A stretch of DNA of 64,000 nt from Variovorax sp. RA8 (GTDB taxonomy: Bacteria > Pseudomonadota > Gammaproteobacteria > Burkholderiales > Burkholderiaceae_C): assembly GCF_901827175.1 (NCBI RefSeq), contig NZ_LR594662.1, forward strand, positions 1,922,001 through 1,986,000, given 5' to 3'. Numbering within the stretch: the stretch's first letter is position 1; every line of letters starts with the position of its first letter. The notes beneath the pieces were generated by a model. The model made no database searches. It saw only the letters and a program-made list of their open reading frames with translations, and was not told the DNA's origin. A program made the translations under genes and the position numbers. This document shows, piece by piece, positions 1-64,000 of this stretch.

Positions 1-711
1 GAGCGCAGGCAGCAGCGTCGCGGCGGCCTCGATCGCGTCGTGGCCGGTGTCGGGCCGCGCCGCATGGGCCGACTTGCCGCGCAGCGTCACCTCGAGGTGC
101 AGGCAGCCGTTGTGGGCGACCACCACATGGTGCGAGAAGGCGGCCGAGAGCACGTAGTCGGGCCGGCTCAGGCCGTGAGAAAGAATCCAGCCCGGGCCGG
201 TCATGCCGCCCGTCTCCTCGTCGTAGGTGAGATGCAGCTCGACCGTGCCGCGCAGGGCCGCGCCATCGGCGGCGAGCTGCTTGAGCGCGCGCAGCGCGAA
301 AGCATAGGTCGTGAAGTCCGACTTGGAGACGGCCGCGCCGCGGCCGTACATCCAGCCCTCGCGCACCTCGCCGGCATAGGGATCGACGCTCCAGCCGTTG
401 CCGGGCGGCACCACGTCGCCGTGCGCGTTGAGCGCCACCACGGGACCGGCGCCGAAGCGTTCGCGCACGATCAGGTTGGTCGCGCTGCGCATGCCGTGCT
501 CGGCCGCGAACTCGACCGGAACGGGATGACGTTCGACTTCGAAGCCCATGGCTTCGAGCAGGCCGGCCGTGAGTTCGGCATGCGGCGCGCAGTCGCCCGG
601 CGGATTGTCGGAAGGACACTGCACCAGCCGGGCCAGCGTGCGCACCTGCTCGTCGAAATGCGTGTCGATGAAGTGGCGCAGGCTCTCGCGCGCGGGATCG
701 TGGTTGGTCAT
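1..711 (-). CDS. M20-family metallopeptidase/deacylase, 3' end cut off by window edge
   Basis: The first 237 residues of an ArgE/DapE/CPG2-type zinc hydrolase are present; the C-terminal part lies outside the window. Visible landmarks are the metal-site stretch NAHGDVVPP (His97) and the general-base pair DEETGG (Glu165-Glu166). The place where most M20 enzymes read GRGAxDMKGG, with the bridging Asp, reads GRGAAVSKSD here (123-132), so the bridging ligand is shifted or replaced; I believe this variant exists in an M20 subgroup. There is no signal peptide, so the enzyme is cytoplasmic. The ATG lies 5 bp after the stop of the upstream dehydrogenase, so the two are co-transcribed. With a hydantoinase in the divergent operon, a role in cleaving an N-acyl or N-carbamoyl amino acid is plausible but unproven. 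Confidence 0.85.
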   Translation of the reverse strand, partial: MTNHDPARESLRHFIDTHFDEQVRTLARLVQCPSDNPPGDCAPHAELTAGLLEAMGFEVERHPVPVEFAAEHGMRSATNLIVRERFGAGPVVALNAHGDVVPPGNGWSVDPYAGEVREGWMYGRGAAVSKSDFTTYAFALRALKQLAADGAALRGTVELHLTYDEETGGMTGPGWILSHGLSRPDYVLSAAFSHHVVVAHNGCLHLEVTLRGKSAHAARPDTGHDAIEAAATLLPAL

Positions 712-716
712 GGTGG

Positions 717-3668
717 TCAGAGAAAGCGGTCGATGCGAAACGGGCTGATGTCGAAGTCGGTGCGGCCGTGCGCGATCAGCTCGGCGACCAGCTTCGCCGT
801 GATCGGCGCCAGCGTGTAGCCGTTGGAGGTGACGGCGTTGTAGAAGCCCGGCACACCGGGTACCTCGCCGATGATCGGCGCGCCGTCGATGTTCACGTTC
901 ATGCCGGCCCATGCGCGCACCATGTGCAGCCCGCTCACTGGCGGCAGCACGCGGCGCGCCACCCACAGGTTGCCTTCGATGCTGTTGCGCTCGGCGCGGT
1001 TGAGCCGCATGTCCGGGTGGAAGGCCGCAGTCCAGCCGCCGCCGATCAGCAGGCCGCCGCTGGCCGCCTGCTTGAGGCTCAGGTGCCGGTCGGCATGCGC
1101 GATCAGGTGATCGACCAGCGGCGGCGCGGGCTCGGTCACGATCATCTGCAGCGGCGCGCCCTGGACCGGGATCGTCACACCCAGCATACGGCCCACCGCG
1201 CTCGACCAGGCGCCGCTCGCATTGACGATGCGGCCGGCGCGAATCGTTCCGCGCGAGGTGCGGACCTCGAAACCCGTGCCTTCGCCGGGCAGCCGCTCGA
1301 TGGCCTGCACGTCGCAGCCGCGCAGCAGTCGGGCGCCCTGTTGCTGGGCGCGCCGGGCCACCGCGTAGGTGGCGCGCAGCGGGTTGATCTTGCCCTCCAT
1401 CGGGCAGAGCTCTGCGCCCAGCAGTTCGCCGGACAAGGCCGGCGACAGCCGACGCAACGTGGCGCCGTCGATCACCTCGGCCTCGATGCCATGGCTGCGC
1501 TCCAGCGCGGCCTTGGCCTCGAGGAAGCGCATGCCGGCGTCGCTGTCGGCCACCATCAGGCCGCCGGTGATCTTGATCTCCAGATCTTCGCCGCAATCGG
1601 CCTCGATCTGTTGCCAGAGCTTCACGGACTTCGGTCCGAGCGGCAGCGTGGCCGCGGCCGGGCCGCCGCCGGCCTGCGCGCGGGCGCCGAAATCGAAGGA
1701 CAGCAGCTGCACATGCAGGCTGCCGGCATTGGCCCCCGAGGCCTGCAGGTTGATGTCGTCGCGATCGACCACCGTCACCTCCTGCCCGGCGGCCGAGAGG
1801 TAGTAGGCGAGGCAGGAGCCCAGCACGCCGGCACCGATCACCAGCACGTCGGTGCGCAGCGGCGGTAAGGACTCGACGGCCACCGGGCGCGCGAGGTTGG
1901 GCGTGATCGCCGGCTTGTGGCCGCCCCATTCGGGTTTCTCGAAGCCCAGCGCGCCCGCCGGCACCGGCTTGGCGGGCGGCCGCGGCGCGAAGTACTGCTC
2001 GACCTCTGGGGGGCTGCCCGTCAACTCGCCGATCAGCCGCGCGGCGGTCACCGCGCAATAGCGCCCTTGGCAGCGTCCCATGCCGAGGCGCGTGTTGCGC
2101 TTGAGAGCGGCCAGCGTGTCGCGCCCGGCGCGGATCTGCTCGCGCACGTCGCCGAAGCGGATCTCCTCGCAGCGGCACAGCAGGGTGTCGTCGGGCACCT
2201 CCACCAGCCGCACCGGCGGTGGCGCGTAGAGCGACCACAGGGCCTGCTGGAATCGTTCGGCCTGCCGAAGCCGGCCGAGCGCCTCGACGGGCTCGGGCGC
2301 ATGCAGGCCCAGGTTGCGCGCTGCCGCGGCCCCGGCCAGTGCTCCGCGCGCCAGGGCCACGCGGGAGCCGCCCATGTCGGCGCCGTCGCCGGCGACGAAC
2401 ACGCCGGCCAGGCTGGTCGCGCCGTCTTTGCGCGTGACGGTGGCCGGGTAGCCGAGGTGCCGGTCCGCGAGCCGGTGCTCGCAGCCCAGCATGCGCGCCA
2501 GCTCCGTGGAAGGAATGAAGCCGTAGCCGAGGCACAGCGTGTCGGCCTCGAAGCGCTGCGCGGTTCCCGGCACGGCGCTCCCCAGCGCATCGAGGCGCGC
2601 TGCCTGCACGGCCTGCAGGTGGCCCGGACCTTCGGCAGCCACGACCGCTGCGCCCCAGATCACCGGAACGCCGTGGGCGCGCAGCTGCCGCAGGTAGCGC
2701 CAGCCATCGCGCAGCAGGTCGGGGGCGGTGCGCGCGGCAGTCCACATGGGGCGCCATTGCCCCGGCGAAGGCCGCTTGGCCGACTCCAGCACGGCCACCA
2801 CCTCGGCACCGCCGGCCAGCAACTCGGCCGCCAGTTGCAGGTTCAGCGGCCCGTTGCCGGCGATCAGCACCCGCTGTCCCGGCGCCACGCGGTAGGCACG
2901 GGCCAGCGTCTGGCCTGCACCCGTGGTCATCACACCGGGAAGCGTCCAGCCGGGGAAGGGGGCCGGTCGCTCATAGGCGCCGGGGGCGATCACGAGCTGC
3001 CGGCACGCGATGACATGCGCCTGCCCGCCGATGAGCGCGCCGACCTCGTTCGGCGAGAAGGCGGCCCAGACCTGGGCGTCCTGCTCGATGTCGACACCGG
3101 CTCCCAGCGCCTCGCGCTCGAGCGCGAGGCCATCGGCAAACTGGCGATCGGCGGGCGCGGCGGCGTGGTGCGAGGGCGCGAGCGGCTTGTAGAACTGACC
3201 GCCCGTCTGAAGGCGTTCATCCAGCACCAGCACGCCGGCCCCGGCGCGTCGGGCAGCGAGTGCGGCCGACAGGCCGGCCGGCCCGGCGCCGATCACCAGC
3301 AAGTCCACCTCGCGCCGCGCCGGCCCGGACCCGGAACCGGCCTCCGGCGCCAGCGGCCGCAGCGGATCATCGACCGTGCCCCCCGGCATCGCAGAGCGCA
3401 CCTGCTGCCCCTCGGCCACCTTGGTGAGACAGGCCCGCTGGCTGGCGCGCCCATCCACCGTCACCAGGCAATCGAAGCAGGCGCCCATCCCGCAGTACAG
3501 GCCCCGGCGATCACCGCCACGGGTGTGGCGCATTTCGCGGATGCCGCTTGCGGCCAGCGCGGCGGCGAGGGTCTCGCCCTCGAGCCCTTCCGTGGGCTGG
3601 CCGTCGTACCAGAAGCGAACGGGCCGTCCGGTCGCAGTCATCGAAGGGTGGCTGAGTCGGACGCTCAT
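717..3668 (-). CDS. Single-chain fusion of a three-subunit amine/amino-acid dehydrogenase (HcnABC / D-hydroxyproline dehydrogenase type)
   Basis: This 983-residue protein joins three modules normally made as separate subunits. Residues 15-95 are a 2Fe-2S ferredoxin-like (Fer2_4) domain with Cys59, 64, 67 and 80. Residues 120-460 are an FAD/NAD(P)-type disulfide-reductase fold with GxGxxG motifs at 127 and 271, followed by a BFD-like 2Fe-2S site with Cys498, 500, 533 and 538. Residues 605-983 are a DAO-type FAD oxidase domain opening with VLVIGAGVLG. Relatives include hydrogen cyanide synthase, octopine/nopaline oxidase and the D-hydroxyproline dehydrogenases. The neighbouring DHDPS-family gene favours hydroxyproline-like chemistry; sarcosine or other cyclic or N-alkyl amino acids are alternatives. 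The frame stays open far upstream across the lyase gene, but ATG 3668 fits the start of the ferredoxin domain. Confidence 0.88.
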   Translation of the reverse strand: MSVRLSHPSMTATGRPVRFWYDGQPTEGLEGETLAAALAASGIREMRHTRGGDRRGLYCGMGACFDCLVTVDGRASQRACLTKVAEGQQVRSAMPGGTVDDPLRPLAPEAGSGSGPARREVDLLVIGAGPAGLSAALAARRAGAGVLVLDERLQTGGQFYKPLAPSHHAAAPADRQFADGLALEREALGAGVDIEQDAQVWAAFSPNEVGALIGGQAHVIACRQLVIAPGAYERPAPFPGWTLPGVMTTGAGQTLARAYRVAPGQRVLIAGNGPLNLQLAAELLAGGAEVVAVLESAKRPSPGQWRPMWTAARTAPDLLRDGWRYLRQLRAHGVPVIWGAAVVAAEGPGHLQAVQAARLDALGSAVPGTAQRFEADTLCLGYGFIPSTELARMLGCEHRLADRHLGYPATVTRKDGATSLAGVFVAGDGADMGGSRVALARGALAGAAAARNLGLHAPEPVEALGRLRQAERFQQALWSLYAPPPVRLVEVPDDTLLCRCEEIRFGDVREQIRAGRDTLAALKRNTRLGMGRCQGRYCAVTAARLIGELTGSPPEVEQYFAPRPPAKPVPAGALGFEKPEWGGHKPAITPNLARPVAVESLPPLRTDVLVIGAGVLGSCLAYYLSAAGQEVTVVDRDDINLQASGANAGSLHVQLLSFDFGARAQAGGGPAAATLPLGPKSVKLWQQIEADCGEDLEIKITGGLMVADSDAGMRFLEAKAALERSHGIEAEVIDGATLRRLSPALSGELLGAELCPMEGKINPLRATYAVARRAQQQGARLLRGCDVQAIERLPGEGTGFEVRTSRGTIRAGRIVNASGAWSSAVGRMLGVTIPVQGAPLQMIVTEPAPPLVDHLIAHADRHLSLKQAASGGLLIGGGWTAAFHPDMRLNRAERNSIEGNLWVARRVLPPVSGLHMVRAWAGMNVNIDGAPIIGEVPGVPGFYNAVTSNGYTLAPITAKLVAELIAHGRTDFDISPFRIDRFL

Positions 3669-3710
3669 GGACAAAGAAGGAAGGGCAAAAGCAGGTTGAC
3701 CGCAGGCAAT

Positions 3711-3734
3711 GTATACGTATACTACACGTATACC
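3711..3734. promoter_or_regulatory. Candidate GntR operator: triple GTATAC element between divergent operons
   Basis: GTATAC occurs three times, at 3711, 3717 and 3728. The first two form the perfect 12-bp palindrome GTATACGTATAC (3711-3722). It lies in the roughly 100-bp gap between the leftward dehydrogenase and the rightward lyase, and AT-rich palindromes of this kind are typical FadR/FCD-type GntR sites. The obvious candidate regulator is the GntR protein encoded at the end of the rightward operon (7862). The assignment is an inference from position and symmetry. Confidence 0.6.
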
Positions 3735-3773
3735 TAAGCACCCGCCACCCGATTTTCGACCCAGGACCGGCCC

Positions 3774-4670
3774 ATGACAGCATTTCGAGGCACCTATACG
3801 GTGCTCATCACCCCCATGACTCCCGACGGCCGGCACGTCGACGTGCCGGCCCTGAAGAGGCTGGTGGACTGGCAGATCGAAGAGGGCATCCACGGGCTGA
3901 TCCCGCTGGGCAGCACCGGGGAGTTCCTGTCCCTGACACCGGAGGAGCGCCAGCTGGTCATCGAAACCTGCGTCAGCACCGCTGCAAAACGCGTGCCGGT
4001 CCTGATCGGCACCGGCGCGGAGTGGACCGACGAGTGCGTGCGCCTGAGCCGCGAGGCCGAGGGCATGGGCGCCGACGGCGTGATGATCATCCCGCCCTTC
4101 TACAGCACGCCCACCGACGACGAGCTTTTCGAGCACTACCGCAAGGTGGGCGAGGCGATCGGCATCCCCATCATGGTCTACAACAACCCGGCCACCGCCA
4201 ACGTGGACCTCAAGCCCGAGCTGGTGGCGCGCCTCTCGCGCATCGACAACTGCAAGTACATCAAGGAGTCGACGCTCGAAGTGACCCGCGTGCGCGACAT
4301 CATCGAACTGTGCGGCGACCGCATGACGGTGTTCGCCGGCATCCTCGGCTACGAGTCCTTCTGGCTCGGCGCCCAGGGCTGGGTGGCGGTGTGCTCCAAC
4401 CTGATCCCGAAGATGTCGGCGCGGCTCTTCGAGCTGGTGGCCGACGAGCGCGACATGCCCGCTGCGCTGGCGCTCTACAAGAAGATGCTGCCGATCGTGC
4501 GCTGGGTCGGTGGCCATCGCTATGTCGCGGCCTCCAAGGACGGGCTCACGATGATGGGCCTGCCGGTCGGCAAGCCGCGGGCCCCGCGCCTGCCGCTGCC
4601 GCCGGCCGACGCGGCCGATCTGCGCCGCGAGCTCGATCGCCTGCAACTCCTCGATTCGATCCGCGCTTGA
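3774..4670 (+). CDS. Dihydrodipicolinate synthase/N-acetylneuraminate lyase family protein
   Basis: This is a class I aldolase-type TIM barrel of 298 residues, the usual family length. The GSTGE motif (46-50) takes the place of GTTGE, Tyr136 sits in the VYNNP stretch, and the Schiff-base Lys164 lies in KYIKES. Members of this family act as DapA, sugar-acid dehydratases or Δ1-pyrroline-4-hydroxy-2-carboxylate deaminase of hydroxyproline catabolism. The divergent hydroxyproline-dehydrogenase-like fusion and the amino-acid transporter downstream favour the deaminase role. That role is inferred from context only; a keto-deoxy-sugar-acid lyase is the main alternative. It is the first gene of the rightward operon behind the GTATAC operator. 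Confidence 0.85.
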   Translation: MTAFRGTYTVLITPMTPDGRHVDVPALKRLVDWQIEEGIHGLIPLGSTGEFLSLTPEERQLVIETCVSTAAKRVPVLIGTGAEWTDECVRLSREAEGMGADGVMIIPPFYSTPTDDELFEHYRKVGEAIGIPIMVYNNPATANVDLKPELVARLSRIDNCKYIKESTLEVTRVRDIIELCGDRMTVFAGILGYESFWLGAQGWVAVCSNLIPKMSARLFELVADERDMPAALALYKKMLPIVRWVGGHRYVAASKDGLTMMGLPVGKPRAPRLPLPPADAADLRRELDRLQLLDSIRA

Positions 4671-4722
4671 GCCGCGGGCTCGCTTGCTCCTCCGCCTCCT
4701 TCACTCCCCCAAGGACATCACC

Positions 4723-5553
4723 ATGAAACTGCTTCCCGCTCTCGTGTCGGCCTCGGTTTTCTTCCTTCTCGGCGCTGGCACCGCGAACGCGCAGGCCTGC
4801 AAGTCGCCGGTGCCCGATTCGGCACTGGTCAAGAAGGGCACCCTCGTGATGTCCGTCAATCCCACACTGCCGCCGTTGCAGTTCGTCGACCAGACGGGCG
4901 CGCTCAAGGGCATGCGCGTGGAGCTGGGCGAGGCGATCGCCAAGCGCCTGTGCCTGACGCCCGAGTACGTGCGCATCGAGTTCTCCGCCATGATCCCGGG
5001 TCTGCAGGCGGGCCGCTGGGATGTCATCAACACCGGCATCTTCTACACCGAGGAGCGCGCCAAGCTGATGCAGATGCTGATCTACGAGGACCAGGCCATC
5101 AGCATCAGCACCGCCAAGGGCAATCCGCTGAAGATCAGCAAGCCGGATGACCTGTCGGGCAAGAGCATCGGCGTCGAGATCGGCGGCTTCGAGGAGCGCA
5201 AGGCACGCGAGCTCGACAAGCAGCTCACGGACAAGGGGATGAAGGGCATGACCATCCGCACCTTCGAGAACTTCGCGATGGCCTTCCAGGCGCTGCGCGC
5301 GGGCCAGGTCGAAGTTGCGCTGTCGATCGATTCCACCAGCGCCGAGTACCAGAAGCGCGGCGATTTCGACCGCGTCCTGCACGGCCTGTTCCCGACCCCG
5401 GTCGCGCTGGCCACCCGCAACCGCGAGGTCGCCGCCGCCATGGCCAAGGTGCTCAATGACATGAAGGCCGACGGCAGCTTCCAGAAGCTGTTCGACCAGT
5501 ACGGCGTGAAGCCCTTCGATGGTCCCGTGACCGTCAAGGGCCCGGCGAGCTGA
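4723..5553 (+). CDS. Polar amino-acid ABC transporter, periplasmic binding protein (SBP_bac_3)
   Basis: The 276-residue protein has a Sec signal peptide ending near AQA (residue 25). The rest is a family 3 solute-binding fold of the HisJ/GlnH kind, with the opening stretch TLVMSVNPTLPPLQFVD. It captures an amino acid or related small cation or zwitterion in the periplasm and hands it to the permease encoded 36 bp downstream. The start at ATG 4723 follows AAGGA and puts the signal peptide at the N-terminus; an in-frame upstream ATG at 4684 would add 13 residues ahead of it and is less likely. The gene lies 52 bp after the lyase gene, in the same operon. Confidence 0.9.
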   Translation: MKLLPALVSASVFFLLGAGTANAQACKSPVPDSALVKKGTLVMSVNPTLPPLQFVDQTGALKGMRVELGEAIAKRLCLTPEYVRIEFSAMIPGLQAGRWDVINTGIFYTEERAKLMQMLIYEDQAISISTAKGNPLKISKPDDLSGKSIGVEIGGFEERKARELDKQLTDKGMKGMTIRTFENFAMAFQALRAGQVEVALSIDSTSAEYQKRGDFDRVLHGLFPTPVALATRNREVAAAMAKVLNDMKADGSFQKLFDQYGVKPFDGPVTVKGPAS

Positions 5554-5589
5554 GCGGCGCGTGCCCACTGAACCTGCGAAGGAAACACA

Positions 5590-6312
5590 ATGGGACAAGG
5601 CTGGAGCTGGTCGGGATTCACCGACTACCTGTTCAACCCCTACCTGCTGAGCGGCGCGGTGACCACCCTGTGGCTCACGCTGGCTGCCATCGCCGGCGGG
5701 CTGGTGGTGGGCTGCGCGCTGGCCTTGGCCCGGCTGTCCAGCCGCCGCTGGCTCAACGCGCCGGCGCACTTCTACATCTGGGTGTTCCGCGGCACGCCGC
5801 TCCTGGTGCAGCTGATCATCATCTACACCGGCCTGCCGCAGCTGGGTCTGAAACTGTCGGTCATCGAGTCGGCGCTCCTGGGCCTGATCCTCAACGAGGC
5901 GGCCTACCTCGCCGAGATCGTGCGCGGCGGCATCCAGTCGATTTCGGTGGGCCAGACCAACGCGGCGCGTGCCGTCGGCTTCAGCAACGCGCAAACCATG
6001 CGGTACATCGTCATGCCACAGGCGATGCGGCTGATCGTGCCGACGCTGGGCAACAGCATCAACGGCCTGCTGAAGACCACTTCGATCACCTCGGTGATCT
6101 CGATGGAGGAACTGCTGCGCCGCACCCAGGTGCTGATCCAGGAAAAGTTCATGGTGCTCGAGCTGTTCCTGGTCGCGGCCCTCTACTACCTGCTGATGAC
6201 CACCGCCTGGGACTTCGTGCAGCGCCGCATCGAGCGCCATTACGGCCGCGCCTATGGCAACGCGAGTGCGCCCGCGGCGACACCGCCCGAGGCTGCGCTC
6301 GAGCAGCGTTAG
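5590..6312 (+). CDS. Amino-acid ABC transporter permease (HisM/GlnP family)
   Basis: A 240-residue inner-membrane protein with several hydrophobic segments. The EAA loop that contacts the ATPase reads EAAYLAEIVRGGI and continues to AARAVGF, as usual for polar amino-acid importers. It partners the binding protein just upstream. There is no second permease and, unusually, no ATP-binding subunit anywhere in this operon or near it, so the ATPase must be supplied from elsewhere or was lost. A clear GGAAAC ribosome site precedes ATG 5590. The next gene, the hydantoinase, starts 22 bp downstream. Confidence 0.9.
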   Translation: MGQGWSWSGFTDYLFNPYLLSGAVTTLWLTLAAIAGGLVVGCALALARLSSRRWLNAPAHFYIWVFRGTPLLVQLIIIYTGLPQLGLKLSVIESALLGLILNEAAYLAEIVRGGIQSISVGQTNAARAVGFSNAQTMRYIVMPQAMRLIVPTLGNSINGLLKTTSITSVISMEELLRRTQVLIQEKFMVLELFLVAALYYLLMTTAWDFVQRRIERHYGRAYGNASAPAATPPEAALEQR

Positions 6313-6334
6313 TCCACTTGGGACTGGGAATGCC

Positions 6335-7789
6335 ATGAGCCACTACGACCTGATCCTGCGCAACGCCGACATCGCCACTGTCGGCGACCGCTACCGCGCC
6401 GACCTCGGCGTGCGCGACGGGCGCATTGCCGCCATCGCGCAGGGCCTCGAGGGCGGCGCCGCGCGCGAGATCGACGCGGCCGGCCGCCTGGTCACGCCTG
6501 GCGGCGTCGACGGCCACTGCCACTTCGACCAGCCCACCAGCGACGGCTCGCGCTTCGCCGACGATTTCTTCACCGGCACCCGCTCGGCGGCCTGCGGCGG
6601 CACCACCACCGTGCTGCCCTTCGCCGCCCAGCAGAAGGGACTCAGCCTGCAGGCGGCAGTGGACGACTACCACCGGCGTGCGCAGGACAAGGCGGTGATC
6701 GACTACGCCTTTCACCTGATCGTGTCCGACGCGACCCGCGACGTGACGCGGCGCGAGATGCCGGCGCTGATCGAGAAGGGCTACACCTCCTTCAAGATCT
6801 ACATGACCTACGACGACCTCAAGCTGGACGACCGGCAGGTCCTCGAAGTGCTCGCCGCCGCCCGCCGCCATGGCGCGATGACCATGGTCCACGCGGAGAA
6901 CAGCGACTGCATCGCCTGGCTCACCGAGCAGCTGCTCGACGCTGGCCTCACCGCGCCGCGCTACCACGCGAGCTCGCGGCCGATGGCGGTGGAGCGCGAG
7001 GCCACGCACCGCGCCATCGCGCTGGCCGAGCTGGTCGACACGCCGATCCTGATCGTGCATGTCTCGGGCCGCGAGGCGGTCGAGCAGATCCACTGGGCGC
7101 GCGGGCGCGGCCTGCCGATCCATGCCGAGACCTGCCCGCAGTACCTGTTCCTGAGCGCCGAGGACCTGGGGCTGGACCAGGACGATCCGATGCATGGTGC
7201 CCGTTGCATCTGCAGCCCTCCGCCGCGCGACAAGGCCAACCAGCCCTTCATCTGGAACGGGCTGGCCAGCGGGCTCTTCACCATCGTCTCCTCCGACCAT
7301 GCGCCCTTCAACATCGACGGGGCCGACGGCAAGCGGGTGGCGGGCGCGAACGCCTCCTTCGACCGCATCCCGAACGGCATCCCCGGCGTGGAGACGCGGC
7401 TTCCCCTGCTGATGAGCGAGGGCGTGCTGGCCGGGCGCATCGACATCCACCGCTTCGTGGAGCTCACCGCCACCAACCCGGCGCGACTCTACGGCCTCTA
7501 TCCGCGAAAGGGCACGATCGCTGTCGGCAGCGATGCGGACTTCGTGGTCTGGGATGTCTTCGCCGAGGGCGAGGAGAAGACCATCGCCAATGGCATGCTC
7601 CACCACGCTGCCGACTACACACCCTACGAGGGCATGAAGCTGCGCGCCTGGCCCGGCATCACCGTGTCGCGCGGGCGCGCGGTGTGGCAGGAAGGCGAGT
7701 TCCGCGCCGAGCCGGGCTCCGGCCAATTCCTGCCCTGCCTGCGCCCGCGCGCGCCGAACGCCGGCAACCCATTGCAGAAATGGTTGTGA
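6335..7789 (+). CDS. Dihydropyrimidinase / hydantoinase family amidohydrolase
   Basis: The 484-residue cytoplasmic enzyme belongs to the cyclic amidohydrolases. The binuclear metal site can be read directly: His61 and His63 (DGHCHFD), carboxylated Lys154 (SFKIYMTYD), His186 (MVHAEN), His242 (IVHVSG) and Asp321 (SSDHAPF). Such enzymes open the ring of dihydropyrimidines, hydantoins or related cyclic imides to N-carbamoyl amino acids. Its place after an amino-acid importer and a lyase suggests that the imported substrate, or an intermediate, contains a cyclic amide. The M20 hydrolase across the divergent promoter could take the ring-opened product. ATG 6335 is preferred over the in-frame ATG at 6254, which lies inside the permease gene. 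Confidence 0.9.
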   Translation: MSHYDLILRNADIATVGDRYRADLGVRDGRIAAIAQGLEGGAAREIDAAGRLVTPGGVDGHCHFDQPTSDGSRFADDFFTGTRSAACGGTTTVLPFAAQQKGLSLQAAVDDYHRRAQDKAVIDYAFHLIVSDATRDVTRREMPALIEKGYTSFKIYMTYDDLKLDDRQVLEVLAAARRHGAMTMVHAENSDCIAWLTEQLLDAGLTAPRYHASSRPMAVEREATHRAIALAELVDTPILIVHVSGREAVEQIHWARGRGLPIHAETCPQYLFLSAEDLGLDQDDPMHGARCICSPPPRDKANQPFIWNGLASGLFTIVSSDHAPFNIDGADGKRVAGANASFDRIPNGIPGVETRLPLLMSEGVLAGRIDIHRFVELTATNPARLYGLYPRKGTIAVGSDADFVVWDVFAEGEEKTIANGMLHHAADYTPYEGMKLRAWPGITVSRGRAVWQEGEFRAEPGSGQFLPCLRPRAPNAGNPLQKWL

Positions 7790-7861
7790 GGTCGACCGGT
7801 GCGGCGGCGCGGGCCTGATAAGCTTTTCCCGCTCCACGTGGAGTTCGCCCGCTACCCCCGC

Positions 7862-8548
7862 ATGCCAAGCCTCCCCAGTCCGGCGCAACCCGCCACCATC
7901 ACCATCGCGCCGCTGGAGGTGCGTTCGACCAGTCTGGCCGAGCAGGCCTACGAGCGGTTGCGCCAGCTCATCCTCGACCGCCAGATCTCGGCCGGCAGCC
8001 CGTTGCAGGAAGCCCGCCTGGCCGAGGACCTGCGCATCTCCCGCACGCCGATGCGCGAGGCCCTGGTGCGGCTGGCGGGCGAAGGCCTGCTGGTGCGGCG
8101 CGACGCGCGGTCCTATGCCGTGCGCGCGCTGGGCACCAAGGAATACTTCGACTGCATGCGCGCGCGCGAGGTGATCGAGTGCGAGGCCATCGCGCTGGCG
8201 GTGGGCAAGATCACCGATGCCGAGATCGATGCGCTGGAGGCCGAGGTCCAGGCGCTGCACAGCGGTGAACACAGCGAGATCGAGCACTTCCATTTCGACG
8301 ACCGCTTCCACCTCTTGATCGCCAACGCCAGCGGCAACCTGGTGTTTCCGCGACTGGTGGAGGAGCTGCGCGTCAATGCGCGGCTGTTCCGGCTGCACAG
8401 CCCGCTGCATCGGCAGCGCGAGAACCATGACGAGCACGGCGCGATCATCGGCGCGTTGCGCGCCCGCGATCCCGAGCGCGCCCGCGAAGCCATGCGTGCG
8501 CACCTGCGCAGCCTGCAGGAAGACGTCAAGCGCGCGCTCATCGAGTGA
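7862..8548 (+). CDS. GntR-family transcriptional regulator (FCD subfamily)
   Basis: The 228-residue protein has a winged helix at about residues 22-90 (LAEQAYERLRQLILDRQISA, then ISRTPMREAL) and an all-helical FCD effector domain after it. Possible metal ligands include the stretches DDRFHLLIA and NHDEHGAI. FCD regulators commonly sense organic acids or amino-acid breakdown products and repress the neighbouring operon. The likely targets are the two divergent units sharing the GTATAC operator at 3711. Its 3' end overlaps the 3' end of the opposing MFS gene by 11 bp. Confidence 0.9.
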   Translation: MPSLPSPAQPATITIAPLEVRSTSLAEQAYERLRQLILDRQISAGSPLQEARLAEDLRISRTPMREALVRLAGEGLLVRRDARSYAVRALGTKEYFDCMRAREVIECEAIALAVGKITDAEIDALEAEVQALHSGEHSEIEHFHFDDRFHLLIANASGNLVFPRLVEELRVNARLFRLHSPLHRQRENHDEHGAIIGALRARDPERAREAMRAHLRSLQEDVKRALIE

Positions 8549-9980
8549 GCGGGTCTTCGCCCGAAGAGGTGCCCAGCGGCGGCGCCACTTCCTCCAGTGG
8601 CTTGCGCTCCGCGTCCACCGCGAAGCGCAGCGCCAGCAGCCCCGCGCCGATCACCAGCGCCGCCCCGATCGCATAGCCGACGGCCACCGCGCTGCGGCTG
8701 CCGGTCTCGATCAGCGCGCCGAAGAGCAACGGCGCGACGAAGCCGCCCGCGCCCGTGCCCACCGCATAGAAGATCGCGATCGCGATCGCCCGCATCTCGA
8801 GCGGGAACACCTCGCTCACCGTCAGGTAGGCCGAGCTGGCCGCCGCCGAGGCCAGGAAGAACACGGCCGACCAGGCCAGCGCCTGGCTGCGCGCATCGAG
8901 CCAGCCCTGCATGAAGGCCCAGCCCGTCAGCGCCAGGCCGATGCCCGAGCACACATAGGTCAGCGCGATCATGCGCCGGCGGCCGACATGGTCGAACAGC
9001 GGCCCGAGGATCAGCGGCCCCAGCACGTTGCCGAGCGCGAAGGGAAAGATGTAGAGCGCCACCCGGCCCTCTGGCACGCCGTGGAAGCGCGTCAGCACCA
9101 GCGCATAGGTGAAGAAGATCGCGTTGTAGAAGAAGGCCTGCGAGATCATCAGCGCCAGCGCGACGGCGCTGCGCTGCGGGTAGCGGCGCAGCAGCACCTG
9201 CGCGACCTCGCGCCAGCCTGGGCTGGCGCGCCGGCTGTAGTGCACGCGGCCCAACGGTGCGAGCAGCGTCCCATGCTGCGCCGAGACCTCCGCCTCGATG
9301 CCTGCGACGATGCGCTCGGCCTCCTCGGCGCGGCCATGCGCCATCAGCCAGCGCGGGCTCTCCGGCACGTCGCGCCGCACCAGCAGGATCGCTACCGCCA
9401 GCAGCGCGCCCAGCGCGAAGCCTGCCCGCCAGCCCCACACGGGCCCGAGGACCCGCGGGTCCAGCAGCACGAGGCTCAGCCCCGCGCCCAGCGCCGCTCC
9501 GATCCAGAAACTGCCGTTGATCGCCAGGTTCACGCGCCCGCGCACGCGTGCCGGGATCAGCTCGTCGATGGCCGAGTTGATGGCCGCGTATTCCCCGCCG
9601 ATGCCCAGCCCGGTAAAAAAGCGGCACAGCGCGAAGAAGGCAAAGTTGGGCGAGAAGGCGGTGGCCAGCGTGGCCAGCGCATAGACCGCTAGCGTGATCA
9701 GGAACAGCTTCTTGCGCCCCAGGCGGTCGGTGAGGCGGCCGAAGAGCAGGGCGCCCATCACCGCGCCTCCGATGTAGAGCGAGCCCGACCAGCCGATCTG
9801 CCCGGCCGTCAGCGCCAGCGTGTCGGGCCGCTCCAGCACGCCGCCGAGGGAGCCGACCAGCGTGACCTCCAGCCCGTCGAGCACCCAGGCGATGCCCAGG
9901 GCCAGCACCACGCGCCAATGCCAGCGCGACCAGGGCAGGCGGTCGAGGCGGGCCGGGATGTCGCTGTGGACATCCGTCAT
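8538..9980 (-). CDS. MFS transporter (sugar/metabolite:H+ symporter type)
   Basis: A 480-residue protein with about twelve hydrophobic segments. The loop 2-3 signature GRLTDRLGRKK (81-91) and the PESPRWL stretch after helix 6 mark the sugar-porter/metabolite-proton-symporter group. It probably takes up a small organic acid, aromatic acid or sugar across the inner membrane; the substrate cannot be read from sequence. ATG 9980 is preferred over an ATG 20 codons upstream because it sits just before the usual basic N-terminal stretch. The gene is convergent with, and overlaps, the GntR gene. Confidence 0.87.
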   Translation of the reverse strand: MTDVHSDIPARLDRLPWSRWHWRVVLALGIAWVLDGLEVTLVGSLGGVLERPDTLALTAGQIGWSGSLYIGGAVMGALLFGRLTDRLGRKKLFLITLAVYALATLATAFSPNFAFFALCRFFTGLGIGGEYAAINSAIDELIPARVRGRVNLAINGSFWIGAALGAGLSLVLLDPRVLGPVWGWRAGFALGALLAVAILLVRRDVPESPRWLMAHGRAEEAERIVAGIEAEVSAQHGTLLAPLGRVHYSRRASPGWREVAQVLLRRYPQRSAVALALMISQAFFYNAIFFTYALVLTRFHGVPEGRVALYIFPFALGNVLGPLILGPLFDHVGRRRMIALTYVCSGIGLALTGWAFMQGWLDARSQALAWSAVFFLASAAASSAYLTVSEVFPLEMRAIAIAIFYAVGTGAGGFVAPLLFGALIETGSRSAVAVGYAIGAALVIGAGLLALRFAVDAERKPLEEVAPPLGTSSGEDPLTR

Positions 9981-10084
9981 CGGGTCGGCTTCGCGCGGCA
10001 GGCCATGCCGCGAGCCTAATGCCGCCGAAGCGGCGCGCATGTAGTCGCATGCCCCATGTGCGGGGCCTGCGATCTATCGATGCA

Positions 10085-10162
10085 TCAGAAGACGCCGAAC
10101 ACCTTCAGCAGGATGATGACGCCGATCGGCACGCCTGCCAGCCAGAGGATGATGCTTTTCAT
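10085..10162 (-). CDS. 25-residue single-span membrane micropeptide
   Basis: A 26-codon frame encodes a nearly all-hydrophobic peptide beginning MKSIILWLAG and ending LLKVFGVF. It has a short basic start and a single predicted transmembrane helix. A consensus ribosome site, AAGGAGACC, lies 6 bp before the ATG, which is strong support for translation. Peptides of this kind occur widely in Proteobacteria as unstudied one-helix membrane proteins; I do not know a function. It lies 115 bp downstream of ureD on the same strand, where urease structural genes might be expected. Confidence 0.65.
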   Translation of the reverse strand: MKSIILWLAGVPIGVIILLKVFGVF

Positions 10163-10277
10163 TTTGAGGTCTCCTTTACTTGGGAGCACTCAAGATAGCC
10201 ATCGATGCTTCGACGGTGCGACGGAGAAGGGCGGACCGCCGGGTAGGGCGAGCGCCCACAGCGAGTGGGGCGCCGGG

Positions 10278-11108
10278 CTACATCGCCCAGATGCGCGGCG
10301 GCGCCCCGCGCATCTGCCACAGCTCGGCGCGCCAGGCCTTCCAGACCTGCCGCAGCAGCTGCATCGCCGGCTCGACCAGGGGCGCCAGCACGCGTAGCAC
10401 GACGACGCCCGGCTGCGGGCTGGTGGCGCCGGCGCTGTCGCGCAGCGCGTGGGCTTCGACCAGCGCGCGCGCGGCGTCGAGTGCGCCGTCGCGCCGTGCC
10501 CGCGCGATCGGGGTGCCCGCGGCGAAGAAGAGCGAGGCCAGGCACCGATGCCCGGCCATGCCCAGCGGGCCATCGAGCAGCCGCAGGTCCGCGGCATCGA
10601 TGCGCCCGCGCTCCAGCCAGGCGCCCGGCATCTCGATGTGCTGCTGCAGCGTGCCGCGCTCGAAGGGCTTGCCGGCACCGGGCAGGCCGAGCGCCGTCAC
10701 GTCCCAGCCGATCAGCTCCGCGCCGTCGGCGAGCTGCAGCGAGAGCCGGTTCTCCGCGCGGCAGCCGCTGAAGCAGATGGCTTCGAGCGGCAGCCATTCG
10801 AGCCGCGCCCCCGGCTCCAACCGCAGTGCTGTGCGCTGCAGCGCCGGCTCGCCCTCCGAGCGATAGAAGCGGCTGGCGCCCGGCGTGGTGATCAGCCCAT
10901 GGCTGTCGGCTGCCGCGCTCACCCGGATGTCGAGGGTGTCCCCGCCCACCAGCCCGCCCGGCGGATGCACCAGCACGTTGTGGCAGACCGCATCGCCCTC
11001 CGGGTAGAGGCTCTGCAGGATCCGCAGCGGGCCTTCGTGGCGGAAGCGCGCGACGCTGCGCGTGCCTTCCAGTCGGTAGTCGAGCTCGAGTCGCGCGTTC
11101 CAGGGCAT
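10278..11108 (-). CDS. ureD: Urease accessory protein UreD (UreH)
   Basis: A 276-residue protein with the family hallmarks: an early HEGPLRILQSLYPEGDAVCH stretch, HPPGGLVGGDTL, the ITTPGASRFYRS segment and EAICFSG. UreD forms the scaffold with UreF and UreG that loads nickel into the urease apoenzyme. Normally ureD heads ureABC. Here the downstream neighbours are only the 25-residue peptide and an MFS gene, and no urease structural or other accessory gene is in the window. It may be a displaced accessory gene serving a urease elsewhere, or the remnant of a deleted cluster. The frame itself is intact. Confidence 0.9.
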   Translation of the reverse strand: MPWNARLELDYRLEGTRSVARFRHEGPLRILQSLYPEGDAVCHNVLVHPPGGLVGGDTLDIRVSAAADSHGLITTPGASRFYRSEGEPALQRTALRLEPGARLEWLPLEAICFSGCRAENRLSLQLADGAELIGWDVTALGLPGAGKPFERGTLQQHIEMPGAWLERGRIDAADLRLLDGPLGMAGHRCLASLFFAAGTPIARARRDGALDAARALVEAHALRDSAGATSPQPGVVVLRVLAPLVEPAMQLLRQVWKAWRAELWQMRGAPPRIWAM

Positions 11109-11280
11109 GGGGCGAGTGTAGGGAGTAGGACGGGGGTGGCTCGGCTCGTCGGAATCCGTCCCCGGAAGACGTGGACAAGCTTGTGGAGAACTCCGGGTAT
11201 AACCCCCCAGAGCGTTGTCCCGCAAGGACTTGCGCTGGGTTGCCCAAGGAAGCGGCAGAGGTGAGGTAAGACGGGTCTCG

Positions 11281-11802
11281 CTAGCTCTTCCAGGCCCCCA
11301 CATGCGCTGCCATCGCCTCATCGAGCAGCGCCGGCCCGATGCATTCGATGGGATGCGCCGAAGCCGCGAACACGTCGCGGCAGGACAACTCGACGTCGCG
11401 CTGCTCGGGGCGCTCGCCGCGGAACGCGCGCAGCCGCTCGGCGTCGATGCCGAAGACGACGCGACCGATGCTGGACCAGAAGATGGCGCCCGCGCACATC
11501 ACGCAGGGCTCGCCCGAGGAATAGATCGTGGCCGCCGCCAGCTTGTCGCGCGAGAGACCGCGCCCGGCCAGCATGCGCACCGCATTGGTCTCGGCATGAC
11601 CGGTGACATCGCCCGTCTCGGCCGTGTTGCACCAAGCCTCGGCCAGCACCTCGCCGTCGGCCGAGACGATCACCGCGCCGAAGGGCCGGTTGCCGCGCCG
11701 CCGCGCGGCATGCGACCACACGATGGCCTTGCGCAGGTAGCGCCCGTCCCGCTCGTCGAGCGGGGTCTCCGGGGGAAGGGTGGGAAGAAGGAGCGAATCC
11801 AT
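11281..11802 (-). CDS. Nucleoside/guanine deaminase-like zinc deaminase (CDA superfamily)
   Basis: The 173-residue cytoplasmic enzyme carries the cytidine-deaminase-superfamily zinc site: His69-Ala-Glu71 (GHAETNAV) and Cys100-x2-Cys103 (GEPCVMCAGA). The overall pattern, with KAIVWSHAARRRGNRPFGAV early on, resembles tRNA adenosine deaminase and guanine deaminase paralogues. It probably deaminates a free purine base or nucleoside; a TadA role is less likely because the helical C-terminal part differs. It precedes ureD on the same strand by 172 bp, so co-transcription is uncertain. Purine breakdown and urease would be logically linked. Confidence 0.85.
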   Translation of the reverse strand: MDSLLLPTLPPETPLDERDGRYLRKAIVWSHAARRRGNRPFGAVIVSADGEVLAEAWCNTAETGDVTGHAETNAVRMLAGRGLSRDKLAAATIYSSGEPCVMCAGAIFWSSIGRVVFGIDAERLRAFRGERPEQRDVELSCRDVFAASAHPIECIGPALLDEAMAAHVGAWKS

Positions 11803-12059
11803 GCGTTCATGCTATCGAAGCGCGCCGATGCCGATCGGGACGGGGTCGGATACCTGACGGAAAGCACGAGCCATGCCGGGATGCGTCGCCGATCTCGGCG
11901 CGCCGGAGCGCCTGGCTGGCGCACAATGCGGGCGCGCAAATTGCTTGAAGACTTGCGCAGAGTAGAAGCGTTCAGCCCGGCAACCCAGTCCTGGTGCCCG
12001 CGGCGGGAAATTGCTCTTTCATGGTCGTCACCCCACGCAATCGAAGGAGTTCCTTTCCC

Positions 12060-13103
12060 ATGCTCGTCACGCAGCAACCCGTCTTCCGCAAGTTCTGGCA
12101 TGCCGTCATGCCGCTGGCCGATCTGCAGCAGGGGCCGAAGCCCTTCACGCTGCTGGGCGAGAACATCGTCCTCTTCCTCGACGCCGAAGGGCAGCCCGCC
12201 GCGCTGCGCGACCGCTGCTGCCACCGCACCGCGAAGCTCTCCAAGGGCTGGTGCGTGGACGCGCAGGGGCAGGCCTGCGGCCAGGGCGCGATCCAGTGCG
12301 GCTACCACGGCTGGACCTACGACCGCGGCGGCCGGGTGATCCGCATCCCGCAATACGAGGCCGGTCGCCCGATCTCCCCCGACTACCGCACCACCGCCTA
12401 CGCCTGCGCCGCGCGCCATGGCTATGCCTGGGTGGCACTGGAAGCGCCGATCGCCGACATCCCGCCGATCCCCGAGTTCGACGATCCCGGCTGGCGCACC
12501 ATCTTCCAGTTCTACGAGGAATGGCACACCAGCCCGATGCGTGCGCTGGAGAACTCCTTCGACAACTCGCATTTCAGCTTCGTGCACCGCGCCACATTCG
12601 GCGTGGCCGCGAGCCCGAAGCCCAGCAAGTACGAGCTGGTGGAGAACGAGGGGGGCTTCCATGCGGAGACGGTCATCGAGGCCGCCAACCCGCCACGCTT
12701 CCAGAAGATCAGCGGCGTGACCGAGCCGGTCACCACGCGCCACATGCGCAACGCCTACTTCCTGCCCTTCTCGCGGCGGCTGGACATCGAATATCCCTCG
12801 GGCATCCGCCACGTCATCATCAACTGCTTCACGCCCATCGACGACGGCCGCATGCAGTTGTGCCAATGGCTGTTCCGCAACGACACCGAGGCCGACTGCC
12901 CGGCGCAGATGCTGATCGACTTCGACGCGGAGATCACGCGCGAGGACAAGGGCATCCTCGAATCGACCGACCCCGACGCGCTGGTCGACACGCGCCGGCG
13001 TGGCGTCGAGTACTCGATGGAATCGGACCGGCCGGGGATGCTGATCCGCAAGCACATGATGCAGCTGCTGGCGAAACATGGGGAGTCGGAGGTGCATCGG
13101 TGA
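12060..13103 (+). CDS. Rieske non-heme iron oxygenase, large subunit
   Basis: A 347-residue oxygenase component. The Rieske 2Fe-2S ligands are Cys53-x-His55 (DRCCHRTAKL) and Cys80-x2-His83 (QCGYHGWTYD). The mononuclear iron triad region reads ENSFDNSHFSFVH, with His171 and His176 as ligands and Asp168 as the bridging acid. The length and the first motif with short spacing fit the vanillate O-demethylase/phenoxybenzoate dioxygenase branch (single-subunit oxygenase), which needs a separate reductase. No reductase gene is adjacent. ATG 12060 follows GAAGGAG, which decides against the in-frame ATG at 11994. Substrate unknown. Confidence 0.88.
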   Translation: MLVTQQPVFRKFWHAVMPLADLQQGPKPFTLLGENIVLFLDAEGQPAALRDRCCHRTAKLSKGWCVDAQGQACGQGAIQCGYHGWTYDRGGRVIRIPQYEAGRPISPDYRTTAYACAARHGYAWVALEAPIADIPPIPEFDDPGWRTIFQFYEEWHTSPMRALENSFDNSHFSFVHRATFGVAASPKPSKYELVENEGGFHAETVIEAANPPRFQKISGVTEPVTTRHMRNAYFLPFSRRLDIEYPSGIRHVIINCFTPIDDGRMQLCQWLFRNDTEADCPAQMLIDFDAEITREDKGILESTDPDALVDTRRRGVEYSMESDRPGMLIRKHMMQLLAKHGESEVHR

Positions 13104-13174
13104 GCATGTAGTGGACCCGCTTTCCTTCCGGCTACCATCGCTCGCAGCGAAGCCCATCGCAACAAGGAAACCCC

Positions 13175-13564
13175 ATGAGCATCACCGTTCGACGCGACGG
13201 CATCACCGGCACCCGTCACATCATCAAGGTCCGCGCCCACGAGATCGCGGTGGACACCGGCGGCGAGCACGACGCCGGCCCCACGCCGCACGACCTCTAC
13301 GACTCCGCGCTGGCCGCGTGCAAGGCGCTGACCGTGCTGGTCTATGCGCAGCACAAGGGCATCCCGGTCGAGGAGATCGAGGTGGCAGTGAACCGCGACG
13401 ACAGCCAGGAGCGGCAAGGGCTCTACAAGCTCGATTCCACGCTGCATGTCACCGGCGCGCTGAGCGAGGAGCAGAAGGCGGCGCTGTTGCGGGTGGCGGG
13501 CAAGTGCCCGGTGCACCGGCTGATGACCGAGGTCAAGACGGAGATCGAGACGCGCCTGGTCTGA
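13175..13564 (+). CDS. OsmC family peroxiredoxin-like protein
   Basis: A small protein of 129 residues with the OsmC/YhfA fold. The two reactive cysteines expected in the family are present as Cys49 (SALAACKALTV) and Cys111 (GKCPVHRLM). OsmC proteins reduce organic hydroperoxides; the YhfA-like branch, which is closer in length and in the GPTPHDLYDSAL stretch, is less well understood. The gene lies 71 bp after the Rieske oxygenase with an AAGGAAA ribosome site. It could protect against peroxide by-products, but the spacing does not prove an operon. Confidence 0.88.
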   Translation: MSITVRRDGITGTRHIIKVRAHEIAVDTGGEHDAGPTPHDLYDSALAACKALTVLVYAQHKGIPVEEIEVAVNRDDSQERQGLYKLDSTLHVTGALSEEQKAALLRVAGKCPVHRLMTEVKTEIETRLV

Positions 13565-13581
13565 CGCGAAGGTTCGCGGCC

Positions 13582-14778
13582 CTACAGGCCAAGTTCGTGC
13601 TTGGCGATGATGTTGCGCTGGATCTCGTTGCTGCCACCGTAGATCGACATCGCGCGGCGCCAGAAATAGTTGGGCGCCGCACCGCGCACGCTGGCCTCGA
13701 TGCCATCGAGTTTCCCTTCGCCGCGCATCAGCGGCGGGTCGAGCATCTGGCCATCGGGGCCGGCGGCCTCGAAGATCAGCTCCGTGATGCGCTGGCCGAT
13801 CTCGGTGCCCCGGATCTTCAGCGCGGAGGCCAGCCCGGCGCCGGGCGAGCTGCCCGAGCCCATGCTCGACAGCGCCCGCAGCGTCGTCACTTCCAGCGCC
13901 TTCAGTTGCGCCTCGGTGGCCGACACCTTGGCGCGGAACACCGGGTCTTCGATGAGCGGACGGCCGCGATGCTGCACGCCCGATGCGATGCGGTGCAAGC
14001 GGCGCATCGCGAAGGTGGAGAAGCCGATGTTCGAGTTCTCGACGCGCTCATGCTCCAGCAGGAACTTCGCGTAGCTCCAGCCGCGGCCCTCTTCGCCGAC
14101 CAGGTTGGACTTGGGTACCTCCACGTCGGTCAGGAAGACAGCATTGAAGGAGTGCGTGCCCTCCAGCATCGGGATCGGCTGTATCACGATGCCCGGCGAC
14201 TTCATGTCGAGCAGCAGGAACGAGATGCCGTGCTGCGCCTTCGCCTCGCGGCTGGTGCGCACCAGGCAGAACATCCAGTCGGCATGGTGGGCGTATGAGG
14301 TCCAGATCTTCTGGCCGTTGACCAGGTAGTGATCGCCGCGGTCTTCGGCGCGGGTGGCGAGCGAGGCCAGATCGGAGCCGGAGGCCGGCTCCGAATAGCC
14401 CTGGCACCACCACACGGTCGATGCCCGGATGCCCGGCAGGTGCTGCTGCTTCTGCGCAACGCTTCCGAAGTTGAAGATCACCGGGCCCACCATGCGTGGC
14501 CCGAAGGGCTGGATGGTCGGACAGTTCAGCTCCGCGCTGATCGTCTCGAAGATGTAGCGCTGCGTCGCACTCCAGCCGGGCCCGCCCTGAGAAACCGGCC
14601 ACGTGTACGCGTGCCACCCGCGCCGCCCGAGGATCTGCTGCCAGCGCATGAAGTCCTCGCGATGCAGGTGCAGGTCGTGCTCCACGCGGCGCGCGATGTC
14701 GCGCGGCAGGTTCTCGGTGATGAAGGCACGCACTTCATCGGCGAACGCCTGCTCTTCCTTCGAAAAAGCCAGTTCCAT
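13582..14778 (-). CDS. Acyl-CoA dehydrogenase
   Basis: The 398-residue flavoenzyme has the N-terminal helical domain, the central beta-domain segment WCQGYSEPASGSDLAS and NGQKIWTSYAHHADWMFCLV, and the C-terminal stretch MSIYGGSNEIQRNIIAKHELG. It introduces a trans-2 double bond into an acyl-CoA and passes electrons to ETF. It is a close paralogue of the enzyme at 36990. A start near MELAFSKEEQAF is typical. It is transcribed after the VOC protein gene (35 bp upstream) and both diverge from the CoA-transferase operon, suggesting joint control from the 15594-15682 region. Confidence 0.92.
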   Translation of the reverse strand: MELAFSKEEQAFADEVRAFITENLPRDIARRVEHDLHLHREDFMRWQQILGRRGWHAYTWPVSQGGPGWSATQRYIFETISAELNCPTIQPFGPRMVGPVIFNFGSVAQKQQHLPGIRASTVWWCQGYSEPASGSDLASLATRAEDRGDHYLVNGQKIWTSYAHHADWMFCLVRTSREAKAQHGISFLLLDMKSPGIVIQPIPMLEGTHSFNAVFLTDVEVPKSNLVGEEGRGWSYAKFLLEHERVENSNIGFSTFAMRRLHRIASGVQHRGRPLIEDPVFRAKVSATEAQLKALEVTTLRALSSMGSGSSPGAGLASALKIRGTEIGQRITELIFEAAGPDGQMLDPPLMRGEGKLDGIEASVRGAAPNYFWRRAMSIYGGSNEIQRNIIAKHELGL

Positions 14779-14813
14779 CTCTTGTCTCCTGGTGGACGCG
14801 GCCGCTTGCCGCG

Positions 14814-15593
14814 TCAGTTCTCAGAACCCAGCGCAAAGTGGACGCCGCCGACGCTCACGCCCGCCGCATCCGCCGCGAGCCCGCGAGCCTGCGCAGTGGC
14901 CCGGATGGCCGACGCGTCGTTCACTGCCAGCTCGATGCCCGCCAGCCCCTCGCCGCGACCGTCTCGCGGCGCCACGAAACGAAGCCTTGCGTTGTCGACC
15001 TGCAGTTGCCAGCCATCGCCCGCGCGCTCGACCGGCCGCTGGAGGATGCGGCCCCAGCGCGCCGCCAGCGCGGCAGGATCGTCCGCCTGCAGCACGGCGC
15101 CCGTGATGCCCTGCACGCGCGCATCCGACACCGCTTCGCGCCAATGCGGACCCGCTGGCCAGTAGGGGCCGTTCAGGTCGGCGCCGTTGCGCGTGGTGTT
15201 GATCTCGAGCAGCGCGCCCCCGGTATCGCGCGGGTGCAGCTGCATGCCTTCGTAGTCGCCGAGCGCAAGCGGCGCAGCGATGCGCACGCCGATCTCATCG
15301 ACATGCGTGCGCCAGCGCGTCAGCGATTCGCTGTCGAGGATCACCATGTAGCCGCCATCGCCCTTCCGGCGATCGAGGTAGCGGCCCGCGGTGGTGCCTT
15401 CGCGCTGCGGCGCGACGACCTCGACGAAGCTGGTCCCGAAGGGCATGAGGGCGTTGTGCAAGCCGAACTGGCCGACTTCGGGATCGCGATGGCAGACCCG
15501 CACCCCGAAGACCGCGCACAGATCCTCCTCCACCGGTGCCAGCTTGGCGGCCACCAGGCAAAGCTGGCGAAGTCTCAAGTATCTCGTCGTCAA
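14814..15593 (-). CDS. VOC/glyoxalase-like protein, TTG start
   Basis: About 259 residues, apparently two weakly conserved vicinal-oxygen-chelate repeats (roughly residues 10-130 and 155-255; for example FVEVVAPQREGTTAGRYL and GGYMVILDS). I see no complete His/Glu metal set, so enzyme activity cannot be assigned; relatives are often annotated glyoxalase-like domain proteins. The only ATG in frame lies 96 bp upstream, in the AT-rich divergent promoter region. A TTG at 15593 with AAGGAG 9 bp before it is the better start. The gene lies first in a unit with the acyl-CoA dehydrogenase, and a similar VOC protein accompanies the APH-type gene at 26734. Confidence 0.72.
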   Translation of the reverse strand: MTTRYLRLRQLCLVAAKLAPVEEDLCAVFGVRVCHRDPEVGQFGLHNALMPFGTSFVEVVAPQREGTTAGRYLDRRKGDGGYMVILDSESLTRWRTHVDEIGVRIAAPLALGDYEGMQLHPRDTGGALLEINTTRNGADLNGPYWPAGPHWREAVSDARVQGITGAVLQADDPAALAARWGRILQRPVERAGDGWQLQVDNARLRFVAPRDGRGEGLAGIELAVNDASAIRATAQARGLAADAAGVSVGGVHFALGSEN

Positions 15594-15634
15594 AACGTCT
15601 GTCTCCTTGTGCTCGCCAATGCTGGCAATTTTGA

Positions 15635-15650
15635 ATATGATATAACAAAT
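15635..15650. promoter_or_regulatory. Candidate operator, site 1 of a three-site family (TGATATAACA core)
   Basis: The 16-mer ATATGATATAACAAAT lies in the divergent promoter region between the VOC/acyl-CoA-dehydrogenase unit and the CoA-transferase operon. It matches 14 of 16 positions with the site at 29765-29780, and its 10-base core matches 9 of 10 with the site before the GntR gene (19329). The core is nearly palindromic. TATAAC could instead be a -10 hexamer; I see no convincing -35 at the right distance. Confidence 0.5.
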
Positions 15651-15682
15651 ATACAAACCACAAGAGACAAGGCCCACCCCAC

Positions 15683-16867
15683 ATGACATCGCTTGCTGGA
15701 CTGCGCGTGCTCGACCTCTCGCGCTTCATCGCCGGGCCCTACTGCGCCATGATGCTGGGCGACATGGGTGCCGAAGTGGTGAAGATCGAGCCGCCCGGCG
15801 ACGGCGAGTACGCCCGCCGCGCATCGCCGGCCGTCAACGGGCAGAGCCTCTACACCTTCATCGTCAACCGGAACAAGAAGAGCCTGGCCATCGACCTGCG
15901 CAGCCCGGCCGGGCTGCAGGTCCTGCGCGAGCTGGTCGCCCGCGCCGACGTGCTGGTCGAGAATTTCCGCCCGGGCACGATGGAGCAGATGGGGCTCGGC
16001 TGGGAGGCGGTCCATGCGCTCAATCCGCGCCTGATCATGGCGCGCATCTCGGGCTTCGGCCAGGATGGTCCGCTCGCCACCAAGCAATGCTTCGACGGCG
16101 TGGCACAGGCCATGAGCGGCCTGATGGACATGACCGGCCAGGAGGACGGACCGCCCACGATGATCGGCTCGTTCATGTGCGACTACACGACCGGGATGTA
16201 CACCGCGCTCGGCATTCTTGCGGCGCTCCATGCCCGCCACGCCTCGGGCGAGGGGCAACTCGTCGACGTGTCGCTGCTGGAGAGCGCCACGTCCATGCTC
16301 ATGACGGCGATCCCGCAGCAGAAGCTCTTCGGCACCACGATGACGCGCGTCGGCAGCCGCGACCGCTTCGTGGCGCCGTCGAACACCTTCCGCACGGGCG
16401 ACGGCCGCTATGTGCTGATGGTCGGCGGCGACGACAACATGTTCCCGCGCGTCGTGCGCGCGATGAAGCAGCCCGCGCTGCTGGACGACCCGCGCTTTGC
16501 CTCTATGGCCTCCCGGCTCGAGCACCGCGACGCGGTCGAGGACGCCGTGGCCGCGTGGATGCTGTCGCACGAGGCCGACGAGATCGTCGCGCGCCTCGAA
16601 GCCGAGGGCGTGCCCTGCGCCAAGGTCGCGACCCTCGACGAGGTGGTCGACAACCCGCAACTGCGCCATCGCGGCGCCATCGCCGACATTCCCTTCGGCG
16701 GCGTGAACGTTCCCGTGCAGGGCGTGACCATCCACCTCTCGGGTACCCCACTCGCCATCGAGCGCGCGATGCCGGCGGTGGGCGAGCACAACGCCGAGGT
16801 ACTGCAGCGGTGGCTCGGCATGCGAGCCGGGCAGGTAGCCGCGCTCGAGGCCGAAGGCGCCCTCTGA
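15683..16867 (+). CDS. Class III (CaiB/BaiF family) CoA transferase
   Basis: A 394-residue family III CoA-transferase. It starts with the family signature LAGLRVLDLSRFIAGPYCAM and has AEVVKIEPPGDG. The aspartate that forms the acyl/CoA anhydride is predicted at Asp167 (FMCDYTTGMYTA). It moves CoA from a donor thioester to a free carboxylic acid, thus activating a pathway acid without ATP. It heads an operon with two crotonases, an SDR and a GntR regulator, with intergenic gaps of 11-68 bp. Formyl-CoA transferase, succinyl-CoA:benzylsuccinate transferase and carnitine CoA transferase are family relatives; the acid used here cannot be read. Confidence 0.92.
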   Translation: MTSLAGLRVLDLSRFIAGPYCAMMLGDMGAEVVKIEPPGDGEYARRASPAVNGQSLYTFIVNRNKKSLAIDLRSPAGLQVLRELVARADVLVENFRPGTMEQMGLGWEAVHALNPRLIMARISGFGQDGPLATKQCFDGVAQAMSGLMDMTGQEDGPPTMIGSFMCDYTTGMYTALGILAALHARHASGEGQLVDVSLLESATSMLMTAIPQQKLFGTTMTRVGSRDRFVAPSNTFRTGDGRYVLMVGGDDNMFPRVVRAMKQPALLDDPRFASMASRLEHRDAVEDAVAAWMLSHEADEIVARLEAEGVPCAKVATLDEVVDNPQLRHRGAIADIPFGGVNVPVQGVTIHLSGTPLAIERAMPAVGEHNAEVLQRWLGMRAGQVAALEAEGAL

Positions 16868-16902
16868 TCAACACCCCACCACCATCCGCAGGAGACCGGC
16901 AC

Positions 16903-17694
16903 TTGACCACCGAACTCATCGAGCATCTCGAACAGGGCGTACTGACGCTCACCCTCAACAGGCCCGAGCGCCTGAACGCACTGACGGTGCCCATGACCGA
17001 GGCACTGCTCGAGGCGCTGCGCCGTGCCGCCGTCGACCAGCGCGTGCGTGCCGTGGTGCTGACCGGTGCTGGGCGTGCTTTCTGCGCCGGCGGCGACGTC
17101 AAGGCCATGGCGGAGGATGACGCGGCACCGCAAACACTCGAGTCGCGCACGCTCCAGCTGCGCGAGCACATGGAGTGTTCTCGCCTGCTCCACGAGATGT
17201 CCAAGCCGACCATCGCCGTCGCCCGCGGCGCGGTGGCGGGCGCGGGCCTGTCGCTCGCGCTGGCCTGCGACCTGCTGCTGGCGAGCGACACGCTCAAGCT
17301 CACCTCGGCCTTCGCCAAGGTCGGGCTGTCGGGCGATTTCGGCAGCACCTACTTCCTGACCCACCTGCTGGGGCCGCGCGCGCGGGCCTTTGCGTTGCTG
17401 TCGCCCGTGCTCAAGGCGGACGAGGCGCTTGCGCTCGGCCTTGTCACCCGCGTCGTCGCAGACGCCGAGCTCGACGCCGAGGGCCGCGCGCTCGCGCAGC
17501 AGCTCGCCGATGGCCCGTCGATCACGCTGGGCCACATCAAGGCCAACCTCAATGCCGCGGAGCAGGGCGCCACGCTGGCGCAGGCGCTCGACCACGAGGC
17601 CATCCGGCACATCCGCTGCGGCATGACCGAAGACCACCAGGAAGCGGCCCGCGCCTTCGTCGAGAAGCGCGCGCCGAAGTTCGTCAATCGCTGA
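16903..17694 (+). CDS. Enoyl-CoA hydratase/isomerase (crotonase), TTG start
   Basis: A 263-residue crotonase. The oxyanion-hole segments are AFCAGGD (59-65) and GAVAGAGLSLA (around 110-119). The catalytic region reads FAKVGLSGDFGSTYFL, with Asp145 where PaaG-type isomerases carry Asp, rather than the Glu of classical hydratases. This favours an isomerase or special hydratase role. No ATG fits; TTG 16903 lies 8 bp after AGGAGA and places the standard N-terminus directly, so it is the start. The SDR gene follows 11 bp later. Confidence 0.87.
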   Translation: MTTELIEHLEQGVLTLTLNRPERLNALTVPMTEALLEALRRAAVDQRVRAVVLTGAGRAFCAGGDVKAMAEDDAAPQTLESRTLQLREHMECSRLLHEMSKPTIAVARGAVAGAGLSLALACDLLLASDTLKLTSAFAKVGLSGDFGSTYFLTHLLGPRARAFALLSPVLKADEALALGLVTRVVADAELDAEGRALAQQLADGPSITLGHIKANLNAAEQGATLAQALDHEAIRHIRCGMTEDHQEAARAFVEKRAPKFVNR

Positions 17695-17705
17695 AGGAGC
17701 CCGTC

Positions 17706-18476
17706 ATGGACCGCTTTTCTCTCAAGGGCAAGACCGCCATCGTCACCGGTTCGTCCCGCGGCATCGGCCGCGCCATCGCCATCGCCTACGCCCGCGCTGG
17801 GGCGCGTGTCGTCGTCACAAGCCGGAAGCTGGACGCCTGCAATGCCGTCGTCGAGCAACTGCGCGGCGAAGGGCTGGAAGCGATGGCCATCGCGTGCAAT
17901 ATCTCCGGCAAGGAGCAGGTCGCCGCGCTGGTCGACCAGACCGAGAAGGCGTACGGGCCGGTCGACGTGCTGGTCTGCAACGCCGCCGTCAACCCGTACT
18001 ACGGGCCGATGTCGGGCATCACCGACGAGGCGTTCTCCAAGGTGATGGACGTGAACATCCGCTCCAACCTCTGGCTGGTCAACCGCGTGGCGCCGGGCAT
18101 GGCAGAGCGGGGCGGCGGCTCGATCGTGATCATCAGTTCGATCGCGGGCTTGACGGGGTCGCGGGTGCTGGGCGCCTACGCGATCTCCAAGGCGGCCGAC
18201 ATGCAGCTGGCGCGCAACCTCGCGCTCGAATGGGGCAAGCAGGGCGTTCGGACCAACTGCATTGCGCCCGGCCTCATCAAGACCGACTTCGCCAAGGCGC
18301 TGTGGGACAACCCGCAGACGCTGGCCGCCGCGCTGGCTTCCAGTCCGCTCAACGCCATCGGAGATCCGGAGGACATCGCCGGTGCGGCGTTGCTGCTCGG
18401 CTCCGATGCCGGGCGCTTCATCACCGGCACGACGATCGTGATCGACGGCGGCGCCACCATCGGCGGCGAGGCCTGA
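17706..18476 (+). CDS. Short-chain dehydrogenase/reductase (SDR)
   Basis: A classical 256-residue SDR. The cofactor motif is TGSSRGIG (14-21), the NAA(V) motif is CNAAV (91-95), the catalytic serines lie at 144-145, and Tyr158-x3-Lys162 (YAISK) completes the site. The absence of an acidic residue right after the second strand (VVTSRKLD) and the Arg40-Lys41 pair suggest NADP(H), though this is not decisive. In this operon it probably oxidises or reduces a 3-hydroxyacyl or 3-oxoacyl-CoA, or a 4-hydroxyacyl intermediate. Ribosome site GAAGGAG precedes the ATG. Confidence 0.92.
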   Translation: MDRFSLKGKTAIVTGSSRGIGRAIAIAYARAGARVVVTSRKLDACNAVVEQLRGEGLEAMAIACNISGKEQVAALVDQTEKAYGPVDVLVCNAAVNPYYGPMSGITDEAFSKVMDVNIRSNLWLVNRVAPGMAERGGGSIVIISSIAGLTGSRVLGAYAISKAADMQLARNLALEWGKQGVRTNCIAPGLIKTDFAKALWDNPQTLAAALASSPLNAIGDPEDIAGAALLLGSDAGRFITGTTIVIDGGATIGGEA

Positions 18477-18496
18477 AGGCCGCGCGGGAGCATTCA

Positions 18497-19315
18497 ATGA
18501 CCTACCAGGACATCACCGTCGTGACCGAAGGCCGCATCCGAACCGTCACGCTGAACCGGCCCGACCGGCTCAATGCGTGGACGCACCGCATGGAAGCAGA
18601 GTTCCGCCAGGCGGTGGAAGCCGCCGAGGCCGACGAAGCCGTGCGCGCCATCGTCGTCACCGGTGCGGGCCGAGGCTTCTGTGCCGGCGCCGACATGGAC
18701 ATCCTCGAGGCCGGTGCGGCCGGTGCGGCCGGCAGCGCCGCGTCCGAAGCGCCGGCCGCGCCCGCGGTTGCAGGCATCGACGCCAACTACGCCTGGCGCT
18801 TCAGCTACCTGCTGCGCGTGCGCAAGCCGCTGTTCGTGGCCATCAACGGGCCCATCGCCGGCATCGGCCTGTGCATGGCCGTCTTCTGCGATTTCCGCTA
18901 CATGGCCGAAGGCCGGAAGCTCACCACCGCCTTTGCCAAGCGCGGGCTGATCGCCGAGCACGGCATCTCGTGGATGCTGCCCCGGCTGATCGGGCCCACC
19001 CAGGCGCTGGACCTGCTCCTGTCCGCGCGCACGCTCGACACGGCCGAGGCTGCGTCGGTGGGACTGGTGAAGGCCCTGCCGGCCGAAGGCTTCCTCGCGC
19101 GCGTCCAGGCCATCGCGAGGGACATGACCGACAACGCCTCGCCGCGCTCGATCGGCGTGATCAAGCGGCAGGTGTACGACAGCCTGTTCCAGGACCTCGA
19201 CACCGCCTGGCGCCGCGCCGACGAGGAGATGCAAGCCTCTTTCGGCAGCGAGGATTTCCGCGAAGGCGTGGCGCACTTCCTGGAAAAGCGGCCTCCCGCG
19301 TTCACCGGCCGCTGA
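18497..19315 (+). CDS. Enoyl-CoA hydratase (crotonase) with Ala-rich insertion
   Basis: A 272-residue crotonase. Residues GFCAGADMD (60-68) and PIAGIGLCMA (119-128) build the oxyanion hole, and AKRGLIAEHGISWML provides Glu154 as a candidate catalytic acid. Between about 71 and 92 lies a low-complexity Ala/Pro/Gly insertion right after the CoA-binding loop, absent from the sister crotonase at 16903. It could change the acyl pocket or be a neutral linker. The gene follows the SDR by 20 bp and precedes the GntR regulator by 68 bp. Confidence 0.9.
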   Translation: MTYQDITVVTEGRIRTVTLNRPDRLNAWTHRMEAEFRQAVEAAEADEAVRAIVVTGAGRGFCAGADMDILEAGAAGAAGSAASEAPAAPAVAGIDANYAWRFSYLLRVRKPLFVAINGPIAGIGLCMAVFCDFRYMAEGRKLTTAFAKRGLIAEHGISWMLPRLIGPTQALDLLLSARTLDTAEAASVGLVKALPAEGFLARVQAIARDMTDNASPRSIGVIKRQVYDSLFQDLDTAWRRADEEMQASFGSEDFREGVAHFLEKRPPAFTGR

Positions 19316-19328
19316 CGAGCGGCAGCCG

Positions 19329-19338
19329 TGAAATAACA
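19329..19338. promoter_or_regulatory. Candidate operator, site 2 (TGAAATAACA) upstream of the GntR gene
   Basis: TGAAATAACA matches 9 of 10 positions with the core TGATATAACA at 15638 and 8 of 10 with TGTTATAACA at 29768. It lies 46 bp before the start codon of the GntR regulator at 19384, as expected for autoregulation. The wider stretch is itself an inverted repeat, with AAATA (19331) and TATTT (19346) as arms. Confidence 0.45.
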
Positions 19339-19383
19339 TATAAGCTATTTGACAGAGCGCGCTTTCCCCACGCTCCCCATCCC

Positions 19384-20100
19384 ATGGACGACATCCTCAC
19401 CCGCGACAGCCTCAACGCACAGGCGTACAGCCGCCTCTGCCGCGACCTCAAGGCAGGCCGGTTCGCGCCCGGCGAGAAGCTGAAGCTGCGCGATCTCGCG
19501 GCCGAGATGGGCATCAGCCCGACGCCGGTGCGCGAGGCGCTGGCGCGGCTGATCTCCGAGCAGGCGCTCGAGCAGGTCGGGCACCACTCGGTGCGGGTGC
19601 CGGTGATGAGCGAGCGGCGCTTTGCCGAGGTGCGCGAACTGCGACTGATGCTCGAGGGCGAGGCGGCCGCACGCGCGGCGCTGCATGCCGGCAGCGAGGA
19701 CGTGAAGAAGCTCGAGGCGCTGCACGAGCGCATGGCCGCCTTGCGCGAGGCGGGCGATACGGCCGGCGAGCTGCTCGAATCGGAGCGCTTCCACATGGGC
19801 ATCTACGCGCTGGCCGACATGCCGGTGCTGCAGCGCATGGTCGAAAGCCTCTGGCTGCAGTGCGGGCCGCTCATGAAGGCGCTGCAGACGCACGCGATGG
19901 GGCAGCCGCGCAAGCAGCACCCGCATCACATGGTGCTGCGCGGGCTTCGCAAGCGCGACGGCGAGGTGGCCCGGCGCGGCATCCACGACGAGATCGAGCG
20001 CACCACCGCGCCGATCCTCGCGTACCTGCGCGAGCGCGGCGAGGACGCGCCGGCGCAGCCCGCCCCGGCCGCGCGGCGCGCGGCCCGCCAGGCCGCCTGA
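19384..20100 (+). CDS. GntR-family regulator (FCD type), likely local regulator of the acyl-CoA genes
   Basis: A 238-residue regulator. The winged helix spans about residues 8-72 (LKLRDLAAEMGISPTPVREA), and the FCD helical domain spans 75-220, with stretches such as ESERFHMGIY. The last 20 residues are an Ala/Pro/Arg-rich tail. It is the last gene of the CoA-transferase operon but has its own AT-rich upstream gap carrying a candidate operator at 19329. Because related sites lie before the CoA-transferase operon and the ABC-importer operon, it probably represses these until a CoA ester or acid appears. That assignment is an inference. Confidence 0.9.
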   Translation: MDDILTRDSLNAQAYSRLCRDLKAGRFAPGEKLKLRDLAAEMGISPTPVREALARLISEQALEQVGHHSVRVPVMSERRFAEVRELRLMLEGEAAARAALHAGSEDVKKLEALHERMAALREAGDTAGELLESERFHMGIYALADMPVLQRMVESLWLQCGPLMKALQTHAMGQPRKQHPHHMVLRGLRKRDGEVARRGIHDEIERTTAPILAYLRERGEDAPAQPAPAARRAARQAA

Positions 20101-20172
20101 GGCGCCAGCCCAAGGTACGTGCGCGCCACCGGCGCGCCGCGGGTCCATGCACCAGGGAAATGGACCTGAATG

Positions 20173-20188
20173 CCCAATATTCATTGGG
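20173..20188. repeat. Inverted repeat CCCAA-N6-TTGGG upstream of acyl-CoA ligase
   Basis: CCCAA at 20173-20177 and TTGGG at 20184-20188 flank an AT-rich hexamer, in the 197-bp gap between the GntR gene and the ligase at 20298. It may be an operator for the ligase or a small RNA hairpin. There is no direct evidence for either. Confidence 0.4.
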
Positions 20189-20238
20189 GTTCACTTGCCG
20201 CAGCCGGCGCGTGGCCGCATGATCGCAAAAGAAAAAAA

Positions 20239-20266
20239 CGGGCGCCTCGCTTCGCGGGCCAGCCCG
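20239..20266 (-). terminator. Hairpin adjoining a poly-A tract (possible leftward terminator)
   Basis: CGGGC at 20239-20243 pairs with GCCCG at 20262-20266, and an inner stem closes on a TTC loop. Immediately left is a run of seven A (20232-20238), so read on the minus strand the hairpin is followed by seven T. That is the layout of a rho-independent terminator for leftward transcription, although no leftward gene ends close by. It might stop antisense transcription arriving from the gene at 21994. Confidence 0.4.
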
Positions 20267-20297
20267 GAAATGCGCAATCGACCGGAGACACGCCAGG

Positions 20298-21959
20298 ATG
20301 ATCGCCTACCGCCACGGCCAAAGGCCGCTGCACGAGTATTTGCGGGAGCATGCCCGCAGGACACCCGACAAGCCCGCCTTGGTCTGGTATGGGCGGCGCA
20401 TCAGCTACGCCGAGCTCGATGACCTGAGCGATCGCTTCGCCCAGAGCCTGCGCGAGCGAGGCATCGGCCAGGGCGACGTGGTGGCGCTTTTCCTGCACAA
20501 CTGTCCGCAGTACCTCATCGCGCACTTCGGCGTGCAGAAGCTCGGTGCGATCGTGAGCCCGTGCAACCCCGACGCGCGTGCCTACGAGCTCGAGCACCAG
20601 CTGACCGAACTCGACGCCAGCGCCATCGTCGCGGGCGAGGAACTGCTCAAGGTCGTGCTCGGCTCTCGCGCCCTGCGCACCGTCGCCCATGTCTATGCGG
20701 TGCGCTATGGCGACATGCTGCCCGCGACACTGGCCATGGACGTGCCGCCCGGCATTCGTCTGCGCCATGAGCCCGCACCGCCCCTGCCGGCCTGCGTGAT
20801 CGACTTCGCCGACGCGCTGGCGGAGGCGGGCCCGTTCACGCCGGTCGACACGATCGCGATGGACGATGTCTGCCTCATGGCCTACACCTCCGGCAGCACC
20901 GGCCTGCCCAAGGGCGCGATGATCAGCTTCGAGTGCGCGCTCTACAAGACCGCGGTGAGCGCGGACGGCTTCCGGCTGGGTGAAACGGACGTCATGCTGG
21001 CCGACGTCGCGCTGCACCACATCTCCGGCATGATGACCGGCCTTGCGCTGCCGATCTACTGCGGCGCCACCGTCGTGCTGCTGCGCCGCTTCGACGCCAC
21101 CGCGGTGCTGCAGGCCATCGAGGCCTGCCGGGTGAGCTGGTGGTACACCATGGCCCCCTCGCTGCCTTCGGTGATGGCCTGTGATGATGCCACCACCTTC
21201 GACCTGTCTTCGCTGCGCACCACGGTGGGCACGAGCTTCGGTGTGCAACTGAGCGAATTGCTCGCGCGGCGCTGGAGCCGCTTCGCGAACGAATGCCTCG
21301 TCTACGAGGCCGGCTACGGCCTGAGCGAGACCCACACGTGCGACACGCTGATGCCGCCCGATGCCATCAAGTGGGGCACCAACGGCAAGCCCGCCCCCGG
21401 CGTGGAGCTGCGCATCGTCGACCCCGAGACCGGCCGCGACCTGCCGGCCGGCCAGCGCGGCGAGATCCTGCTGCGCAGCCCCATCCGCTACAAGGGCTAC
21501 TGGCTGCAGCCGGCTGTCACGCAGGCCATGCTGCTCGACGGCTGGCTTCGCACCGGCGACGTCGGCGTGGTCGACGAGGAAGGCTACCTGACCTTCCTGG
21601 GCCGCACCAAGGAAATGATCAAGGTCTGGAGCTACAGCGTGTTCCCGGAGGAGGTCGAGGCCATCCTCGCCCTGCATCCCGACGTGCGCCAGGCCGCGGT
21701 GGTCGGCCTGCCCGACCCCGACCGCGGCGAGGCTGTCCAGGCCTACGTGGTGCTGAAGGAGGAGGCGGCCGCCCGCGTGCGCGCCGGCCAGCAGGCCGAC
21801 CGCGTCGACCAGAAGATCATCGAGTGGTGCTTGCAGCACATGTCGCACTACAAGGTGCCGCGCACCGTGATCTTCCGCAGCGGCCTGCCGTCGTCCGAAA
21901 GCGGCAAGCTGCTGCGCCGGATGCTGCACGATCCGGCCGCATCGATGGCGATCAACTGA
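20298..21959 (+). CDS. AMP-forming acyl-CoA synthetase/ligase
   Basis: A 553-residue member of the ANL superfamily. The P-loop-like motif YTSGSTGLPKG lies at about 195-205, GYGLSET at about 338, and the hinge/C-terminal region contains RTKEMIKVWSYSVFPEEVE. It activates a carboxylic acid with ATP to the acyl-AMP and then to acyl-CoA. The exact acid is unknown; a medium-chain, branched or alicyclic acid would fit the company of acyl-CoA dehydrogenases and thiolase. It is a clear paralogue of the ligase at 38193, both starting with PLHEYLR and a stretch on PDK. GGAGA precedes ATG 20298. Confidence 0.92.
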   Translation: MIAYRHGQRPLHEYLREHARRTPDKPALVWYGRRISYAELDDLSDRFAQSLRERGIGQGDVVALFLHNCPQYLIAHFGVQKLGAIVSPCNPDARAYELEHQLTELDASAIVAGEELLKVVLGSRALRTVAHVYAVRYGDMLPATLAMDVPPGIRLRHEPAPPLPACVIDFADALAEAGPFTPVDTIAMDDVCLMAYTSGSTGLPKGAMISFECALYKTAVSADGFRLGETDVMLADVALHHISGMMTGLALPIYCGATVVLLRRFDATAVLQAIEACRVSWWYTMAPSLPSVMACDDATTFDLSSLRTTVGTSFGVQLSELLARRWSRFANECLVYEAGYGLSETHTCDTLMPPDAIKWGTNGKPAPGVELRIVDPETGRDLPAGQRGEILLRSPIRYKGYWLQPAVTQAMLLDGWLRTGDVGVVDEEGYLTFLGRTKEMIKVWSYSVFPEEVEAILALHPDVRQAAVVGLPDPDRGEAVQAYVVLKEEAAARVRAGQQADRVDQKIIEWCLQHMSHYKVPRTVIFRSGLPSSESGKLLRRMLHDPAASMAIN

Positions 21960-21962
21960 AAA

Positions 21963-21977
21963 GGGGCGCACGGCCCC
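21963..21977. terminator. Short GC hairpin between convergent genes
   Basis: GGGGC (21963-21967) and GCCCC (21973-21977) form a 5-bp stem with a 5-base loop, in the 34-bp gap between the ligase stop and the stop of the facing acyl-CoA dehydrogenase. Four A precede it, which may serve leftward termination. It is short and weak by usual criteria. Confidence 0.35.
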
Positions 21978-21993
21978 GTTCGCTGTCTTCCGT

Positions 21994-23235
<1,242 letters not shown>

Positions 23236-23413
23236 GGTGTCGGAGGTGCGTGGATTGCCAGCGGAGTGGGGATGACTCGATGGTGCCCGGACCCGGCCGC
23301 GCCGTGGGCTGTCGGGCATGAAGGCTTTTCATCCGGCGCATGCGCCTTGTTGATGCAGCTGCAGCGGCGGCTGAAGGAACATCGGTGCGCATCCAATGGC
23401 GAAAGGAACCTAC

Positions 23414-25507
23414 GTGACAGCCAGCTACGAAGTGCGCGACGGCATTGCCGTCGTCACAATGGACAATCCCCCCGTCAACAGCCTGGGCCTGGGCAACCGC
23501 CGGTTCATCGCGGAATCCATCTCGCGTGCGCAGGACGATGCCGAGGTCCTCGCGGTCGTGCTGACCGGGAAGGGACGCGCGTTCTGCGGCGGTGCCGATA
23601 TCCGCGAGTTCAACAAACCCGAAGCGACCGCGTCGCCGGAGCTGGTGGACGTGATCCGCCTGGTCGAAGGCTGCACCAAGCCCGTGGTGGCGGCGCTCCA
23701 TGGCGTCGTGATGGGCGGCGGGCTCGAGCTGGCCATGGGCTGCCACTACCGCGTCGTGCAGAGCGGCACGCAGGTCGCATTGCCCGAGGTGCGCATCGGC
23801 ATCCTGCCCGGCGCGACCGGCACCCAGCGGCTGCCGCGCCTGATCGGGCTCGAAGCCGCACTCAACATGATCGTGACCGGCAACACGGTGATGAGCGATG
23901 CCTTGGTCGAGCTGCCGTCGCAGAAGCTGTTCGACCGGCTCGTCCGGGAGGACGTCGTGGCCGCAGCGATCGAGTTCGCGCGCGCCAAGGCGCAGGTTCG
24001 GCCGCTGCCGCGCTCCCGCGACCTGAAGGTCGAGCATCCGAACGCCGAGGCCTACCTGCGGTTCGCGCGCAACATGGTGGCGGCCAGCTCGCGCAACTAC
24101 CCGGCGCCGCTTCGCTGCCTGGACTGCGTTGCGCAGTCGGTGCGCCTGGACTTCGACGCGGCCGTCGACTATGAGCGCGCCGCGATCATCGAGCTCGTGT
24201 GGACGCCGGAGAGCGCCGCACTGCGCAATGCGTTCTTCGCCGAACGCGCGGCCAGCAAGATCGCGGACGTGCCCGAAGACACGCCCCAGCGCCCCATCCA
24301 ATCTGTCGGCGTGATCGGTGCCGGCACCATGGGAGGCGGCATCACCATGAACTTCCTCAACGCCGGCATCCCCGTCAAGATCCTCGAGATGAAGCAGGAG
24401 GCCCTGGACCGCGGCATCGCCACCATCCGCAAGAACTACGAGGCCCAGGTCAAGAAGGGCAAGCTCCAGGCCGACAAGTACGAGCAGCGCATGGCGCTGC
24501 TGTCCACCACGCTGGACTACAACGACCTGAAGGACGCCGACCTCATCATCGAGGCCGTCTTCGAGGAGCTGGGCGTCAAGGAGAAGGTCTTCAAGGAACT
24601 CGACCGCGTCGCCAAGCCCGGGGCCATCCTCGCGTCCAACACCTCCACCCTCGACGTCGACAAGATCGCCGCCTTCACCAAGCGCCCGCAGGACGTCGTC
24701 GGCATGCACTTCTTCAGCCCCGCCAACGTGATGAAGCTGTTGGAGGTCGTGCGCGGCAAGCACACCGCCAAGGACGTGCTCGCCACCGTCATGGGCGTCG
24801 CCAAGAAGATCAAGAAGACGGCGGTGGTCTCCGGCGTGTGCGACGGCTTCATCGGCAACCGCATGATCGAGCAGTACTCGCGCCAGGCCGGCTTCCTCCT
24901 CGACGAGGGCGCCACCCCGCAGCAGGTGGACCGCGCCATCGAGAAGTTCGGCTTCGCCATGGGCCCCTTCCGCATGGGCGACCTGGCCGGCAACGACATC
25001 GGCTGGGCGATCCGCAAGCGCCGGGCCGTCGAGCATCCCGACATGAAGTACAGCCGCACCGCCGACAAGCTGTGCGAGCTCGGCCGCTTCGGCCAGAAGA
25101 CCGGGGCAGGGTGGTACGACTACCAGGCGGGCAAGCGCGACGCGATCCCGTCGCAGCTCGTCAACAAGATGATCGAGGACCACCGCAAGGAGCTCGGCAT
25201 CACGCCGCGCAAGATCTCCGACGAGGAGATCGTGCAGCGCCTGGTCTACGCGCTGGTCAACGAGGGCGCGCACATCCTGGAGGACGGCATCGCTTCCAAG
25301 TCGGGCGACATCGACATGGTCTACCTCACCGGCTACGGCTTCCCCATCTGGCGCGGCGGCCCCATGCACTACGCCAACCAGGTCGGACTCTTCAACGTGG
25401 CCGAGGCGATGAAGCGCTTCGCGAGGAACCCGCGCGACGACGCGGCGTTCTGGCAGCCCGCGCCGCTGATCCGGAAGCTGGTGGCCGAAGGCAGGCAGTT
25501 CGGCTGA
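23414..25507 (+). CDS. FadJ-like bifunctional enoyl-CoA hydratase / 3-hydroxyacyl-CoA dehydrogenase
   Basis: About 697 residues. The N-terminal crotonase domain (1-190) shows [19 protein letters not shown] and [20 protein letters not shown] with a hydratase-type Glu. The 3-hydroxyacyl-CoA dehydrogenase NAD-binding domain starts near residue 298 with [11 protein letters not shown], contains [12 protein letters not shown] and [14 protein letters not shown], and is followed by two C-terminal 3HCDH domains. It converts enoyl-CoA to 3-oxoacyl-CoA for the thiolase 35 bp downstream. GTG 23414 has AAAGGA at good distance; ATG 23396, six codons upstream, lacks a well-placed ribosome site but remains possible. 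Confidence 0.92.
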
Positions 25508-25542
25508 ATCCCCATCCTCATTTCCTTGCAAAGGACCTCACC

Positions 25543-26718
25543 ATGACCCGTGCCGTCATCGTCTCCACCGCCCGCACCCCGCTCGCCAAGAGCTGGAAAG
25601 GCGCCTTCAACATGACGCACGGCGCCACCCTCGGCGGCCATGCCGTGCAGCACGCCGTGGCGCGCGCCGGCATCGACGCCGCGGAGGTCGACGACGTCAT
25701 CATGGGCTGCGCCAACCCCGAGGGCGCCACCGGCGCCAACATCGCGCGCCAGATCGCCCTGCGTGCCGGCCTGCCCATCACCACCGCGGGCATGACCATC
25801 AACCGCTTCTGCTCCTCGGGCCTGCAGACCATCGCCACCGCCGCGCAGCGCATCGTGGCCGGCGAGGGCGAGGTCTACGTGGCCGGTGGCGTCGAGAGCA
25901 TCTCCTGCGTGCAGAACGAGATGAACAAGCACATGCTGGCCGACCCCTGGCTGGTCAAGCACAAGCCCGAGATCTACTGGAACATGCTGCAGACCGCCGA
26001 GCAGGTGGCCAAGCGCTACGACATCGGCCGCGACGCCATGGACGAGTACGGCGCCGCCAGCCAGCAGAAGGCCGCCGCCGCGCTGGAGAAGGGCCTGTTC
26101 AAGGACGAGATCGCCCCCATCACCGTGCTGGCCGGCGTGGCCGACCCGGTGCTGGGCCTGCGCACCAAGGAAGTCACGGTAGAGAACGACGAGGGCATCC
26201 GCCCCGGCACCACCAAGGAAGGCATCAGCGGCATCCGCCCGGCCATCCCCGGCGGCCTGATCTCTGCGGGCAACGCCAGCCAGTTCTCCGACGGCGGCGG
26301 CGCCTGCGTGGTGATGGAGGAGAGCTACGCCGAGAAGAAGGGCCTGAAGCCGCTGGGCCGCTTCCTCGGCTTCGCGGTCGCGGGCTGCGAGCCCGACGAG
26401 ATGGGCATCGGCCCGGTGTTCGCGATCCCCAAGGTGCTCAAGCGCCTGGGCCTGAAGATCGAAGACATCGACCTGTGGGAACTCAACGAGGCCTTTGCGG
26501 TGCAGGTGATCTACTGCCGCGACAAGCTGGGCATTCCCGGCGACCGGCTGAACGTCAACGGCGGCGCCATCGCGGTGGGCCACCCCTACGGCGTGAGCGG
26601 CCAGCGGCTGACCGGGCACGCGCTGATCGAGGGCAAGCGCCGCGGCGCGAAGAAGGTGGTGGTGACGATGTGCATCGGCGGCGGGATGGGTGCGGCGGGG
26701 GTGTTCGAGGTGCTTTGA
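25543..26718 (+). CDS. Acetyl-CoA acyltransferase (3-oxoacyl-CoA thiolase)
   Basis: A 391-residue thiolase. The nucleophile is Cys90 ([10 protein letters not shown]), the histidine motif is GHPYG (346-350, Tyr in place of the usual Ile/Leu), and the second catalytic cysteine is Cys377 (MCIGGGMG). It cleaves 3-oxoacyl-CoA with CoA to give acetyl-CoA and a shortened acyl-CoA. It is in one operon with the FadJ-like gene, making a compact beta-oxidation pair, and AAGGA lies 8 bp before the ATG. PimB- and FadA-like enzymes are the nearest relatives I recognise; substrate length cannot be deduced. Confidence 0.93.
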
Positions 26719-26733
26719 GCGCCCCCGGGTCGC

Positions 26734-27447
26734 CTACGGGTCGGATCGGAGGCGGAACGCGATGCCCTGGGCGCAGAATGCAGCGCGCCGGGCGTCCGCG
26801 CAGACATCGAAGCCTTGCGCCGACGCGTTGCGCACCAGCGGCGCGAGTTCGGCGGCGGCGAATTCCAGCGCGGTCACGCCCGTGCGCCCGTCCGCGGCCA
26901 AGGCGAAGCGAAGGTCGAAGCGGGCGAGGGCGACCCGAGGCAGTCCGCCGTCGTCGCGCGAGGGCCTCGCATGGAACAGTTGGGCCCAGTGAAGGGCAAC
27001 GCGCTCGGGCGCGCGGACCGCCAGCTCCAAGCCGCAGAGCCGGTCGGCGCCAGCTCCGGCTGTCGCGCGGCCGGCCTCGGCCGAACCTGCTGGTGCCGCC
27101 TGCTCGCGCAGGTCGACGGTGCAGGCCCCGGTATCCATGGCGTCGACCCGAAGGCGTGGCGTGCAGCCCAGCGCCGAACCGTCGAACGCCTCGATGCCGA
27201 GGCGCCGCAGGTGCGTGCGCTGCGTGCCGAGATCGTCGCAGCCCAGGTCGAGGGTGTCGCCCGGCGCGGTGCGGACTTCGAGCCATTGGTCGTCGAGCAG
27301 GAAGCGCCCGCACGATGAGTCCGCGGCTGCGCGCGGCGGCAAGGCGGCAATGCCCAGGACCTTGTCGAAGACCGAGGCCACGGCCGCCGCATCGGCAGCG
27401 GCGAAGCGCAAGCCGCGGAAGCAGGGCGGATGTAGGACCGGCGGCAT
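26734..27447 (-). CDS. Degenerate VOC/glyoxalase-like protein
   Basis: The 237-residue protein has one readable VOC-like unit at the N-terminus (FRGLRFAAADAAAVASVFDK) and a second, weak repeat after residue 125. A full set of metal ligands is not visible. It resembles in length and place the VOC protein at 14814, which also accompanies acyl-CoA metabolism genes. Translation starts 7 bp after the stop of the APH-type gene, so the two are in one transcript. The function is unknown; a binding or epimerase-like role on an acyl-CoA intermediate is only a guess. Confidence 0.65.
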   Translation of the reverse strand: MPPVLHPPCFRGLRFAAADAAAVASVFDKVLGIAALPPRAAADSSCGRFLLDDQWLEVRTAPGDTLDLGCDDLGTQRTHLRRLGIEAFDGSALGCTPRLRVDAMDTGACTVDLREQAAPAGSAEAGRATAGAGADRLCGLELAVRAPERVALHWAQLFHARPSRDDGGLPRVALARFDLRFALAADGRTGVTALEFAAAELAPLVRNASAQGFDVCADARRAAFCAQGIAFRLRSDP

Positions 27448-27454
27448 CTCGCGA

Positions 27455-28519
27455 TCAGGCCTGTGCGGCGTGCTGCCAGCCGAGCACGGCCAGTTGCCGC
27501 GCCTGGCGGCCGGCGTCGAGCGCGTGCGCATTCGAGGCATTCCCCGCCAGCGCGCGGCCCATGATGCCTTGCGCGATGGCGGCGGCGCGGAACAGGTTGA
27601 AGGCGGTGTAGAAGCGCCATGCTGCCTGCGTCACGGGCGGGAGCCTGCGCCGGTCGCAATAGCGTGCGAGGTAGCCTTGTTCGGAAGGCAGCCCCAGTGC
27701 CTGCAGCTGGCTGGCAGAGAGGTCGCCGAGCCCGCGAAACGGCGGCGGCAGTTGCCAGGCCATGCAGTGGTAGGCGAAGTCCGCCATCGGGTCGCCCAGC
27801 GTCGAGAGCTCCCAGTCGAGCACGGCGATGATGCGCGGCGAATTGTGCGCGAACACCACGTTGTCGAGGCGGAAGTCGCCATGCACGATGCGCGTCGCCG
27901 CTTCCTTCGGCACGTGTCGTGGGAGCCATTCGATGAGCTTCTCCACGGCTTCGATGCACTCGGTCTCGCTGGCGCGGTACTGGCGGCTCCAGCGCGCGAT
28001 CTGGCGTTCGATGTAGTTGCCGGGGCGCCCGTAGTCATCGAGACCGGCTGCGTCCACGTCGACCTCGTGCAGCGCAGCCATGACCCTGTTCATCTCGTCG
28101 CAGATCCGGCCGCGTTCGTCCGCGCTCGCGCCTGGCAGCCGCGGGTCCCACAGGATGCGGCCATCCATGTAGTCCATCACGTAGAACGCGGTGCCGATGA
28201 CGGCGTGGTCCTCGCACAGCGCATGCACGCGAGGGACCGGCACGTCGGTATCGGCGAGCGCCTTCATGACCCGGAACTCGCGATCGACGGCGTGGGCCGA
28301 GGGCAGCAGCGTGCCCGTCGGCTTTCGGCGCACGACATAGCGGCGGTCACCGGTCTCGACCAGGAAGGTCGGATTCGACTGGCCGCCCTTGAACTGCGAG
28401 ACGCGAAAGCCTGCGCCGGCCCGGTTATCGACGTGCGAGGCGAACCAGCGCTGCAGGGATGCTTCGTCGAAGCGGTGGCGCTCGTGGACCTCCGTCGTGC
28501 CGCTGAACGCCTCGGTCAC
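27455..28519 (-). CDS. APH-fold phosphotransferase, ACAD10/11 N-domain type (LvaA-like)
   Basis: The kinase-like protein has 354 residues from GTG 28519. The catalytic loop is HGDFRLDN (213-220, with Asp215 and Asn220), and the metal-binding segment is VLDWELSTLGDP (Asp235). The ATP-site part includes GGQSNPTFLV and YVVRRKP. This subgroup forms the N-terminal half of ACAD10/11 in animals and LvaA in Pseudomonas, where it phosphorylates the 4-hydroxyl of hydroxyacyl-CoAs, so it is not an antibiotic resistance enzyme. The start is uncertain: the best ribosome site serves an ATG at 28563 in another frame (see the leader ORF entry). The gene diverges from a LysR gene. Confidence 0.85.
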   Translation of the reverse strand: MTEAFSGTTEVHERHRFDEASLQRWFASHVDNRAGAGFRVSQFKGGQSNPTFLVETGDRRYVVRRKPTGTLLPSAHAVDREFRVMKALADTDVPVPRVHALCEDHAVIGTAFYVMDYMDGRILWDPRLPGASADERGRICDEMNRVMAALHEVDVDAAGLDDYGRPGNYIERQIARWSRQYRASETECIEAVEKLIEWLPRHVPKEAATRIVHGDFRLDNVVFAHNSPRIIAVLDWELSTLGDPMADFAYHCMAWQLPPPFRGLGDLSASQLQALGLPSEQGYLARYCDRRRLPPVTQAAWRFYTAFNLFRAAAIAQGIMGRALAGNASNAHALDAGRQARQLAVLGWQHAAQA

Positions 28520-28563
28520 GGGGCGGCGGGTCCGCGCGGCGATCGGCGGATCAAAGGGGTCAT
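28516..28563 (-). other. 15-codon leader frame ending on the APH start codon (or frameshift)
   Basis: ATG 28563 has a strong GAGGAGA site 8 bp upstream, but its frame ends after 15 codons with TGA at 28518-28516, which overlaps the GTG start of the APH gene as GTGA. Either this is a translationally coupled leader peptide, or a one-base sequence error or mutation hides a single longer N-terminus: the downstream frame is open across the whole leader. Both readings remain possible from sequence alone. Confidence 0.45.
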
Positions 28564-28697
28564 GGGGCTTGTCTCCTCGGTGAATGCAGGTGAAGGCCGT
28601 CTCGCGGCATGATGGTGCGCGTTCTCTCGGGAGACAGCCTAAGGGCACCGCCCCCGGAGAAGCCAATGAATGCTTGGAATAGACCTGGATACAGCGA

Positions 28698-29600
28698 ATG
28701 CATATCTCGAGAGTCGACCTCAACCTGCTCGTGGTGCTGGACACCATCTACACAGAAGGCGGCATCACCAAGGCGGCCGAGAAGCTGCACCTGACGCAGC
28801 CGGCCATCAGCCATGCGCTGGCGCGCCTGCGTGACCTGTTCAACGATCCGCTGTTCGAGCGGCAGGGTCACCGGATGGTGCCCACGCCGCTGACCAAGCG
28901 CCTGATCGACCCCCTGCGCGGATCGCTGCAGTCGATCGGCTCGCTGCTGAACGACACGCAGAGTTTCGAGCCCGCCGTGGCGAGGAAGCGCTTCGTGATC
29001 GGGCTGCGCGACTTCATGGAGTCGACGGTGATGTCGCCGCTGATGCGCGCGCTGGCCATGGAGGCGCCGGAGGTCGAGGTTTCGAGCGTGCGCGCCAACC
29101 GTCGCAGCCTGGAGAGCGAGCTCGCGGCCGGCACGCTCGACCTGGCGGTGGACGTGCTTCTTCCGTTGTCGGACGCCGTCAAGTTCAAGCGGATCAGCGT
29201 CGACGGCATGGCGGTGGTGGTGCGCAAGGGGCATCCGGCCATCGATGGCTCGGTGGACCTGGACACCTACCTGGCGCAGCGCCACATCCTCGTGACCTCG
29301 CGCCGGCAGGGGCCCGGCTTCGAGGACATCGAGCTGCGGCGCATGGGCGTCCAGCGGCAGGTCGCACTGCGATGCCAGTTCTACTTTGCGGCTTGCCGCA
29401 CGGTATCGGAGACCGACCTCGTGCTCACGATGCCGGAGAGCTACGCGCACATGGCCAACCGGCAGTTCGGCAACCAGGTGCTGGCGTTTCCGGCGCCGCA
29501 CTCGTCGATGGATGCGTACATGTATTGGCATGCGAGTACCGATAACGATGCGGCCAATCGGTGGCTTCGCAATGTGCTGATGCGTTGCTGCGTGCGCTGA
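28698..29600 (+). CDS. LysR-family transcriptional regulator (NodD/LinR-like)
   Basis: A 300-residue activator with the LysR helix-turn-helix at about 4-65 (RVDLNLLVVLDTIYTEGGIT, then PAISHALARLRDLF). The effector-binding domain follows from about 90. The opening VDLNLLVVLDTI and GHRMVPTPLT mark the group with aromatic-acid and nodulation regulators. It is divergent from the APH/VOC unit with about 180 bp between, the standard layout for control of that unit. The inducer cannot be inferred. Confidence 0.9.
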   Translation: MHISRVDLNLLVVLDTIYTEGGITKAAEKLHLTQPAISHALARLRDLFNDPLFERQGHRMVPTPLTKRLIDPLRGSLQSIGSLLNDTQSFEPAVARKRFVIGLRDFMESTVMSPLMRALAMEAPEVEVSSVRANRRSLESELAAGTLDLAVDVLLPLSDAVKFKRISVDGMAVVVRKGHPAIDGSVDLDTYLAQRHILVTSRRQGPGFEDIELRRMGVQRQVALRCQFYFAACRTVSETDLVLTMPESYAHMANRQFGNQVLAFPAPHSSMDAYMYWHASTDNDAANRWLRNVLMRCCVR

Positions 29601-29764
29601 AAGGCGTTGATGGCGTGGGGGTGCGGAGGCGCTGGGGTGGGGTCGACCGGTCCGCACCGCATGCCGGGCGTGCATCCAACGAAGGATCGCTAGTCCAACA
29701 GATCCGCATCCACGCATGCGGGTTTCCGCCAGTACGGCTCTCCCCACTCAACCTGTAAATTTCA

Positions 29765-29780
29765 ATCTGTTATAACAAAT
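29765..29780. promoter_or_regulatory. Candidate operator, site 3 (TGTTATAACA palindrome) before the ABC importer operon
   Basis: TGTTATAACA (29768-29777) is a perfect 10-bp palindrome. Extended to ATCTGTTATAACAAAT it is symmetric except for one base pair and matches 14 of 16 positions with 15635-15650. It lies 45 bp before the first receptor gene. The rest of the 224-bp gap from 29601 shows no gene. Confidence 0.55.
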
Positions 29781-29824
29781 AACGCGACGGAGATTGTTCC
29801 GGAGCGTCACCGCAGGAGACACCG

Positions 29825-31075
29825 ATGTCCATGAAAAGGCGCCACTTCCTCCAGTCCACCGCAGCCGTCGGCGTGCTGGGCCTGCCCGCCGTGCGAGCGG
29901 CCCGCGCACAAGCCGGCCCGGTTCGCATCGGCGTGATGCTGCCGATGAGCGGCATCGGCGCCGAGGCCGGCGCCGCGTGGCTGGCAGGCACGAAGGTTGC
30001 TGCGGAGCAGTGGAACGCGAAGGGCGGCGTGCTCAAGCGCCCCGTCGAACTGGTCGTTCGCGACGACAAGTTCACCAGCGCAGGGGCCGTTGCGGCGGCG
30101 CGCGAGCTGGCCGGCAGCGGGGTCAACCTGCTGATCGGCGGCTCGCAGTCGCCGATGGCGCTGGCCACCGCGCCCATCCTGCCCGAGCTCAAGGCCATGA
30201 TGGTCGCGCCGTGCCCGACCGTGATGTCGCTCACGCACGAGAACTTCCAGCGCAACTTCTTCCGCCTGTCCTGGAACGCCTACATCGCCTTCGCCGGCAT
30301 CGGCAACATGCTCACCGACCGCTTCAAGGAAGTGCAGAGCTGGTCGTGCATCGTGCCCGACAGCGAGAACGGGCGCGACATGGCGCGCTTCTTCACCATC
30401 GGCGTGCAGCGCGCAGCCGCCAAGGCCGGACGCCAGGTCAAGGTGCTGGATCCGGTGTTCGCCAGCCTCAACAAGGCCGACTACAAGGTCGAGATCAACA
30501 GCCTCATGAACGCGCCCTCGCAGGGCCTGTTCGTCGGCCTCACCGCCGCGCCCTGCATCAGCCTGCTGCAGCAGGGCCGCGCCGTGGGCATGGACAAGAA
30601 GTTCAAGGTGATCGGCGACGCCGGCACCGAGCTGATGATCGCCAAGGCGATGCAGAAGTCCACGCCCGCCAACCTGTGGAGCATCAGCTACTGGGTGCCG
30701 GGCACCGACGCAGGACAGCGCAACCCGCTGAGCACGCCGCTCTACGAAGGCTATGTGAAGCTCACCGGCGACAAGAACCCGCCGAGCATCGTGCAGTCCA
30801 GCCACCGCTGCGCGCTCGCGCTCTTCAACGCGATCCAGAAGGCGGGCAACACCGAGACCGACGCCGTCATCGCCGCGCTCGAGGGGCTCACCTTCGACAC
30901 CGCAGTCGGCAGCTACCACGTGCGCAAGGAAGACCACCAGGGCCTGGGCACCGCGTACATCGCGAAGGTGGGCGCACGCGATGCCGAGCCGGGCTACGGC
31001 ATTCTCGATGCCATTGCCTACAACGAAGCCGACGTGGCCGAACCGCCTTCGCCGGGCAAGGCGATCTCGCTGTGA
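29825..31075 (+). CDS. Branched-chain-type ABC receptor 1 (LivK-like), Tat-type signal
   Basis: A 416-residue periplasmic binding protein of the type I (Peripla_BP_6) fold. The N-terminus carries KRRHFLQ followed by a hydrophobic stretch and ARAQA, a twin-arginine-like signal. The mature part opens VRIGVMLPMSGIGAEAGAAW. It feeds the Liv-type permease and ATPases downstream. In such catabolic settings these receptors often bind aromatic, alicyclic or dicarboxylic acids rather than leucine. The next gene encodes a close paralogue 17 bp away. GCAGGAGA precedes ATG 29825; ATG 29831 is an alternative. Confidence 0.92.
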   Translation: MSMKRRHFLQSTAAVGVLGLPAVRAARAQAGPVRIGVMLPMSGIGAEAGAAWLAGTKVAAEQWNAKGGVLKRPVELVVRDDKFTSAGAVAAARELAGSGVNLLIGGSQSPMALATAPILPELKAMMVAPCPTVMSLTHENFQRNFFRLSWNAYIAFAGIGNMLTDRFKEVQSWSCIVPDSENGRDMARFFTIGVQRAAAKAGRQVKVLDPVFASLNKADYKVEINSLMNAPSQGLFVGLTAAPCISLLQQGRAVGMDKKFKVIGDAGTELMIAKAMQKSTPANLWSISYWVPGTDAGQRNPLSTPLYEGYVKLTGDKNPPSIVQSSHRCALALFNAIQKAGNTETDAVIAALEGLTFDTAVGSYHVRKEDHQGLGTAYIAKVGARDAEPGYGILDAIAYNEADVAEPPSPGKAISL

Positions 31076-31092
31076 GTGCGAAGGACATCACC

Positions 31093-32355
31093 ATGACACT
31101 CAAGCGCAGAACCCTCGTGCAAGCCGCCAGCGCGGCGACCCTGCTGGGCGCCGCGGGCACCCGGTTCATCCCCTCGGCACACGCCCAGGGCGCCCCCATC
31201 CGGGTCGGCGCCATGCTCCCGATGAGCGGCATCGGCGCCGAAGCCGGCGCAGCCTGGCTCAACGGCATCAAGGCCGCGCAGATGCAATGGAATGCCAATG
31301 GCGGCCTGCTCGGCCGCCAGATCGAGATCGTGGTGCGCGACGACAAGTTCACCAGCGCCGGCGCGGTCGGCGCGGTGCGCGAGCTGGCGGGCGAGGGCGT
31401 CAACCTGTCGATCGGTGCCGGCCAGTCGCCCATGGCCCTGGCCATCGCGCCCATCCTGGCCGAGCTCAAGAGCGTGGTGGTGGCGCCCGCGCCGAGCGTG
31501 ATGTCGGTGACGCACGAGAACTTCAGCCGCAACTTCTTCCGCCTGTCTTCCAACGCGCTGATGCTCTACGGCGGCATCGGCAACCTGATGACGAGCAAGT
31601 TCAGCGATGTGGAGACCTGGGCCGTGATCGCGCCCGACAGCGAGAACGGCCGTGACGTCGCGCGCTACTTCAGGCACGGCGTGATGGGCGCGGCAGCCAA
31701 GGCCGGACGCAAGGTCCAGGTGCTCGAGCCGGTGTTCGCCAGCCTCAACAAGGCCGACTACAAGATCGAGATCAACAACCTGATGAACTCCGGCGCCCAG
31801 GGACTGTTCATCGGTCTCACGGCCGCGCCCTGCGTCAGCTTGCTGCAGCAGGGCCGCGCCGTGGGCATGGACAAGAAGTTCAAGGTGATCGGCGAAGCAG
31901 GCACTGAGCTGCTGATCGCCAAGGCGATGCAGAAGTCGACGCCGCAGAACCTGTGGGGCGTAACCTTCTGGGCGCCGGAGCTGGAGCCTTTCAAGAGCCA
32001 GTTCCCCGTCAGCAAGCAGCTGAGCGAGTACATCCTCAAGGTGGCCGGCACGCCCTATGTGCCGGGTATCGTGCAGGCCTCGCACCGCTCCGCGCTGGCC
32101 ATCTTCCACGCGGTGAAGAAGGCCAACTCGACGGAGACGGAGCCGGTGATCCAGGCGCTCGAGGGCCTGCAATTCGACACGGCCGCAGGGCCGTACCGCA
32201 TCCGCAAGGAAGACCACCAGGGCGTCGGGTCGTTCTACTTCGCCAAGATCGGCGCCCGCGACACGCCGCCGGGCTATGGCCTGGAGCAGGTCGTCCGCCT
32301 GGACGAGACCGAGATCGTCGAGCCGCCGTCGCCGGGCAAGAAGTACGAGGGCTGA
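31093..32355 (+). CDS. Branched-chain-type ABC receptor 2 (LivK-like), tandem paralogue
   Basis: A 420-residue receptor strongly similar to the one just upstream, with long identical stretches such as MLPMSGIGAEAGAAW, VVRDDKFTSAGAV and GRAVGMDKKFKVIG. The signal is also twin-arginine-like (KRRTLVQAASAATLLG, cleavage near AHAQG). The two copies differ most in the region around residues 290-330, which includes part of the second lobe, so ligand range may differ. AAGGA lies 8 bp before the ATG. A tandem duplication feeding one permease would widen the substrate range. Confidence 0.92.
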   Translation: MTLKRRTLVQAASAATLLGAAGTRFIPSAHAQGAPIRVGAMLPMSGIGAEAGAAWLNGIKAAQMQWNANGGLLGRQIEIVVRDDKFTSAGAVGAVRELAGEGVNLSIGAGQSPMALAIAPILAELKSVVVAPAPSVMSVTHENFSRNFFRLSSNALMLYGGIGNLMTSKFSDVETWAVIAPDSENGRDVARYFRHGVMGAAAKAGRKVQVLEPVFASLNKADYKIEINNLMNSGAQGLFIGLTAAPCVSLLQQGRAVGMDKKFKVIGEAGTELLIAKAMQKSTPQNLWGVTFWAPELEPFKSQFPVSKQLSEYILKVAGTPYVPGIVQASHRSALAIFHAVKKANSTETEPVIQALEGLQFDTAAGPYRIRKEDHQGVGSFYFAKIGARDTPPGYGLEQVVRLDETEIVEPPSPGKKYEG

Positions 32356-32357
32356 GC

Positions 32358-34340
32358 GTGATCAATGAACTGATGTTCGCGGTGTTCAATGCCGCGGCGT
32401 TCGGCATGGCGATCTTCGTCGTCGCCGCCGGCCTCACGCTCATCTTCGGGCTGATGCGCCTGCTCAACATGGCGCAGGGCGGCTTCTTCATGATCGGCGC
32501 CTACACCGCCTACTCGGTGATGGGCCGCGACGTGCAGTCGCTCTGGATGTTCCTGCTCGCCGCGCTGGTGGGCGGGATCGTGGTAGCGCTGCTGGGCCTG
32601 GTGACCGACCGGCTCGTGCTGCGCCGGCTGCGCAACGTCGATCCGCACTACGTGCTGATCGCGACCTTCGCGCTCATGATGGTCTGCTCCGGCGTGACCA
32701 AGCTGGTGTGGGGCGTCGACTTCTTCTCCGTCAATCCGCCGCCGGGCCTGGACCAGCCGCTCAACCCCTTCGGCATGTTCTTCTCGGCTTACCAGATCTT
32801 CGTGATCGCGGCCGGGGTGCTGGTCTACATCGTGCTGGAGGTCGCCATCCACCGCATGTGGTTCGGCAAGCTGATGCAGGCACTCGCGGCCGACCCCTGG
32901 ATGGCGGGCGTGCTGGGCCTGAACGTCTCCTTCGGCATCGCGCTGAGCGTGATGGCCAGCTTCTTCCTCGCCGGGCTCGCGGGCGGGCTGCTGCTGCCCA
33001 ACCAGAGCTTGTCGACCGGGCTGGGCGACTCCTACCTGATGTACGCCTTCTTCGCGGTGATCATCGGCGGGCTCGGAAACATCCGCGGCGCCTTCATCGG
33101 CTCGCTGGTGCTGGGCCTGGTGCAGAGCCTCAACACCGTGCTCCTGCCCTCGGTACCCGGTCTCGCGATCTACGTGGTGCTGGCCGCCTTCCTGCTCTGG
33201 AAGCCCAACGGCCTGTTTCCCTCCGTCGGCGCGCAGGCGGAATCCGGCAGCGAGGCCCACGGCTCGGGCGCGCTGCACCGCCCGCGCATCCCGCGCGGCG
33301 TGTGGCAGGTGCTGGGCGTCGCCACGGTCGGCATGCTGGCCACCCTGCCGTTGTGGGTGAATGCGGGGCCGCTGTACGTGGTCGGGACAGTCCTGGTGCA
33401 GGTGATCTTCGCGCTCTCCTGGAACATCCTGTTCGGCTACACCGGCCTGGTGTCCTTCGGGCATGCGGGCTTCTTCGCCATCGGCGCCTACCTCGCCGCG
33501 CTGGCGCTGCGGCACATCGCGGGGGTGCCCTTCCTCGGCGTGCTGGCGGCGGCGGCCCTGTTCGGCGCTTGCGCGGCCTGGGTCATCGGCGTGCTGGCGC
33601 TGCGGCGCATGAGCGGCGTGTTCCTCGCCGTGCTTACGGTGGCGCTGGCGGAGGCGCTGCGCCTCATCATCGGCTTCTCGACCTTCCTGGGCCGCGAGGA
33701 CGGCATCACCGACATCCCGCGGCCGGTCCTCGACCTCGGCCTGCTGCGAATCGACCTCACCAGCTCCAGCGCGTACTACTGGTTCCTGCTGGTGGCGACG
33801 GTGCTGATCACCGCCTTCCTCTGGTGGCTGCTTCACAGCCGCTTCGGCCGCACGCTGCAGACAGTGCGCCAGGACGCGGAGCGCGCGGCCTTCATGGGCA
33901 CGCACGTCGCGCGCTACCGGCTCGCGGCCTTTGTCATCTCGGGTGCGGTCGCAGCGGTCGCCGGCGCGCTGTACGCGCCCTGGTCGCGCATCGTGACGGT
34001 GGAAGAAGTGCACTGGCTGGCGTCGGCCCAGCCGATGCTGAACACGCTGCTGGGCGGTGTCAGCTCCTTCTGGGGGCCGGTGGTGGGTGCCGGACTGTTC
34101 GCCGCCATCACCTATGCCACGCGCACGCTGGTGGGGCTGTCGGAGCTGATCGTCGGCACCGGGCTGCTCGCCATCATCCTGCTGGCGCCCAATGGCGCGG
34201 TCGGGCTCTGGCGCAGCGTGGAGGAGCGGCTGTGGGGCCGGCGGACGGGCGTGCCCGCGGGCGATGCGGCGGATGAGCCCATGGCGCACGACGCGCGCTT
34301 GCCGGCTGTCGGCAAGCTCGAGGCAGGAGGTGCCCGATGA
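32358..34340 (+). CDS. Fused LivH-LivM ABC permease
   Basis: The 660-residue membrane protein unites both permease subunits of a branched-chain-type importer. Residues 1 to about 295 are LivH-like (GLTLIFGLMRLLNMAQGGFF, ending LWKPNGLFPSVG). A linker of about 25 hydrophilic residues follows, and the LivM-like half runs from about 310 (FALSWNILFGYTGLVSFGHAGFFAIGAY). About 16-18 hydrophobic segments are expected. GTG 32358 lies 2 bp after the receptor stop; an ATG five codons later is an alternative. The stop overlaps the livG start as ATGA. Confidence 0.92.
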   Translation: MINELMFAVFNAAAFGMAIFVVAAGLTLIFGLMRLLNMAQGGFFMIGAYTAYSVMGRDVQSLWMFLLAALVGGIVVALLGLVTDRLVLRRLRNVDPHYVLIATFALMMVCSGVTKLVWGVDFFSVNPPPGLDQPLNPFGMFFSAYQIFVIAAGVLVYIVLEVAIHRMWFGKLMQALAADPWMAGVLGLNVSFGIALSVMASFFLAGLAGGLLLPNQSLSTGLGDSYLMYAFFAVIIGGLGNIRGAFIGSLVLGLVQSLNTVLLPSVPGLAIYVVLAAFLLWKPNGLFPSVGAQAESGSEAHGSGALHRPRIPRGVWQVLGVATVGMLATLPLWVNAGPLYVVGTVLVQVIFALSWNILFGYTGLVSFGHAGFFAIGAYLAALALRHIAGVPFLGVLAAAALFGACAAWVIGVLALRRMSGVFLAVLTVALAEALRLIIGFSTFLGREDGITDIPRPVLDLGLLRIDLTSSSAYYWFLLVATVLITAFLWWLLHSRFGRTLQTVRQDAERAAFMGTHVARYRLAAFVISGAVAAVAGALYAPWSRIVTVEEVHWLASAQPMLNTLLGGVSSFWGPVVGAGLFAAITYATRTLVGLSELIVGTGLLAIILLAPNGAVGLWRSVEERLWGRRTGVPAGDAADEPMAHDARLPAVGKLEAGGAR

Positions 34341-35110
34341 GCGACGAGCTGCTGCGCGTGGACGGCGTGCGCAAGAACTACGGCCCGATCGAGGTACTCC
34401 ATGGCGTGAGCCTGTCGGCGGCGCGCGGGGAGGTCTTCGCCATCATCGGGCCCAACGGCGCCGGCAAGACCACCATGTTCAAGGTCATGACCGGCGAAGT
34501 GCCCTGCGACGGCGGCACCATCCGCTTCGAGGGCAAGGACGTGACCCGGCTGCCGGCGCACGAGCGCGTGCGCCAGGGCTTCGGCCGCACCTTCCAGGTG
34601 GCGCGCGTGTTCCACGATTTCACCGTGCTCGACAACGTGATCGCCGCCGTCGAGGCGCGCCGCCAGTACCGGGGCGAGCCGCTCGGTGGGCGCTGGCGCT
34701 GCGCGCCCTCGTCGGACGTGCGGGCCGAAGCCATGGCGCTGCTGGAGGACGTCAAGCTCCACACGCTGGCGCAGGAGGCGGCGCGCTTCCTCTCGCACGG
34801 CGACAAGAAGCGGCTCGAGTTCGTGATCGCCCTGGCCGGCAGGCCGACCATCCTGATGCTCGACGAGCCCACCGCCGGCATGTCGCCCAGCGACCGGGCG
34901 GACATCGCGCAGCTGGTCGCGCGCACGCAGAAGGAACGCGGCATCACCGTGGTCATGACCGAGCACGACATGGACGTGGTGTTCGGGCTGGCCCACCGGA
35001 TCATGGTCATGAACTACGGCGAGGTGGTGTCGACCGGCACCGCCCGGCAGGTGCGCAGCGATCCGAAAGTGCGCGAGGTCTACCTCGGCAAGGAGATGTT
35101 CGGTGCTTGA
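34337..35110 (+). CDS. livG: LivG-type ABC ATPase
   Basis: A 257-residue ATP-binding subunit. Walker A is GPNGAGKTT (38-46), the signature is LSHGDKKRLE (152-161), Walker B runs into MLDEPTAGMSP, and the H-loop histidine lies in TEHDMDVVF. The LSHG variant is typical for LivG. It powers import through the fused LivHM permease together with the LivF subunit. Its start overlaps the permease stop by 4 bp, and its stop overlaps the livF start by 8 bp, so translation is coupled. Confidence 0.94.
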   Translation: MSDELLRVDGVRKNYGPIEVLHGVSLSAARGEVFAIIGPNGAGKTTMFKVMTGEVPCDGGTIRFEGKDVTRLPAHERVRQGFGRTFQVARVFHDFTVLDNVIAAVEARRQYRGEPLGGRWRCAPSSDVRAEAMALLEDVKLHTLAQEAARFLSHGDKKRLEFVIALAGRPTILMLDEPTAGMSPSDRADIAQLVARTQKERGITVVMTEHDMDVVFGLAHRIMVMNYGEVVSTGTARQVRSDPKVREVYLGKEMFGA

Positions 35111-35807
35111 AGTCCGCGAACTCGATGCCTTCTATGGCGACAGCCACATCCTGCATGGCGCACAGGTGTCGGTGAAAGCCGGCCAGCGCGTCGCGCTGCT
35201 CGGGCGCAACGGCGCCGGCAAGTCGACCCTGCTCAAGAGCGTGATGAACGCCGGGCCGCGCGTGCGCGGCATCCTGCGCTTCGACGGCCGCGACCTGCAT
35301 GGCGTGCCGACGCACCAGCGCACCCGCATGGGCCTGTCGCTGGTGCCGGAGGACCGGCGCATCTTCACGCACCTCACCGTGGCGGAGAACATCGCCATCG
35401 CGCGCTACGGCGCCTCGGCCACGCGGCCCGCGGTTCCCGTGGGGGACATCATCGCCCGCTTCCCGATGCTGGCGCCGCTGCAGCAGCGCTACGGCGGCCA
35501 GCTCAGCGGCGGCCAGCAGCAGCTGCTCGCCGTGGCGCGCGCCATGGCCGCGAACCCCACGCTGCTGCTGCTCGACGAGCCCACCGAAGGGCTGGCGCCG
35601 ATCATCGTGGAGGAGATGGCGCGCGATGTCGTGCGCACCTGCACCGAGGGCAACGTGGCGCTGCTGCTGTGCGAGCAGAACATCTGGTTCGCCCGCCGCT
35701 GCACCCAGTACGTCTACGTGATCGACACCGGCCGCGTGGTCTTCGAGGGCGACTGGGACCACTTCGACCGCCACCCCGACGTCCAGCAGCGCTACCTCGC
35801 GCTCTGA
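35103..35807 (+). CDS. livF: LivF-type ABC ATPase
   Basis: A 234-residue ATP-binding subunit. Walker A is GRNGAGKST (34-42), the signature LSGGQQQLLAVARA lies near 133, and Walker B with D-loop is LLLLDEPTEGLAP near 155. The LVPEDRRIF segment is characteristic of LivF. GTG 35103 gives the standard MLEVREL start and overlaps livG. It completes the ABC importer; the acyl-CoA dehydrogenase genes follow 37 bp later on the same strand and probably in the same operon. Confidence 0.94.
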   Translation: MLEVRELDAFYGDSHILHGAQVSVKAGQRVALLGRNGAGKSTLLKSVMNAGPRVRGILRFDGRDLHGVPTHQRTRMGLSLVPEDRRIFTHLTVAENIAIARYGASATRPAVPVGDIIARFPMLAPLQQRYGGQLSGGQQQLLAVARAMAANPTLLLLDEPTEGLAPIIVEEMARDVVRTCTEGNVALLLCEQNIWFARRCTQYVYVIDTGRVVFEGDWDHFDRHPDVQQRYLAL

Positions 35808-35844
35808 ACCCGACCGGACATTCCAAGCAACTTCCAGACTTCCC

Positions 35845-36975
35845 ATGGATCTCCAGTACACCCCCGAACAGAACCAGCTGCGCGAAAGCGTCGAGCGCTT
35901 CGTGCGCGAGGAATACGACTTCGCGCACCGCCGCAAGCTGGTCGCGAGCGAGCTCGGCCACGACGAGAACTGCTGGCGCAGCTATGCCGACTTCGGCTGG
36001 CTGGCCGTGCCCTTCAGTGAAGAGGACGGCGGCATCGGCGGCGACGCGACCGATACCGGCATCGTGATGGAAGGCATCGGGCGCGGCCTGCTGCTGGAGC
36101 CCTACCTGGCCAACGTCGTGCTCGCCGGTGGCGTGCTGGCCGGCCTCGGCAGCACCGATCAGAAGGCCAGTTGGCTCCAGCCGATGATGACCGGCGCGCA
36201 CAAGCTGGCGCTGGCCCATGCCGAACCCGAGTCGCGCTACGAGACGGCGCACTGCGCGACCACGGCCCGGCGCGAGGGCCAGCGGTATCGCATCGACGGG
36301 CGCAAGTCCCTGGTGCACGGCGGCGCTGCCGCGGACCACTATGTCGTGATCGCGCGGAGCTCGGGCCCGGCCTCGGACCGCGCCGGACTGACCGCGCTGG
36401 TGGTCGACGCCAAGGCACCGGGGCTCGAGGTGCGCCCCTATGCCACGCACGACGGCAGCCGGGCCGCGGACCTGGTGTTCGAGGGCGTTCGCGTCGATGC
36501 ATCGCACCGGTTGGGCGAGGAGGGCACCGCCCTGCCCGTGCTCGAGCTCGTGATCGACCAGGCGATCGCCGCCATCGCCTCGGAAGCCGTCGGCGCGATG
36601 AGCACCCTGGTAGAGATGACGCTCGACTACCTGAAGACCCGCCAGCAGTTCGGCCGCCCGATCGGCACCAACCAGGCGCTCCAGCACCGCATGGTCGACA
36701 TGTACATCGCGCTGGACGAGGCACGCTCGATGGCGTTGTACGGCGCGCTGATGCTGGGCGAGGCCGACGCGGGCGCGCGCCGCAAGGCGCTGTCGGCCAC
36801 CAAGATCGAGATCGACCGCGCGGCGCGACGGGTGGGGCAGGAAGCGGTGCAACTTCACGGCGCGATGGGCGTGACGGAGGAGCTCGCGGTAGGCCACTAC
36901 TTCAAGCGGCTCTCGATGATCGGCGTCAGCTTCGGCGACAGCAGCTGGCACCTGCAGCGCTATGCGCAGGCCTGA
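35845..36975 (+). CDS. Acyl-CoA dehydrogenase, small-subunit type (PimD-like)
   Basis: The 376-residue protein has the acyl-CoA dehydrogenase fold (MDLQYTPEQNQLRESVERFV, ending HYFKRLSMIGVSFGDSSWHL). The middle domain is less conserved than in its neighbour, with AHAEPESRYE in place of the usual TEP-x-AGSD. The pairing with the 399-residue enzyme directly downstream is the arrangement of heteromeric dehydrogenases such as PimC/PimD and the steroid FadE pairs, where one subunit lacks part of the active site. I infer a heterotetramer with the next gene product. Confidence 0.88.
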   Translation: MDLQYTPEQNQLRESVERFVREEYDFAHRRKLVASELGHDENCWRSYADFGWLAVPFSEEDGGIGGDATDTGIVMEGIGRGLLLEPYLANVVLAGGVLAGLGSTDQKASWLQPMMTGAHKLALAHAEPESRYETAHCATTARREGQRYRIDGRKSLVHGGAAADHYVVIARSSGPASDRAGLTALVVDAKAPGLEVRPYATHDGSRAADLVFEGVRVDASHRLGEEGTALPVLELVIDQAIAAIASEAVGAMSTLVEMTLDYLKTRQQFGRPIGTNQALQHRMVDMYIALDEARSMALYGALMLGEADAGARRKALSATKIEIDRAARRVGQEAVQLHGAMGVTEELAVGHYFKRLSMIGVSFGDSSWHLQRYAQA

Positions 36976-36989
36976 GAAGGTTCGACTGC

Positions 36990-38189
36990 ATGGACCTCCA
37001 TCTTTCCCCGCAGGAGCGGGCCTTCGAGGCGGAAGTGCGCGAGTTCATCGCGCGCGAGCTGCCGCAGGACATACGCGAGAAGGTGCGTCTGGACCGGCAC
37101 CTCGGGCGCGACGACTTCATGCGCTGGCAGCAGATCCTCGGGCGCAAGGGCTGGTTCACCGGCGCCTGGCCGCGCGAGTTCGGCGGCCATGCTTGGAGCC
37201 CGATGCAGACCATCATCTTCAACCGGGTGGCCGGCGAGATGCACTGCCCCGAGCTGCAGGTCTTCGGGCCGGCCATGGTGGGGCCCGTCATCTACACCTT
37301 CGGCACGCCCGAGCAGAAGGCCGAGCACCTGCCGGCCATCCGCGATTCGTCGGTGTGGTGGTGCCAGGGGTACTCCGAGCCCGGTGCCGGCTCCGACCTG
37401 GCGGCGCTGCAGACGGCGGCCGAGGACGGCGGCGACCACTACATCGTGAACGGCCAGAAGATCTGGACCTCGTACGCGCACCATGCGGACTGGATGTTCT
37501 GCCTGGTCCGCACGGGCCGCCAAGCCAAGCGGCAGCAGGGCATCTCCTTCCTGCTCATCGACATGAAGACTCCGGGCGTCGAGGTGCAGCCGATCCGCAT
37601 GATGGACGGGCGCCACTATCTCAATGCCGTGTTCTTCAACGACGCGCGGGTGCCCAAGCGCAACCTGATCGGCGATGAGGGCCGCGGCTGGACCTACGCG
37701 AAGTTCCTGCTGGAGCACGAGCGCGTGGAGAACGCCAACCTGCGCTTCATCACGCAGGAGCTTCAGAAGCTGCGCCGCGTGGCCTCGGAGGTGCGCAGCG
37801 ACGGAAAGCGGCTGGCCGACGACCCCACCTTCATGGCCGAGGTCGGCGCCGTGGAGGTGCAGTTCAAGGCGCTCGAGATCGGCCTGTTGCGGATGCTGTC
37901 GGACATGGACGCAGGCGCGCCGGCGGGGCCGGGCAAGTCGTCCTTCATCAAGATCCGCGGCACCGAGATTGCGCAGCGCATCACCGAGCTGCTGGTGCAG
38001 GCCAGTGGCCCCGATGCCCTGCGCTACCAGCCCGGGCCGCTCTTCGGCCGGGGTGACGACGCGCCGATCGGGCCGGCGCACGCGCTCGGGCCGGTTGCCA
38101 CCTACCTGTTCTGCCGTGCGATGACCATCTATGGCGGCAGCACGGAGATCCAGAAGAACATCATGGCCAAGCACGCACTGGGTCTGTAG
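36990..38189 (+). CDS. Acyl-CoA dehydrogenase, large-subunit type (PimC-like)
   Basis: A 399-residue dehydrogenase with full motifs: WWCQGYSEPGAGSDLAALQT, NGQKIWTSYAHHADWMFCLV, and MTIYGGSTEIQKNIMAKHAL at the C-terminus. It is very similar to the enzyme at 13582, including the RDDFMRWQQILGRKGW-type N-terminal stretch, so this window holds two paralogous copies. It starts 14 bp after the small-subunit gene and is followed 3 bp later by an acyl-CoA ligase. A pimeloyl-CoA-like or alicyclic acyl-CoA substrate is suggested by this neighbourhood, not proven. Confidence 0.92.
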   Translation: MDLHLSPQERAFEAEVREFIARELPQDIREKVRLDRHLGRDDFMRWQQILGRKGWFTGAWPREFGGHAWSPMQTIIFNRVAGEMHCPELQVFGPAMVGPVIYTFGTPEQKAEHLPAIRDSSVWWCQGYSEPGAGSDLAALQTAAEDGGDHYIVNGQKIWTSYAHHADWMFCLVRTGRQAKRQQGISFLLIDMKTPGVEVQPIRMMDGRHYLNAVFFNDARVPKRNLIGDEGRGWTYAKFLLEHERVENANLRFITQELQKLRRVASEVRSDGKRLADDPTFMAEVGAVEVQFKALEIGLLRMLSDMDAGAPAGPGKSSFIKIRGTEIAQRITELLVQASGPDALRYQPGPLFGRGDDAPIGPAHALGPVATYLFCRAMTIYGGSTEIQKNIMAKHALGL

Positions 38190-38192
38190 AGA

Positions 38193-39800
38193 ATGAACGA
38201 CGACGACATCGACTACCTCCAGGGCGAGCAGCCCTTGCACGAGTACCTGCGCGGCCACGCCCGCCGCCAGCCCGACAAGGTGGCACTGCTGTGGTATGGC
38301 CGCGCCATCAGCTATGCCGAGCTCGACCGCTGGAGCGACGCCTTCGCCCAGGCGCTGCACGAGCGCGGCGTGGCCAAGGGCGACCGGGTGGCGCTCTTCA
38401 TGCAGAACTGCCCGCAGTACCTGATCGCGCACTTCGGCATCCAGAAGATCGGGGCGATCGTGAGTCCCTGCAGCCCGATGTTCAAGGCGCACGAGTTCGC
38501 CTACCAGGTCGGCGACCTCGGCGCCAAGGCGATCGTGGCGGCCGATCACCTGGTGCCGATCGTCCAGTCGGTCGCCGACCGGGTGCGCGTGCCGCATGTG
38601 TTCGGCGTGCGCTACGCCGACCTCCTGCCGGACACGCCGAGCTTGCGCTTGCCCGAAGAGGTGGCGCTGCGTGCGCCGCTGCCCGAAGGCACGCTCGACT
38701 TCCACGCGATCGTGACCCGCACCGGCGACGTGAGCGCGCCGGCGGTGCAGCTGTCGATGGACGACGTGTCGCTGATGACCTACACCTCCGGCACCACCGG
38801 CATGCCGAAGGGGGCCATGCTGAGCTACCGCAACGCGCTCTACAAGACGGCGGTCGGGCAGGACATGTTCCGCATCCGCGCCGACGACGTGATGCTGGCG
38901 GTGGCACCGCTTTATCACATCGCCGGCATGATCTGCGGCGTCACCATGCTGGCCTACACCGGCGCCACGGTGGTGCTGCTCAACCGGATGGACCCGCTGG
39001 CCGTGCTCCAGGCGATCGAGCGGCACCGCGTGAGCTGGTGGTACGCGATGGCGCCGATGCTGGTGTCGACCATGAACGAGCCGGGCGCCGAGCGCTTCGA
39101 CCTGTCGTCGCTGCACACCACCATGGCGACCAGCTTCGGCATCAAGCTCACCGAGGAGCTGGCGCGCCGCTGGAGCGCCTTTGCCAACGATTGCCTGGTC
39201 TACGAGGCGGGCTACGGGCTTTCGGAGACCCATACCAACGACGTGCTCATGCCGCGCGATGCCGTGCGCTGGGGCACCAACGGCGTCCCGGGCCGCGGGG
39301 TCGAGCTGAAGATCCTCGACCCCGAAGGCCGTGCGCTTCCGCCCGGCGAGAGCGGAGAGATCGCGGTGCGAAGCCGTGGCGTGTTCCACGGGTACTGGAA
39401 CCGGCCCGACGCGACAGCCGAAGTGCTGCGCGACGGATGGGTCCACACCGGCGACATCGGCAAGATGGACGACCAGGGCTACCTCACCTTCATCGGCCGC
39501 GTGAAGGAGATGATCAAGGTGTCGGGCTACAGCGTCTTCCCCGAGGAGGTCGAGTCCATCCTGATCCTGCACCCCGGCGTGCGGCAGGTCGCGGTGATCG
39601 GCGTGCCTGATGCCGACAAGGGCGAGGTGATCAAGGCCTTCGTCGTGCCGCAGGCGAAGGGCGTCGACGCCGCGGAACTGCTGCGCTGGGCGCGCGACAA
39701 CATGTCCCACTACAAGGTGCCGCGCCAGCTGGAGTTCCGCGCATCCCTGCCGGCCAGCGGGACGGGGAAGGTGCTGCGCAGGCTGCTGAAAGAGCCGTAG
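38193..39800 (+). CDS. AMP-forming acyl-CoA synthetase/ligase
   Basis: A 535-residue ANL ligase. Motifs are YTSGTTGMPKGAM near 195, GYGLSET near 343, and RVKEMIKVSGYSVFPEEVE in the hinge and C-terminal domain, with the catalytic lysine expected in GTGKVLRR. It activates the acid taken up by the ABC importer encoded upstream. The gene starts 3 bp after the dehydrogenase stop, so it is tightly coupled. It is a paralogue of the ligase at 20298; the two start alike and keep the same order of motifs, which points to duplication of a ligase/dehydrogenase module. Confidence 0.93.
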   Translation: MNDDDIDYLQGEQPLHEYLRGHARRQPDKVALLWYGRAISYAELDRWSDAFAQALHERGVAKGDRVALFMQNCPQYLIAHFGIQKIGAIVSPCSPMFKAHEFAYQVGDLGAKAIVAADHLVPIVQSVADRVRVPHVFGVRYADLLPDTPSLRLPEEVALRAPLPEGTLDFHAIVTRTGDVSAPAVQLSMDDVSLMTYTSGTTGMPKGAMLSYRNALYKTAVGQDMFRIRADDVMLAVAPLYHIAGMICGVTMLAYTGATVVLLNRMDPLAVLQAIERHRVSWWYAMAPMLVSTMNEPGAERFDLSSLHTTMATSFGIKLTEELARRWSAFANDCLVYEAGYGLSETHTNDVLMPRDAVRWGTNGVPGRGVELKILDPEGRALPPGESGEIAVRSRGVFHGYWNRPDATAEVLRDGWVHTGDIGKMDDQGYLTFIGRVKEMIKVSGYSVFPEEVESILILHPGVRQVAVIGVPDADKGEVIKAFVVPQAKGVDAAELLRWARDNMSHYKVPRQLEFRASLPASGTGKVLRRLLKEP

Positions 39801-39876
39801 CCAACGGCGTCGAGAACAGACAAGAGCTCTCGATGACGGCGAAGATGCCTTTGGCAGGCTTCGACCTTGGCCCCCG

Positions 39877-41508
39877 CTATTTCCCCTTTGCGAACTGATA
39901 TCCCACCCGCCTCGTGGGCGTCAGTGCGCCGAAGCTGGGCCAGGACAGCAAGACGCCCTGCTGCTCCAGGACGCGCTGGAAGTCGCCCAGCGAATGCGTG
40001 TCCGAGCGAACGGCGCGCAGCGGCTGCTTGCGTGCCAGTGCGAAGGCGGCCAGCGTGCCTGAGGCTTCGCCGATGCTCCATTCGGTCGCATGCTCGCGGC
40101 AGGCGCCATTGGTGATCCGTGTGGTGCCCAGGTTCTTGCAGGCCGGAAGCAGGTTCTCGACGCGCTCGGGTAACAAGGCGCCCAGGGGAATCTGGAAGGG
40201 ATAGGAATCGATGTCGACCGTGTCGCGTCCACGTGTGCTCGGGTGCAGGTCGATGCGGTAGGCGCCGATGCCCACGCTGTCCTCGAAACGCTCGGCCGAG
40301 TTCGAACCGGGCCGGGCCGCAACGCCGATGTGCTGCTCCAGCACCGTGAACTCGGCCCTGATACGTCGGCCTTCGCGGTAGTAGGCCTGCTTGGCCAGTC
40401 CGTCTGCGGTTCCCAGCACGTCGCCGCGCAGCCGCAGCCCGGGATAGCCCTGGCCGCCGTCGTGGCGCGGAGCCTCCGTCTGCATCCAGTAGAAGAAGGC
40501 CAAGCTCAGTTCGCGCGCCTTGCGCAATGCCTGCGCCTGCGCTTCGGGCGAGACGCCCACGACGGGCATTTCCCAGTAGTCGATCTGAGGCCAGTTGACT
40601 AGGGTGATGTCGCTCGGGTAGCTGCCGGGCACAAAGTTCTGGCGGTAGGCGATGCGCCGCGCGTGCCACAGGTCGTAGAGCGATTCGGTGTCGGTGGGAC
40701 CCACGAACAATGGCCGCTCGCGCGGCTCGTGGGTCACGAAGTCGCTGAGCGTCCAGCTCAATTGCGGACCTGGCCAGCAAGGCAGTTGCAGCTTGCGCAG
40801 CCGCTCGTAGTCGCTCGGCTTGTCGATGGTGTGGTCCTCGCCGGGCAGGTAGTCGGCCGCCAGGCACCAGGTCATGGCCTGCTGGTCGAAAGGGTCGGCT
40901 TCCGGCAACGCATGGAGTTCGCCGGTCTCTGCCTGCGCTTCCGCGCCGAACACATGCTCCACGTCCGCCATCTGCAGCAAGTCGCCGATTTCGGTGGCGT
41001 CGATGAACACCCTGGCGTTCAGAACCACTTCGGCGCCGGTCTGCAGGTCGAGCACCTGCGCCGCGCGAATGGAGTCGCCGCTGCGATCGACGCTCAAGGT
41101 CCGGTGCCGACGCAGCACGGTGACCCGGCCGCCCGCGATGTGAGGTGAGAGCATCTCGTCGATGACTTTCACCGCCACCCAGGGCTCATGACACAGCGAG
41201 CTGACGTTGCCCTGGCCCGGATTGAGCCGCACGCGGCGGCGCGCTTCCTCCGTGAGCGGCAGGTGGCGCCGGTAATAGGCGCGGATCGACTCGCGCAGGG
41301 TCGCGTAGCTTTGCGAACCTGTCAGGTACTCGATCCACGGATGCTCGTCGGGCGGCACGCCCTGCGCGGTGAGCTGCCCGCCCAGCCATTCCAGCTCCTC
41401 GACCAGGATCACCGTGGCACCCAGCCGCGCTGCTGCGAGCGCGGCCGACACGCCGCCCAGCCCACCGCCGATGACGACGATGTCGGCGGTCGCTTCCTTG
41501 GCGCTCAT
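39877..41508 (-). CDS. FAD-dependent oxidoreductase (FAD_oxidored family)
   Basis: A 543-residue flavoprotein. The ADP-binding motif IVVIGGGLGGVSAALAAARLG lies at residues 10-30, followed by the WLGGQLTAQGVP stretch known from the family PF12831, and FIDATEIGDLLQMA later. The C-terminal segment CKNLGTTRITNGACR also fits. Such enzymes are poorly characterised; roles in oxidising or reducing hydroxylated compounds have been proposed. ATG 41508 matches the domain start; the in-frame ATG 14 codons upstream lies inside the receptor gene. It follows the Bug receptor gene by 7 bp, so the receptor probably imports its substrate. Confidence 0.87.
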   Translation of the reverse strand: MSAKEATADIVVIGGGLGGVSAALAAARLGATVILVEELEWLGGQLTAQGVPPDEHPWIEYLTGSQSYATLRESIRAYYRRHLPLTEEARRRVRLNPGQGNVSSLCHEPWVAVKVIDEMLSPHIAGGRVTVLRRHRTLSVDRSGDSIRAAQVLDLQTGAEVVLNARVFIDATEIGDLLQMADVEHVFGAEAQAETGELHALPEADPFDQQAMTWCLAADYLPGEDHTIDKPSDYERLRKLQLPCWPGPQLSWTLSDFVTHEPRERPLFVGPTDTESLYDLWHARRIAYRQNFVPGSYPSDITLVNWPQIDYWEMPVVGVSPEAQAQALRKARELSLAFFYWMQTEAPRHDGGQGYPGLRLRGDVLGTADGLAKQAYYREGRRIRAEFTVLEQHIGVAARPGSNSAERFEDSVGIGAYRIDLHPSTRGRDTVDIDSYPFQIPLGALLPERVENLLPACKNLGTTRITNGACREHATEWSIGEASGTLAAFALARKQPLRAVRSDTHSLGDFQRVLEQQGVLLSWPSFGALTPTRRVGYQFAKGK

Positions 41509-41515
41509 ACCTCGG

Positions 41516-42496
41516 TCACTCCGCCTTGATGCCGAGCTTGCGAATCGCATCGCCGTAGCGCCGGGTCTCGCTCGCGATGAGCTTGCCGAAATCGGCAGGC
41601 GTTCCAGATGCCGCTTCTACGCCCAGGCCTTGCAGCCTGGCCTTGGTGTCCGCATCGGAGAGGAGCGCGTTGATTTCCTTGTTGAGGCGCCCGACGATCG
41701 GCTCGGGCGTACCAGCGGGCGCCAGGACACCGAACCAGCCGGTGACCTCGAAGTCCTTCATGCCTTGCTCTGCCACGGTGGGAACCTGCGGCAGGACGCT
41801 GGAACGCGAGCGGGTTGTCACCGCCAAGGGCACGAGCTTGCCGGATTGGATGTGCGGCAGTGCGCTGGAGGGGATGTCGAAGCCCAGGTCCACCTCGCCG
41901 GAGAGCAGCGCAGCGAGGGCAGGCCCGGAGCCCTTGTACGGCACCATGACCATGTCGATCTTCGCCTCGTTCTTCAGGAACTCGGCCGCCAGGCTGGTGG
42001 TGGTGGCACCGCCGCCGCCGGCGGCATAGTTGAGCTTTCCGGGACTCTTGCGGGCCGTGTCGATCACATCCTTGAGCTGCTTGAACGGTGAACTGGCCGG
42101 CGCCACGATGACCACGGGCGAGGCACCGACCTTGGCCACCGGCTCGAAGCTCTTGATGGTGTCGTAGCTCAGTTTCGGATACACGGCAGCGCTGCCGGCA
42201 TGGCCGCTGGTCACCATCAGCAGCGTGTAGCCATCGGGTTTGGCGGACGCGACGGCTGCTGTCGCAATCGTCGCGCCGGCGCCGGCCCTGTTGTCCACCA
42301 CCACGGGCTGGCCCAGCGCGTCACCGAGTTTCTGCGCAACCAGTCGAGCCAGGATGTCGGCCGAACCGCCGGGCGCGAAGCCCACCATGAGGGTCACCGG
42401 CCTGGCGGGATAGGTCTGGGCCTGGCCCGTACACAGGGTCAGCGCGGCGCCTGCAGCGAGCAGAGCCTTGAAGAGGGGACGGAGTGTCGAAAGCAT
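41516..42496 (-). CDS. Tripartite tricarboxylate transporter receptor (Bug family)
   Basis: A 326-residue periplasmic receptor. The signal peptide ends near GQAQT, and the family start YPARPVTLMVGFAPGGSADILARL follows, with VVDNRAGAGATIA. Bug proteins bind small organic acids or other metabolites and usually hand them to TctAB, which is not encoded here. It is co-transcribed with the FAD oxidoreductase and divergent from a LysR regulator. ATG 42496 is chosen because it starts the signal peptide; an in-frame ATG 17 codons upstream would add a basic, non-signal extension. Confidence 0.9.
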   Translation of the reverse strand: MLSTLRPLFKALLAAGAALTLCTGQAQTYPARPVTLMVGFAPGGSADILARLVAQKLGDALGQPVVVDNRAGAGATIATAAVASAKPDGYTLLMVTSGHAGSAAVYPKLSYDTIKSFEPVAKVGASPVVIVAPASSPFKQLKDVIDTARKSPGKLNYAAGGGGATTTSLAAEFLKNEAKIDMVMVPYKGSGPALAALLSGEVDLGFDIPSSALPHIQSGKLVPLAVTTRSRSSVLPQVPTVAEQGMKDFEVTGWFGVLAPAGTPEPIVGRLNKEINALLSDADTKARLQGLGVEAASGTPADFGKLIASETRRYGDAIRKLGIKAE

Positions 42497-42613
42497 GGAA
42501 TGTCTCTTTCTCTTTCTATGGGGGAACCAGGAACGGATTTCAGGCAACCGAGGGCCGGGGAGCGGCGCTGTCGATGTTTGAAATGCTAGGAAGGGCGGCC
42601 CGCCCGGTCCAAT

Positions 42614-42656
42614 ACCAAGTCGAGTGCCGGCTATAACATCCTGGTCTTGCCTTGGT
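42614..42656. promoter_or_regulatory. Divergent promoter region with inverted repeat ACCAAG...CTTGGT
   Basis: ACCAAG (42614-42619) and CTTGGT (42651-42656) are exact inverted copies 31 bp apart, enclosing TATAAC (42632), a likely -10 for the LysR gene. The block lies between the Bug receptor gene and the LysR gene, a position fitting binding by that LysR protein. The spacing is wide for a single dimer site but acceptable for a tetramer. Confidence 0.4.
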
Positions 42657-42690
42657 TTTCCCGAGCAGCATTGTTCTAGGGCCGCTTCAA

Positions 42691-43575
42691 TTGAACCTCC
42701 GACAGATCGAGGTGTTCCGCGCCGTGATGACGACCGGCTCCACCACCAACGCTGCCAAGTTGCTCCACGTTTCGCAGCCGGGTGTAAGCCGCCTCATCCG
42801 GCATCTGGAGATCCAACTGGGGGTACCGCTTTTCGAACGGCGCAACGGCCGGCTGGTCGCGACGCCCGAGGCGCACACGCTGCAGGAGGAAGTGGACAGG
42901 GTCTACCGCGGCGTCGTGCACGTGCAAAACGTGGCCTCGCATCTGCGCTTCGGCAACCACGGAACGCTCCGGGTCCTATCGAGCGCCAACGCCGCCTTGC
43001 AACTCGTGCCGCGTGCCACGGCCAGGCTGCTGCAGCACTTCGGACATGCCAAGGTGTTCTTCGAGGCGCTGCCCACGCGCGAGATCGTGCAGTTGCTCGT
43101 GGGCGAGGAGGCCGATGTCGCGATTTCGAGCGCTCCCCTGGACCATCCCGTGCTGGATGTCCGTGAAATCGGTCGCTGGGCCCTGCTTTGCGCCGTGCCC
43201 AAGGGCCACGACCTGGTGGGCCGGAAGTTCGACCTCGCCCAGGCCCTGAGGCAGCGGCTGATCACCTACAGCCCTGAAGCGCCTCAAAGCGGTCTGATCG
43301 ACGGCTGGCTGGACGACCTGCAAATTGCTCGGCAGGTGTCGGTGGAGGTCCGCTCCGGCTATGCGGCCTGCGCCATGGCGGCCGCCGGAGCGGGAGTTGC
43401 TTTTGTCGACGAACTATCGGCGCGTGCTCATCGCTCGGACGATCTGGAACTGATCAGGATTCCGAACGCGCCCAGGTTTGCGATCTACAGCGTAACCAAC
43501 GTCAATCGACCGTTGTCGCAACTTGGCAAGACATTTCTGAAGGCCGTGAAACACGAGCTGCACGCGCTTGTATAG
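42691..43575 (+). CDS. LysR-family regulator, TTG start
   Basis: The 294-residue regulator begins NLRQIEVFRAVMTTGSTTNA with the helix-turn-helix over residues 3-62 and an effector domain from about 90. No ATG is available at the N-terminus: TTG 42691 gives the canonical MNLRQIEVF start, while TTG 42652 would add 13 residues. Neither has a strong ribosome site. Its position opposite the Bug receptor/FAD oxidoreductase pair suggests that it controls this pair in response to the imported compound. Confidence 0.87.
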   Translation: MNLRQIEVFRAVMTTGSTTNAAKLLHVSQPGVSRLIRHLEIQLGVPLFERRNGRLVATPEAHTLQEEVDRVYRGVVHVQNVASHLRFGNHGTLRVLSSANAALQLVPRATARLLQHFGHAKVFFEALPTREIVQLLVGEEADVAISSAPLDHPVLDVREIGRWALLCAVPKGHDLVGRKFDLAQALRQRLITYSPEAPQSGLIDGWLDDLQIARQVSVEVRSGYAACAMAAAGAGVAFVDELSARAHRSDDLELIRIPNAPRFAIYSVTNVNRPLSQLGKTFLKAVKHELHALV

Positions 43576-43653
43576 CGACCACGGACCCGCGCGCATCCGT
43601 GTTGCCGGGCGCATGGCATCAGCGATCCGTGCGGCGCGGCGGGCGGCGGGATC

Positions 43654-43676
43654 GGGAATTCCCCTCAAAAGTAGGG
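43654..43676. repeat. Palindrome GGGAATTCCC plus inverted repeat upstream of the three-gene set
   Basis: GGGAATTCCC (43654-43663) is a perfect palindrome, and CCCT (43662) with AGGG (43673) form a second, overlapping inverted repeat around an A-rich centre. They lie 37-59 bp before the ATG at 43713, so they may be an operator or a promoter-linked structure. There is no other evidence. Confidence 0.35.
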
Positions 43677-43712
43677 ACACACACATGGGAACCAACGCAC
43701 TACACTGAGCCG

Positions 43713-45230
43713 ATGTCCACTTGGCTGACCTCGGCTCTTCAGAGCGAGCACTGGGCGGTGGGCGACCAGTCATGGTCGCGCAATCCGGCAACGGGTGTCT
43801 TCGAGCTGGCCGACTACAAAGGATGGGGCGCGCCCCCGCCGGCGTGCGACCCCCTCGACCTGGCGCCGCTGGTGGGCGCCCGCGTGAGCGTCGACGGGCC
43901 GGATCGGGCAGGCCAGTCCGTCGCGCTCTATCCCGGAGCCTTCAAGTTCTCTCCCGTGACGGGCAAGGCGCTGCCCGCGCCATCCGTCGCCCACCGGGAC
44001 ACCTGGCTGCCGCCCTTCGGCGGCGACAGTTCCGCCGAGGATGCGCCGCAAGGGCTGCGCCTGACGTCCGCGCCTCTCGCGCTGCGCTCGACGCTGACCA
44101 TCGAGTCCCTGCCGGACCGCCAGCTGGCGGCACCTCCGGCGGGCCACTATCAATTTCTCGTCAGCGCGTGCCAGACCTGCGACGCCCGGTTGCTCGCGCT
44201 GGAGTTTTCGCGGGGTCGCATCTACCACTGGCTGCCGCACTCGGAACGCTGGCTGGAGCTCCGTCCGGCCGGCGCGCAGGCACTCGGCAGGAGCTCTCTC
44301 GGCGAGCAGGCTTGGGGCATGGCGGTGCATGATCCGCAGGGCGCCAGCAGGATCTTCATGCCGACCGACGATGGACTGGCCATCGTCTCCATCAACCTGA
44401 TCGCCGGGACCTTCGAGCTGCACATCGTCGGCACACGCTGCCTGGGCGCACCCGTCCTGTGGCAGGGCAAGGTGTACGTGCCGATGCTGCAGGAAGACGG
44501 CAAGCTCGGCGTCCATGGCCTGGATCCGTCAGGCACTGCGCTTCGCCGCGTCGAGGGGCCGGTGCTCGATGCCGCGTCGGCCGCATGGGTCCGCCCGCTG
44601 GCGGATCGCCGGCAGATCGTCTGGATGTCGGCGGTGGGCCAACTGGTCGTCAAGCCCGGCGGCGGTGGCGCGTTCGAAGCATCCCTGCTGCCCTGGCCGA
44701 GCGGCATCGTGCCGAACTTCGAGCTAGGCAGCCCCTACCTGTCCCGCAGCGGCCACCTCTGGCAGCAGTGCGCGCTGCAGGACGAGGGCAACGGGAGCGA
44801 AGAGGGGCAGCGGTTCGCCTTCGTTCAACTGGGGCTCGGCGAGCCGGAGATCAGGCCGGCCAGTTCGCCTCGGCTCAGCACCGGCGCCGCGTGCTTCCAG
44901 CTCGATGCACGCCTGCGGATCGCGCCATGGTTCGATGCCGACGACTGCATGGATTCCGATGCCGGCGAAGTGATCATTCCCTTGCTGGAATCGACCTCGG
45001 CATCGACCGTGCTGTGCGCGCGCGTGGCGAGCACCGCGCCGGTCGACAGCCTCTTCGCCTCGAACGAATCGCACACCGCCACATTCGAGCTGCATGGCGA
45101 GCACGACGTGCAGTTCTGGGTCGCCCGCCTGCCGCGGCCGTGGGCGACGCAACCCTTCGTCTACTCGGGCTACCTGTATCTCTATCACCCGGACAAGCGT
45201 CGATTGCCCGGCTGGCGGATCGACCCATGA
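43713..45230 (+). CDS. Unrecognised 505-residue protein, propeller-like repeats
   Basis: I do not recognise this protein. It has no signal peptide or membrane segment, so it is likely cytoplasmic. From about residue 150 onward it shows repeated short strand patterns of the type LVSACQTCDARLLALEFSRG, GKVYVPMLQEDGKLGVHGLD and RQIVWMSAVGQLVVKPGGG, which suggest a beta-propeller. One CxxC pair (CQTC, about residue 152) could bind a metal. The C-terminus ends FVYSGYLYLYHPDKRRLPGW. It lies 24 bp before a zinc-ribbon membrane protein gene, and a TAXI receptor gene follows, so the three probably act together. ATG 43713 lacks a good ribosome site. Confidence 0.75.
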   Translation: MSTWLTSALQSEHWAVGDQSWSRNPATGVFELADYKGWGAPPPACDPLDLAPLVGARVSVDGPDRAGQSVALYPGAFKFSPVTGKALPAPSVAHRDTWLPPFGGDSSAEDAPQGLRLTSAPLALRSTLTIESLPDRQLAAPPAGHYQFLVSACQTCDARLLALEFSRGRIYHWLPHSERWLELRPAGAQALGRSSLGEQAWGMAVHDPQGASRIFMPTDDGLAIVSINLIAGTFELHIVGTRCLGAPVLWQGKVYVPMLQEDGKLGVHGLDPSGTALRRVEGPVLDAASAAWVRPLADRRQIVWMSAVGQLVVKPGGGGAFEASLLPWPSGIVPNFELGSPYLSRSGHLWQQCALQDEGNGSEEGQRFAFVQLGLGEPEIRPASSPRLSTGAACFQLDARLRIAPWFDADDCMDSDAGEVIIPLLESTSASTVLCARVASTAPVDSLFASNESHTATFELHGEHDVQFWVARLPRPWATQPFVYSGYLYLYHPDKRRLPGWRIDP

Positions 45231-45253
45231 GCGGTCCTTGACCTTTCTCGAAC

Positions 45254-46000
45254 ATGGCGCACCTGGCGGAACTGGACCTGGCGTTTTCGCAGCCGTGCAA
45301 GCGTTGTGCGCAGCTGCTGTATGGGCGCGTCAAGTTCTGTCCGTACTGCGGCGGCGAGAACGATGCGCCCCGGTGGGGGGACGAGGCAGCGAACACGGCT
45401 TTCGGGCCCGGGCACGCGGCCTCTGATTCCGCCGAGCCGGCACCGTCGCCGGCGGAAGAGCTGCTCATCGTGCCGCGCCACGAAGCGCCGGAGACGACCG
45501 ATCGTCCCATCCTCGAGGTCCGCAACGAAGCCCGGGAGGAGGCGGACCTCGACATCGCCCATATCGTCCCCGCTGCCTTCGAGTGGCCCGAAGAGCTGCC
45601 GGTCGCGACCACGACGGTGCAGCCGCGAGCCCTGGCGCCGCGCCGTGGCCCGATGCTGAAGTACGCCGCGATCGGGGTGGCGATGGCCGTCTCCGTGCTC
45701 GCCCTGATCCTCGGTTATGTCCGTTCCGGCCAGGAGAGCGTGGCGCAGCGGTCGAAAGCGCCGACGGCGCAGCAGCCCCAGCCGCAGAGTGCGCCGGAGC
45801 TCCCCACCCAGGCACCGCGGGGCGCAGAAGTGACGGCCGCCGTTGTCCCCGCCCCGGTCGCTGCCGTCCCGGCGCCGGTCGCGCCGGTCGCTGGCGCCGC
45901 CCCTGCACCGGCGGTGCCTGCGCAGGAGCCCGGCAAGGCCGGGTGCAACGAAGCACTCGCGGCATTGGCCCTGTGCCCCGACACCGGGAGCGCGCGTTGA
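45254..46000 (+). CDS. Zinc-ribbon single-pass membrane protein with C-x9-C tail
   Basis: A 248-residue protein. An N-terminal zinc ribbon has Cys15-x2-Cys18 and Cys29-x2-Cys32 (PCKRCAQ and FCPYCGG). An acidic linker follows, a transmembrane helix spans about 134-155 (YAAIGVAMAVSVLALILGYV), and a Pro/Ala/Gln-rich segment leads to a C-terminal CNEALAALALC (231-241). The predicted topology is zinc ribbon inside, tail in the periplasm. The tail motif recurs at the C-terminus of the next gene's product, which is periplasmic, so the two may meet there. Function unknown. Confidence 0.8.
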   Translation: MAHLAELDLAFSQPCKRCAQLLYGRVKFCPYCGGENDAPRWGDEAANTAFGPGHAASDSAEPAPSPAEELLIVPRHEAPETTDRPILEVRNEAREEADLDIAHIVPAAFEWPEELPVATTTVQPRALAPRRGPMLKYAAIGVAMAVSVLALILGYVRSGQESVAQRSKAPTAQQPQPQSAPELPTQAPRGAEVTAAVVPAPVAAVPAPVAPVAGAAPAPAVPAQEPGKAGCNEALAALALCPDTGSAR

Positions 46001-46073
46001 AGGGCGCGAGCCGCGCCTCGCGTGGGCCATGCCCGGCGCCGCGACCCCACCAGGAATCCTCGAAGGAGCCAGC

Positions 46074-47159
46074 ATGCCCATCCGATCACTGTTGACGGGA
46101 CTGATGTGGATCGCCCTCCTGCCCGCGGCCCTCGCGGCGCCGCCCAGGGCCGAGTACAAGATCGTCACCGCGTCGAAGAGCGGCACCTACATCCAGATCG
46201 GCCGCGACCTCGCCAAGTGGGTGGCGGAGCCCGCCGGCATCGATCTCGAGGTGCTGGAATCGAAGGGTTCGGCCGAGAACGTGCATCGCATGCGCTTCGA
46301 GCAGGGGGTCAAGCTCGCGCTGGTGCAGTCCGACGTCTACCAGGCCTTCCTGGACGAGGCGAAGGCGGGCAGCGCCGACGCGGGCAACATCATCCGGCCG
46401 CTGCGGCTCATCATGCCGCTCTATGACGAGGAGATCTACTTCGTCGCCCGCGCCGACTCGCCGCTGAACTACATCCATGAGATCAGGAACCGGAAGATCA
46501 GCGTCGGTGCGCTCGGCAGCGGCACGGCGCTCACCTCGAGAACGCTCTACCAGCTGATGTTCGGGGAGCCGCTCCCGCCGGCCAACACGGAGTACCTGAG
46601 CAACGAGGAGGCGCTCGCCCGGCTCACCGTCGACAAGTCGATCGACGTCGCCATCATCGTGGCCGGACAGCCCGCCAAGCTGTTCACCGACATGAAGCCC
46701 GAGGCGCGCAACTTCATCAAGATCCTGAAGCTGGACGAGAAGGCGCCGGAGACCACGCGCGCGAAGAAGACCTACTTTCCCGCGACCATCCGCGCGGCGA
46801 GCTACGCCAACTGGCTCGCGGCCGATATTCCCACCCTGACCGTCAAGGCCTACCTGGTCACCTATGACTATGGCCTGCAGTCCACGGTCGGCAACCTGGT
46901 GCGCTTCGCGGATTCGCTCTGCACCAATTTCGACATGCTCCAGGCCAACGGACACCCCAAGTGGAAGCAGGTGAAGCTGGAACTGCCTGCACTGGGCCAG
47001 GGCTGGCGCTACTACCCGCCGATGGAAAAGCGGTTGCGCGCCTGCATTTCATCCCAGGCAGCGTCGAGGGTAGGGGCCTTTGGCAAGGCAGCCGCACCAT
47101 CCCAGCCCCGACGCCCCTGCACGGAGCAGGAACTGGTGCTGGGCATCTGCAACAGGTGA
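46074..47159 (+). CDS. TAXI-family TRAP-type solute receptor without membrane subunits
   Basis: A 361-residue periplasmic protein with a signal peptide ending near ALAAPP. The family signature IVTASKSGTYIQIGRDLAKW opens the mature part, and VLESKGSAENV, LALVQSDVYQAF and ALGSGTALTSR follow. TAXI proteins are ligand receptors for TRAP carriers, but no DctQ/DctM-like gene is present. At the C-terminus is an extension with CTEQELVLGIC (349-359), a cysteine pair spaced exactly as in the zinc-ribbon protein upstream. I infer a sensing or signalling job instead of transport. GAAGGAG precedes ATG 46074. Confidence 0.87.
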   Translation: MPIRSLLTGLMWIALLPAALAAPPRAEYKIVTASKSGTYIQIGRDLAKWVAEPAGIDLEVLESKGSAENVHRMRFEQGVKLALVQSDVYQAFLDEAKAGSADAGNIIRPLRLIMPLYDEEIYFVARADSPLNYIHEIRNRKISVGALGSGTALTSRTLYQLMFGEPLPPANTEYLSNEEALARLTVDKSIDVAIIVAGQPAKLFTDMKPEARNFIKILKLDEKAPETTRAKKTYFPATIRAASYANWLAADIPTLTVKAYLVTYDYGLQSTVGNLVRFADSLCTNFDMLQANGHPKWKQVKLELPALGQGWRYYPPMEKRLRACISSQAASRVGAFGKAAAPSQPRRPCTEQELVLGICNR

Positions 47160-47178
47160 GGCAACAGGGCGCGACGAG

Positions 47179-48366
47179 TCACCAGCCCGCTGCCTCGCCC
47201 AGCAACGCGCGCCGTGCCAGCAGAAAGGTCGCCGCATTCCAGCTCTGGCCCGCCATCCCCCTCGGCGCCAGCGTCCGCCCGTGGAACCACTCGGTAAAGC
47301 GCCAGTCGTCGAGCGCGTTCACCCATGCCAGCCGCGCGAGCTCGGACCAGGCCGGCTGGTGCAGCCCCAGGCGCGCCAGCATCATTGCCCAGAAGCCGCC
47401 GACGAATGGCCAGATGCCGCCGTTGTGGTACTGGTGCACGAGGTTCTGTTGGTGGCGTCCCATGTAGAGCCGCCACAGCGGGTGCTGCGGTGTCAGCGGA
47501 TGCAGCACCACTCGCACCGGATAAGGCACGCTGGCATTCGCCGCGGTGAGGGTCTCGACGATGCGGTAGGCCAACCGGGTATCCGCCAGTCCGCTCTGGA
47601 TCGCCAGGATGTTGCCGAACACGTCCCCTTCGTGGCCGACCACCGAGAGATTGACGAAGCTCAAATACAGGCCGGGGTCGCGCCGGCCGCGGCGCGCATA
47701 GTGCCGCAGCAGCCGCGCCCGGTGGTACTTGGGCAGCTCGTCCTGGAAGGGATTGAACAGGTGATTGAAGTGGTAGTGCGTCGCCTCGGTGTGGTCCAGC
47801 TCGTAGCGGCGCTTCACCTCGTACCAGAGCGCGTTGGTGTAGAGCACGTAGCCTGAGCGCGGCATGATGTCGGCCCAGTCGCTGGCCTCGTTCTGCTGCA
47901 GCAGCCGGAAGTGCTGGTGCTCCTGCGCCAGCAGCCAGCCGATCGCGCGGCCCACCTCGCCGCTCCAGTGCGAGGGGCCGACGCGGCCATGGCGGCGCAC
48001 GTGGTCCACCGCGATCAGCCACCACAAGGTGGCGTCGATGCAGCCCAGGTACCAGAAGTCGGCATCGCGACCTTCGGGGTCCACGTACTTGGGGATCTGC
48101 CCGTTGGGCGCCTGCTGCGCCGCCAGCGCGTCGAGGCTGTTCACCGCGCCCTGCTCCAGCGCGGGCACGCCGCTGCCGCACATCGCCATCACGCAGATGG
48201 CGGCGTCGCGCCCGAAGATCCGCGTGTAGCGCCGCGCCTCGGCCGCTTCGGTGCGGCTGGCGGCGAGGATGCCGTGCGGGGTCAGGTTGCGCTCGAGGAG
48301 GTCGAGTGAAGCCTGGGCGCAGGTGTCGATCAATGCACGGGCGGGAGGGTCGAGATGATGGGCCAT
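47179..48366 (-). CDS. Glycoside hydrolase, GH100 / amylo-alpha-1,6-glucosidase-like
   Basis: A 395-residue protein with an (alpha/alpha)6-barrel pattern: YTRIFGRDAAICVMAMCGSG, PNGQIPKYVDPEGRDADFWY, NEASDWADIMPRSGYVLYTN and HQYHNGGIWPFVGGFWAMML. These resemble neutral/alkaline invertases (GH100) and glycogen-debranching-type alpha-1,6-glucosidases; the Asp residues in SDWAD and FGRDA are candidates for the active site. There is no signal peptide, so it acts in the cytoplasm on an oligosaccharide or sucrose-like glycoside. ATG 48366 is preferred over an in-frame ATG 12 codons upstream. It is convergent with the TAXI gene and has no sugar genes around it. Confidence 0.8.
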   Translation of the reverse strand: MAHHLDPPARALIDTCAQASLDLLERNLTPHGILAASRTEAAEARRYTRIFGRDAAICVMAMCGSGVPALEQGAVNSLDALAAQQAPNGQIPKYVDPEGRDADFWYLGCIDATLWWLIAVDHVRRHGRVGPSHWSGEVGRAIGWLLAQEHQHFRLLQQNEASDWADIMPRSGYVLYTNALWYEVKRRYELDHTEATHYHFNHLFNPFQDELPKYHRARLLRHYARRGRRDPGLYLSFVNLSVVGHEGDVFGNILAIQSGLADTRLAYRIVETLTAANASVPYPVRVVLHPLTPQHPLWRLYMGRHQQNLVHQYHNGGIWPFVGGFWAMMLARLGLHQPAWSELARLAWVNALDDWRFTEWFHGRTLAPRGMAGQSWNAATFLLARRALLGEAAGW

Positions 48367-48492
48367 GGGTCTTGTGGTCGCAGGGGAGTCTGCCAGCGGC
48401 AATTCTCGCGGCTCGCACGACTGCGCGAGGCTGCGTGGCTAAGATGTCCGCCGACCGGGTCCAGACCCGAAGGCGAAAGGACGCCCCTGAAC

Positions 48493-49695
48493 ATGAGTGC
48501 CGACGACCCCATTCGACCGAGCCGCAGGCGTTCCGCCTGGGAACGCGCCCGCTCCCCCTCCCGCGCTCGGGCACGCGCGCGGGCGCGGAGGAGGGGATTG
48601 ATGGTGTTCTCCGCCGCCGTGGCGGTCGTCATGGTGGTCATCGGCGCGACGCTGTACCACCTCGCGAGCTCAGAGCGCGAACTGTCTGCCGCCGTGGCCG
48701 CGGCGCCGCCGCAGGCAGGCCGCAAGCCGGTGGAGCGAACGGCCGCGCTCCCGCCCCTCACCCTGCCGGCCGACGATGCGCCCCATGGGTCCGCGATGGA
48801 GTGGTGGTACTACAGCGGCATCCTCGGTGCCGAGGCGGGCCAGCGCTACGCCGTCCACATGGTCGTCTTCGTGGCCAACGGGCTGGTCAAGCACACCGTC
48901 ATGCATGCGGCGCTGACCGACCTCCAGACCGGCAAGCGCTATGCCAGCCAGAGCCGTACCGGCGGCACACCCGCGAGGAGCGTCGCCTACGGCTTCGACT
49001 TCCGGCAGGAGGGATGGCAGGTCACCGCGTCGCCATCGTTCCATGTGCTGCAGGCCGGCTTCGACGGCGCCTCGATCGCCGTCGACCTGGGTGTTTCCGG
49101 CCCGGTCGTCGCGCATCGCGCGCCGGGTTCCGAGACGCCCGGCCTGCTCGACTTCGGCCAGAGCGGGATCAGCTACTACTATTCGCGCCCCCGAATGCCG
49201 GCGCGCGGCAGCATCGCCATTGCAGGGAAATCCGTCCCGGTGAGTGGCGAGCTCTGGTTCGATCACCAGTGGGGCGAGTTCGATGTCCTGTCGCTGGGCT
49301 GGAACTGGTTCGCCCTGCACCTGGACGATGGATCGGACCTGATGGTCTACGAACTCTTCGACATGGAGGGCCGGAAGGTCATGACCGCGGGCACCCTGTC
49401 GAACGCCCAGGGCTCGCAACCCCTCGAACCCGGCCAGGTCGAACTGGTGCCCGGCCGGACATGGACGAGCCCGAAGACCGGCATCGGCTACGTCGTCGAA
49501 TGGGGCATCAAGCTGCCATCGGGCTTCCTGAACATCAAGCCCTTCTTCGCCGACAGCGAATTCGATTCGGGCGGGACGACCGCGAACATCTATTGGGAAG
49601 GGCCCGTCAAGGTGGGCGGCAGCCGCGAAGGGCAGGGCTTTCTCGAGTTGAGCGGCTACGACCGCCTGGGCGCCAGCCAGCCGAAGCGCAGGTGA
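48493..49695 (+). CDS. CrtC/AttH-like lipocalin-fold protein, membrane-anchored
   Basis: A 400-residue protein. An Arg-rich N-terminus (over a dozen Arg in residues 9-34) precedes one transmembrane helix (37-57), which should place the bulk outside the cytoplasm. The hallmark of the carotenoid 1,2-hydratase/AttH family is PHGSAMEWWYYSGIL (about 97-111), and GELWFDHQWGEFD is the second family block. Members include CrtC, lipocalin-like hydrolases and lipid-handling proteins. No carotenoid genes are nearby, so a lipid or terpenoid-binding role is more likely. Next come a cyclic-nucleotide-binding protein and a secreted unknown on the same strand. Confidence 0.85.
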   Translation: MSADDPIRPSRRRSAWERARSPSRARARARARRRGLMVFSAAVAVVMVVIGATLYHLASSERELSAAVAAAPPQAGRKPVERTAALPPLTLPADDAPHGSAMEWWYYSGILGAEAGQRYAVHMVVFVANGLVKHTVMHAALTDLQTGKRYASQSRTGGTPARSVAYGFDFRQEGWQVTASPSFHVLQAGFDGASIAVDLGVSGPVVAHRAPGSETPGLLDFGQSGISYYYSRPRMPARGSIAIAGKSVPVSGELWFDHQWGEFDVLSLGWNWFALHLDDGSDLMVYELFDMEGRKVMTAGTLSNAQGSQPLEPGQVELVPGRTWTSPKTGIGYVVEWGIKLPSGFLNIKPFFADSEFDSGGTTANIYWEGPVKVGGSREGQGFLELSGYDRLGASQPKRR

Positions 49696-49829
49696 TCCGG
49701 CAGGCCGGGGCTGGGCTTGCGGACTTGCACTCATCCGCTGCAGCGCCGAGTTGGATGTAATGAACGTCCGCCGGTCCTGGGTTTGTCCATCATCATCCCG
49801 TCCAGGACCGCACCGGAGAGGGAACGCTC

Positions 49830-50525
49830 ATGCCAATGCCCGCACTGTTCGACACCGCAGTTGCCGCCTTGTATTCGGCCTTGGCCACGCCATCCGGCAT
49901 CGTGGCGCTGTGCTCGGCAGGGGTCGCCGGCTTGCTGATCATCGTGAGCTCCTTCGTCAAGACCATGATCCCCCTGCGCTGCCTGGCGATCGGCGGCAAC
50001 CTGGGCTTCCTCATCTACGGCGCGCTGCATCCGTCGCTGATCCTGGTGCTGCTGCACGGCGCGCTGCTGCCGATCAACGTCTTCCGCGCGGCCCAGATGG
50101 TCCGCCTCACCCGCCGCGTGCAGATCGCGGCTGCGTCGAACGACCTGTCCGGTGTCTGGCTGCGTCCCTACATGCGCCGGCGGCGTTTGAGGAAAGACGC
50201 CATCCTGTTCCGCAAGGGTGATCCCGCAAAGCGCTTGTATTTCCTCGCGGAAGGGCGGATCGAGTTCGTCGAGATCGGGCAGACCATGGAGCCCGGCCGG
50301 CTGTTCGGCGAGATCGGGTTCTTCGCGCCCGACAAGCGCCGCACGCTGACCGCCCGCTGCGCCACCCCCTGCACCGTGCTGCAGATGGACGAGATGACTT
50401 TCAAGTCGCTCTATTTCCAGAACCCCGCCTTCGGGTTCGAGGTGGTGACGCTGGTGGCCGGGCGCCTTCTGGCGGACCGGCAGCGCCTCGAGGATCGGCT
50501 GGCGACCGTCTCGCCCCCGCTCTGA
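49830..50525 (+). CDS. Membrane protein with cyclic-nucleotide-binding domain (Popeye-like layout)
   Basis: The 231-residue protein has about three hydrophobic segments in residues 8-85 and a cNMP-binding jelly roll at about 120-215 (LFRKGDPAKRLYFLAEGRIE, RLFGEIGFF, RTLTARCATPCTVL). The phosphate-binding cassette FGEIGFFAPDKRRTLTA lacks the classical PRxAT arginine-alanine order. There is no DNA-binding domain, so this is not a Crp regulator. Three membrane spans plus cNMP domain is the layout of Popeye-domain proteins. It may gate or anchor a partner in response to a nucleotide. A GGAGAGGGA ribosome site lies before ATG 49830. Confidence 0.85.
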   Translation: MPMPALFDTAVAALYSALATPSGIVALCSAGVAGLLIIVSSFVKTMIPLRCLAIGGNLGFLIYGALHPSLILVLLHGALLPINVFRAAQMVRLTRRVQIAAASNDLSGVWLRPYMRRRRLRKDAILFRKGDPAKRLYFLAEGRIEFVEIGQTMEPGRLFGEIGFFAPDKRRTLTARCATPCTVLQMDEMTFKSLYFQNPAFGFEVVTLVAGRLLADRQRLEDRLATVSPPL

Positions 50526-50596
50526 GCGTGCGGCGGCCCGAGGCGAACAACCTATTGCAAATGGAAGGCTAGCCAGACCCACGACGCGGGCTGACA

Positions 50597-51493
50597 ATGC
50601 GCAACATCATGAAACGCGCGACGACACTTCGCCGCCTGGCGCTGTGGGTCTGGTTCCTGATCCTGCCGGTCATCGCCCAGGCGCAGACACAGCTAGGGAG
50701 TGCCGCTGCCCTGCGGGCCAAATACGACGCCGTGCAGACGCAGTTGGCAAAGAACGTCTTCGGGCGGCCGCTGGTGCTCGAATCGACGGAAGCTTCCGGG
50801 CAGTTGAGCGGCGACATCTTCGCGGTGCTGAGCCACCCGTTCGACCAGGTGAGCGGTTCCTTGAGCCAGCCCGGCGTCTGGTGCGATGTGCTGATGCTGC
50901 ACCTCAACACCAAGCACTGCGCAGTGCGCGGAACAGCCCCTGCCAGGATGCTCGCCGTCTCGGTCGGCCGCAAGTTCGACCAGCCGCTCTCGGAGGCCCA
51001 GCGCGTCGAGTTCATCTGGCAGCCGCCGAACGTCGCCGACGACTACCTGAGCGTGCGGCTGAGCGCCGACAAGGGGCCGCTGTCGACCCGCGACTACCGC
51101 ATCGAGCTCGAGGCGACGCCGCTGGGCAACGGCAAAACCTTCATTCATCTCGGCTACGCCTACGCCTACGGCGTTGCCGCGCGCATCGCGATGCAGGGCT
51201 ACCTCGCGACCCTCGGCGCGGACAAGGTGGGATTCACCGCGACGGGCAAGGACTCGGCGGGGGAGCCGGCGTACGTGGGCGGCGTGCGCGGCGTGGTGGA
51301 GCGCAACACCATGCGCTACTACCTTGCCATCGATGCCTACATGGACTCACCCAGGCAACTGGCGCCGCGCCTCGCGGCCTGGTTCGACAGCACGGAGCGC
51401 TACGCGCGGCAACTGCACGAAGTGGAGCGGGAAGACTATCTCGCCATGAAGCGCAACGAATACAAGCGTCTTGCGAGCGGCGTGGCCGAGTGA
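50597..51493 (+). CDS. Secreted protein of unknown function
   Basis: A 298-residue protein with a basic N-terminus, a hydrophobic core (LALWVWFLILPVIA) and a predicted cleavage after AQAQT, so it is exported. I do not recognise the family. The mature part is mixed alpha/beta with a hydrophobic C-terminal region (GYAYAYGVAARIAMQGYLATLG) and two cysteines (WCDVL and KHCAV) that could form a disulfide. It follows the cyclic-nucleotide-binding protein by 71 bp on the same strand. Two in-frame ATGs at 50597 and 50609 are possible; neither has a clear ribosome site. Confidence 0.7.
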   Translation: MRNIMKRATTLRRLALWVWFLILPVIAQAQTQLGSAAALRAKYDAVQTQLAKNVFGRPLVLESTEASGQLSGDIFAVLSHPFDQVSGSLSQPGVWCDVLMLHLNTKHCAVRGTAPARMLAVSVGRKFDQPLSEAQRVEFIWQPPNVADDYLSVRLSADKGPLSTRDYRIELEATPLGNGKTFIHLGYAYAYGVAARIAMQGYLATLGADKVGFTATGKDSAGEPAYVGGVRGVVERNTMRYYLAIDAYMDSPRQLAPRLAAWFDSTERYARQLHEVEREDYLAMKRNEYKRLASGVAE

Positions 51494-51550
51494 GCGCAGC
51501 CTGGCGGTGCCGATCACGCTGACGGGCACGAAATCCTTGAGAGGGCCGGA

Positions 51551-52048
51551 TCAGTACACGCCCAGCGCCAGCCCCGCCGCCAGCGCGGCGCCGAGCTCGC
51601 GGCATTGCGCAAGGTCGTCCGCACCGATCTGCTTGGGGCGCGCGATCGCCTCGGGGGTCTGGGCGTGGGTGCAGACGATCAGTGCCGGCGCGACGCAGCG
51701 CAGCCGCCAGCCGGTGGCGATGCGGTCGATCTGCCGCGCGGCGTTCTGGCCGTCGCTGCCGGCGCAGATCAGCGTGGCGTAGGGCCGGCCGTTCACCTGG
51801 TCGAGCGCGGCGTAGTAGCAGCGGTCGAAGAAGTCCTTCATCAGCCCGGCCATCGCGGCGAGGTTCTCGGGCGTGGCGAACACATAGCCCGCCGCGCCCA
51901 GTACGTCGTCCGGCTGTGCCTCGGGCGCGCGCAGCAGCCGCACCTGCACCCCGGCTTCGTCGCGTGCGCCCTCGGCCGCCGCCTGCGCCATCTGCGCGGT
52001 GCCGCCGGTCATCGTGTGATAGACCACGAGCAGCGTCTTTGGATTCAT
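51551..52048 (-). CDS. Flavodoxin-like NAD(P)H-dependent oxidoreductase
   Basis: A 165-residue flavodoxin-fold protein. The FMN phosphate loop is HTMTGGTAQMA (11-21), and the isoalloxazine-binding part is GYVFATPENLAAMAGLMKDFFDR. This pattern fits the family of small FMN reductases related to WrbA and NADPH-dependent FMN reductase. It probably reduces quinones or flavins in the cytoplasm. ATG 52048 is chosen because it begins the first strand directly (MNPKTLLVVYHT); an ATG four codons upstream is less suitable. It is separated from the lipase gene by 37 bp and may share its transcript. Confidence 0.87.
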   Translation of the reverse strand: MNPKTLLVVYHTMTGGTAQMAQAAAEGARDEAGVQVRLLRAPEAQPDDVLGAAGYVFATPENLAAMAGLMKDFFDRCYYAALDQVNGRPYATLICAGSDGQNAARQIDRIATGWRLRCVAPALIVCTHAQTPEAIARPKQIGADDLAQCRELGAALAAGLALGVY

Positions 52049-52085
52049 GCCGCCCAGCATAGCGGCACGATACGGCGAGCGCGGT

Positions 52086-53087
52086 TCAGTCGTCGTGGTC
52101 CTTGTCCTTGTCCCTGCGCTGGTCGGTAAGGAAATCGAGCGTGGCCTGCCAGGTCTGCGGCGAGTTCAGGATGCCGAGGTGGCCGGTGCGCAGGATCGGG
52201 TCGTAGGCGCCTTGCCCGGTGAGCACGAGCTCGCGCGCACCACGCAGGCTGGCGCTTCTGGAAAAGTCGGTGGGCTTGCCGAAAGAGTCCACGGCGGGCA
52301 CCGGCGCCACCGCGCCGTCCTGCACCGGAAAGTAGACGAAGCTGGCGTCGCCGTTGCGGATGACCAGCACGCGGGTGGGCCCGTCGTTCTCGCGGCCGCC
52401 GTTGCGGCCGTTGAGCAGGCGCAGGAAAAACGTGTCGGGCGAGCCCAGCTCCCGGCACACGTCGCTGGTCGGGGTGAAGCCGCCCGCCGCCGGCGCCTGG
52501 AAGTAGTTGGCGGGGTCGGGGGAGCAATTGATGATGCCGTGGTTGGGGCCATCGATCGCCACGAAGCGGCGCACGAGGTGCTGCGCCTCGTCCTGCCGCA
52601 TCCATTCGCGCGCCAGCGTCACGCCGAGGCTGTGGCCGACGATGTCCACGCGCTTCGCTCCGGTGAAGTCCATCACTGCCCGCACGAAGCGGCGCAGGTC
52701 CGGCACATTGGCCGCGTTGGTGTGGGCGATGCTCGAGCGGCGCGTCTGGTCCGAAGCGAGGTCGCACTGGTCGCCCTGGTAGCCGACGCCCCAGAGCTCG
52801 CTGGTGGAGTAGCCGTTGTCGGCGAGGAATTGCGCAAGCGCCTGGATGCGCCCGTAGGGGCTGCAGGCGGTGGCGAACGGCGTGTCGTTGTTGCCGTGGA
52901 TGAGGATCACCGGCGTTCGTGTCACCGCGCCGGCGGCACCGAAGCCGATGAGCGGCCTGGCGAGCGAGGTGTCTTCGATCGAAGGAAAGCCGGGCGGCAG
53001 CGTGTTGCCCACGATCCCCGCCGCATGCGCGGCGACCGTGGCGACGAAGGCTGCAAGGGCGGCGGCATGGCGAATCCACGTTTTCAT
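52086..53087 (-). CDS. Secreted alpha/beta-hydrolase (lipase-like)
   Basis: The 333-residue protein has a signal peptide (cleavage near AHAAG). The oxyanion-hole HGN (64-66) follows the first core strand ILIHGNND, the nucleophile elbow is GHSLG with Ser153, and a late His in TGHLGILNSP completes the triad. Cysteines at 75, 108 and two later positions could form disulfides. The fold resembles triacylglycerol lipases and extracellular polyester-degrading hydrolases of Burkholderiales. The acidic/basic tail DKDKDHDD is unusual. Its ribosome site AAGGAG lies inside a remnant of another hydrolase gene just upstream. Confidence 0.87.
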   Translation of the reverse strand: MKTWIRHAAALAAFVATVAAHAAGIVGNTLPPGFPSIEDTSLARPLIGFGAAGAVTRTPVILIHGNNDTPFATACSPYGRIQALAQFLADNGYSTSELWGVGYQGDQCDLASDQTRRSSIAHTNAANVPDLRRFVRAVMDFTGAKRVDIVGHSLGVTLAREWMRQDEAQHLVRRFVAIDGPNHGIINCSPDPANYFQAPAAGGFTPTSDVCRELGSPDTFFLRLLNGRNGGRENDGPTRVLVIRNGDASFVYFPVQDGAVAPVPAVDSFGKPTDFSRSASLRGARELVLTGQGAYDPILRTGHLGILNSPQTWQATLDFLTDQRRDKDKDHDD

Positions 53088-53283
53088 CAGCGGTCTCCTT
53101 CCTCTGCGGCGGCGATGATGCCGGTGAAAGGCGGGGCTGGCAAGGCCGCGTGCGCCGGACGATCTGCGACCCAGCCGAAGCCGTCACGCATGGCACGGGG
53201 CCGCGCATAGAGCTTCGCATAGTGGCGGCGCGAGGCTTCATCGAACTTCTTCGGTTCCTGCGGCACCGGGCGCAGCCAGCGAA
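53087..53283 (-). pseudogene. Remnant of an alpha/beta-hydrolase gene (C-terminal part)
   Basis: Read leftward, about 63 codons stay open and encode FDEASRRHYAKLYARPRAMRDG, the type of stretch seen after the lid in epoxide-hydrolase/dehalogenase-like proteins (H/Y-x-PGAMRAGF pattern), then a tail ending in TGA that overlaps the lipase ATG as TGATG. The N-terminal half with the nucleophile elbow is absent. The open piece stops making sense at about 53283, where a different remnant on the other strand begins. Confidence 0.5.
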
Positions 53284-53293
53284 CTGCTGCGCC

Positions 53294-53431
53294 GGCGAGT
53301 TCGGCGAGCTGCTCAAGGGCCAGGGCATGGTGGCTTCGGACATCGCGCCCGCACAGATCCGTGCCCGCGTGGACAAGGAAACCGAGTTCTGGAGAAAAAC
53401 GGTCCGGCAGCTCGACATCAAGATGGAATAG
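53294..53431 (+). pseudogene. Remnant of a Bug-family receptor gene (C-terminal ~45 codons)
   Basis: The frame GEFGELLKGQGMVASDIAPA, ending in ETEFWRKTVRQLDIKME and a TAG, looks like the C-terminal helix pair of a Bug/TTT receptor. Nothing upstream on this strand continues the family. It abuts the hydrolase remnant on the minus strand. The rest of 53432-53526 contains no gene I can see. Confidence 0.45.
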
Positions 53432-53526
53432 GGTGCGGCCCTGCGGAATACCTCACGGTCGAGGGCCCGTGCGAGAGGCAGAATGCGGGAGACCGCACCC
53501 CGTCTCCCCCAAGGTTAAAAGAACGT

Positions 53527-54342
53527 ATGGATCCCGTCGTCGGCCAGCCGCTGTCTCCTCACTACGAAGCCGGACCCATCGCCCTGTCTTATGTGATCTC
53601 CTTCTTCGGGTCGCTGGTGGCCCTGCTGTGCACCGACAAGATGGTGCGCAGGGACGGCACGCTCGACCTGTCCATGCTGGCCTGCGGCGCGGTGGCGCTG
53701 GGCGGCATCGGCATATGGTCCATGCATTTCATCGGCATGGTGGCTTACAGGCTGCCCGTGGCGGTCGCCTACGACGTGCCGCTGACGGCCCTCTCGCTGG
53801 TCGCCGCGATCGTCATCTCGGGGATTGCCCTGTACCTGGCCGGTGGCAAGCGCTTCACGCGCCGCGGCTGGCTGGCCGGCAGCCTGGTGGCGGGCATCGG
53901 CGTGTGCGTGATGCACTACATCGGCATGTTCGCCATGAACATGCGTGCCAGCATGGATTTCGACCTGGTCATCGTCGCCGCCTCGGTGGCGATTGCCATC
54001 GGTGCGGCGGCGGCAGCCCTGTGGCTGGCCTTCAACCTCACGGAGCTGGCGCACCAGTTCATCGCGGCCGCGGTGATGGGAGGGGCCGTGTGTGCCATGC
54101 ACTACACCGGCATGACGGCGGCCACCATGGTTTGCACCAGCGCCCCGGGGGCGTCCTCTTACCTGGTGGGCGACAGCAACCTCGGGCTTGCGGTCTTCAA
54201 CACGGCGTCGGTGGCGCTGATCTTCATCTTCAGCAGGATCGAGATCGACGACTGGCTCGACAATGTTCGAGCCAGGGCGCGGAGGGATGCGCTGCCGCCG
54301 GCGTCGGCCCATCCGACCCCGACCGGCCGTCCCGGGCCGTGA
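53527..54342 (+). CDS. Stand-alone MHYT-domain membrane sensor
   Basis: A 271-residue integral membrane protein with about seven helices. The three MHYT motifs are MHFIGM (66-71), MHYIGM (129-134) and MHYTGM (191-196), each in a separate helix pair; they are thought to coordinate copper and to sense O2, CO or NO. Most MHYT proteins carry GGDEF/EAL or other output domains; this one ends in a short Pro/Ala/Arg-rich tail with no output domain. It lies a little over 1 kb from the copper cluster but points the other way. A partner protein must carry any signal. Confidence 0.9.
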   Translation: MDPVVGQPLSPHYEAGPIALSYVISFFGSLVALLCTDKMVRRDGTLDLSMLACGAVALGGIGIWSMHFIGMVAYRLPVAVAYDVPLTALSLVAAIVISGIALYLAGGKRFTRRGWLAGSLVAGIGVCVMHYIGMFAMNMRASMDFDLVIVAASVAIAIGAAAAALWLAFNLTELAHQFIAAAVMGGAVCAMHYTGMTAATMVCTSAPGASSYLVGDSNLGLAVFNTASVALIFIFSRIEIDDWLDNVRARARRDALPPASAHPTPTGRPGP

Positions 54343-54464
54343 GCTGATCGGGCGTGCCTGCTTCGGCCGCGCGTCAAACGCGATTTCCGCCGGTCGAGGC
54401 ATTGGATGCCGATCGCTTTAATCCGTATCTCGTTGGTGGTGAAGCTCAGGGGATTGCTGCACGC

Positions 54465-55697
54465 TCATGAACGGCACTGCCGCGCTTCCAGCAATCGCCG
54501 ATAGACAGCGACATAGTTCGCCATCATCTGCGCAGCCGAGTACTGCCCCGCGTTCTGCAAGCCAGAGGCCCGCATCTCGTCGAACTCCCCAGCTGCATCC
54601 TCGATCGCCGTGGCAATGGCCTCGGGGTTGTGAGGATCAACGTAACGAGCCGCGCGGCCGCCGATCTCGTTCATAGGCGGCAGGTTGGACGTGAAGACCG
54701 GGCAGCCGCAGGCCTGGGCTTCGATCAACGGCCAGCCGAATCCCTCCTGGAGGGACGGGAACACCAAGGCGGTGGCCCTGGCGTAGAGCGCACGCAGTTC
54801 CTCGTGGGAGACTTCCTGCAGAGTTCTCACTTGATCGGCTACGCCATGCCTGGACGCCAGCTCCATCAGGTTCTGCTCGAGCTCCGGCCCGACAAAGACC
54901 AGGGACTGCACCAGAGGTGGGGTGCCACGCGCGGCGGCACGGTTCTTCAGGGCGATGAACGTCTCGAGGACCGCTTGACGATTCTTGCGCGGCAGGTCCG
55001 ATCCGACATGGATCAGGTAGCTGTCGCGCGCCCCCAGCCCAAAACGATGAACAAGCGAGTCTGCTTCCTCTGATCGGACCGGCGAGAAGTTCTCGTTCAA
55101 GCCATTGAGCACCGTCGTCACCTTGTTCTCTTGCGCCAGCTGCAGGGCGAGCAGTGCACGCTGCGTCGTCGGCGAGACGCAAGCGATCAGGTCAGCCTTG
55201 GCAAGTCCGGAAGCAATGAGCCGCTGGAACACTCGCCCGCTCCAACCGACGCGCCAGCCCTCGACCATGCCCTTTGCCGCTTGCACGGCGATGACGTCAT
55301 GGCAGGTGACAAGCGCCGGCCTGCCCTTGATCCAGCGCACATACATGCTGTTGGAATGATCACAGATGTGAACGACGTCAGCCCAACGTGCCTGCGCAGC
55401 AAGTGTGGGAACGAACAGGACGAACTTGTCGAAGTAGCCAAGCCACTTCCACAGCCGCGACGACGGTGGCACGAGCTGAAGCCATCGCCTGGGCGCGATC
55501 ACGCGCACCTCGCAATCGCTGTTCGGCAGCTCGCGCTCGAGAACTCGAACGAACGCCCGCATGCTGGCCTGGTTGTCCGGCTCATAGTTGCCGATCAGCA
55601 GGATCTTCATTCGTGCCTGGGCGACCACGGCGTCCTCCGACGATGCCTCTTCGGCGACCTCTCGGACAAGCAAGCCCCGGCGATCTGTGGTCGTCAT
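54465..55697 (-). CDS. GT4-type glycosyltransferase
   Basis: A 410-residue GT-B glycosyltransferase. It has the N-terminal domain MKILLIGNYEPDNQASMRAF after a 29-residue leader, the hinge-side HVGSDLPRKNR, and the donor-site E-x7-E in SLQEGFGWPLIEAQACGCPV. It transfers a sugar from a nucleotide donor to a cell-surface or lipid acceptor. ATG 55697 has a near-perfect AGGAGGAG site, which decides for the longer N-terminus over ATG 55610. It is 35 bp downstream of the CusF-like gene and thus at the end of the copper operon, an odd company; no other polysaccharide genes are near. Confidence 0.9.
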   Translation of the reverse strand: MTTTDRRGLLVREVAEEASSEDAVVAQARMKILLIGNYEPDNQASMRAFVRVLERELPNSDCEVRVIAPRRWLQLVPPSSRLWKWLGYFDKFVLFVPTLAAQARWADVVHICDHSNSMYVRWIKGRPALVTCHDVIAVQAAKGMVEGWRVGWSGRVFQRLIASGLAKADLIACVSPTTQRALLALQLAQENKVTTVLNGLNENFSPVRSEEADSLVHRFGLGARDSYLIHVGSDLPRKNRQAVLETFIALKNRAAARGTPPLVQSLVFVGPELEQNLMELASRHGVADQVRTLQEVSHEELRALYARATALVFPSLQEGFGWPLIEAQACGCPVFTSNLPPMNEIGGRAARYVDPHNPEAIATAIEDAAGEFDEMRASGLQNAGQYSAAQMMANYVAVYRRLLEARQCRS

Positions 55698-55732
55698 GTC
55701 TATGCTCCTCCTGGCACACAAGTACAAGTCAC

Positions 55733-56083
55733 CTAGCGCGCGGCTTCGAGCTTTGTCACGGTGAACTTGCCGTCGATCTTCTCGGCCTGAAAGCGAACCT
55801 TGTCGCCGGCCTGGACCTTGTCGAGCATGGCTTCCTCCTTGACCCGGAAGACCATGGTCATGCCGGGCATGTCGAGGTTCTTCAGCGGGCCATGCTTGAG
55901 GGTGAGCTTCCTGCCCTCCTTGTCGACCTTGCGGACCTCGCCATCGGCGAGTTCGTCGGCAGCCGACGATGGCGTCGCGCTCGCGCTCGGTGCGGCAGCA
56001 CTGCTGCCGGGCTGTGCGGACGCCGAGTTTGCGAACGCCAGTGCCGCGATCATGACGGCGAGAGAGAGACGAATGTCGATCAT
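55733..56083 (-). CDS. CusF-like periplasmic copper-binding protein
   Basis: The 116-residue protein has a signal peptide (cleavage near ASAQP), an Ala/Ser-rich linker and a CusF-like OB barrel. The copper site reads HGPLKNLDMPGMTMVF: His64, Met75 and Met77 match the His/Met/Met ligands of E. coli CusF, while the capping Trp of CusF is replaced by Met72. It would carry Cu(I) in the periplasm to an exporter or to the oxidase encoded upstream. It is the last obvious copper gene of the leftward cluster. Confidence 0.9.
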   Translation of the reverse strand: MIDIRLSLAVMIAALAFANSASAQPGSSAAAPSASATPSSAADELADGEVRKVDKEGRKLTLKHGPLKNLDMPGMTMVFRVKEEAMLDKVQAGDKVRFQAEKIDGKFTVTKLEAAR

Positions 56084-56123
56084 GTGAGTTCCTGGTTGTC
56101 TAGGTTGATGAAGCAGGCAGCGA

Positions 56124-56624
56124 TCAATGCCGCCCCTGCTTGCGCGCAGCTCTGGTGACGTTCACGGCGCCCTTCATTCCTGCGTCGTAGTGACCTGGTT
56201 GCAAGCACGCGAAGTCCACTTTCCCCGCCTCGGTGAACTGCCAGACCATCTCGCCGGTCTTGCCGCCGGCGAGGGTCACCATGTTCGGATCGGCGTGTTC
56301 CATCTCCGGGTTCTTCTTCATGACTTCGTAGTGCTCCCTCAGCCCCTTCTCGGTGCCGAGCACCAGCTCGTGCTTGAGCTTTCCGGAGTTGGTGACGACG
56401 AAGCGCACGGTCTCTCCTTGCTTCACGTCGATGCTGGAGGGGTTGAAGCGCATGCCGTCCGACATATCGACGTTGACGGTGCGCGTCGCCTTCGAAGCGA
56501 TACCGGGCTTGCCGACCGCGTCACCGTGGCCATGGTCGCCGGCATGCTTGCCAGTGGCGAAGGCAGCCGTCGAGGCGAGGGCGATCGCCGCTGCGAGCGT
56601 GGCGATACGAATGGATCTGTTCAT
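56124..56624 (-). CDS. Periplasmic cupredoxin
   Basis: The 166-residue protein has a signal peptide (cleavage near AFATG) and a His/Asp-rich start (HAGDHGHGDA). The blue-copper ligands are His85 (LKHELVLG), Cys140, His145 and Met150 (CLQPGHYDAGM), a complete type 1 set. Proteins like this are common in metal-resistance clusters, where they probably bind copper and pass electrons or ions to the multicopper oxidase. The oxidase gene lies 40 bp upstream in the same unit. The insertion between His85 and Cys140 is Met-rich (EVMKKNPEMEHADPNM). Confidence 0.9.
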   Translation of the reverse strand: MNRSIRIATLAAAIALASTAAFATGKHAGDHGHGDAVGKPGIASKATRTVNVDMSDGMRFNPSSIDVKQGETVRFVVTNSGKLKHELVLGTEKGLREHYEVMKKNPEMEHADPNMVTLAGGKTGEMVWQFTEAGKVDFACLQPGHYDAGMKGAVNVTRAARKQGRH

Positions 56625-56664
56625 GGGGTTGTCTTCTGCTGAGATGAGTGAAGAGGGCCGGCCA

Positions 56665-58104
56665 TCAATGGCCCGAGTGGCCGTTGGCAGGCTTGCGGAC
56701 TTGAACCTCGATGTTCCTGGCCGGCATGTTCCGCGCGGGCATTGCGGCTGCGCCTGCGCTGCGGGACCGAGACGGATCGGGCAGTTGCCCGTCGAACTCG
56801 TAGGCCACCGTGCCCTTGGGATGCTTGAACCACCCCGGGTTCGAGTAGTCGCCCGGCTTCTGTCCGCGACGCACCTTGACGACGCTGAACATGCCGCCCA
56901 TCTCGACCGAGCCGAAGGGGCCTTCGCCGCCCATCATCGCGACGGTGTTGTCGGGCAGGGGCATCTCCATCTCGGTCATGTCGGCCATGCCGCGCTCGCC
57001 CATCACCATGTAGTCGGGCACGAGCTTGGTGATCTTCCTGACCATGTCCTTGTGATCGACGCCGATCATGGTGGGCACGTCGTGGCCCATCGCGTTCATC
57101 GTGTGGTGGCTCTTGTGGCAGTGGAAGGCCCAGTCGCCTTCCTCGTTGGCGAGGAACTCGATCTGGCGCATCTGGCCGACTGCCACGTCGGTCGTCACTT
57201 CATGCCAGCGTGTGCTCCTTGGCGTCGGGCCGCCGTCGGTCCCCGTGACGACGAACTCGTGCCCGTGAAGATGCATCGGGTGGTTGGTCATCGTCAGGTT
57301 GCCGAAGCGTATGCGCACCTTGTCGTTCAGCCTGACGTTGAGCGAGTCGATGCCTGGAAAGACCCGGCTGTTCCACGACCACAGGTTGAAGTCCAGCATG
57401 GTCATGATCTTCGGCGTCGCGCTGCCGGGCTCGATGTCGTAGGCGTTGAGCAGGAACACGAAGTCGCGGTCGACCTCCTCGATCAGCGGATGCCTGCCCT
57501 TCGGGTGCGTGACCCAGAAGCCCATCATCCCCATCGCCATCTGCGTCATCTCGTCCGCATGCGGGTGGTACATGAAGGTGCCCGGCCGGCGCGCGACGAA
57601 CTCGTAGACGAAGGTCTTGCCGGGCTGGATGGCCGGTTGGGTCAGGCCGGTCACGCCGTCCATGCCGTTGGGCAGGCGCTGGCCGTGCCAGTGGATGCTG
57701 GTGTGCTCGGGCAGCTTGTTGGTCACGAAGATGCGGACCCGGTCGCCTTCGACCACCTCGATGGTGGGGCCGGGCGACTGGCCGTTGTAGCCCCACAGGT
57801 GAGCCTTGAAGCCAGGCGCCATCTCGCGAACGACGGGCTCGGCGACCAGGTGGAACTCCTTGACGCCGTTGTTCATGCGCCAGGGCAGCGTCCACCCATT
57901 GAGGGTGACGACCGGGTTGTAGGGCCGCCCCGTCGATGGCGAGAGCGGTGGCATGGTGTCGGGCTTGTCCTGGAGCACAGGTTCGGGCAGGGCGGCCATC
58001 GCCACCTGGCTGACCGAAGCGGCGGCAAAGGCACCCGTGATGGCACCGGCCCCGCTGAGAAAGTTGCGTCTGTTCGTCATGTTGGTCGTGGGTCGAGGCG
58101 CCAT
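56665..58104 (-). CDS. Multicopper oxidase of copper resistance (periplasmic, Tat-exported)
   Basis: The 479-residue protein has a twin-arginine signal (NRRNFLSGAGAITGAF). The four copper motifs are HWHG (138-141), HPHAD (180-184), HPMHLHGHEF (275-284) and HCHKSHHTMNAM (328-339), giving the type 1 and trinuclear sites. A Met-rich segment (about 355-395; for example MADMTEMEMPLP) probably binds excess Cu(I), as in CopA/CueO oxidases. It oxidises Cu(I) to less toxic Cu(II). It is shorter than the roughly 600-residue Pseudomonas CopA, and the Met-rich part lies after the fourth motif. ATG directly follows the stop of the upstream gene. Confidence 0.92.
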   Translation of the reverse strand: MAPRPTTNMTNRRNFLSGAGAITGAFAAASVSQVAMAALPEPVLQDKPDTMPPLSPSTGRPYNPVVTLNGWTLPWRMNNGVKEFHLVAEPVVREMAPGFKAHLWGYNGQSPGPTIEVVEGDRVRIFVTNKLPEHTSIHWHGQRLPNGMDGVTGLTQPAIQPGKTFVYEFVARRPGTFMYHPHADEMTQMAMGMMGFWVTHPKGRHPLIEEVDRDFVFLLNAYDIEPGSATPKIMTMLDFNLWSWNSRVFPGIDSLNVRLNDKVRIRFGNLTMTNHPMHLHGHEFVVTGTDGGPTPRSTRWHEVTTDVAVGQMRQIEFLANEEGDWAFHCHKSHHTMNAMGHDVPTMIGVDHKDMVRKITKLVPDYMVMGERGMADMTEMEMPLPDNTVAMMGGEGPFGSVEMGGMFSVVKVRRGQKPGDYSNPGWFKHPKGTVAYEFDGQLPDPSRSRSAGAAAMPARNMPARNIEVQVRKPANGHSGH

Positions 58105-59580
58105 TCAGTGGGCGGCGCCGGAGGTGTCCTGCGGGCCCGAGCTGGTCATCGGGGCGGGTGCGGCGACGGGCTTGCCGATCACCGATGCCGCCAGAGCGGC
58201 ATCGGCCAGCCAGAACTGCTGCTGGGCGTTGATGGCACTGTTCACGCTCGTGATCTGGTCTCGCGCCTCCGCGAGCAGCTCGAAGACGCCGATCAGCATC
58301 CCGTTGTACCGGAGCACGTTCTCGTCCTGCATGGCCTGGCGCAGCGGCACGATCTCGTCGCGGTAGTGGCGCGCGATGTCGTAGGCCGTGCGATAGGCGG
58401 AATAGCCCTCGCGCAGCTGGGAGGTCGCGCCGCGAACTGTCGCGTCGTACCGATTCGCCGCCGCGAGCGCCTGTGCATTCAGCACATCGCGCTGGGCGCC
58501 TCCCCAGTCTAAGAGGGGCAGCCGGATGTCGAGCTCGAAGCCGCGGCGCGTGTCACGGCTGCCGCCGTCGAAGACGGTGTCCCGGCGCACGCCGGCCTCG
58601 ACATCGATGAAGGTCGACAAGAGGTTGATGCCCTGCGACCTGCCGGCGATGTCGAGCTGCGCGCGGGCCTGCTGCACGTCCAGGCGCTGCTCGCTGGCGG
58701 TCCCCGCCACCTCGCGTGCTTCGCGGGGCACCTTGGGGAGGTCCGGCAGCCGCTCGGGCAGCTTCAGCCTGGCCGCTTGCCCGGCGTCGAGACCCAAGGC
58801 CCGGACAAGTTCCTCGCGCGCCGAGGTCGCGCTGTGGCGCGCCGATGCGAGCTGCGTGGTGGCATCGGCATAGAACACCTGCTGGCGCGCGCGCTGCAGT
58901 TTGCTGAAGTTGCCGGCCAGCTGCATGCGCCGCGCGAGTTCGGCGCTCGCCTCGGCCGAATCCTTGACCTGCTCGGCATACTGCGAGGACTGCTGAGCCG
59001 CGACGGCCCGAACCCATGCCTGTCGGACCTGGGTCACCTGGTCCACCACCGTGCCGGTCAACTGCACCTGTGCCCAGGCCACCTGGCCATGGGAAATCGA
59101 AAGTCGCTGCGGCAGAAGAAGAAGGTCCACCAACCCGAACGACAACAGGCGCCCGATCTCGAGCTCGTCGCCCAGGCGCATGCGCTCGAAGGTAAAGACC
59201 GGGTTGGGCAGCCGGCTCGCCTGATTGGCCGATGCGATATCGGCCCAGCTCTGCGCGATCAGCGCCTGGACTGCGGCGCTGTTGGCAAGAGCCAGGTGCA
59301 CGGCCTCATCCTGGGAAAGGGGCTTGCCGAGCAGCTCTTCCGAGAGGGCGGCTCGAGCCTCTCGCTGTTCCGCGGTGCGGCTGAGTTCGAGCTTTCCGCC
59401 GGTGAACTGCGATGCCGAGGAATTCGTCTCCCTCAGGGCGTCGTCGATCCCGACGGAGGCGCAGCCCGCCAGGAGTGCGGCGGCCAGCACGACACATGTC
59501 AGCTGCAGCCGCCGCCTCACTGGAGCGCGTTCGCCTTCGGCTACGGTGCTGTTCGTCTTCGGAGCGAACCTGCGCCTCAT
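58105..59580 (-). CDS. TolC/CusC-like outer-membrane factor lipoprotein
   Basis: The 491-residue protein has an N-terminal signal with lipobox LLAGC (Cys40), so it is a lipoprotein. Two OEP repeats follow, with heptad-like helical stretches and QASRLPNPVFTF near the start of the first repeat. It forms the outer-membrane channel of a tripartite efflux system or handles copper export with other partners. CusA- or CusB-type genes are absent from the cluster, which is unusual. The gene overlaps the upstream 113-codon gene by 4 bp (ATGA) and abuts the oxidase gene, so expression is tightly coupled. Confidence 0.9.
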   Translation of the reverse strand: MRRRFAPKTNSTVAEGERAPVRRRLQLTCVVLAAALLAGCASVGIDDALRETNSSASQFTGGKLELSRTAEQREARAALSEELLGKPLSQDEAVHLALANSAAVQALIAQSWADIASANQASRLPNPVFTFERMRLGDELEIGRLLSFGLVDLLLLPQRLSISHGQVAWAQVQLTGTVVDQVTQVRQAWVRAVAAQQSSQYAEQVKDSAEASAELARRMQLAGNFSKLQRARQQVFYADATTQLASARHSATSAREELVRALGLDAGQAARLKLPERLPDLPKVPREAREVAGTASEQRLDVQQARAQLDIAGRSQGINLLSTFIDVEAGVRRDTVFDGGSRDTRRGFELDIRLPLLDWGGAQRDVLNAQALAAANRYDATVRGATSQLREGYSAYRTAYDIARHYRDEIVPLRQAMQDENVLRYNGMLIGVFELLAEARDQITSVNSAINAQQQFWLADAALAASVIGKPVAAPAPMTSSGPQDTSGAAH

Positions 59581-59918
59581 GGCTGTGCCTCCTTCGGCGC
59601 CGCCGCCGGCTTCGGCATCGCATGACCCGCGTGCGGATCGGGTGCACCGGACGGCTGGCTCTCGGCTGCTGCTGCACCCTCCTTGGCATAGGCCTGCCAG
59701 CCGCCTCGCTGACGGACAGTTTCGTTGGCCTCCTTCCAGGCGACAGGCTTCTCGTCGACGAACGGCTTGTAGCCCTCCATGGCGGAGCGGTAGGCAAGGG
59801 GTGGCGCGGCCTCGGTTGCGCCCGTGGTATCGGCCGCAGGGCCGGTCTGGGCGCCCGCCGCGCAGGCTGCCAGGGCCGGCAGGACAGCCAGCCAACGGGC
59901 CGGCAGGAAATTGAACAT
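59577..59918 (-). CDS. Small exported protein of the copper cluster
   Basis: A 113-residue protein with a signal peptide (cleavage near AGAQT). The middle has YRSAMEGYKPFVDEKPVAWKEAN, and the C-terminus DPHAGHAMPKP is a possible copper site with His and Met. I have no named family, but such short proteins sit before outer-membrane factor genes in betaproteobacterial copper clusters, as far as I recall. It overlaps the outer-membrane factor gene by 4 bp, so the two are translated together. A hairpin-containing gap of 119 bp separates it from the CzcI-like gene. Confidence 0.8.
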   Translation of the reverse strand: MFNFLPARWLAVLPALAACAAGAQTGPAADTTGATEAAPPLAYRSAMEGYKPFVDEKPVAWKEANETVRQRGGWQAYAKEGAAAAESQPSGAPDPHAGHAMPKPAAAPKEAQP

Positions 59919-60005
59919 GGGATCCTCGCGATGTTCATGAACGGCATGCCGCCAGCGAGCCCGCGAAGGGCGTGACGGTACGAACGGTGCATGCGCGTCC
60001 CGTCG

Positions 60006-60024
60006 CCGGCAGCAGAGCTGCCGG
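60006..60024. repeat. Strong hairpin CCGGCAGC-AGA-GCTGCCGG
   Basis: A perfect 8-bp stem (60006-60013 with 60017-60024) and a 3-base loop lies in the gap between the CzcI-like gene and the 113-codon gene. No T-run follows in the leftward direction, so it is not a typical terminator. It could be an mRNA processing or stability element separating the first two copper genes from the rest. Confidence 0.5.
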
Positions 60025-60037
60025 GCGCTGGACGCAG

Positions 60038-60445
60038 TTACGCGCGAGGTGGTTTGTGGGGGACGCTGGGCGACACGGTCGCCATGGCTCGCAGAGGCTC
60101 AGCGAGATCGGCCTGGGGCAGACCGTGGAAGATGGGCGTGTCGAGCGTCGGCATCATTCCGACCGCATGACAGGCGGCGCAATTGCCGCATTTGTGAGAC
60201 GCGTCCGACAGCTCATCATGCGCGCTTGTTGCGTCATGGCGGTCCGCGCTGTCATCGCTGCTTACACTTGAATGATGGTGCTGCGCGTCTGGCGTGCCGT
60301 GATCGTGCCGACTGTGGTCGTGGGCTTCGCCCGAGCTCGAGTGCGCTGGCGCAGGTGCGCAAAACGCAATGGACGATGCCGCGTAGCCCTGAAAGGGCAC
60401 TGCAAGCATCATGAGCCACAGCAGGATCGCGCGGAGATTCACCAT
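60038..60445 (-). CDS. His-rich exported protein, CzcI/CopL-like
   Basis: A 135-residue protein with a signal peptide (cleavage near GYAASS). It has a His/Asp-rich region at 41-75 (HDHSRHDHG, QHHH), followed by the cysteine cluster CGNCAACHAVGM and the conserved tail PVAPFHG-like stretch TPIFHGLPQADLAEPLRA. This is the layout of CzcI/DUF2946-type proteins that accompany metal-efflux genes, where they may act as metal buffers or regulators. It is the second gene after the P-type ATPase, 42 bp downstream. Confidence 0.8.
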   Translation of the reverse strand: MVNLRAILLWLMMLAVPFQGYAASSIAFCAPAPAHSSSGEAHDHSRHDHGTPDAQHHHSSVSSDDSADRHDATSAHDELSDASHKCGNCAACHAVGMMPTLDTPIFHGLPQADLAEPLRAMATVSPSVPHKPPRA

Positions 60446-60487
60446 CGCCGGAATTGTAGGGGTTGCCGGGCCCTGTCTATCGCATGC

Positions 60488-62713
60488 CTACTCCACCTTC
60501 ACGGTGCGAAGGCGCAACGCATTCCCGATGACGCTCACCGACGACAAGGCCATCGCCGCGGCTGCAACGACCGGCGACAGCAGCAATCCGAAAAATGGGT
60601 AGAGCACGCCGGCCGCCAACGGAATTCCGGCGACGTTGTACGCGAATGAAAGAAACAGGTTCTGGCGGATATTCCGCATGGTCGCATGCGACAGCGCTCG
60701 GGCCCGCACGATACCCATCAGGTCGCCCTTGAGCAGGGTGACGCCAGCGCTCTCCATGGCGACGTCGGTGCCCGTTCCCATCGCGATGCCGACCTCGGCC
60801 GCGGCCAGGGCAGGGGCATCGTTGACCCCATCGCCTGCCATGGCGACCACGCGGCCTTCGGACTTCAGTCGCTGAACCACCGACGCCTTGTCTTCCGGAA
60901 ACACTTCCGCGACCACCTCGTCGATGCCGAGCTGGCGCCCGACAGCCTCGGCTGTGGTCTTGCCGTCGCCGGTGAGCATCACGATCCGGACGCCGGCAGC
61001 CTTCAGCGCCTGCAGGGCGGACGGGGTCGTCGCCTTGATGGGGTCGGCGATCGCGACGAAGCCGGCCAGCTTGCCGCCCGCGCCCACGAAAATCACCGTG
61101 GCTGCGTTCTGGCGCTGGCCTTCCGCTGGCGTTTCGAGTCTGCCCACGTCGATGGCATGCTCGGCCAGGAACTTGGCGCTGCCCGAGACAATGACCTCCC
61201 CGTCGACCGTGCCGATGACCCCCTTGCCGACCGGCGAGTCGAAGTCGGTGACCGGCGACAAGGGCAGCTTGCGCTCGTGGGCGTCCATCACGATGGCCAT
61301 GGCCAAGGGGTGTTCGCTGGCACGCTCGACGCTGGCGAGCTTCTGGAGCACGTCATCCGCGGTGAATCCGGGCGCCGGCTCGATGTGGACCACCTTCGGG
61401 TGGCCTTCGGTGAGCGTGCCGGTCTTGTCGACCACCAGCGTGTCGACCTTCTCCATGCGTTCCAGGGCCTCGGCGTCCCGGATGAGCACGCCGTGCTGGG
61501 CGCCCCGGCCGACCCCGACCATGATGGACATCGGCGTGGCCAGGCCGAGCGCACAGGGGCAGGCGATGATGAGCACGGCCACCGCGGTGATGAGTGCGTA
61601 GCTGAAGGCCGGCGAGGGCCCCCAGACCAGCCACACCGCAAAGGTCAGCAGCGCCACCAGAATGACCACCGGCACGAACCAGCCGGCGACCTGGTCGGCC
61701 ATCCTCTGGATCGGGGCGCGGCTGCGCTGCGCGGCGGCCACCATGTGGACGATCTGCGAGAGCAGGGTGTCGGCGCCGACCTTCTCGGCACGCATCACGA
61801 AGCCGCCGGTCTGGTTCAGCGTGCCTGCGGTGACCTTGGAACCCACGGCCTTCGAAACGGGAATGGGTTCACCCGTGATCATCGATTCGTCGACGTTGCC
61901 TTTGCCCTCTGTGAGCTCGCCGTCCACCGGCACCTTCTCGCCCGGGCGCACACGCAGCAGGTCTGCGACCTGAATGGCATCGACCTGGACCGTCTCGTCC
62001 GTCCCGTCATGGCGAACCCTGAGCGCGGTCTTGGGAGCGAGCCCCAGCAGCGCCTTGATGGCGCCCGATGTCTTCTCGCGCGCTCGCAGTTCGAGCACCT
62101 GGCCGAGCAGCACCAGCACGGTGATGACCGCGGCCGCCTCGAAGTAGATCTGCACGGCACCGTCGGCCAGGCGCAGTTCCTCGGGAAACAGGTGCGGCGC
62201 CACCGTGCCCACCACGCTGTAGAGCCAAGCCGCCCCCGTACCCAGTGCGATGAGCGAGAACATGTTCAGGCTGCGGTTCTTCACAGACGCTGCTGCGCGT
62301 ACGAAGAAGGGCCAGCCGGCCCACAGCACCACGGGCGTGCCCAGGAGCAATTGAATCCAGTTCGACAGCTGTGGAGCGATCAGGTGATCCAGGTGGATCA
62401 GATGACCACCCATCTCCAACGCGAACACCGGGGCTGCGAGCGCGGTACCGATCCAGAAGCGTCGGGTCATGTCGCGCAACTCGGGGTTCGCGCCAGCCGC
62501 CTCGGTCGCCACGACCGGCTCCAGCGCCATGCCGCAGATCGGGCAACTGCCGGGCCCCATCTGCCGGATCTGCGGATGCATCGGGCAGGTGTACTCGACC
62601 TGCTTGCCGGATGGCATCGCCGGCGTCGGCATGGCCTGCGAAGGTGCGTGATGCGAGGCGTGTCCTGAATGACTGTGCCCGGGGGGGTGTTGTTCCGTGC
62701 TGGATGGCCGCAT
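60488..62713 (-). CDS. copA: Copper-transporting P1B-type ATPase
   Basis: A 741-residue pump. The N-terminus is His/Met-rich ([12 protein letters not shown]) and is followed by a heavy-metal-binding YHS-like unit YTCPMHPQI...GSCPICGM (Cys43, 57 and 60) in place of the usual CxxC HMA domain. Eight membrane helices are expected. The ion-path CPC lies at about 383 ([11 protein letters not shown]), the phosphorylation site DKTGTLTEG at about 425, and [10 protein letters not shown] at about 626. It exports Cu(I) from the cytoplasm. It is the first gene of the leftward copper cluster, and a CueR-type promoter lies just upstream. AGGAGA precedes the ATG. Confidence 0.94.
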
Positions 62714-62737
62714 GGTGTTCTCCTGGTCTTGCTTGCC

Positions 62738-62768
62738 AGTATCAACCTTGCCAGGCTGGTAAGGTCAA
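62738..62768 (-). promoter_or_regulatory. CueR/MerR-type promoter of the copper ATPase
   Basis: Read leftward: -35 TTGACC (62768-62763), 19-bp spacer, -10 GATACT (62743-62738). The spacer holds the inverted repeat ACCTTACC-AGCCT-GGCAAGGT (one mismatch), the CueR operator pattern. A stretched 19-bp spacer is the hallmark of promoters that MerR-family activators switch on by DNA twisting. No cueR gene is in the window. Confidence 0.85.
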
Positions 62769-62892
62769 GGGCGCACCGATGCACGCGCTTGCCGATGGCG
62801 CGCACCATCTGCCGCATGCCAGTGCGAGCAACTGCTTGCGGCTGGCCCAATAGCGGACGTTCGCGGCGAGTCATCACAGGAGACCATGAGTC

Positions 62893-63357
62893 ATGACCGA
62901 TGCAGTTTCTTCAGCCCTGCAGGCCCATGAATCGTCTGCGCAGTATGAAGCGCTGAAGCTGGCGTTTGCCTGCGAATGCGTTGAACGAGTCCGTCACCTG
63001 CTTGAGGATGGGCGAGTTGCGTCCTGCCTCGACATCCTGGTGACCTACGTCAAGGGCGGGGCGGATTGGAGTGCGCTCGATCAAGCTGCGGCAGAGGCCG
63101 CGGCGCTGGCCAATCAGCATCAAGGTTCCCGATCATTGGACGGCGTGGGGCATGCAGCCGTATCGGCAAGCTATGCCGTGGCGAATGCGCTGGCCGGCCG
63201 GGCTGTTCAGGCAGCAGACTACGCCGCGTACGCTGCGGTCTACGGCAGCGGCGGCTATGGCGCAGTCTGCGATCCCGAGTCGTTCGTCGTCGAGCGGAGT
63301 TGGCAGCTCGCAACGCTGGAGCGACTTGCGAACGCTCTCCAGGCTACTCGGCCTTGA
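62893..63357 (+). CDS. Imm5-like all-helical protein
   Basis: The 154-residue, Ala-rich, helical protein has the pattern LKLAFACECVERVRHLLEDGR followed by repeated small-residue helices (AAAEAAALANQHQ, GHAAVSASYAVANALAG, AADYAAYAAVYG). It resembles proteins annotated as putative immunity protein Imm5. No polymorphic-toxin gene is nearby, so an immunity role is unsupported here, and the resemblance is from memory. There is no signal peptide. It is divergent from the copper ATPase with about 180 bp between, and convergent with the last gene, overlapping it by 14 bp. Confidence 0.6.
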   Translation: MTDAVSSALQAHESSAQYEALKLAFACECVERVRHLLEDGRVASCLDILVTYVKGGADWSALDQAAAEAAALANQHQGSRSLDGVGHAAVSASYAVANALAGRAVQAADYAAYAAVYGSGGYGAVCDPESFVVERSWQLATLERLANALQATRP

Positions 63358-64000
63358 TGCCTCCCTTGGCGACGATCGCGCCGAACTTGCTCTCTTCGTT
63401 CTTCAGAAAAGCAGCGAACTGCTTCGGCCCCGCGCCGATCGGGGTGATCCCGCCGTCCTCGAAATTCTTCCGTACGCCGGGGTTTGCAAGCACATGGACC
63501 AGCGCGGCATTCAACTGCTCGACGATCTGCGGCGGGGTTCCCTTGGGCACGAAGACGCCCTGCCACACGGAGACGTCCGCGCCGCGCCAGGCCGGCACGC
63601 TGGCCAGCGGCAGCGCCTCGGGCATGGCCCCGGACGGCTTGTCGGCCATCACGCCGTACACGCGCAGCTTTCCCGCGCGCGCCTGCTGCATCACCATGGA
63701 CAAGGGCAACACGGCCAGGTCCAGCTGATTGCCGCTGAGGTCGCTCACAATCTGCACGCCGGTGCGATAGGGCACGTGGACGAGATCGACGCCGCCCTGC
63801 TGCTTGAGCAGTTCGCCGCCCAGATGCAGCGAGGTGCCGACGCCGGAGCTCGCGTAGCTGTACTTGCCGGGTGCCGCTTTCAGCTCGGAATACAGCGCTT
63901 CGCTGGTCTTGGGCTCCAGGGCCGGCTTGCCCACCAGCGCCAGGGGTTGCGATCCCAGCAGCGTCACGGGCATCAGGTCGGTCAGCCCGTCGTAGCGAAC
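63344..64000 (-). CDS. Tripartite tricarboxylate transporter receptor (Bug family), 5' end outside window
   Basis: The C-terminal 218 residues of a Bug receptor. Landmarks include PGKYSYASSGVGTSLHLGGELL, VHVPYRTGVQIVSDL, a VWQGVFVPKGTPP stretch and the terminal AKGGIKAE. The signal peptide and first lobe are beyond the window edge, as the frame stays open to 64000. It binds a small carboxylate or related metabolite in the periplasm. It differs clearly from the receptor at 41516 and from the remnant at 53294. The 3' end overlaps the Imm5-like gene. Confidence 0.9.
   Translation of the reverse strand, partial: VRYDGLTDLMPVTLLGSQPLALVGKPALEPKTSEALYSELKAAPGKYSYASSGVGTSLHLGGELLKQQGGVDLVHVPYRTGVQIVSDLSGNQLDLAVLPLSMVMQQARAGKLRVYGVMADKPSGAMPEALPLASVPAWRGADVSVWQGVFVPKGTPPQIVEQLNAALVHVLANPGVRKNFEDGGITPIGAGPKQFAAFLKNEESKFGAIVAKGGIKAE

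Follow-up and report, generated by a model that had tools for sequence, protein, structure and literature searches.

The locus at 43713..47159 on the forward strand of Variovorax sp. RA8 carries three real genes, P1, P2 and P3, and the unit kept across genomes is the pair P2 and P3, which encodes a zinc-ribbon protein with one membrane-spanning stretch and a TAXI receptor, both ending in a C-x9-C tail. Our preferred reading, held at a confidence a little short of even, is that P2 and P3 constitute a membrane-docked TAXI receptor with a role other than transport, the docking and the signalling being those parts that we infer. Coordinates refer to the window, the whole stretch of 64,000 nucleotides that was analysed, and the features of the locus are as follows.

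43713..45230, forward strand: P1, ORF for a 505-residue beta-propeller protein without recognisable signal peptide, an optional partner
43920..43973, forward strand: P1 residues 70-87 (VALYPGAFKFSPVTGKAL), which a visual alignment places against the CPxCG zinc-knuckle stretch of the P1 relatives in loci L121 and L191
45254..46000, forward strand: P2, ORF of 248 residues for a single-TM protein with a zinc ribbon, immediately preceding the receptor gene (alignment A2, 28 rows)
45296..45349, forward strand: P2 zinc-ribbon motif, residues 15-32 (CKRCAQLLYGRVKFCPYC), with sub-threshold Pfam matches and conserved in A2
45656..45721, forward strand: P2 membrane-spanning stretch, about residues 135-156 (Kyte-Doolittle maximum 2.38)
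45944..45976, forward strand: P2 tail CNEALAALALC (C-x9-C), residues 231-241, both cysteines invariant in the 28 rows of A2
46074..47159, forward strand: P3, a 361-residue TAXI receptor (TIGR02122, PF16868, model and fold search)
46074..46136, forward strand: putative signal peptide of P3, residues 1-21, a hydrophobic N-terminus with no predicted cleavage site
47118..47150, forward strand: P3 tail CTEQELVLGIC (C-x9-C), residues 349-359, both cysteines invariant in 25 rows

Elsewhere in the window, a tRNA-Gly was called at 52862-52937, antisense within a lipase-like ORF, with no Rfam support at the gathering threshold.

The conserved gene pair and its proteins

P3 exceeds the curated cut-offs of TIGR02122 (113 bits versus 84.35) and PF16868 (114.8 versus 27), and its predicted model adopts the TAXI/GluBP two-domain fold (pLDDT 91.2), with TAXI chains in the first seven Foldseek rows. 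The pocket residues described for VcGluP (PMC11574862) align to Y39, S66 and Q85 of P3, of which S66 is invariant and the other two are kept in at least 90% of 44 aligned rows; judging from this alignment, likely ligand-pocket residues are retained, and the ligand is probably small and carboxylate-like. P2 possesses a zinc-ribbon motif, with a best Pfam score of 16.6 versus a cut-off of 27 bits, and one TM stretch. The ribbon is gone from P2 of L094, L099 and L104, where the TM stretch and the tail are kept, and the motif was not found in P2 of L157. P1 has no Pfam or NCBIfam match, and a propeller fold occupies residues about 125-505 of its predicted model, the first 120 or so residues lying barely within the fold comparison. 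The sequence-only reading had described a three-gene system composed of a cytoplasmic propeller-like protein, a zinc-ribbon membrane protein and a TAXI receptor, and these assignments are supported, that of P1 by the propeller fold together with the lack of a recognisable signal peptide and that of P2 by the zinc-ribbon motif and the one TM stretch.

The same reading had treated the trio as the unit, of which one part stands: the genes recur far outside Variovorax sp. RA8, so that the lack of conservation which would have refuted it is not seen, but the conserved unit is P2 and P3 only. The P3 group is present in 44 of 101 Variovorax genomes (46 before G043 and G081, both with weak matches, were removed) and also elsewhere in the Burkholderiales, in further genera and families, and P2 lies directly upstream of P3 in most loci. 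P1 is found in 12 of the 101 Variovorax genomes and in 11 of the 44 that bear P3, and the majority of P2-P3 pairs have none. The variable genomic site of the pair, which differs from species to species, and the frequent absence of P1 would be expected if three unrelated genes were neighbours by chance; however, the P2-P3 adjacency is repeated, together with the paired tails, in different genera and families, and the window-type P1 sits directly upstream of the pair in 11/11 cases. Chance adjacency, which we consider extremely improbable, was rejected on account of the recurrence of P2-P3 in many genomes. A literature search, mostly outside the subscription journals, returned no paper joining TAXI or other binding proteins with a zinc ribbon, and none on the combination of tubulin-like protein, zinc ribbon, operon and vWA.

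Matched C-x9-C tails and the proposed docking of P3

The sequence-only reading overlooked that P2 and P3 both end in a C-x9-C tail. Across 40 Variovorax loci, P3 is tailed in 38/38 readable ends and both partners are tailed in 32/34 readable pairs, while the other genera of the family give 11/11 for P3 and 9/10 readable pairs with both tails. The Variovorax tally draws on 35 of the 44 P3-bearing genomes (the other nine being G029, G037, G042, G067, G068, G073, G075, G076 and G094), with L103 and L104 both from one genome (G030). Records already counted (L110, L111, L113, L115, L116 and L117) were left out, as were two further strains with both tails present (L112 and L114); L219 duplicates the record L096, L092 is of the Tubulin_2 type, and L162 and contig-cut loci were uncounted where an end was missing. 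A CX9C within the last 40 residues occurs in 83 of the 1118 genes of the examined loci, and 82 of these 83 are P2 or P3, the remaining one being an unrelated match. The tail is present in 0/7 ordinary TAXI proteins, a sample from a long list of weak matches that includes neither L164 (assembly gap in the TAXI gene) nor L171 (a tailless protein of 33% identity with an odd long frame), and 6/7 of these adjoin a DctM permease. In a tree, the tailed group was separated from four ordinary TAXI proteins with split support of 100/99.

Exceptions to the paired tails occur within these tallies, and there are others at greater distance. P2 is without CX9C in L079/L117, L177, L214 and L218; L120 has a tailed TAXI for which no tailed partner was found, and in L180 P2 is tailed and the TAXI protein is not. 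As for the partner itself, no P2 was found in L093 and none lies upstream in L153. All of these cases count against docking.

Because both proteins end in the same tail, which is the only direct hint of contact in the sequence, P3 is proposed to dock onto P2. P3 would be exported and would bind a small, probably carboxylate, ligand, while P2 would cross the inner membrane once, presumably with its zinc ribbon in the cytosol and with a proline-rich or helical arm and the tail in the periplasm. The matched tails, on flexible linkers, would hold P3 to P2, whether by pairing as two short helices or by acting as two docking tags closed by disulfides, and P2 would relay the ligand state of P3 to the cytosol, where the P1 propeller might sit at the zinc-ribbon side in some species. 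What has been observed in support of the docked receptor comprises the three genes, the folds predicted for P1 and P3, the repeated P2-P3 adjacency, the tails that match and that ordinary TAXI proteins lack, and a Variovorax sp. RA8 genome with neither a free DctM nor any GltS. Counted against it are the one-tailed or unpaired cases, the lack of an output domain, the undecided orientation of P2, the shortness of the P3 tail helix, and the presence of P3 in nearly all GltS-bearing Variovorax (14/15). The signal relay across the membrane that was claimed from the sequence is so far unsupported, since neither a kinase nor any other known output domain was recognised in P2 with Pfam and NCBIfam profiles and the charges flanking its membrane stretch (+1 and +2) leave the orientation undecided.

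In the single-chain P3 model, the tail forms just a short helix (351-355), after which the chain turns ahead of the second cysteine; confidence is lower here (block means 61-81), and therefore the disulfide may be internal. This is consistent with an explanation that we hold to be unlikely, though still a serious one, in which the tails do not pair directly but represent a shared tag, each a glycine-capped short helix self-closed by a disulfide, and both bound by one third periplasmic partner. The likeness of the two tails is as expected of two copies of one tag, and the TAXI protein keeps its CX9C without a tailed P2 in L079, L177, L214, L218 and L120; however, the genes of the two tailed proteins adjoin each other in most loci, and among the 1118 genes of these loci no third one with a tail was seen, the unrelated match excepted.

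Twin CX9C (CHCH) proteins of mitochondria carry C-x9-C in short helical segments and reside in an oxidising compartment. The tails of P2 and P3 share this spacing; however, each chain has one CX9C, not the two that form a disulfide hairpin within one chain of the twin proteins, and the pairing between P2 and P3 is putative. Orphan solute-binding proteins can stimulate sensor kinases. Such proteins, on which a general statement is given in PMC9602780, resemble P3 in being periplasmic, lacking their own transporter and possibly working with a membrane protein, whereas P2 differs from the kinases that they feed in having no kinase or recognisable output domain.

Candidate transport partners of P3

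The transporter families searched for a partner of P3 were DctM/DctQM and GltS. No DctM or fused DctQM is present within the window, and all 15 DctM loci of the Variovorax sp. RA8 genome (G000) have their own DctP, by which a free TRAP permease, including a distant DctQM for the TAXI receptor to pair with, was rejected; the earlier statement that P3 has no TRAP membrane subunit thus agrees with the whole genome. With two TAXI-type permeases as tblastn queries, 0/58 P2-P3-type loci and 6/7 ordinary TAXI loci were matched. As described in PMC11574862, the TAXI-TRAP system VcGluP-VcGluQM has the receptor fold and pocket residues in common with P3, which differs in carrying a C-x9-C tail and in having a single-TM zinc-ribbon partner instead of a fused DctQM.

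The TAXI-GltS system of Bordetella pertussis, as described in PMC12344293, likewise pairs a TAXI protein with a neighbour that is not a TRAP permease, and it is an experimentally studied precedent for P3 serving transport through a distant or unrecognised permease such as GltS, with P2 as an accessory. We regard this role as improbable, although it agrees with the likely pocket residues kept in P3 and with a co-occurrence in Variovorax, where P3 is found in 14/15 genomes with GltS and in 30/86 without it (p 2e-5, kinship ignored). The partner of the Bordetella pertussis protein is a transporter, whereas the Variovorax sp. RA8 genome has no PF03616 match, by which GltS was rejected as the partner of P3 in this strain; 29 other P3 genomes also lack GltS. 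In the 14 Variovorax genomes with both, GltS never adjoins P3, the genes being separated by over 100 kb or located on distinct contigs, and the fully occupied DctM loci of Variovorax sp. RA8 argue against a transport role as well.

P1, Tubulin_2 operons and the wider TAXI family

P1 is homologous to a protein of Tubulin_2 operons in its Burkholderiales versions (P1 of L092 versus P0001, E 3e-62; P1 of L121 versus P0001, E 1e-35), and a search with the L092 version gave no P1 relative on plasmids at E 1e-3. The cysteines of the CPxCG stretch, which is kept in the relatives of L121 and L191, are lost in the window P1, and the Zn_Ribbon_1 matches of P1 relatives are weak and under the cut-off. 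P1 relatives unlinked to P2-P3 sit in P1-'VQNSGWM'-TM-Tubulin_2 operons in 7/7 cases, with a zinc-ribbon TM protein in 5/7, and in G340 a tailed TAXI gene lies about 1 kb from the P1 of such an operon, in divergent orientation. These arrangements would fit a module that branched off from a Tubulin_2 envelope machine, from which P1 and the zinc-ribbon TM protein would derive and to which the TAXI protein would report envelope or metabolic state. We think this origin highly improbable: Tubulin_2 has 0 matches in the Variovorax sp. RA8 genome and is present in 1/101 Variovorax, most P2-P3 pairs are without P1, and P2 of the TAXI pairs aligns with the zinc-ribbon protein of Tubulin_2 operons over the ribbon only (27 columns, probability 96), by which full homology of the two was rejected.

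The FtsZ-like protein FtsZl1 presumably corresponds to PF13809, Tubulin_2. FtsZl1 is encoded in operons with vWA proteins according to PMC2875224, the main text of which mentions neither a propeller nor a zinc ribbon. Operons of this type resemble the module in that Tubulin_2 operons hold P1 relatives and zinc-ribbon TM proteins, and differ from it in that Variovorax sp. RA8 lacks Tubulin_2.

TAXI proteins are routinely annotated as transporter subunits, and the group linked to P2 appears to be different. Beyond the proposed docked receptor of Variovorax, we tentatively suggest that TAXI receptors may have a second role, other than transport, in a number of proteobacterial groups, where the gene of a dedicated partner would lie immediately upstream of each. 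In Burkholderiales this partner would be the one-pass zinc-ribbon protein, and the C-x9-C tails that it shares with the receptor would serve as a split connector, like a twin CX9C hairpin divided between two proteins. The two would then make up a transmembrane receptor of a new kind, supplemented in some species by a cytosolic propeller akin to a Tubulin_2-operon component, while in Rhodobacter and Paracoccus the partner would be a coiled-coil protein, partner and TAXI protein both ending in cysteine. If docking holds, it would be a simple new way to fix a soluble receptor onto a membrane protein, and it would offer a way into the study of zinc-ribbon and propeller proteins that are as yet unexplained, those of Tubulin_2 operons among them.

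Gene arrangement and the TAXI receptor

The three neighbouring same-strand genes proposed by the sequence-only reading were confirmed in the 7.42 Mb genome of Variovorax sp. RA8, with gaps of 23 bp (P1-P2) and 73 bp (P2-P3). On the 5' side they are flanked by genes for a LysR-like protein and, divergently, a Bug/TctC-like receptor, and on the 3' side by an opposite-strand gene, as read from their translations.

Genes of the module and beside it (window coordinates)
39877-43575, next to the module, genes for an FAD-oxidoreductase-like protein, a Bug/TctC-like binding protein and (divergent) a LysR-like protein, named by eye
43713-45230, same strand as P2 and P3, P1, 505 aa beta-propeller protein
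45254-46000, same strand as P1 and P3, P2, 248 aa zinc-ribbon protein with a single transmembrane (TM) segment
46074-47159, same strand as P1 and P2, P3, 361 aa TAXI receptor

Elsewhere in the window, a xanthine riboswitch aptamer (RF03054, 11955-12021, plus strand) scores 52.8 bits, above the gathering score of 36. As well, ARAGORN called a tRNA-Gly at 52862-52937 (plus strand), antisense within a lipase-like ORF (52086-53087), which had no Rfam match at the gathering threshold and is probably a false call.

P3 exceeds the cut-offs of TIGR02122 and PF16868, and its model (pLDDT 91.2, from a 44-row alignment) retrieved TAXI chains in the top seven rows of a structure search (8u79, 9ibo, 8s4j, 4ddd, 1us4, 9ibp; E 1e-19 to 3e-17). 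The tyrosine, serine and glutamine described for the VcGluP pocket (PMC11574862) correspond, via an alignment with a Thermus protein, to Y39, S66 and Q85 of P3; S66 is invariant and Y39 and Q85 are conserved at 90% or more in the 44 TAXI rows. Judging from sequence, a carboxylate would be a plausible ligand.

P3 is the only TAXI above cut-off in this genome, which holds 16 matches to the TRAP permease DctM in 15 loci. All 15 loci have a binding protein DctP, leaving no spare TRAP permease for P3, as the sequence-only reading had held in denying a transporter. Moreover, two TAXI-type permeases used as queries matched none of 58 P2-P3-kind loci, and GltS, the non-TRAP permease that partners TAXI in Bordetella pertussis, was not found in the RA8 genome. 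The P3 module is not a known transporter in this genome. What counts against a non-transporter reading is the co-occurrence of GltS and P3 in Variovorax, where P3 is found in 14 of 15 GltS-bearing genomes versus 30 of 86 without GltS (p 2e-5, uncorrected for kinship). In each of the 14 double genomes, GltS and P3 are either on separate contigs or over 100 kb from each other, and 30 of the 44 P3-bearing genomes have no GltS.

Matched C-terminal tails of P2 and P3

P2 and P3 end alike, in CNEALAALALC-PDTGSAR and CTEQELVLGIC-NR, respectively, with nine residues between two cysteines (CX9C) and similar letters; both cysteines are invariant across 28 aligned P2 and 25 aligned P3. In the Variovorax-clade tally of 40 loci (the window, L068-L091 and L093-L107), the tail is carried by all 38 P3 with readable ends and by P2 in 34 of the 36 loci with readable upstream DNA, the exceptions being L079 (P2 without CX9C) and L093 (no P2 found), and both partners are tailed in 32 of the 34 loci where both are readable. 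The TAXI genes in L085-L090 (genomes G079 and G013) are broken off at contig ends, each genome showing several such pieces, a pattern suggestive of at least two near-identical copies.

A search of 150 genomes from other genera of the family yielded 11 loci (L152-L162), with a tailed P3 in 11/11 and an upstream tailed P2 in 9/10; the genome of the remaining locus (L153) has a tailed P2 elsewhere (L164), followed by a TAXI gene start running into an assembly gap. In the wider order (250 genomes searched), five loci (L120, L177-L180) showed tails on four P3 and three P2, and on both partners in two. Among named plasmids, both tails occur on that of Variovorax SRS16 (L215); on those of Caballeronia SBC1 and M1242 (L214, L218) the TAXI is tailed and its zinc-ribbon partner lacks CX9C.

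CX9C occurs in the last 40 residues of 83 of 1118 called genes (at least 100 aa, all tallied loci), namely 82 P2 or P3 genes and a single unrelated one (L100:2649). The tail is present in none of seven ordinary TAXI, sampled as weak P3 relatives (26-28% identity) from other genomes (L163, L165-L170); each of the six examined for a neighbouring permease (all but L166) adjoins a gene product that matches DctM strongly. A tree of 44 TAXI separates four ordinary ones from the other 40 with support of 100/99. Because the tail-less L180 TAXI groups with these 40, its state is likely a secondary loss, although its branch is long.

The propeller gene and variation of the pair

The sequence-only reading regarded the three genes as one system, of which the P2-P3 pair stands, recurring across genera in surroundings that vary by species, while P1 does not, being absent from 33 of the 44 P3-bearing Variovorax genomes. 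P1, modelled as a beta-propeller from about residue 125 onward, is present in 12 of 101 Variovorax genomes; in 11 of them it is followed on the same strand, after 0.8-1.0 kb, by the start of P3, and in the twelfth (G090) P1 lies in an operon with Tubulin_2. Such operons were also found in six further genomes of the order (G156, G340, G511, G539, G593 and G619), from 399 searched. P1 is an optional third gene with a second home in Tubulin_2 operons. A 2010 paper (PMC2875224) described FtsZ-like operons that contain vWA proteins.

The recurrent Burkholderiales operon (L092, L120, L121, L190-L193) comprises a P1-relative propeller, a 'VQNSGWM' protein with no Pfam match, a small TM protein and a Tubulin_2 protein. 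A zinc-ribbon TM protein was seen in five of the seven (L092, L120, L121, L191, L193), with L192 read over a shorter stretch; for L190 the gene calls cover just its C-terminal portion. P1 and zinc-ribbon TM proteins co-occur in two contexts, a pattern that supports contact between them without proving it. At the place where the window P1 has KFSPVTG, the P1 relatives in L121 and L191 contain a CPxCG stretch, with Zn_Ribbon_1 matches (E 0.008 and 0.002, respectively) that stay below cut-off. In G340, about 1 kb separates a tailed TAXI from P1 of the Tubulin_2-type operon, the two being on opposite strands. Beside the Tubulin_2/TAXI locus L120, a gene (1670-1945, plus strand) encodes a 91 aa protein that looks exported and has three Cys-Tyr-Ser repeats.

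In P2 of L094, L099 and L104, the zinc ribbon is missing, with TM segment and tail retained, and a search found none in L157 P2. The L104 frame (G030:C15), which keeps its TAXI neighbour, opens with apparent first residues of P1 (by eye), as though propeller and ribbon had been lost in one deletion.

Proposed mechanism and TAXI partners elsewhere

The most economical reading is that P2-P3 forms a membrane-fixed receptor, in which the matched tails would fix P3 to the membrane and ligand state would be reported to the cytosolic side of P2. The presumed P2 orientation rests on the kind of motif at its two ends, and its flanking charges do not decide it. Since the modelled P3 tail has a short helix (351-355) followed by non-helical residues up to the second cysteine, a disulfide could form within each tail or between the two, and the one-tailed cases speak against an inter-chain bond being obligate.

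In a 2018 review (PMC5812351), TAXI proteins figure as receptors of transporters. The TAXI-GltS paper (PMC12344293) mentions orphan TRAP receptors, and the partner it describes is a transporter, unlike the zinc-ribbon single-TM P2. In literature that covered few subscription journals, searches found no paper in which TAXI or a binding protein is combined with a zinc ribbon.

Other TAXI arrangements were seen in alphaproteobacteria:
L216, L220, L221, L222, TAXI gene immediately following that of one hypothetical protein, coiled-coil or Sel1-like

The TAXI of Rhodobacter CZR27 is 33% identical to P3, and those of Paracoccus seriniphilus, Azospirillum ramasamyi and A. thermophilum are 60%, 33% and 33% identical to the Rhodobacter one; each of the four lies 26-34 bp downstream of its hypothetical partner. 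The Rhodobacter and Paracoccus partners resemble coiled coils, that of A. thermophilum has a sub-threshold Sel1 match, and that of A. ramasamyi had no match in a domain search. Cysteine is the last residue of both partner and TAXI in Rhodobacter and Paracoccus; in Shinella an upstream frame ends in cysteine, unlike the TAXI; cysteine-ending tails are absent from the Azospirillum pairs, and CX9C occurs in none of the pairs of these genera. No TRAP permease is annotated in the four stretches; a TRAP system may be near the Paracoccus TAXI, because that stretch ends, about 3 kb away, at a further gene for a TRAP binding protein. Since these TAXI adjoin hypothetical proteins, non-permease partners of TAXI may be more general.
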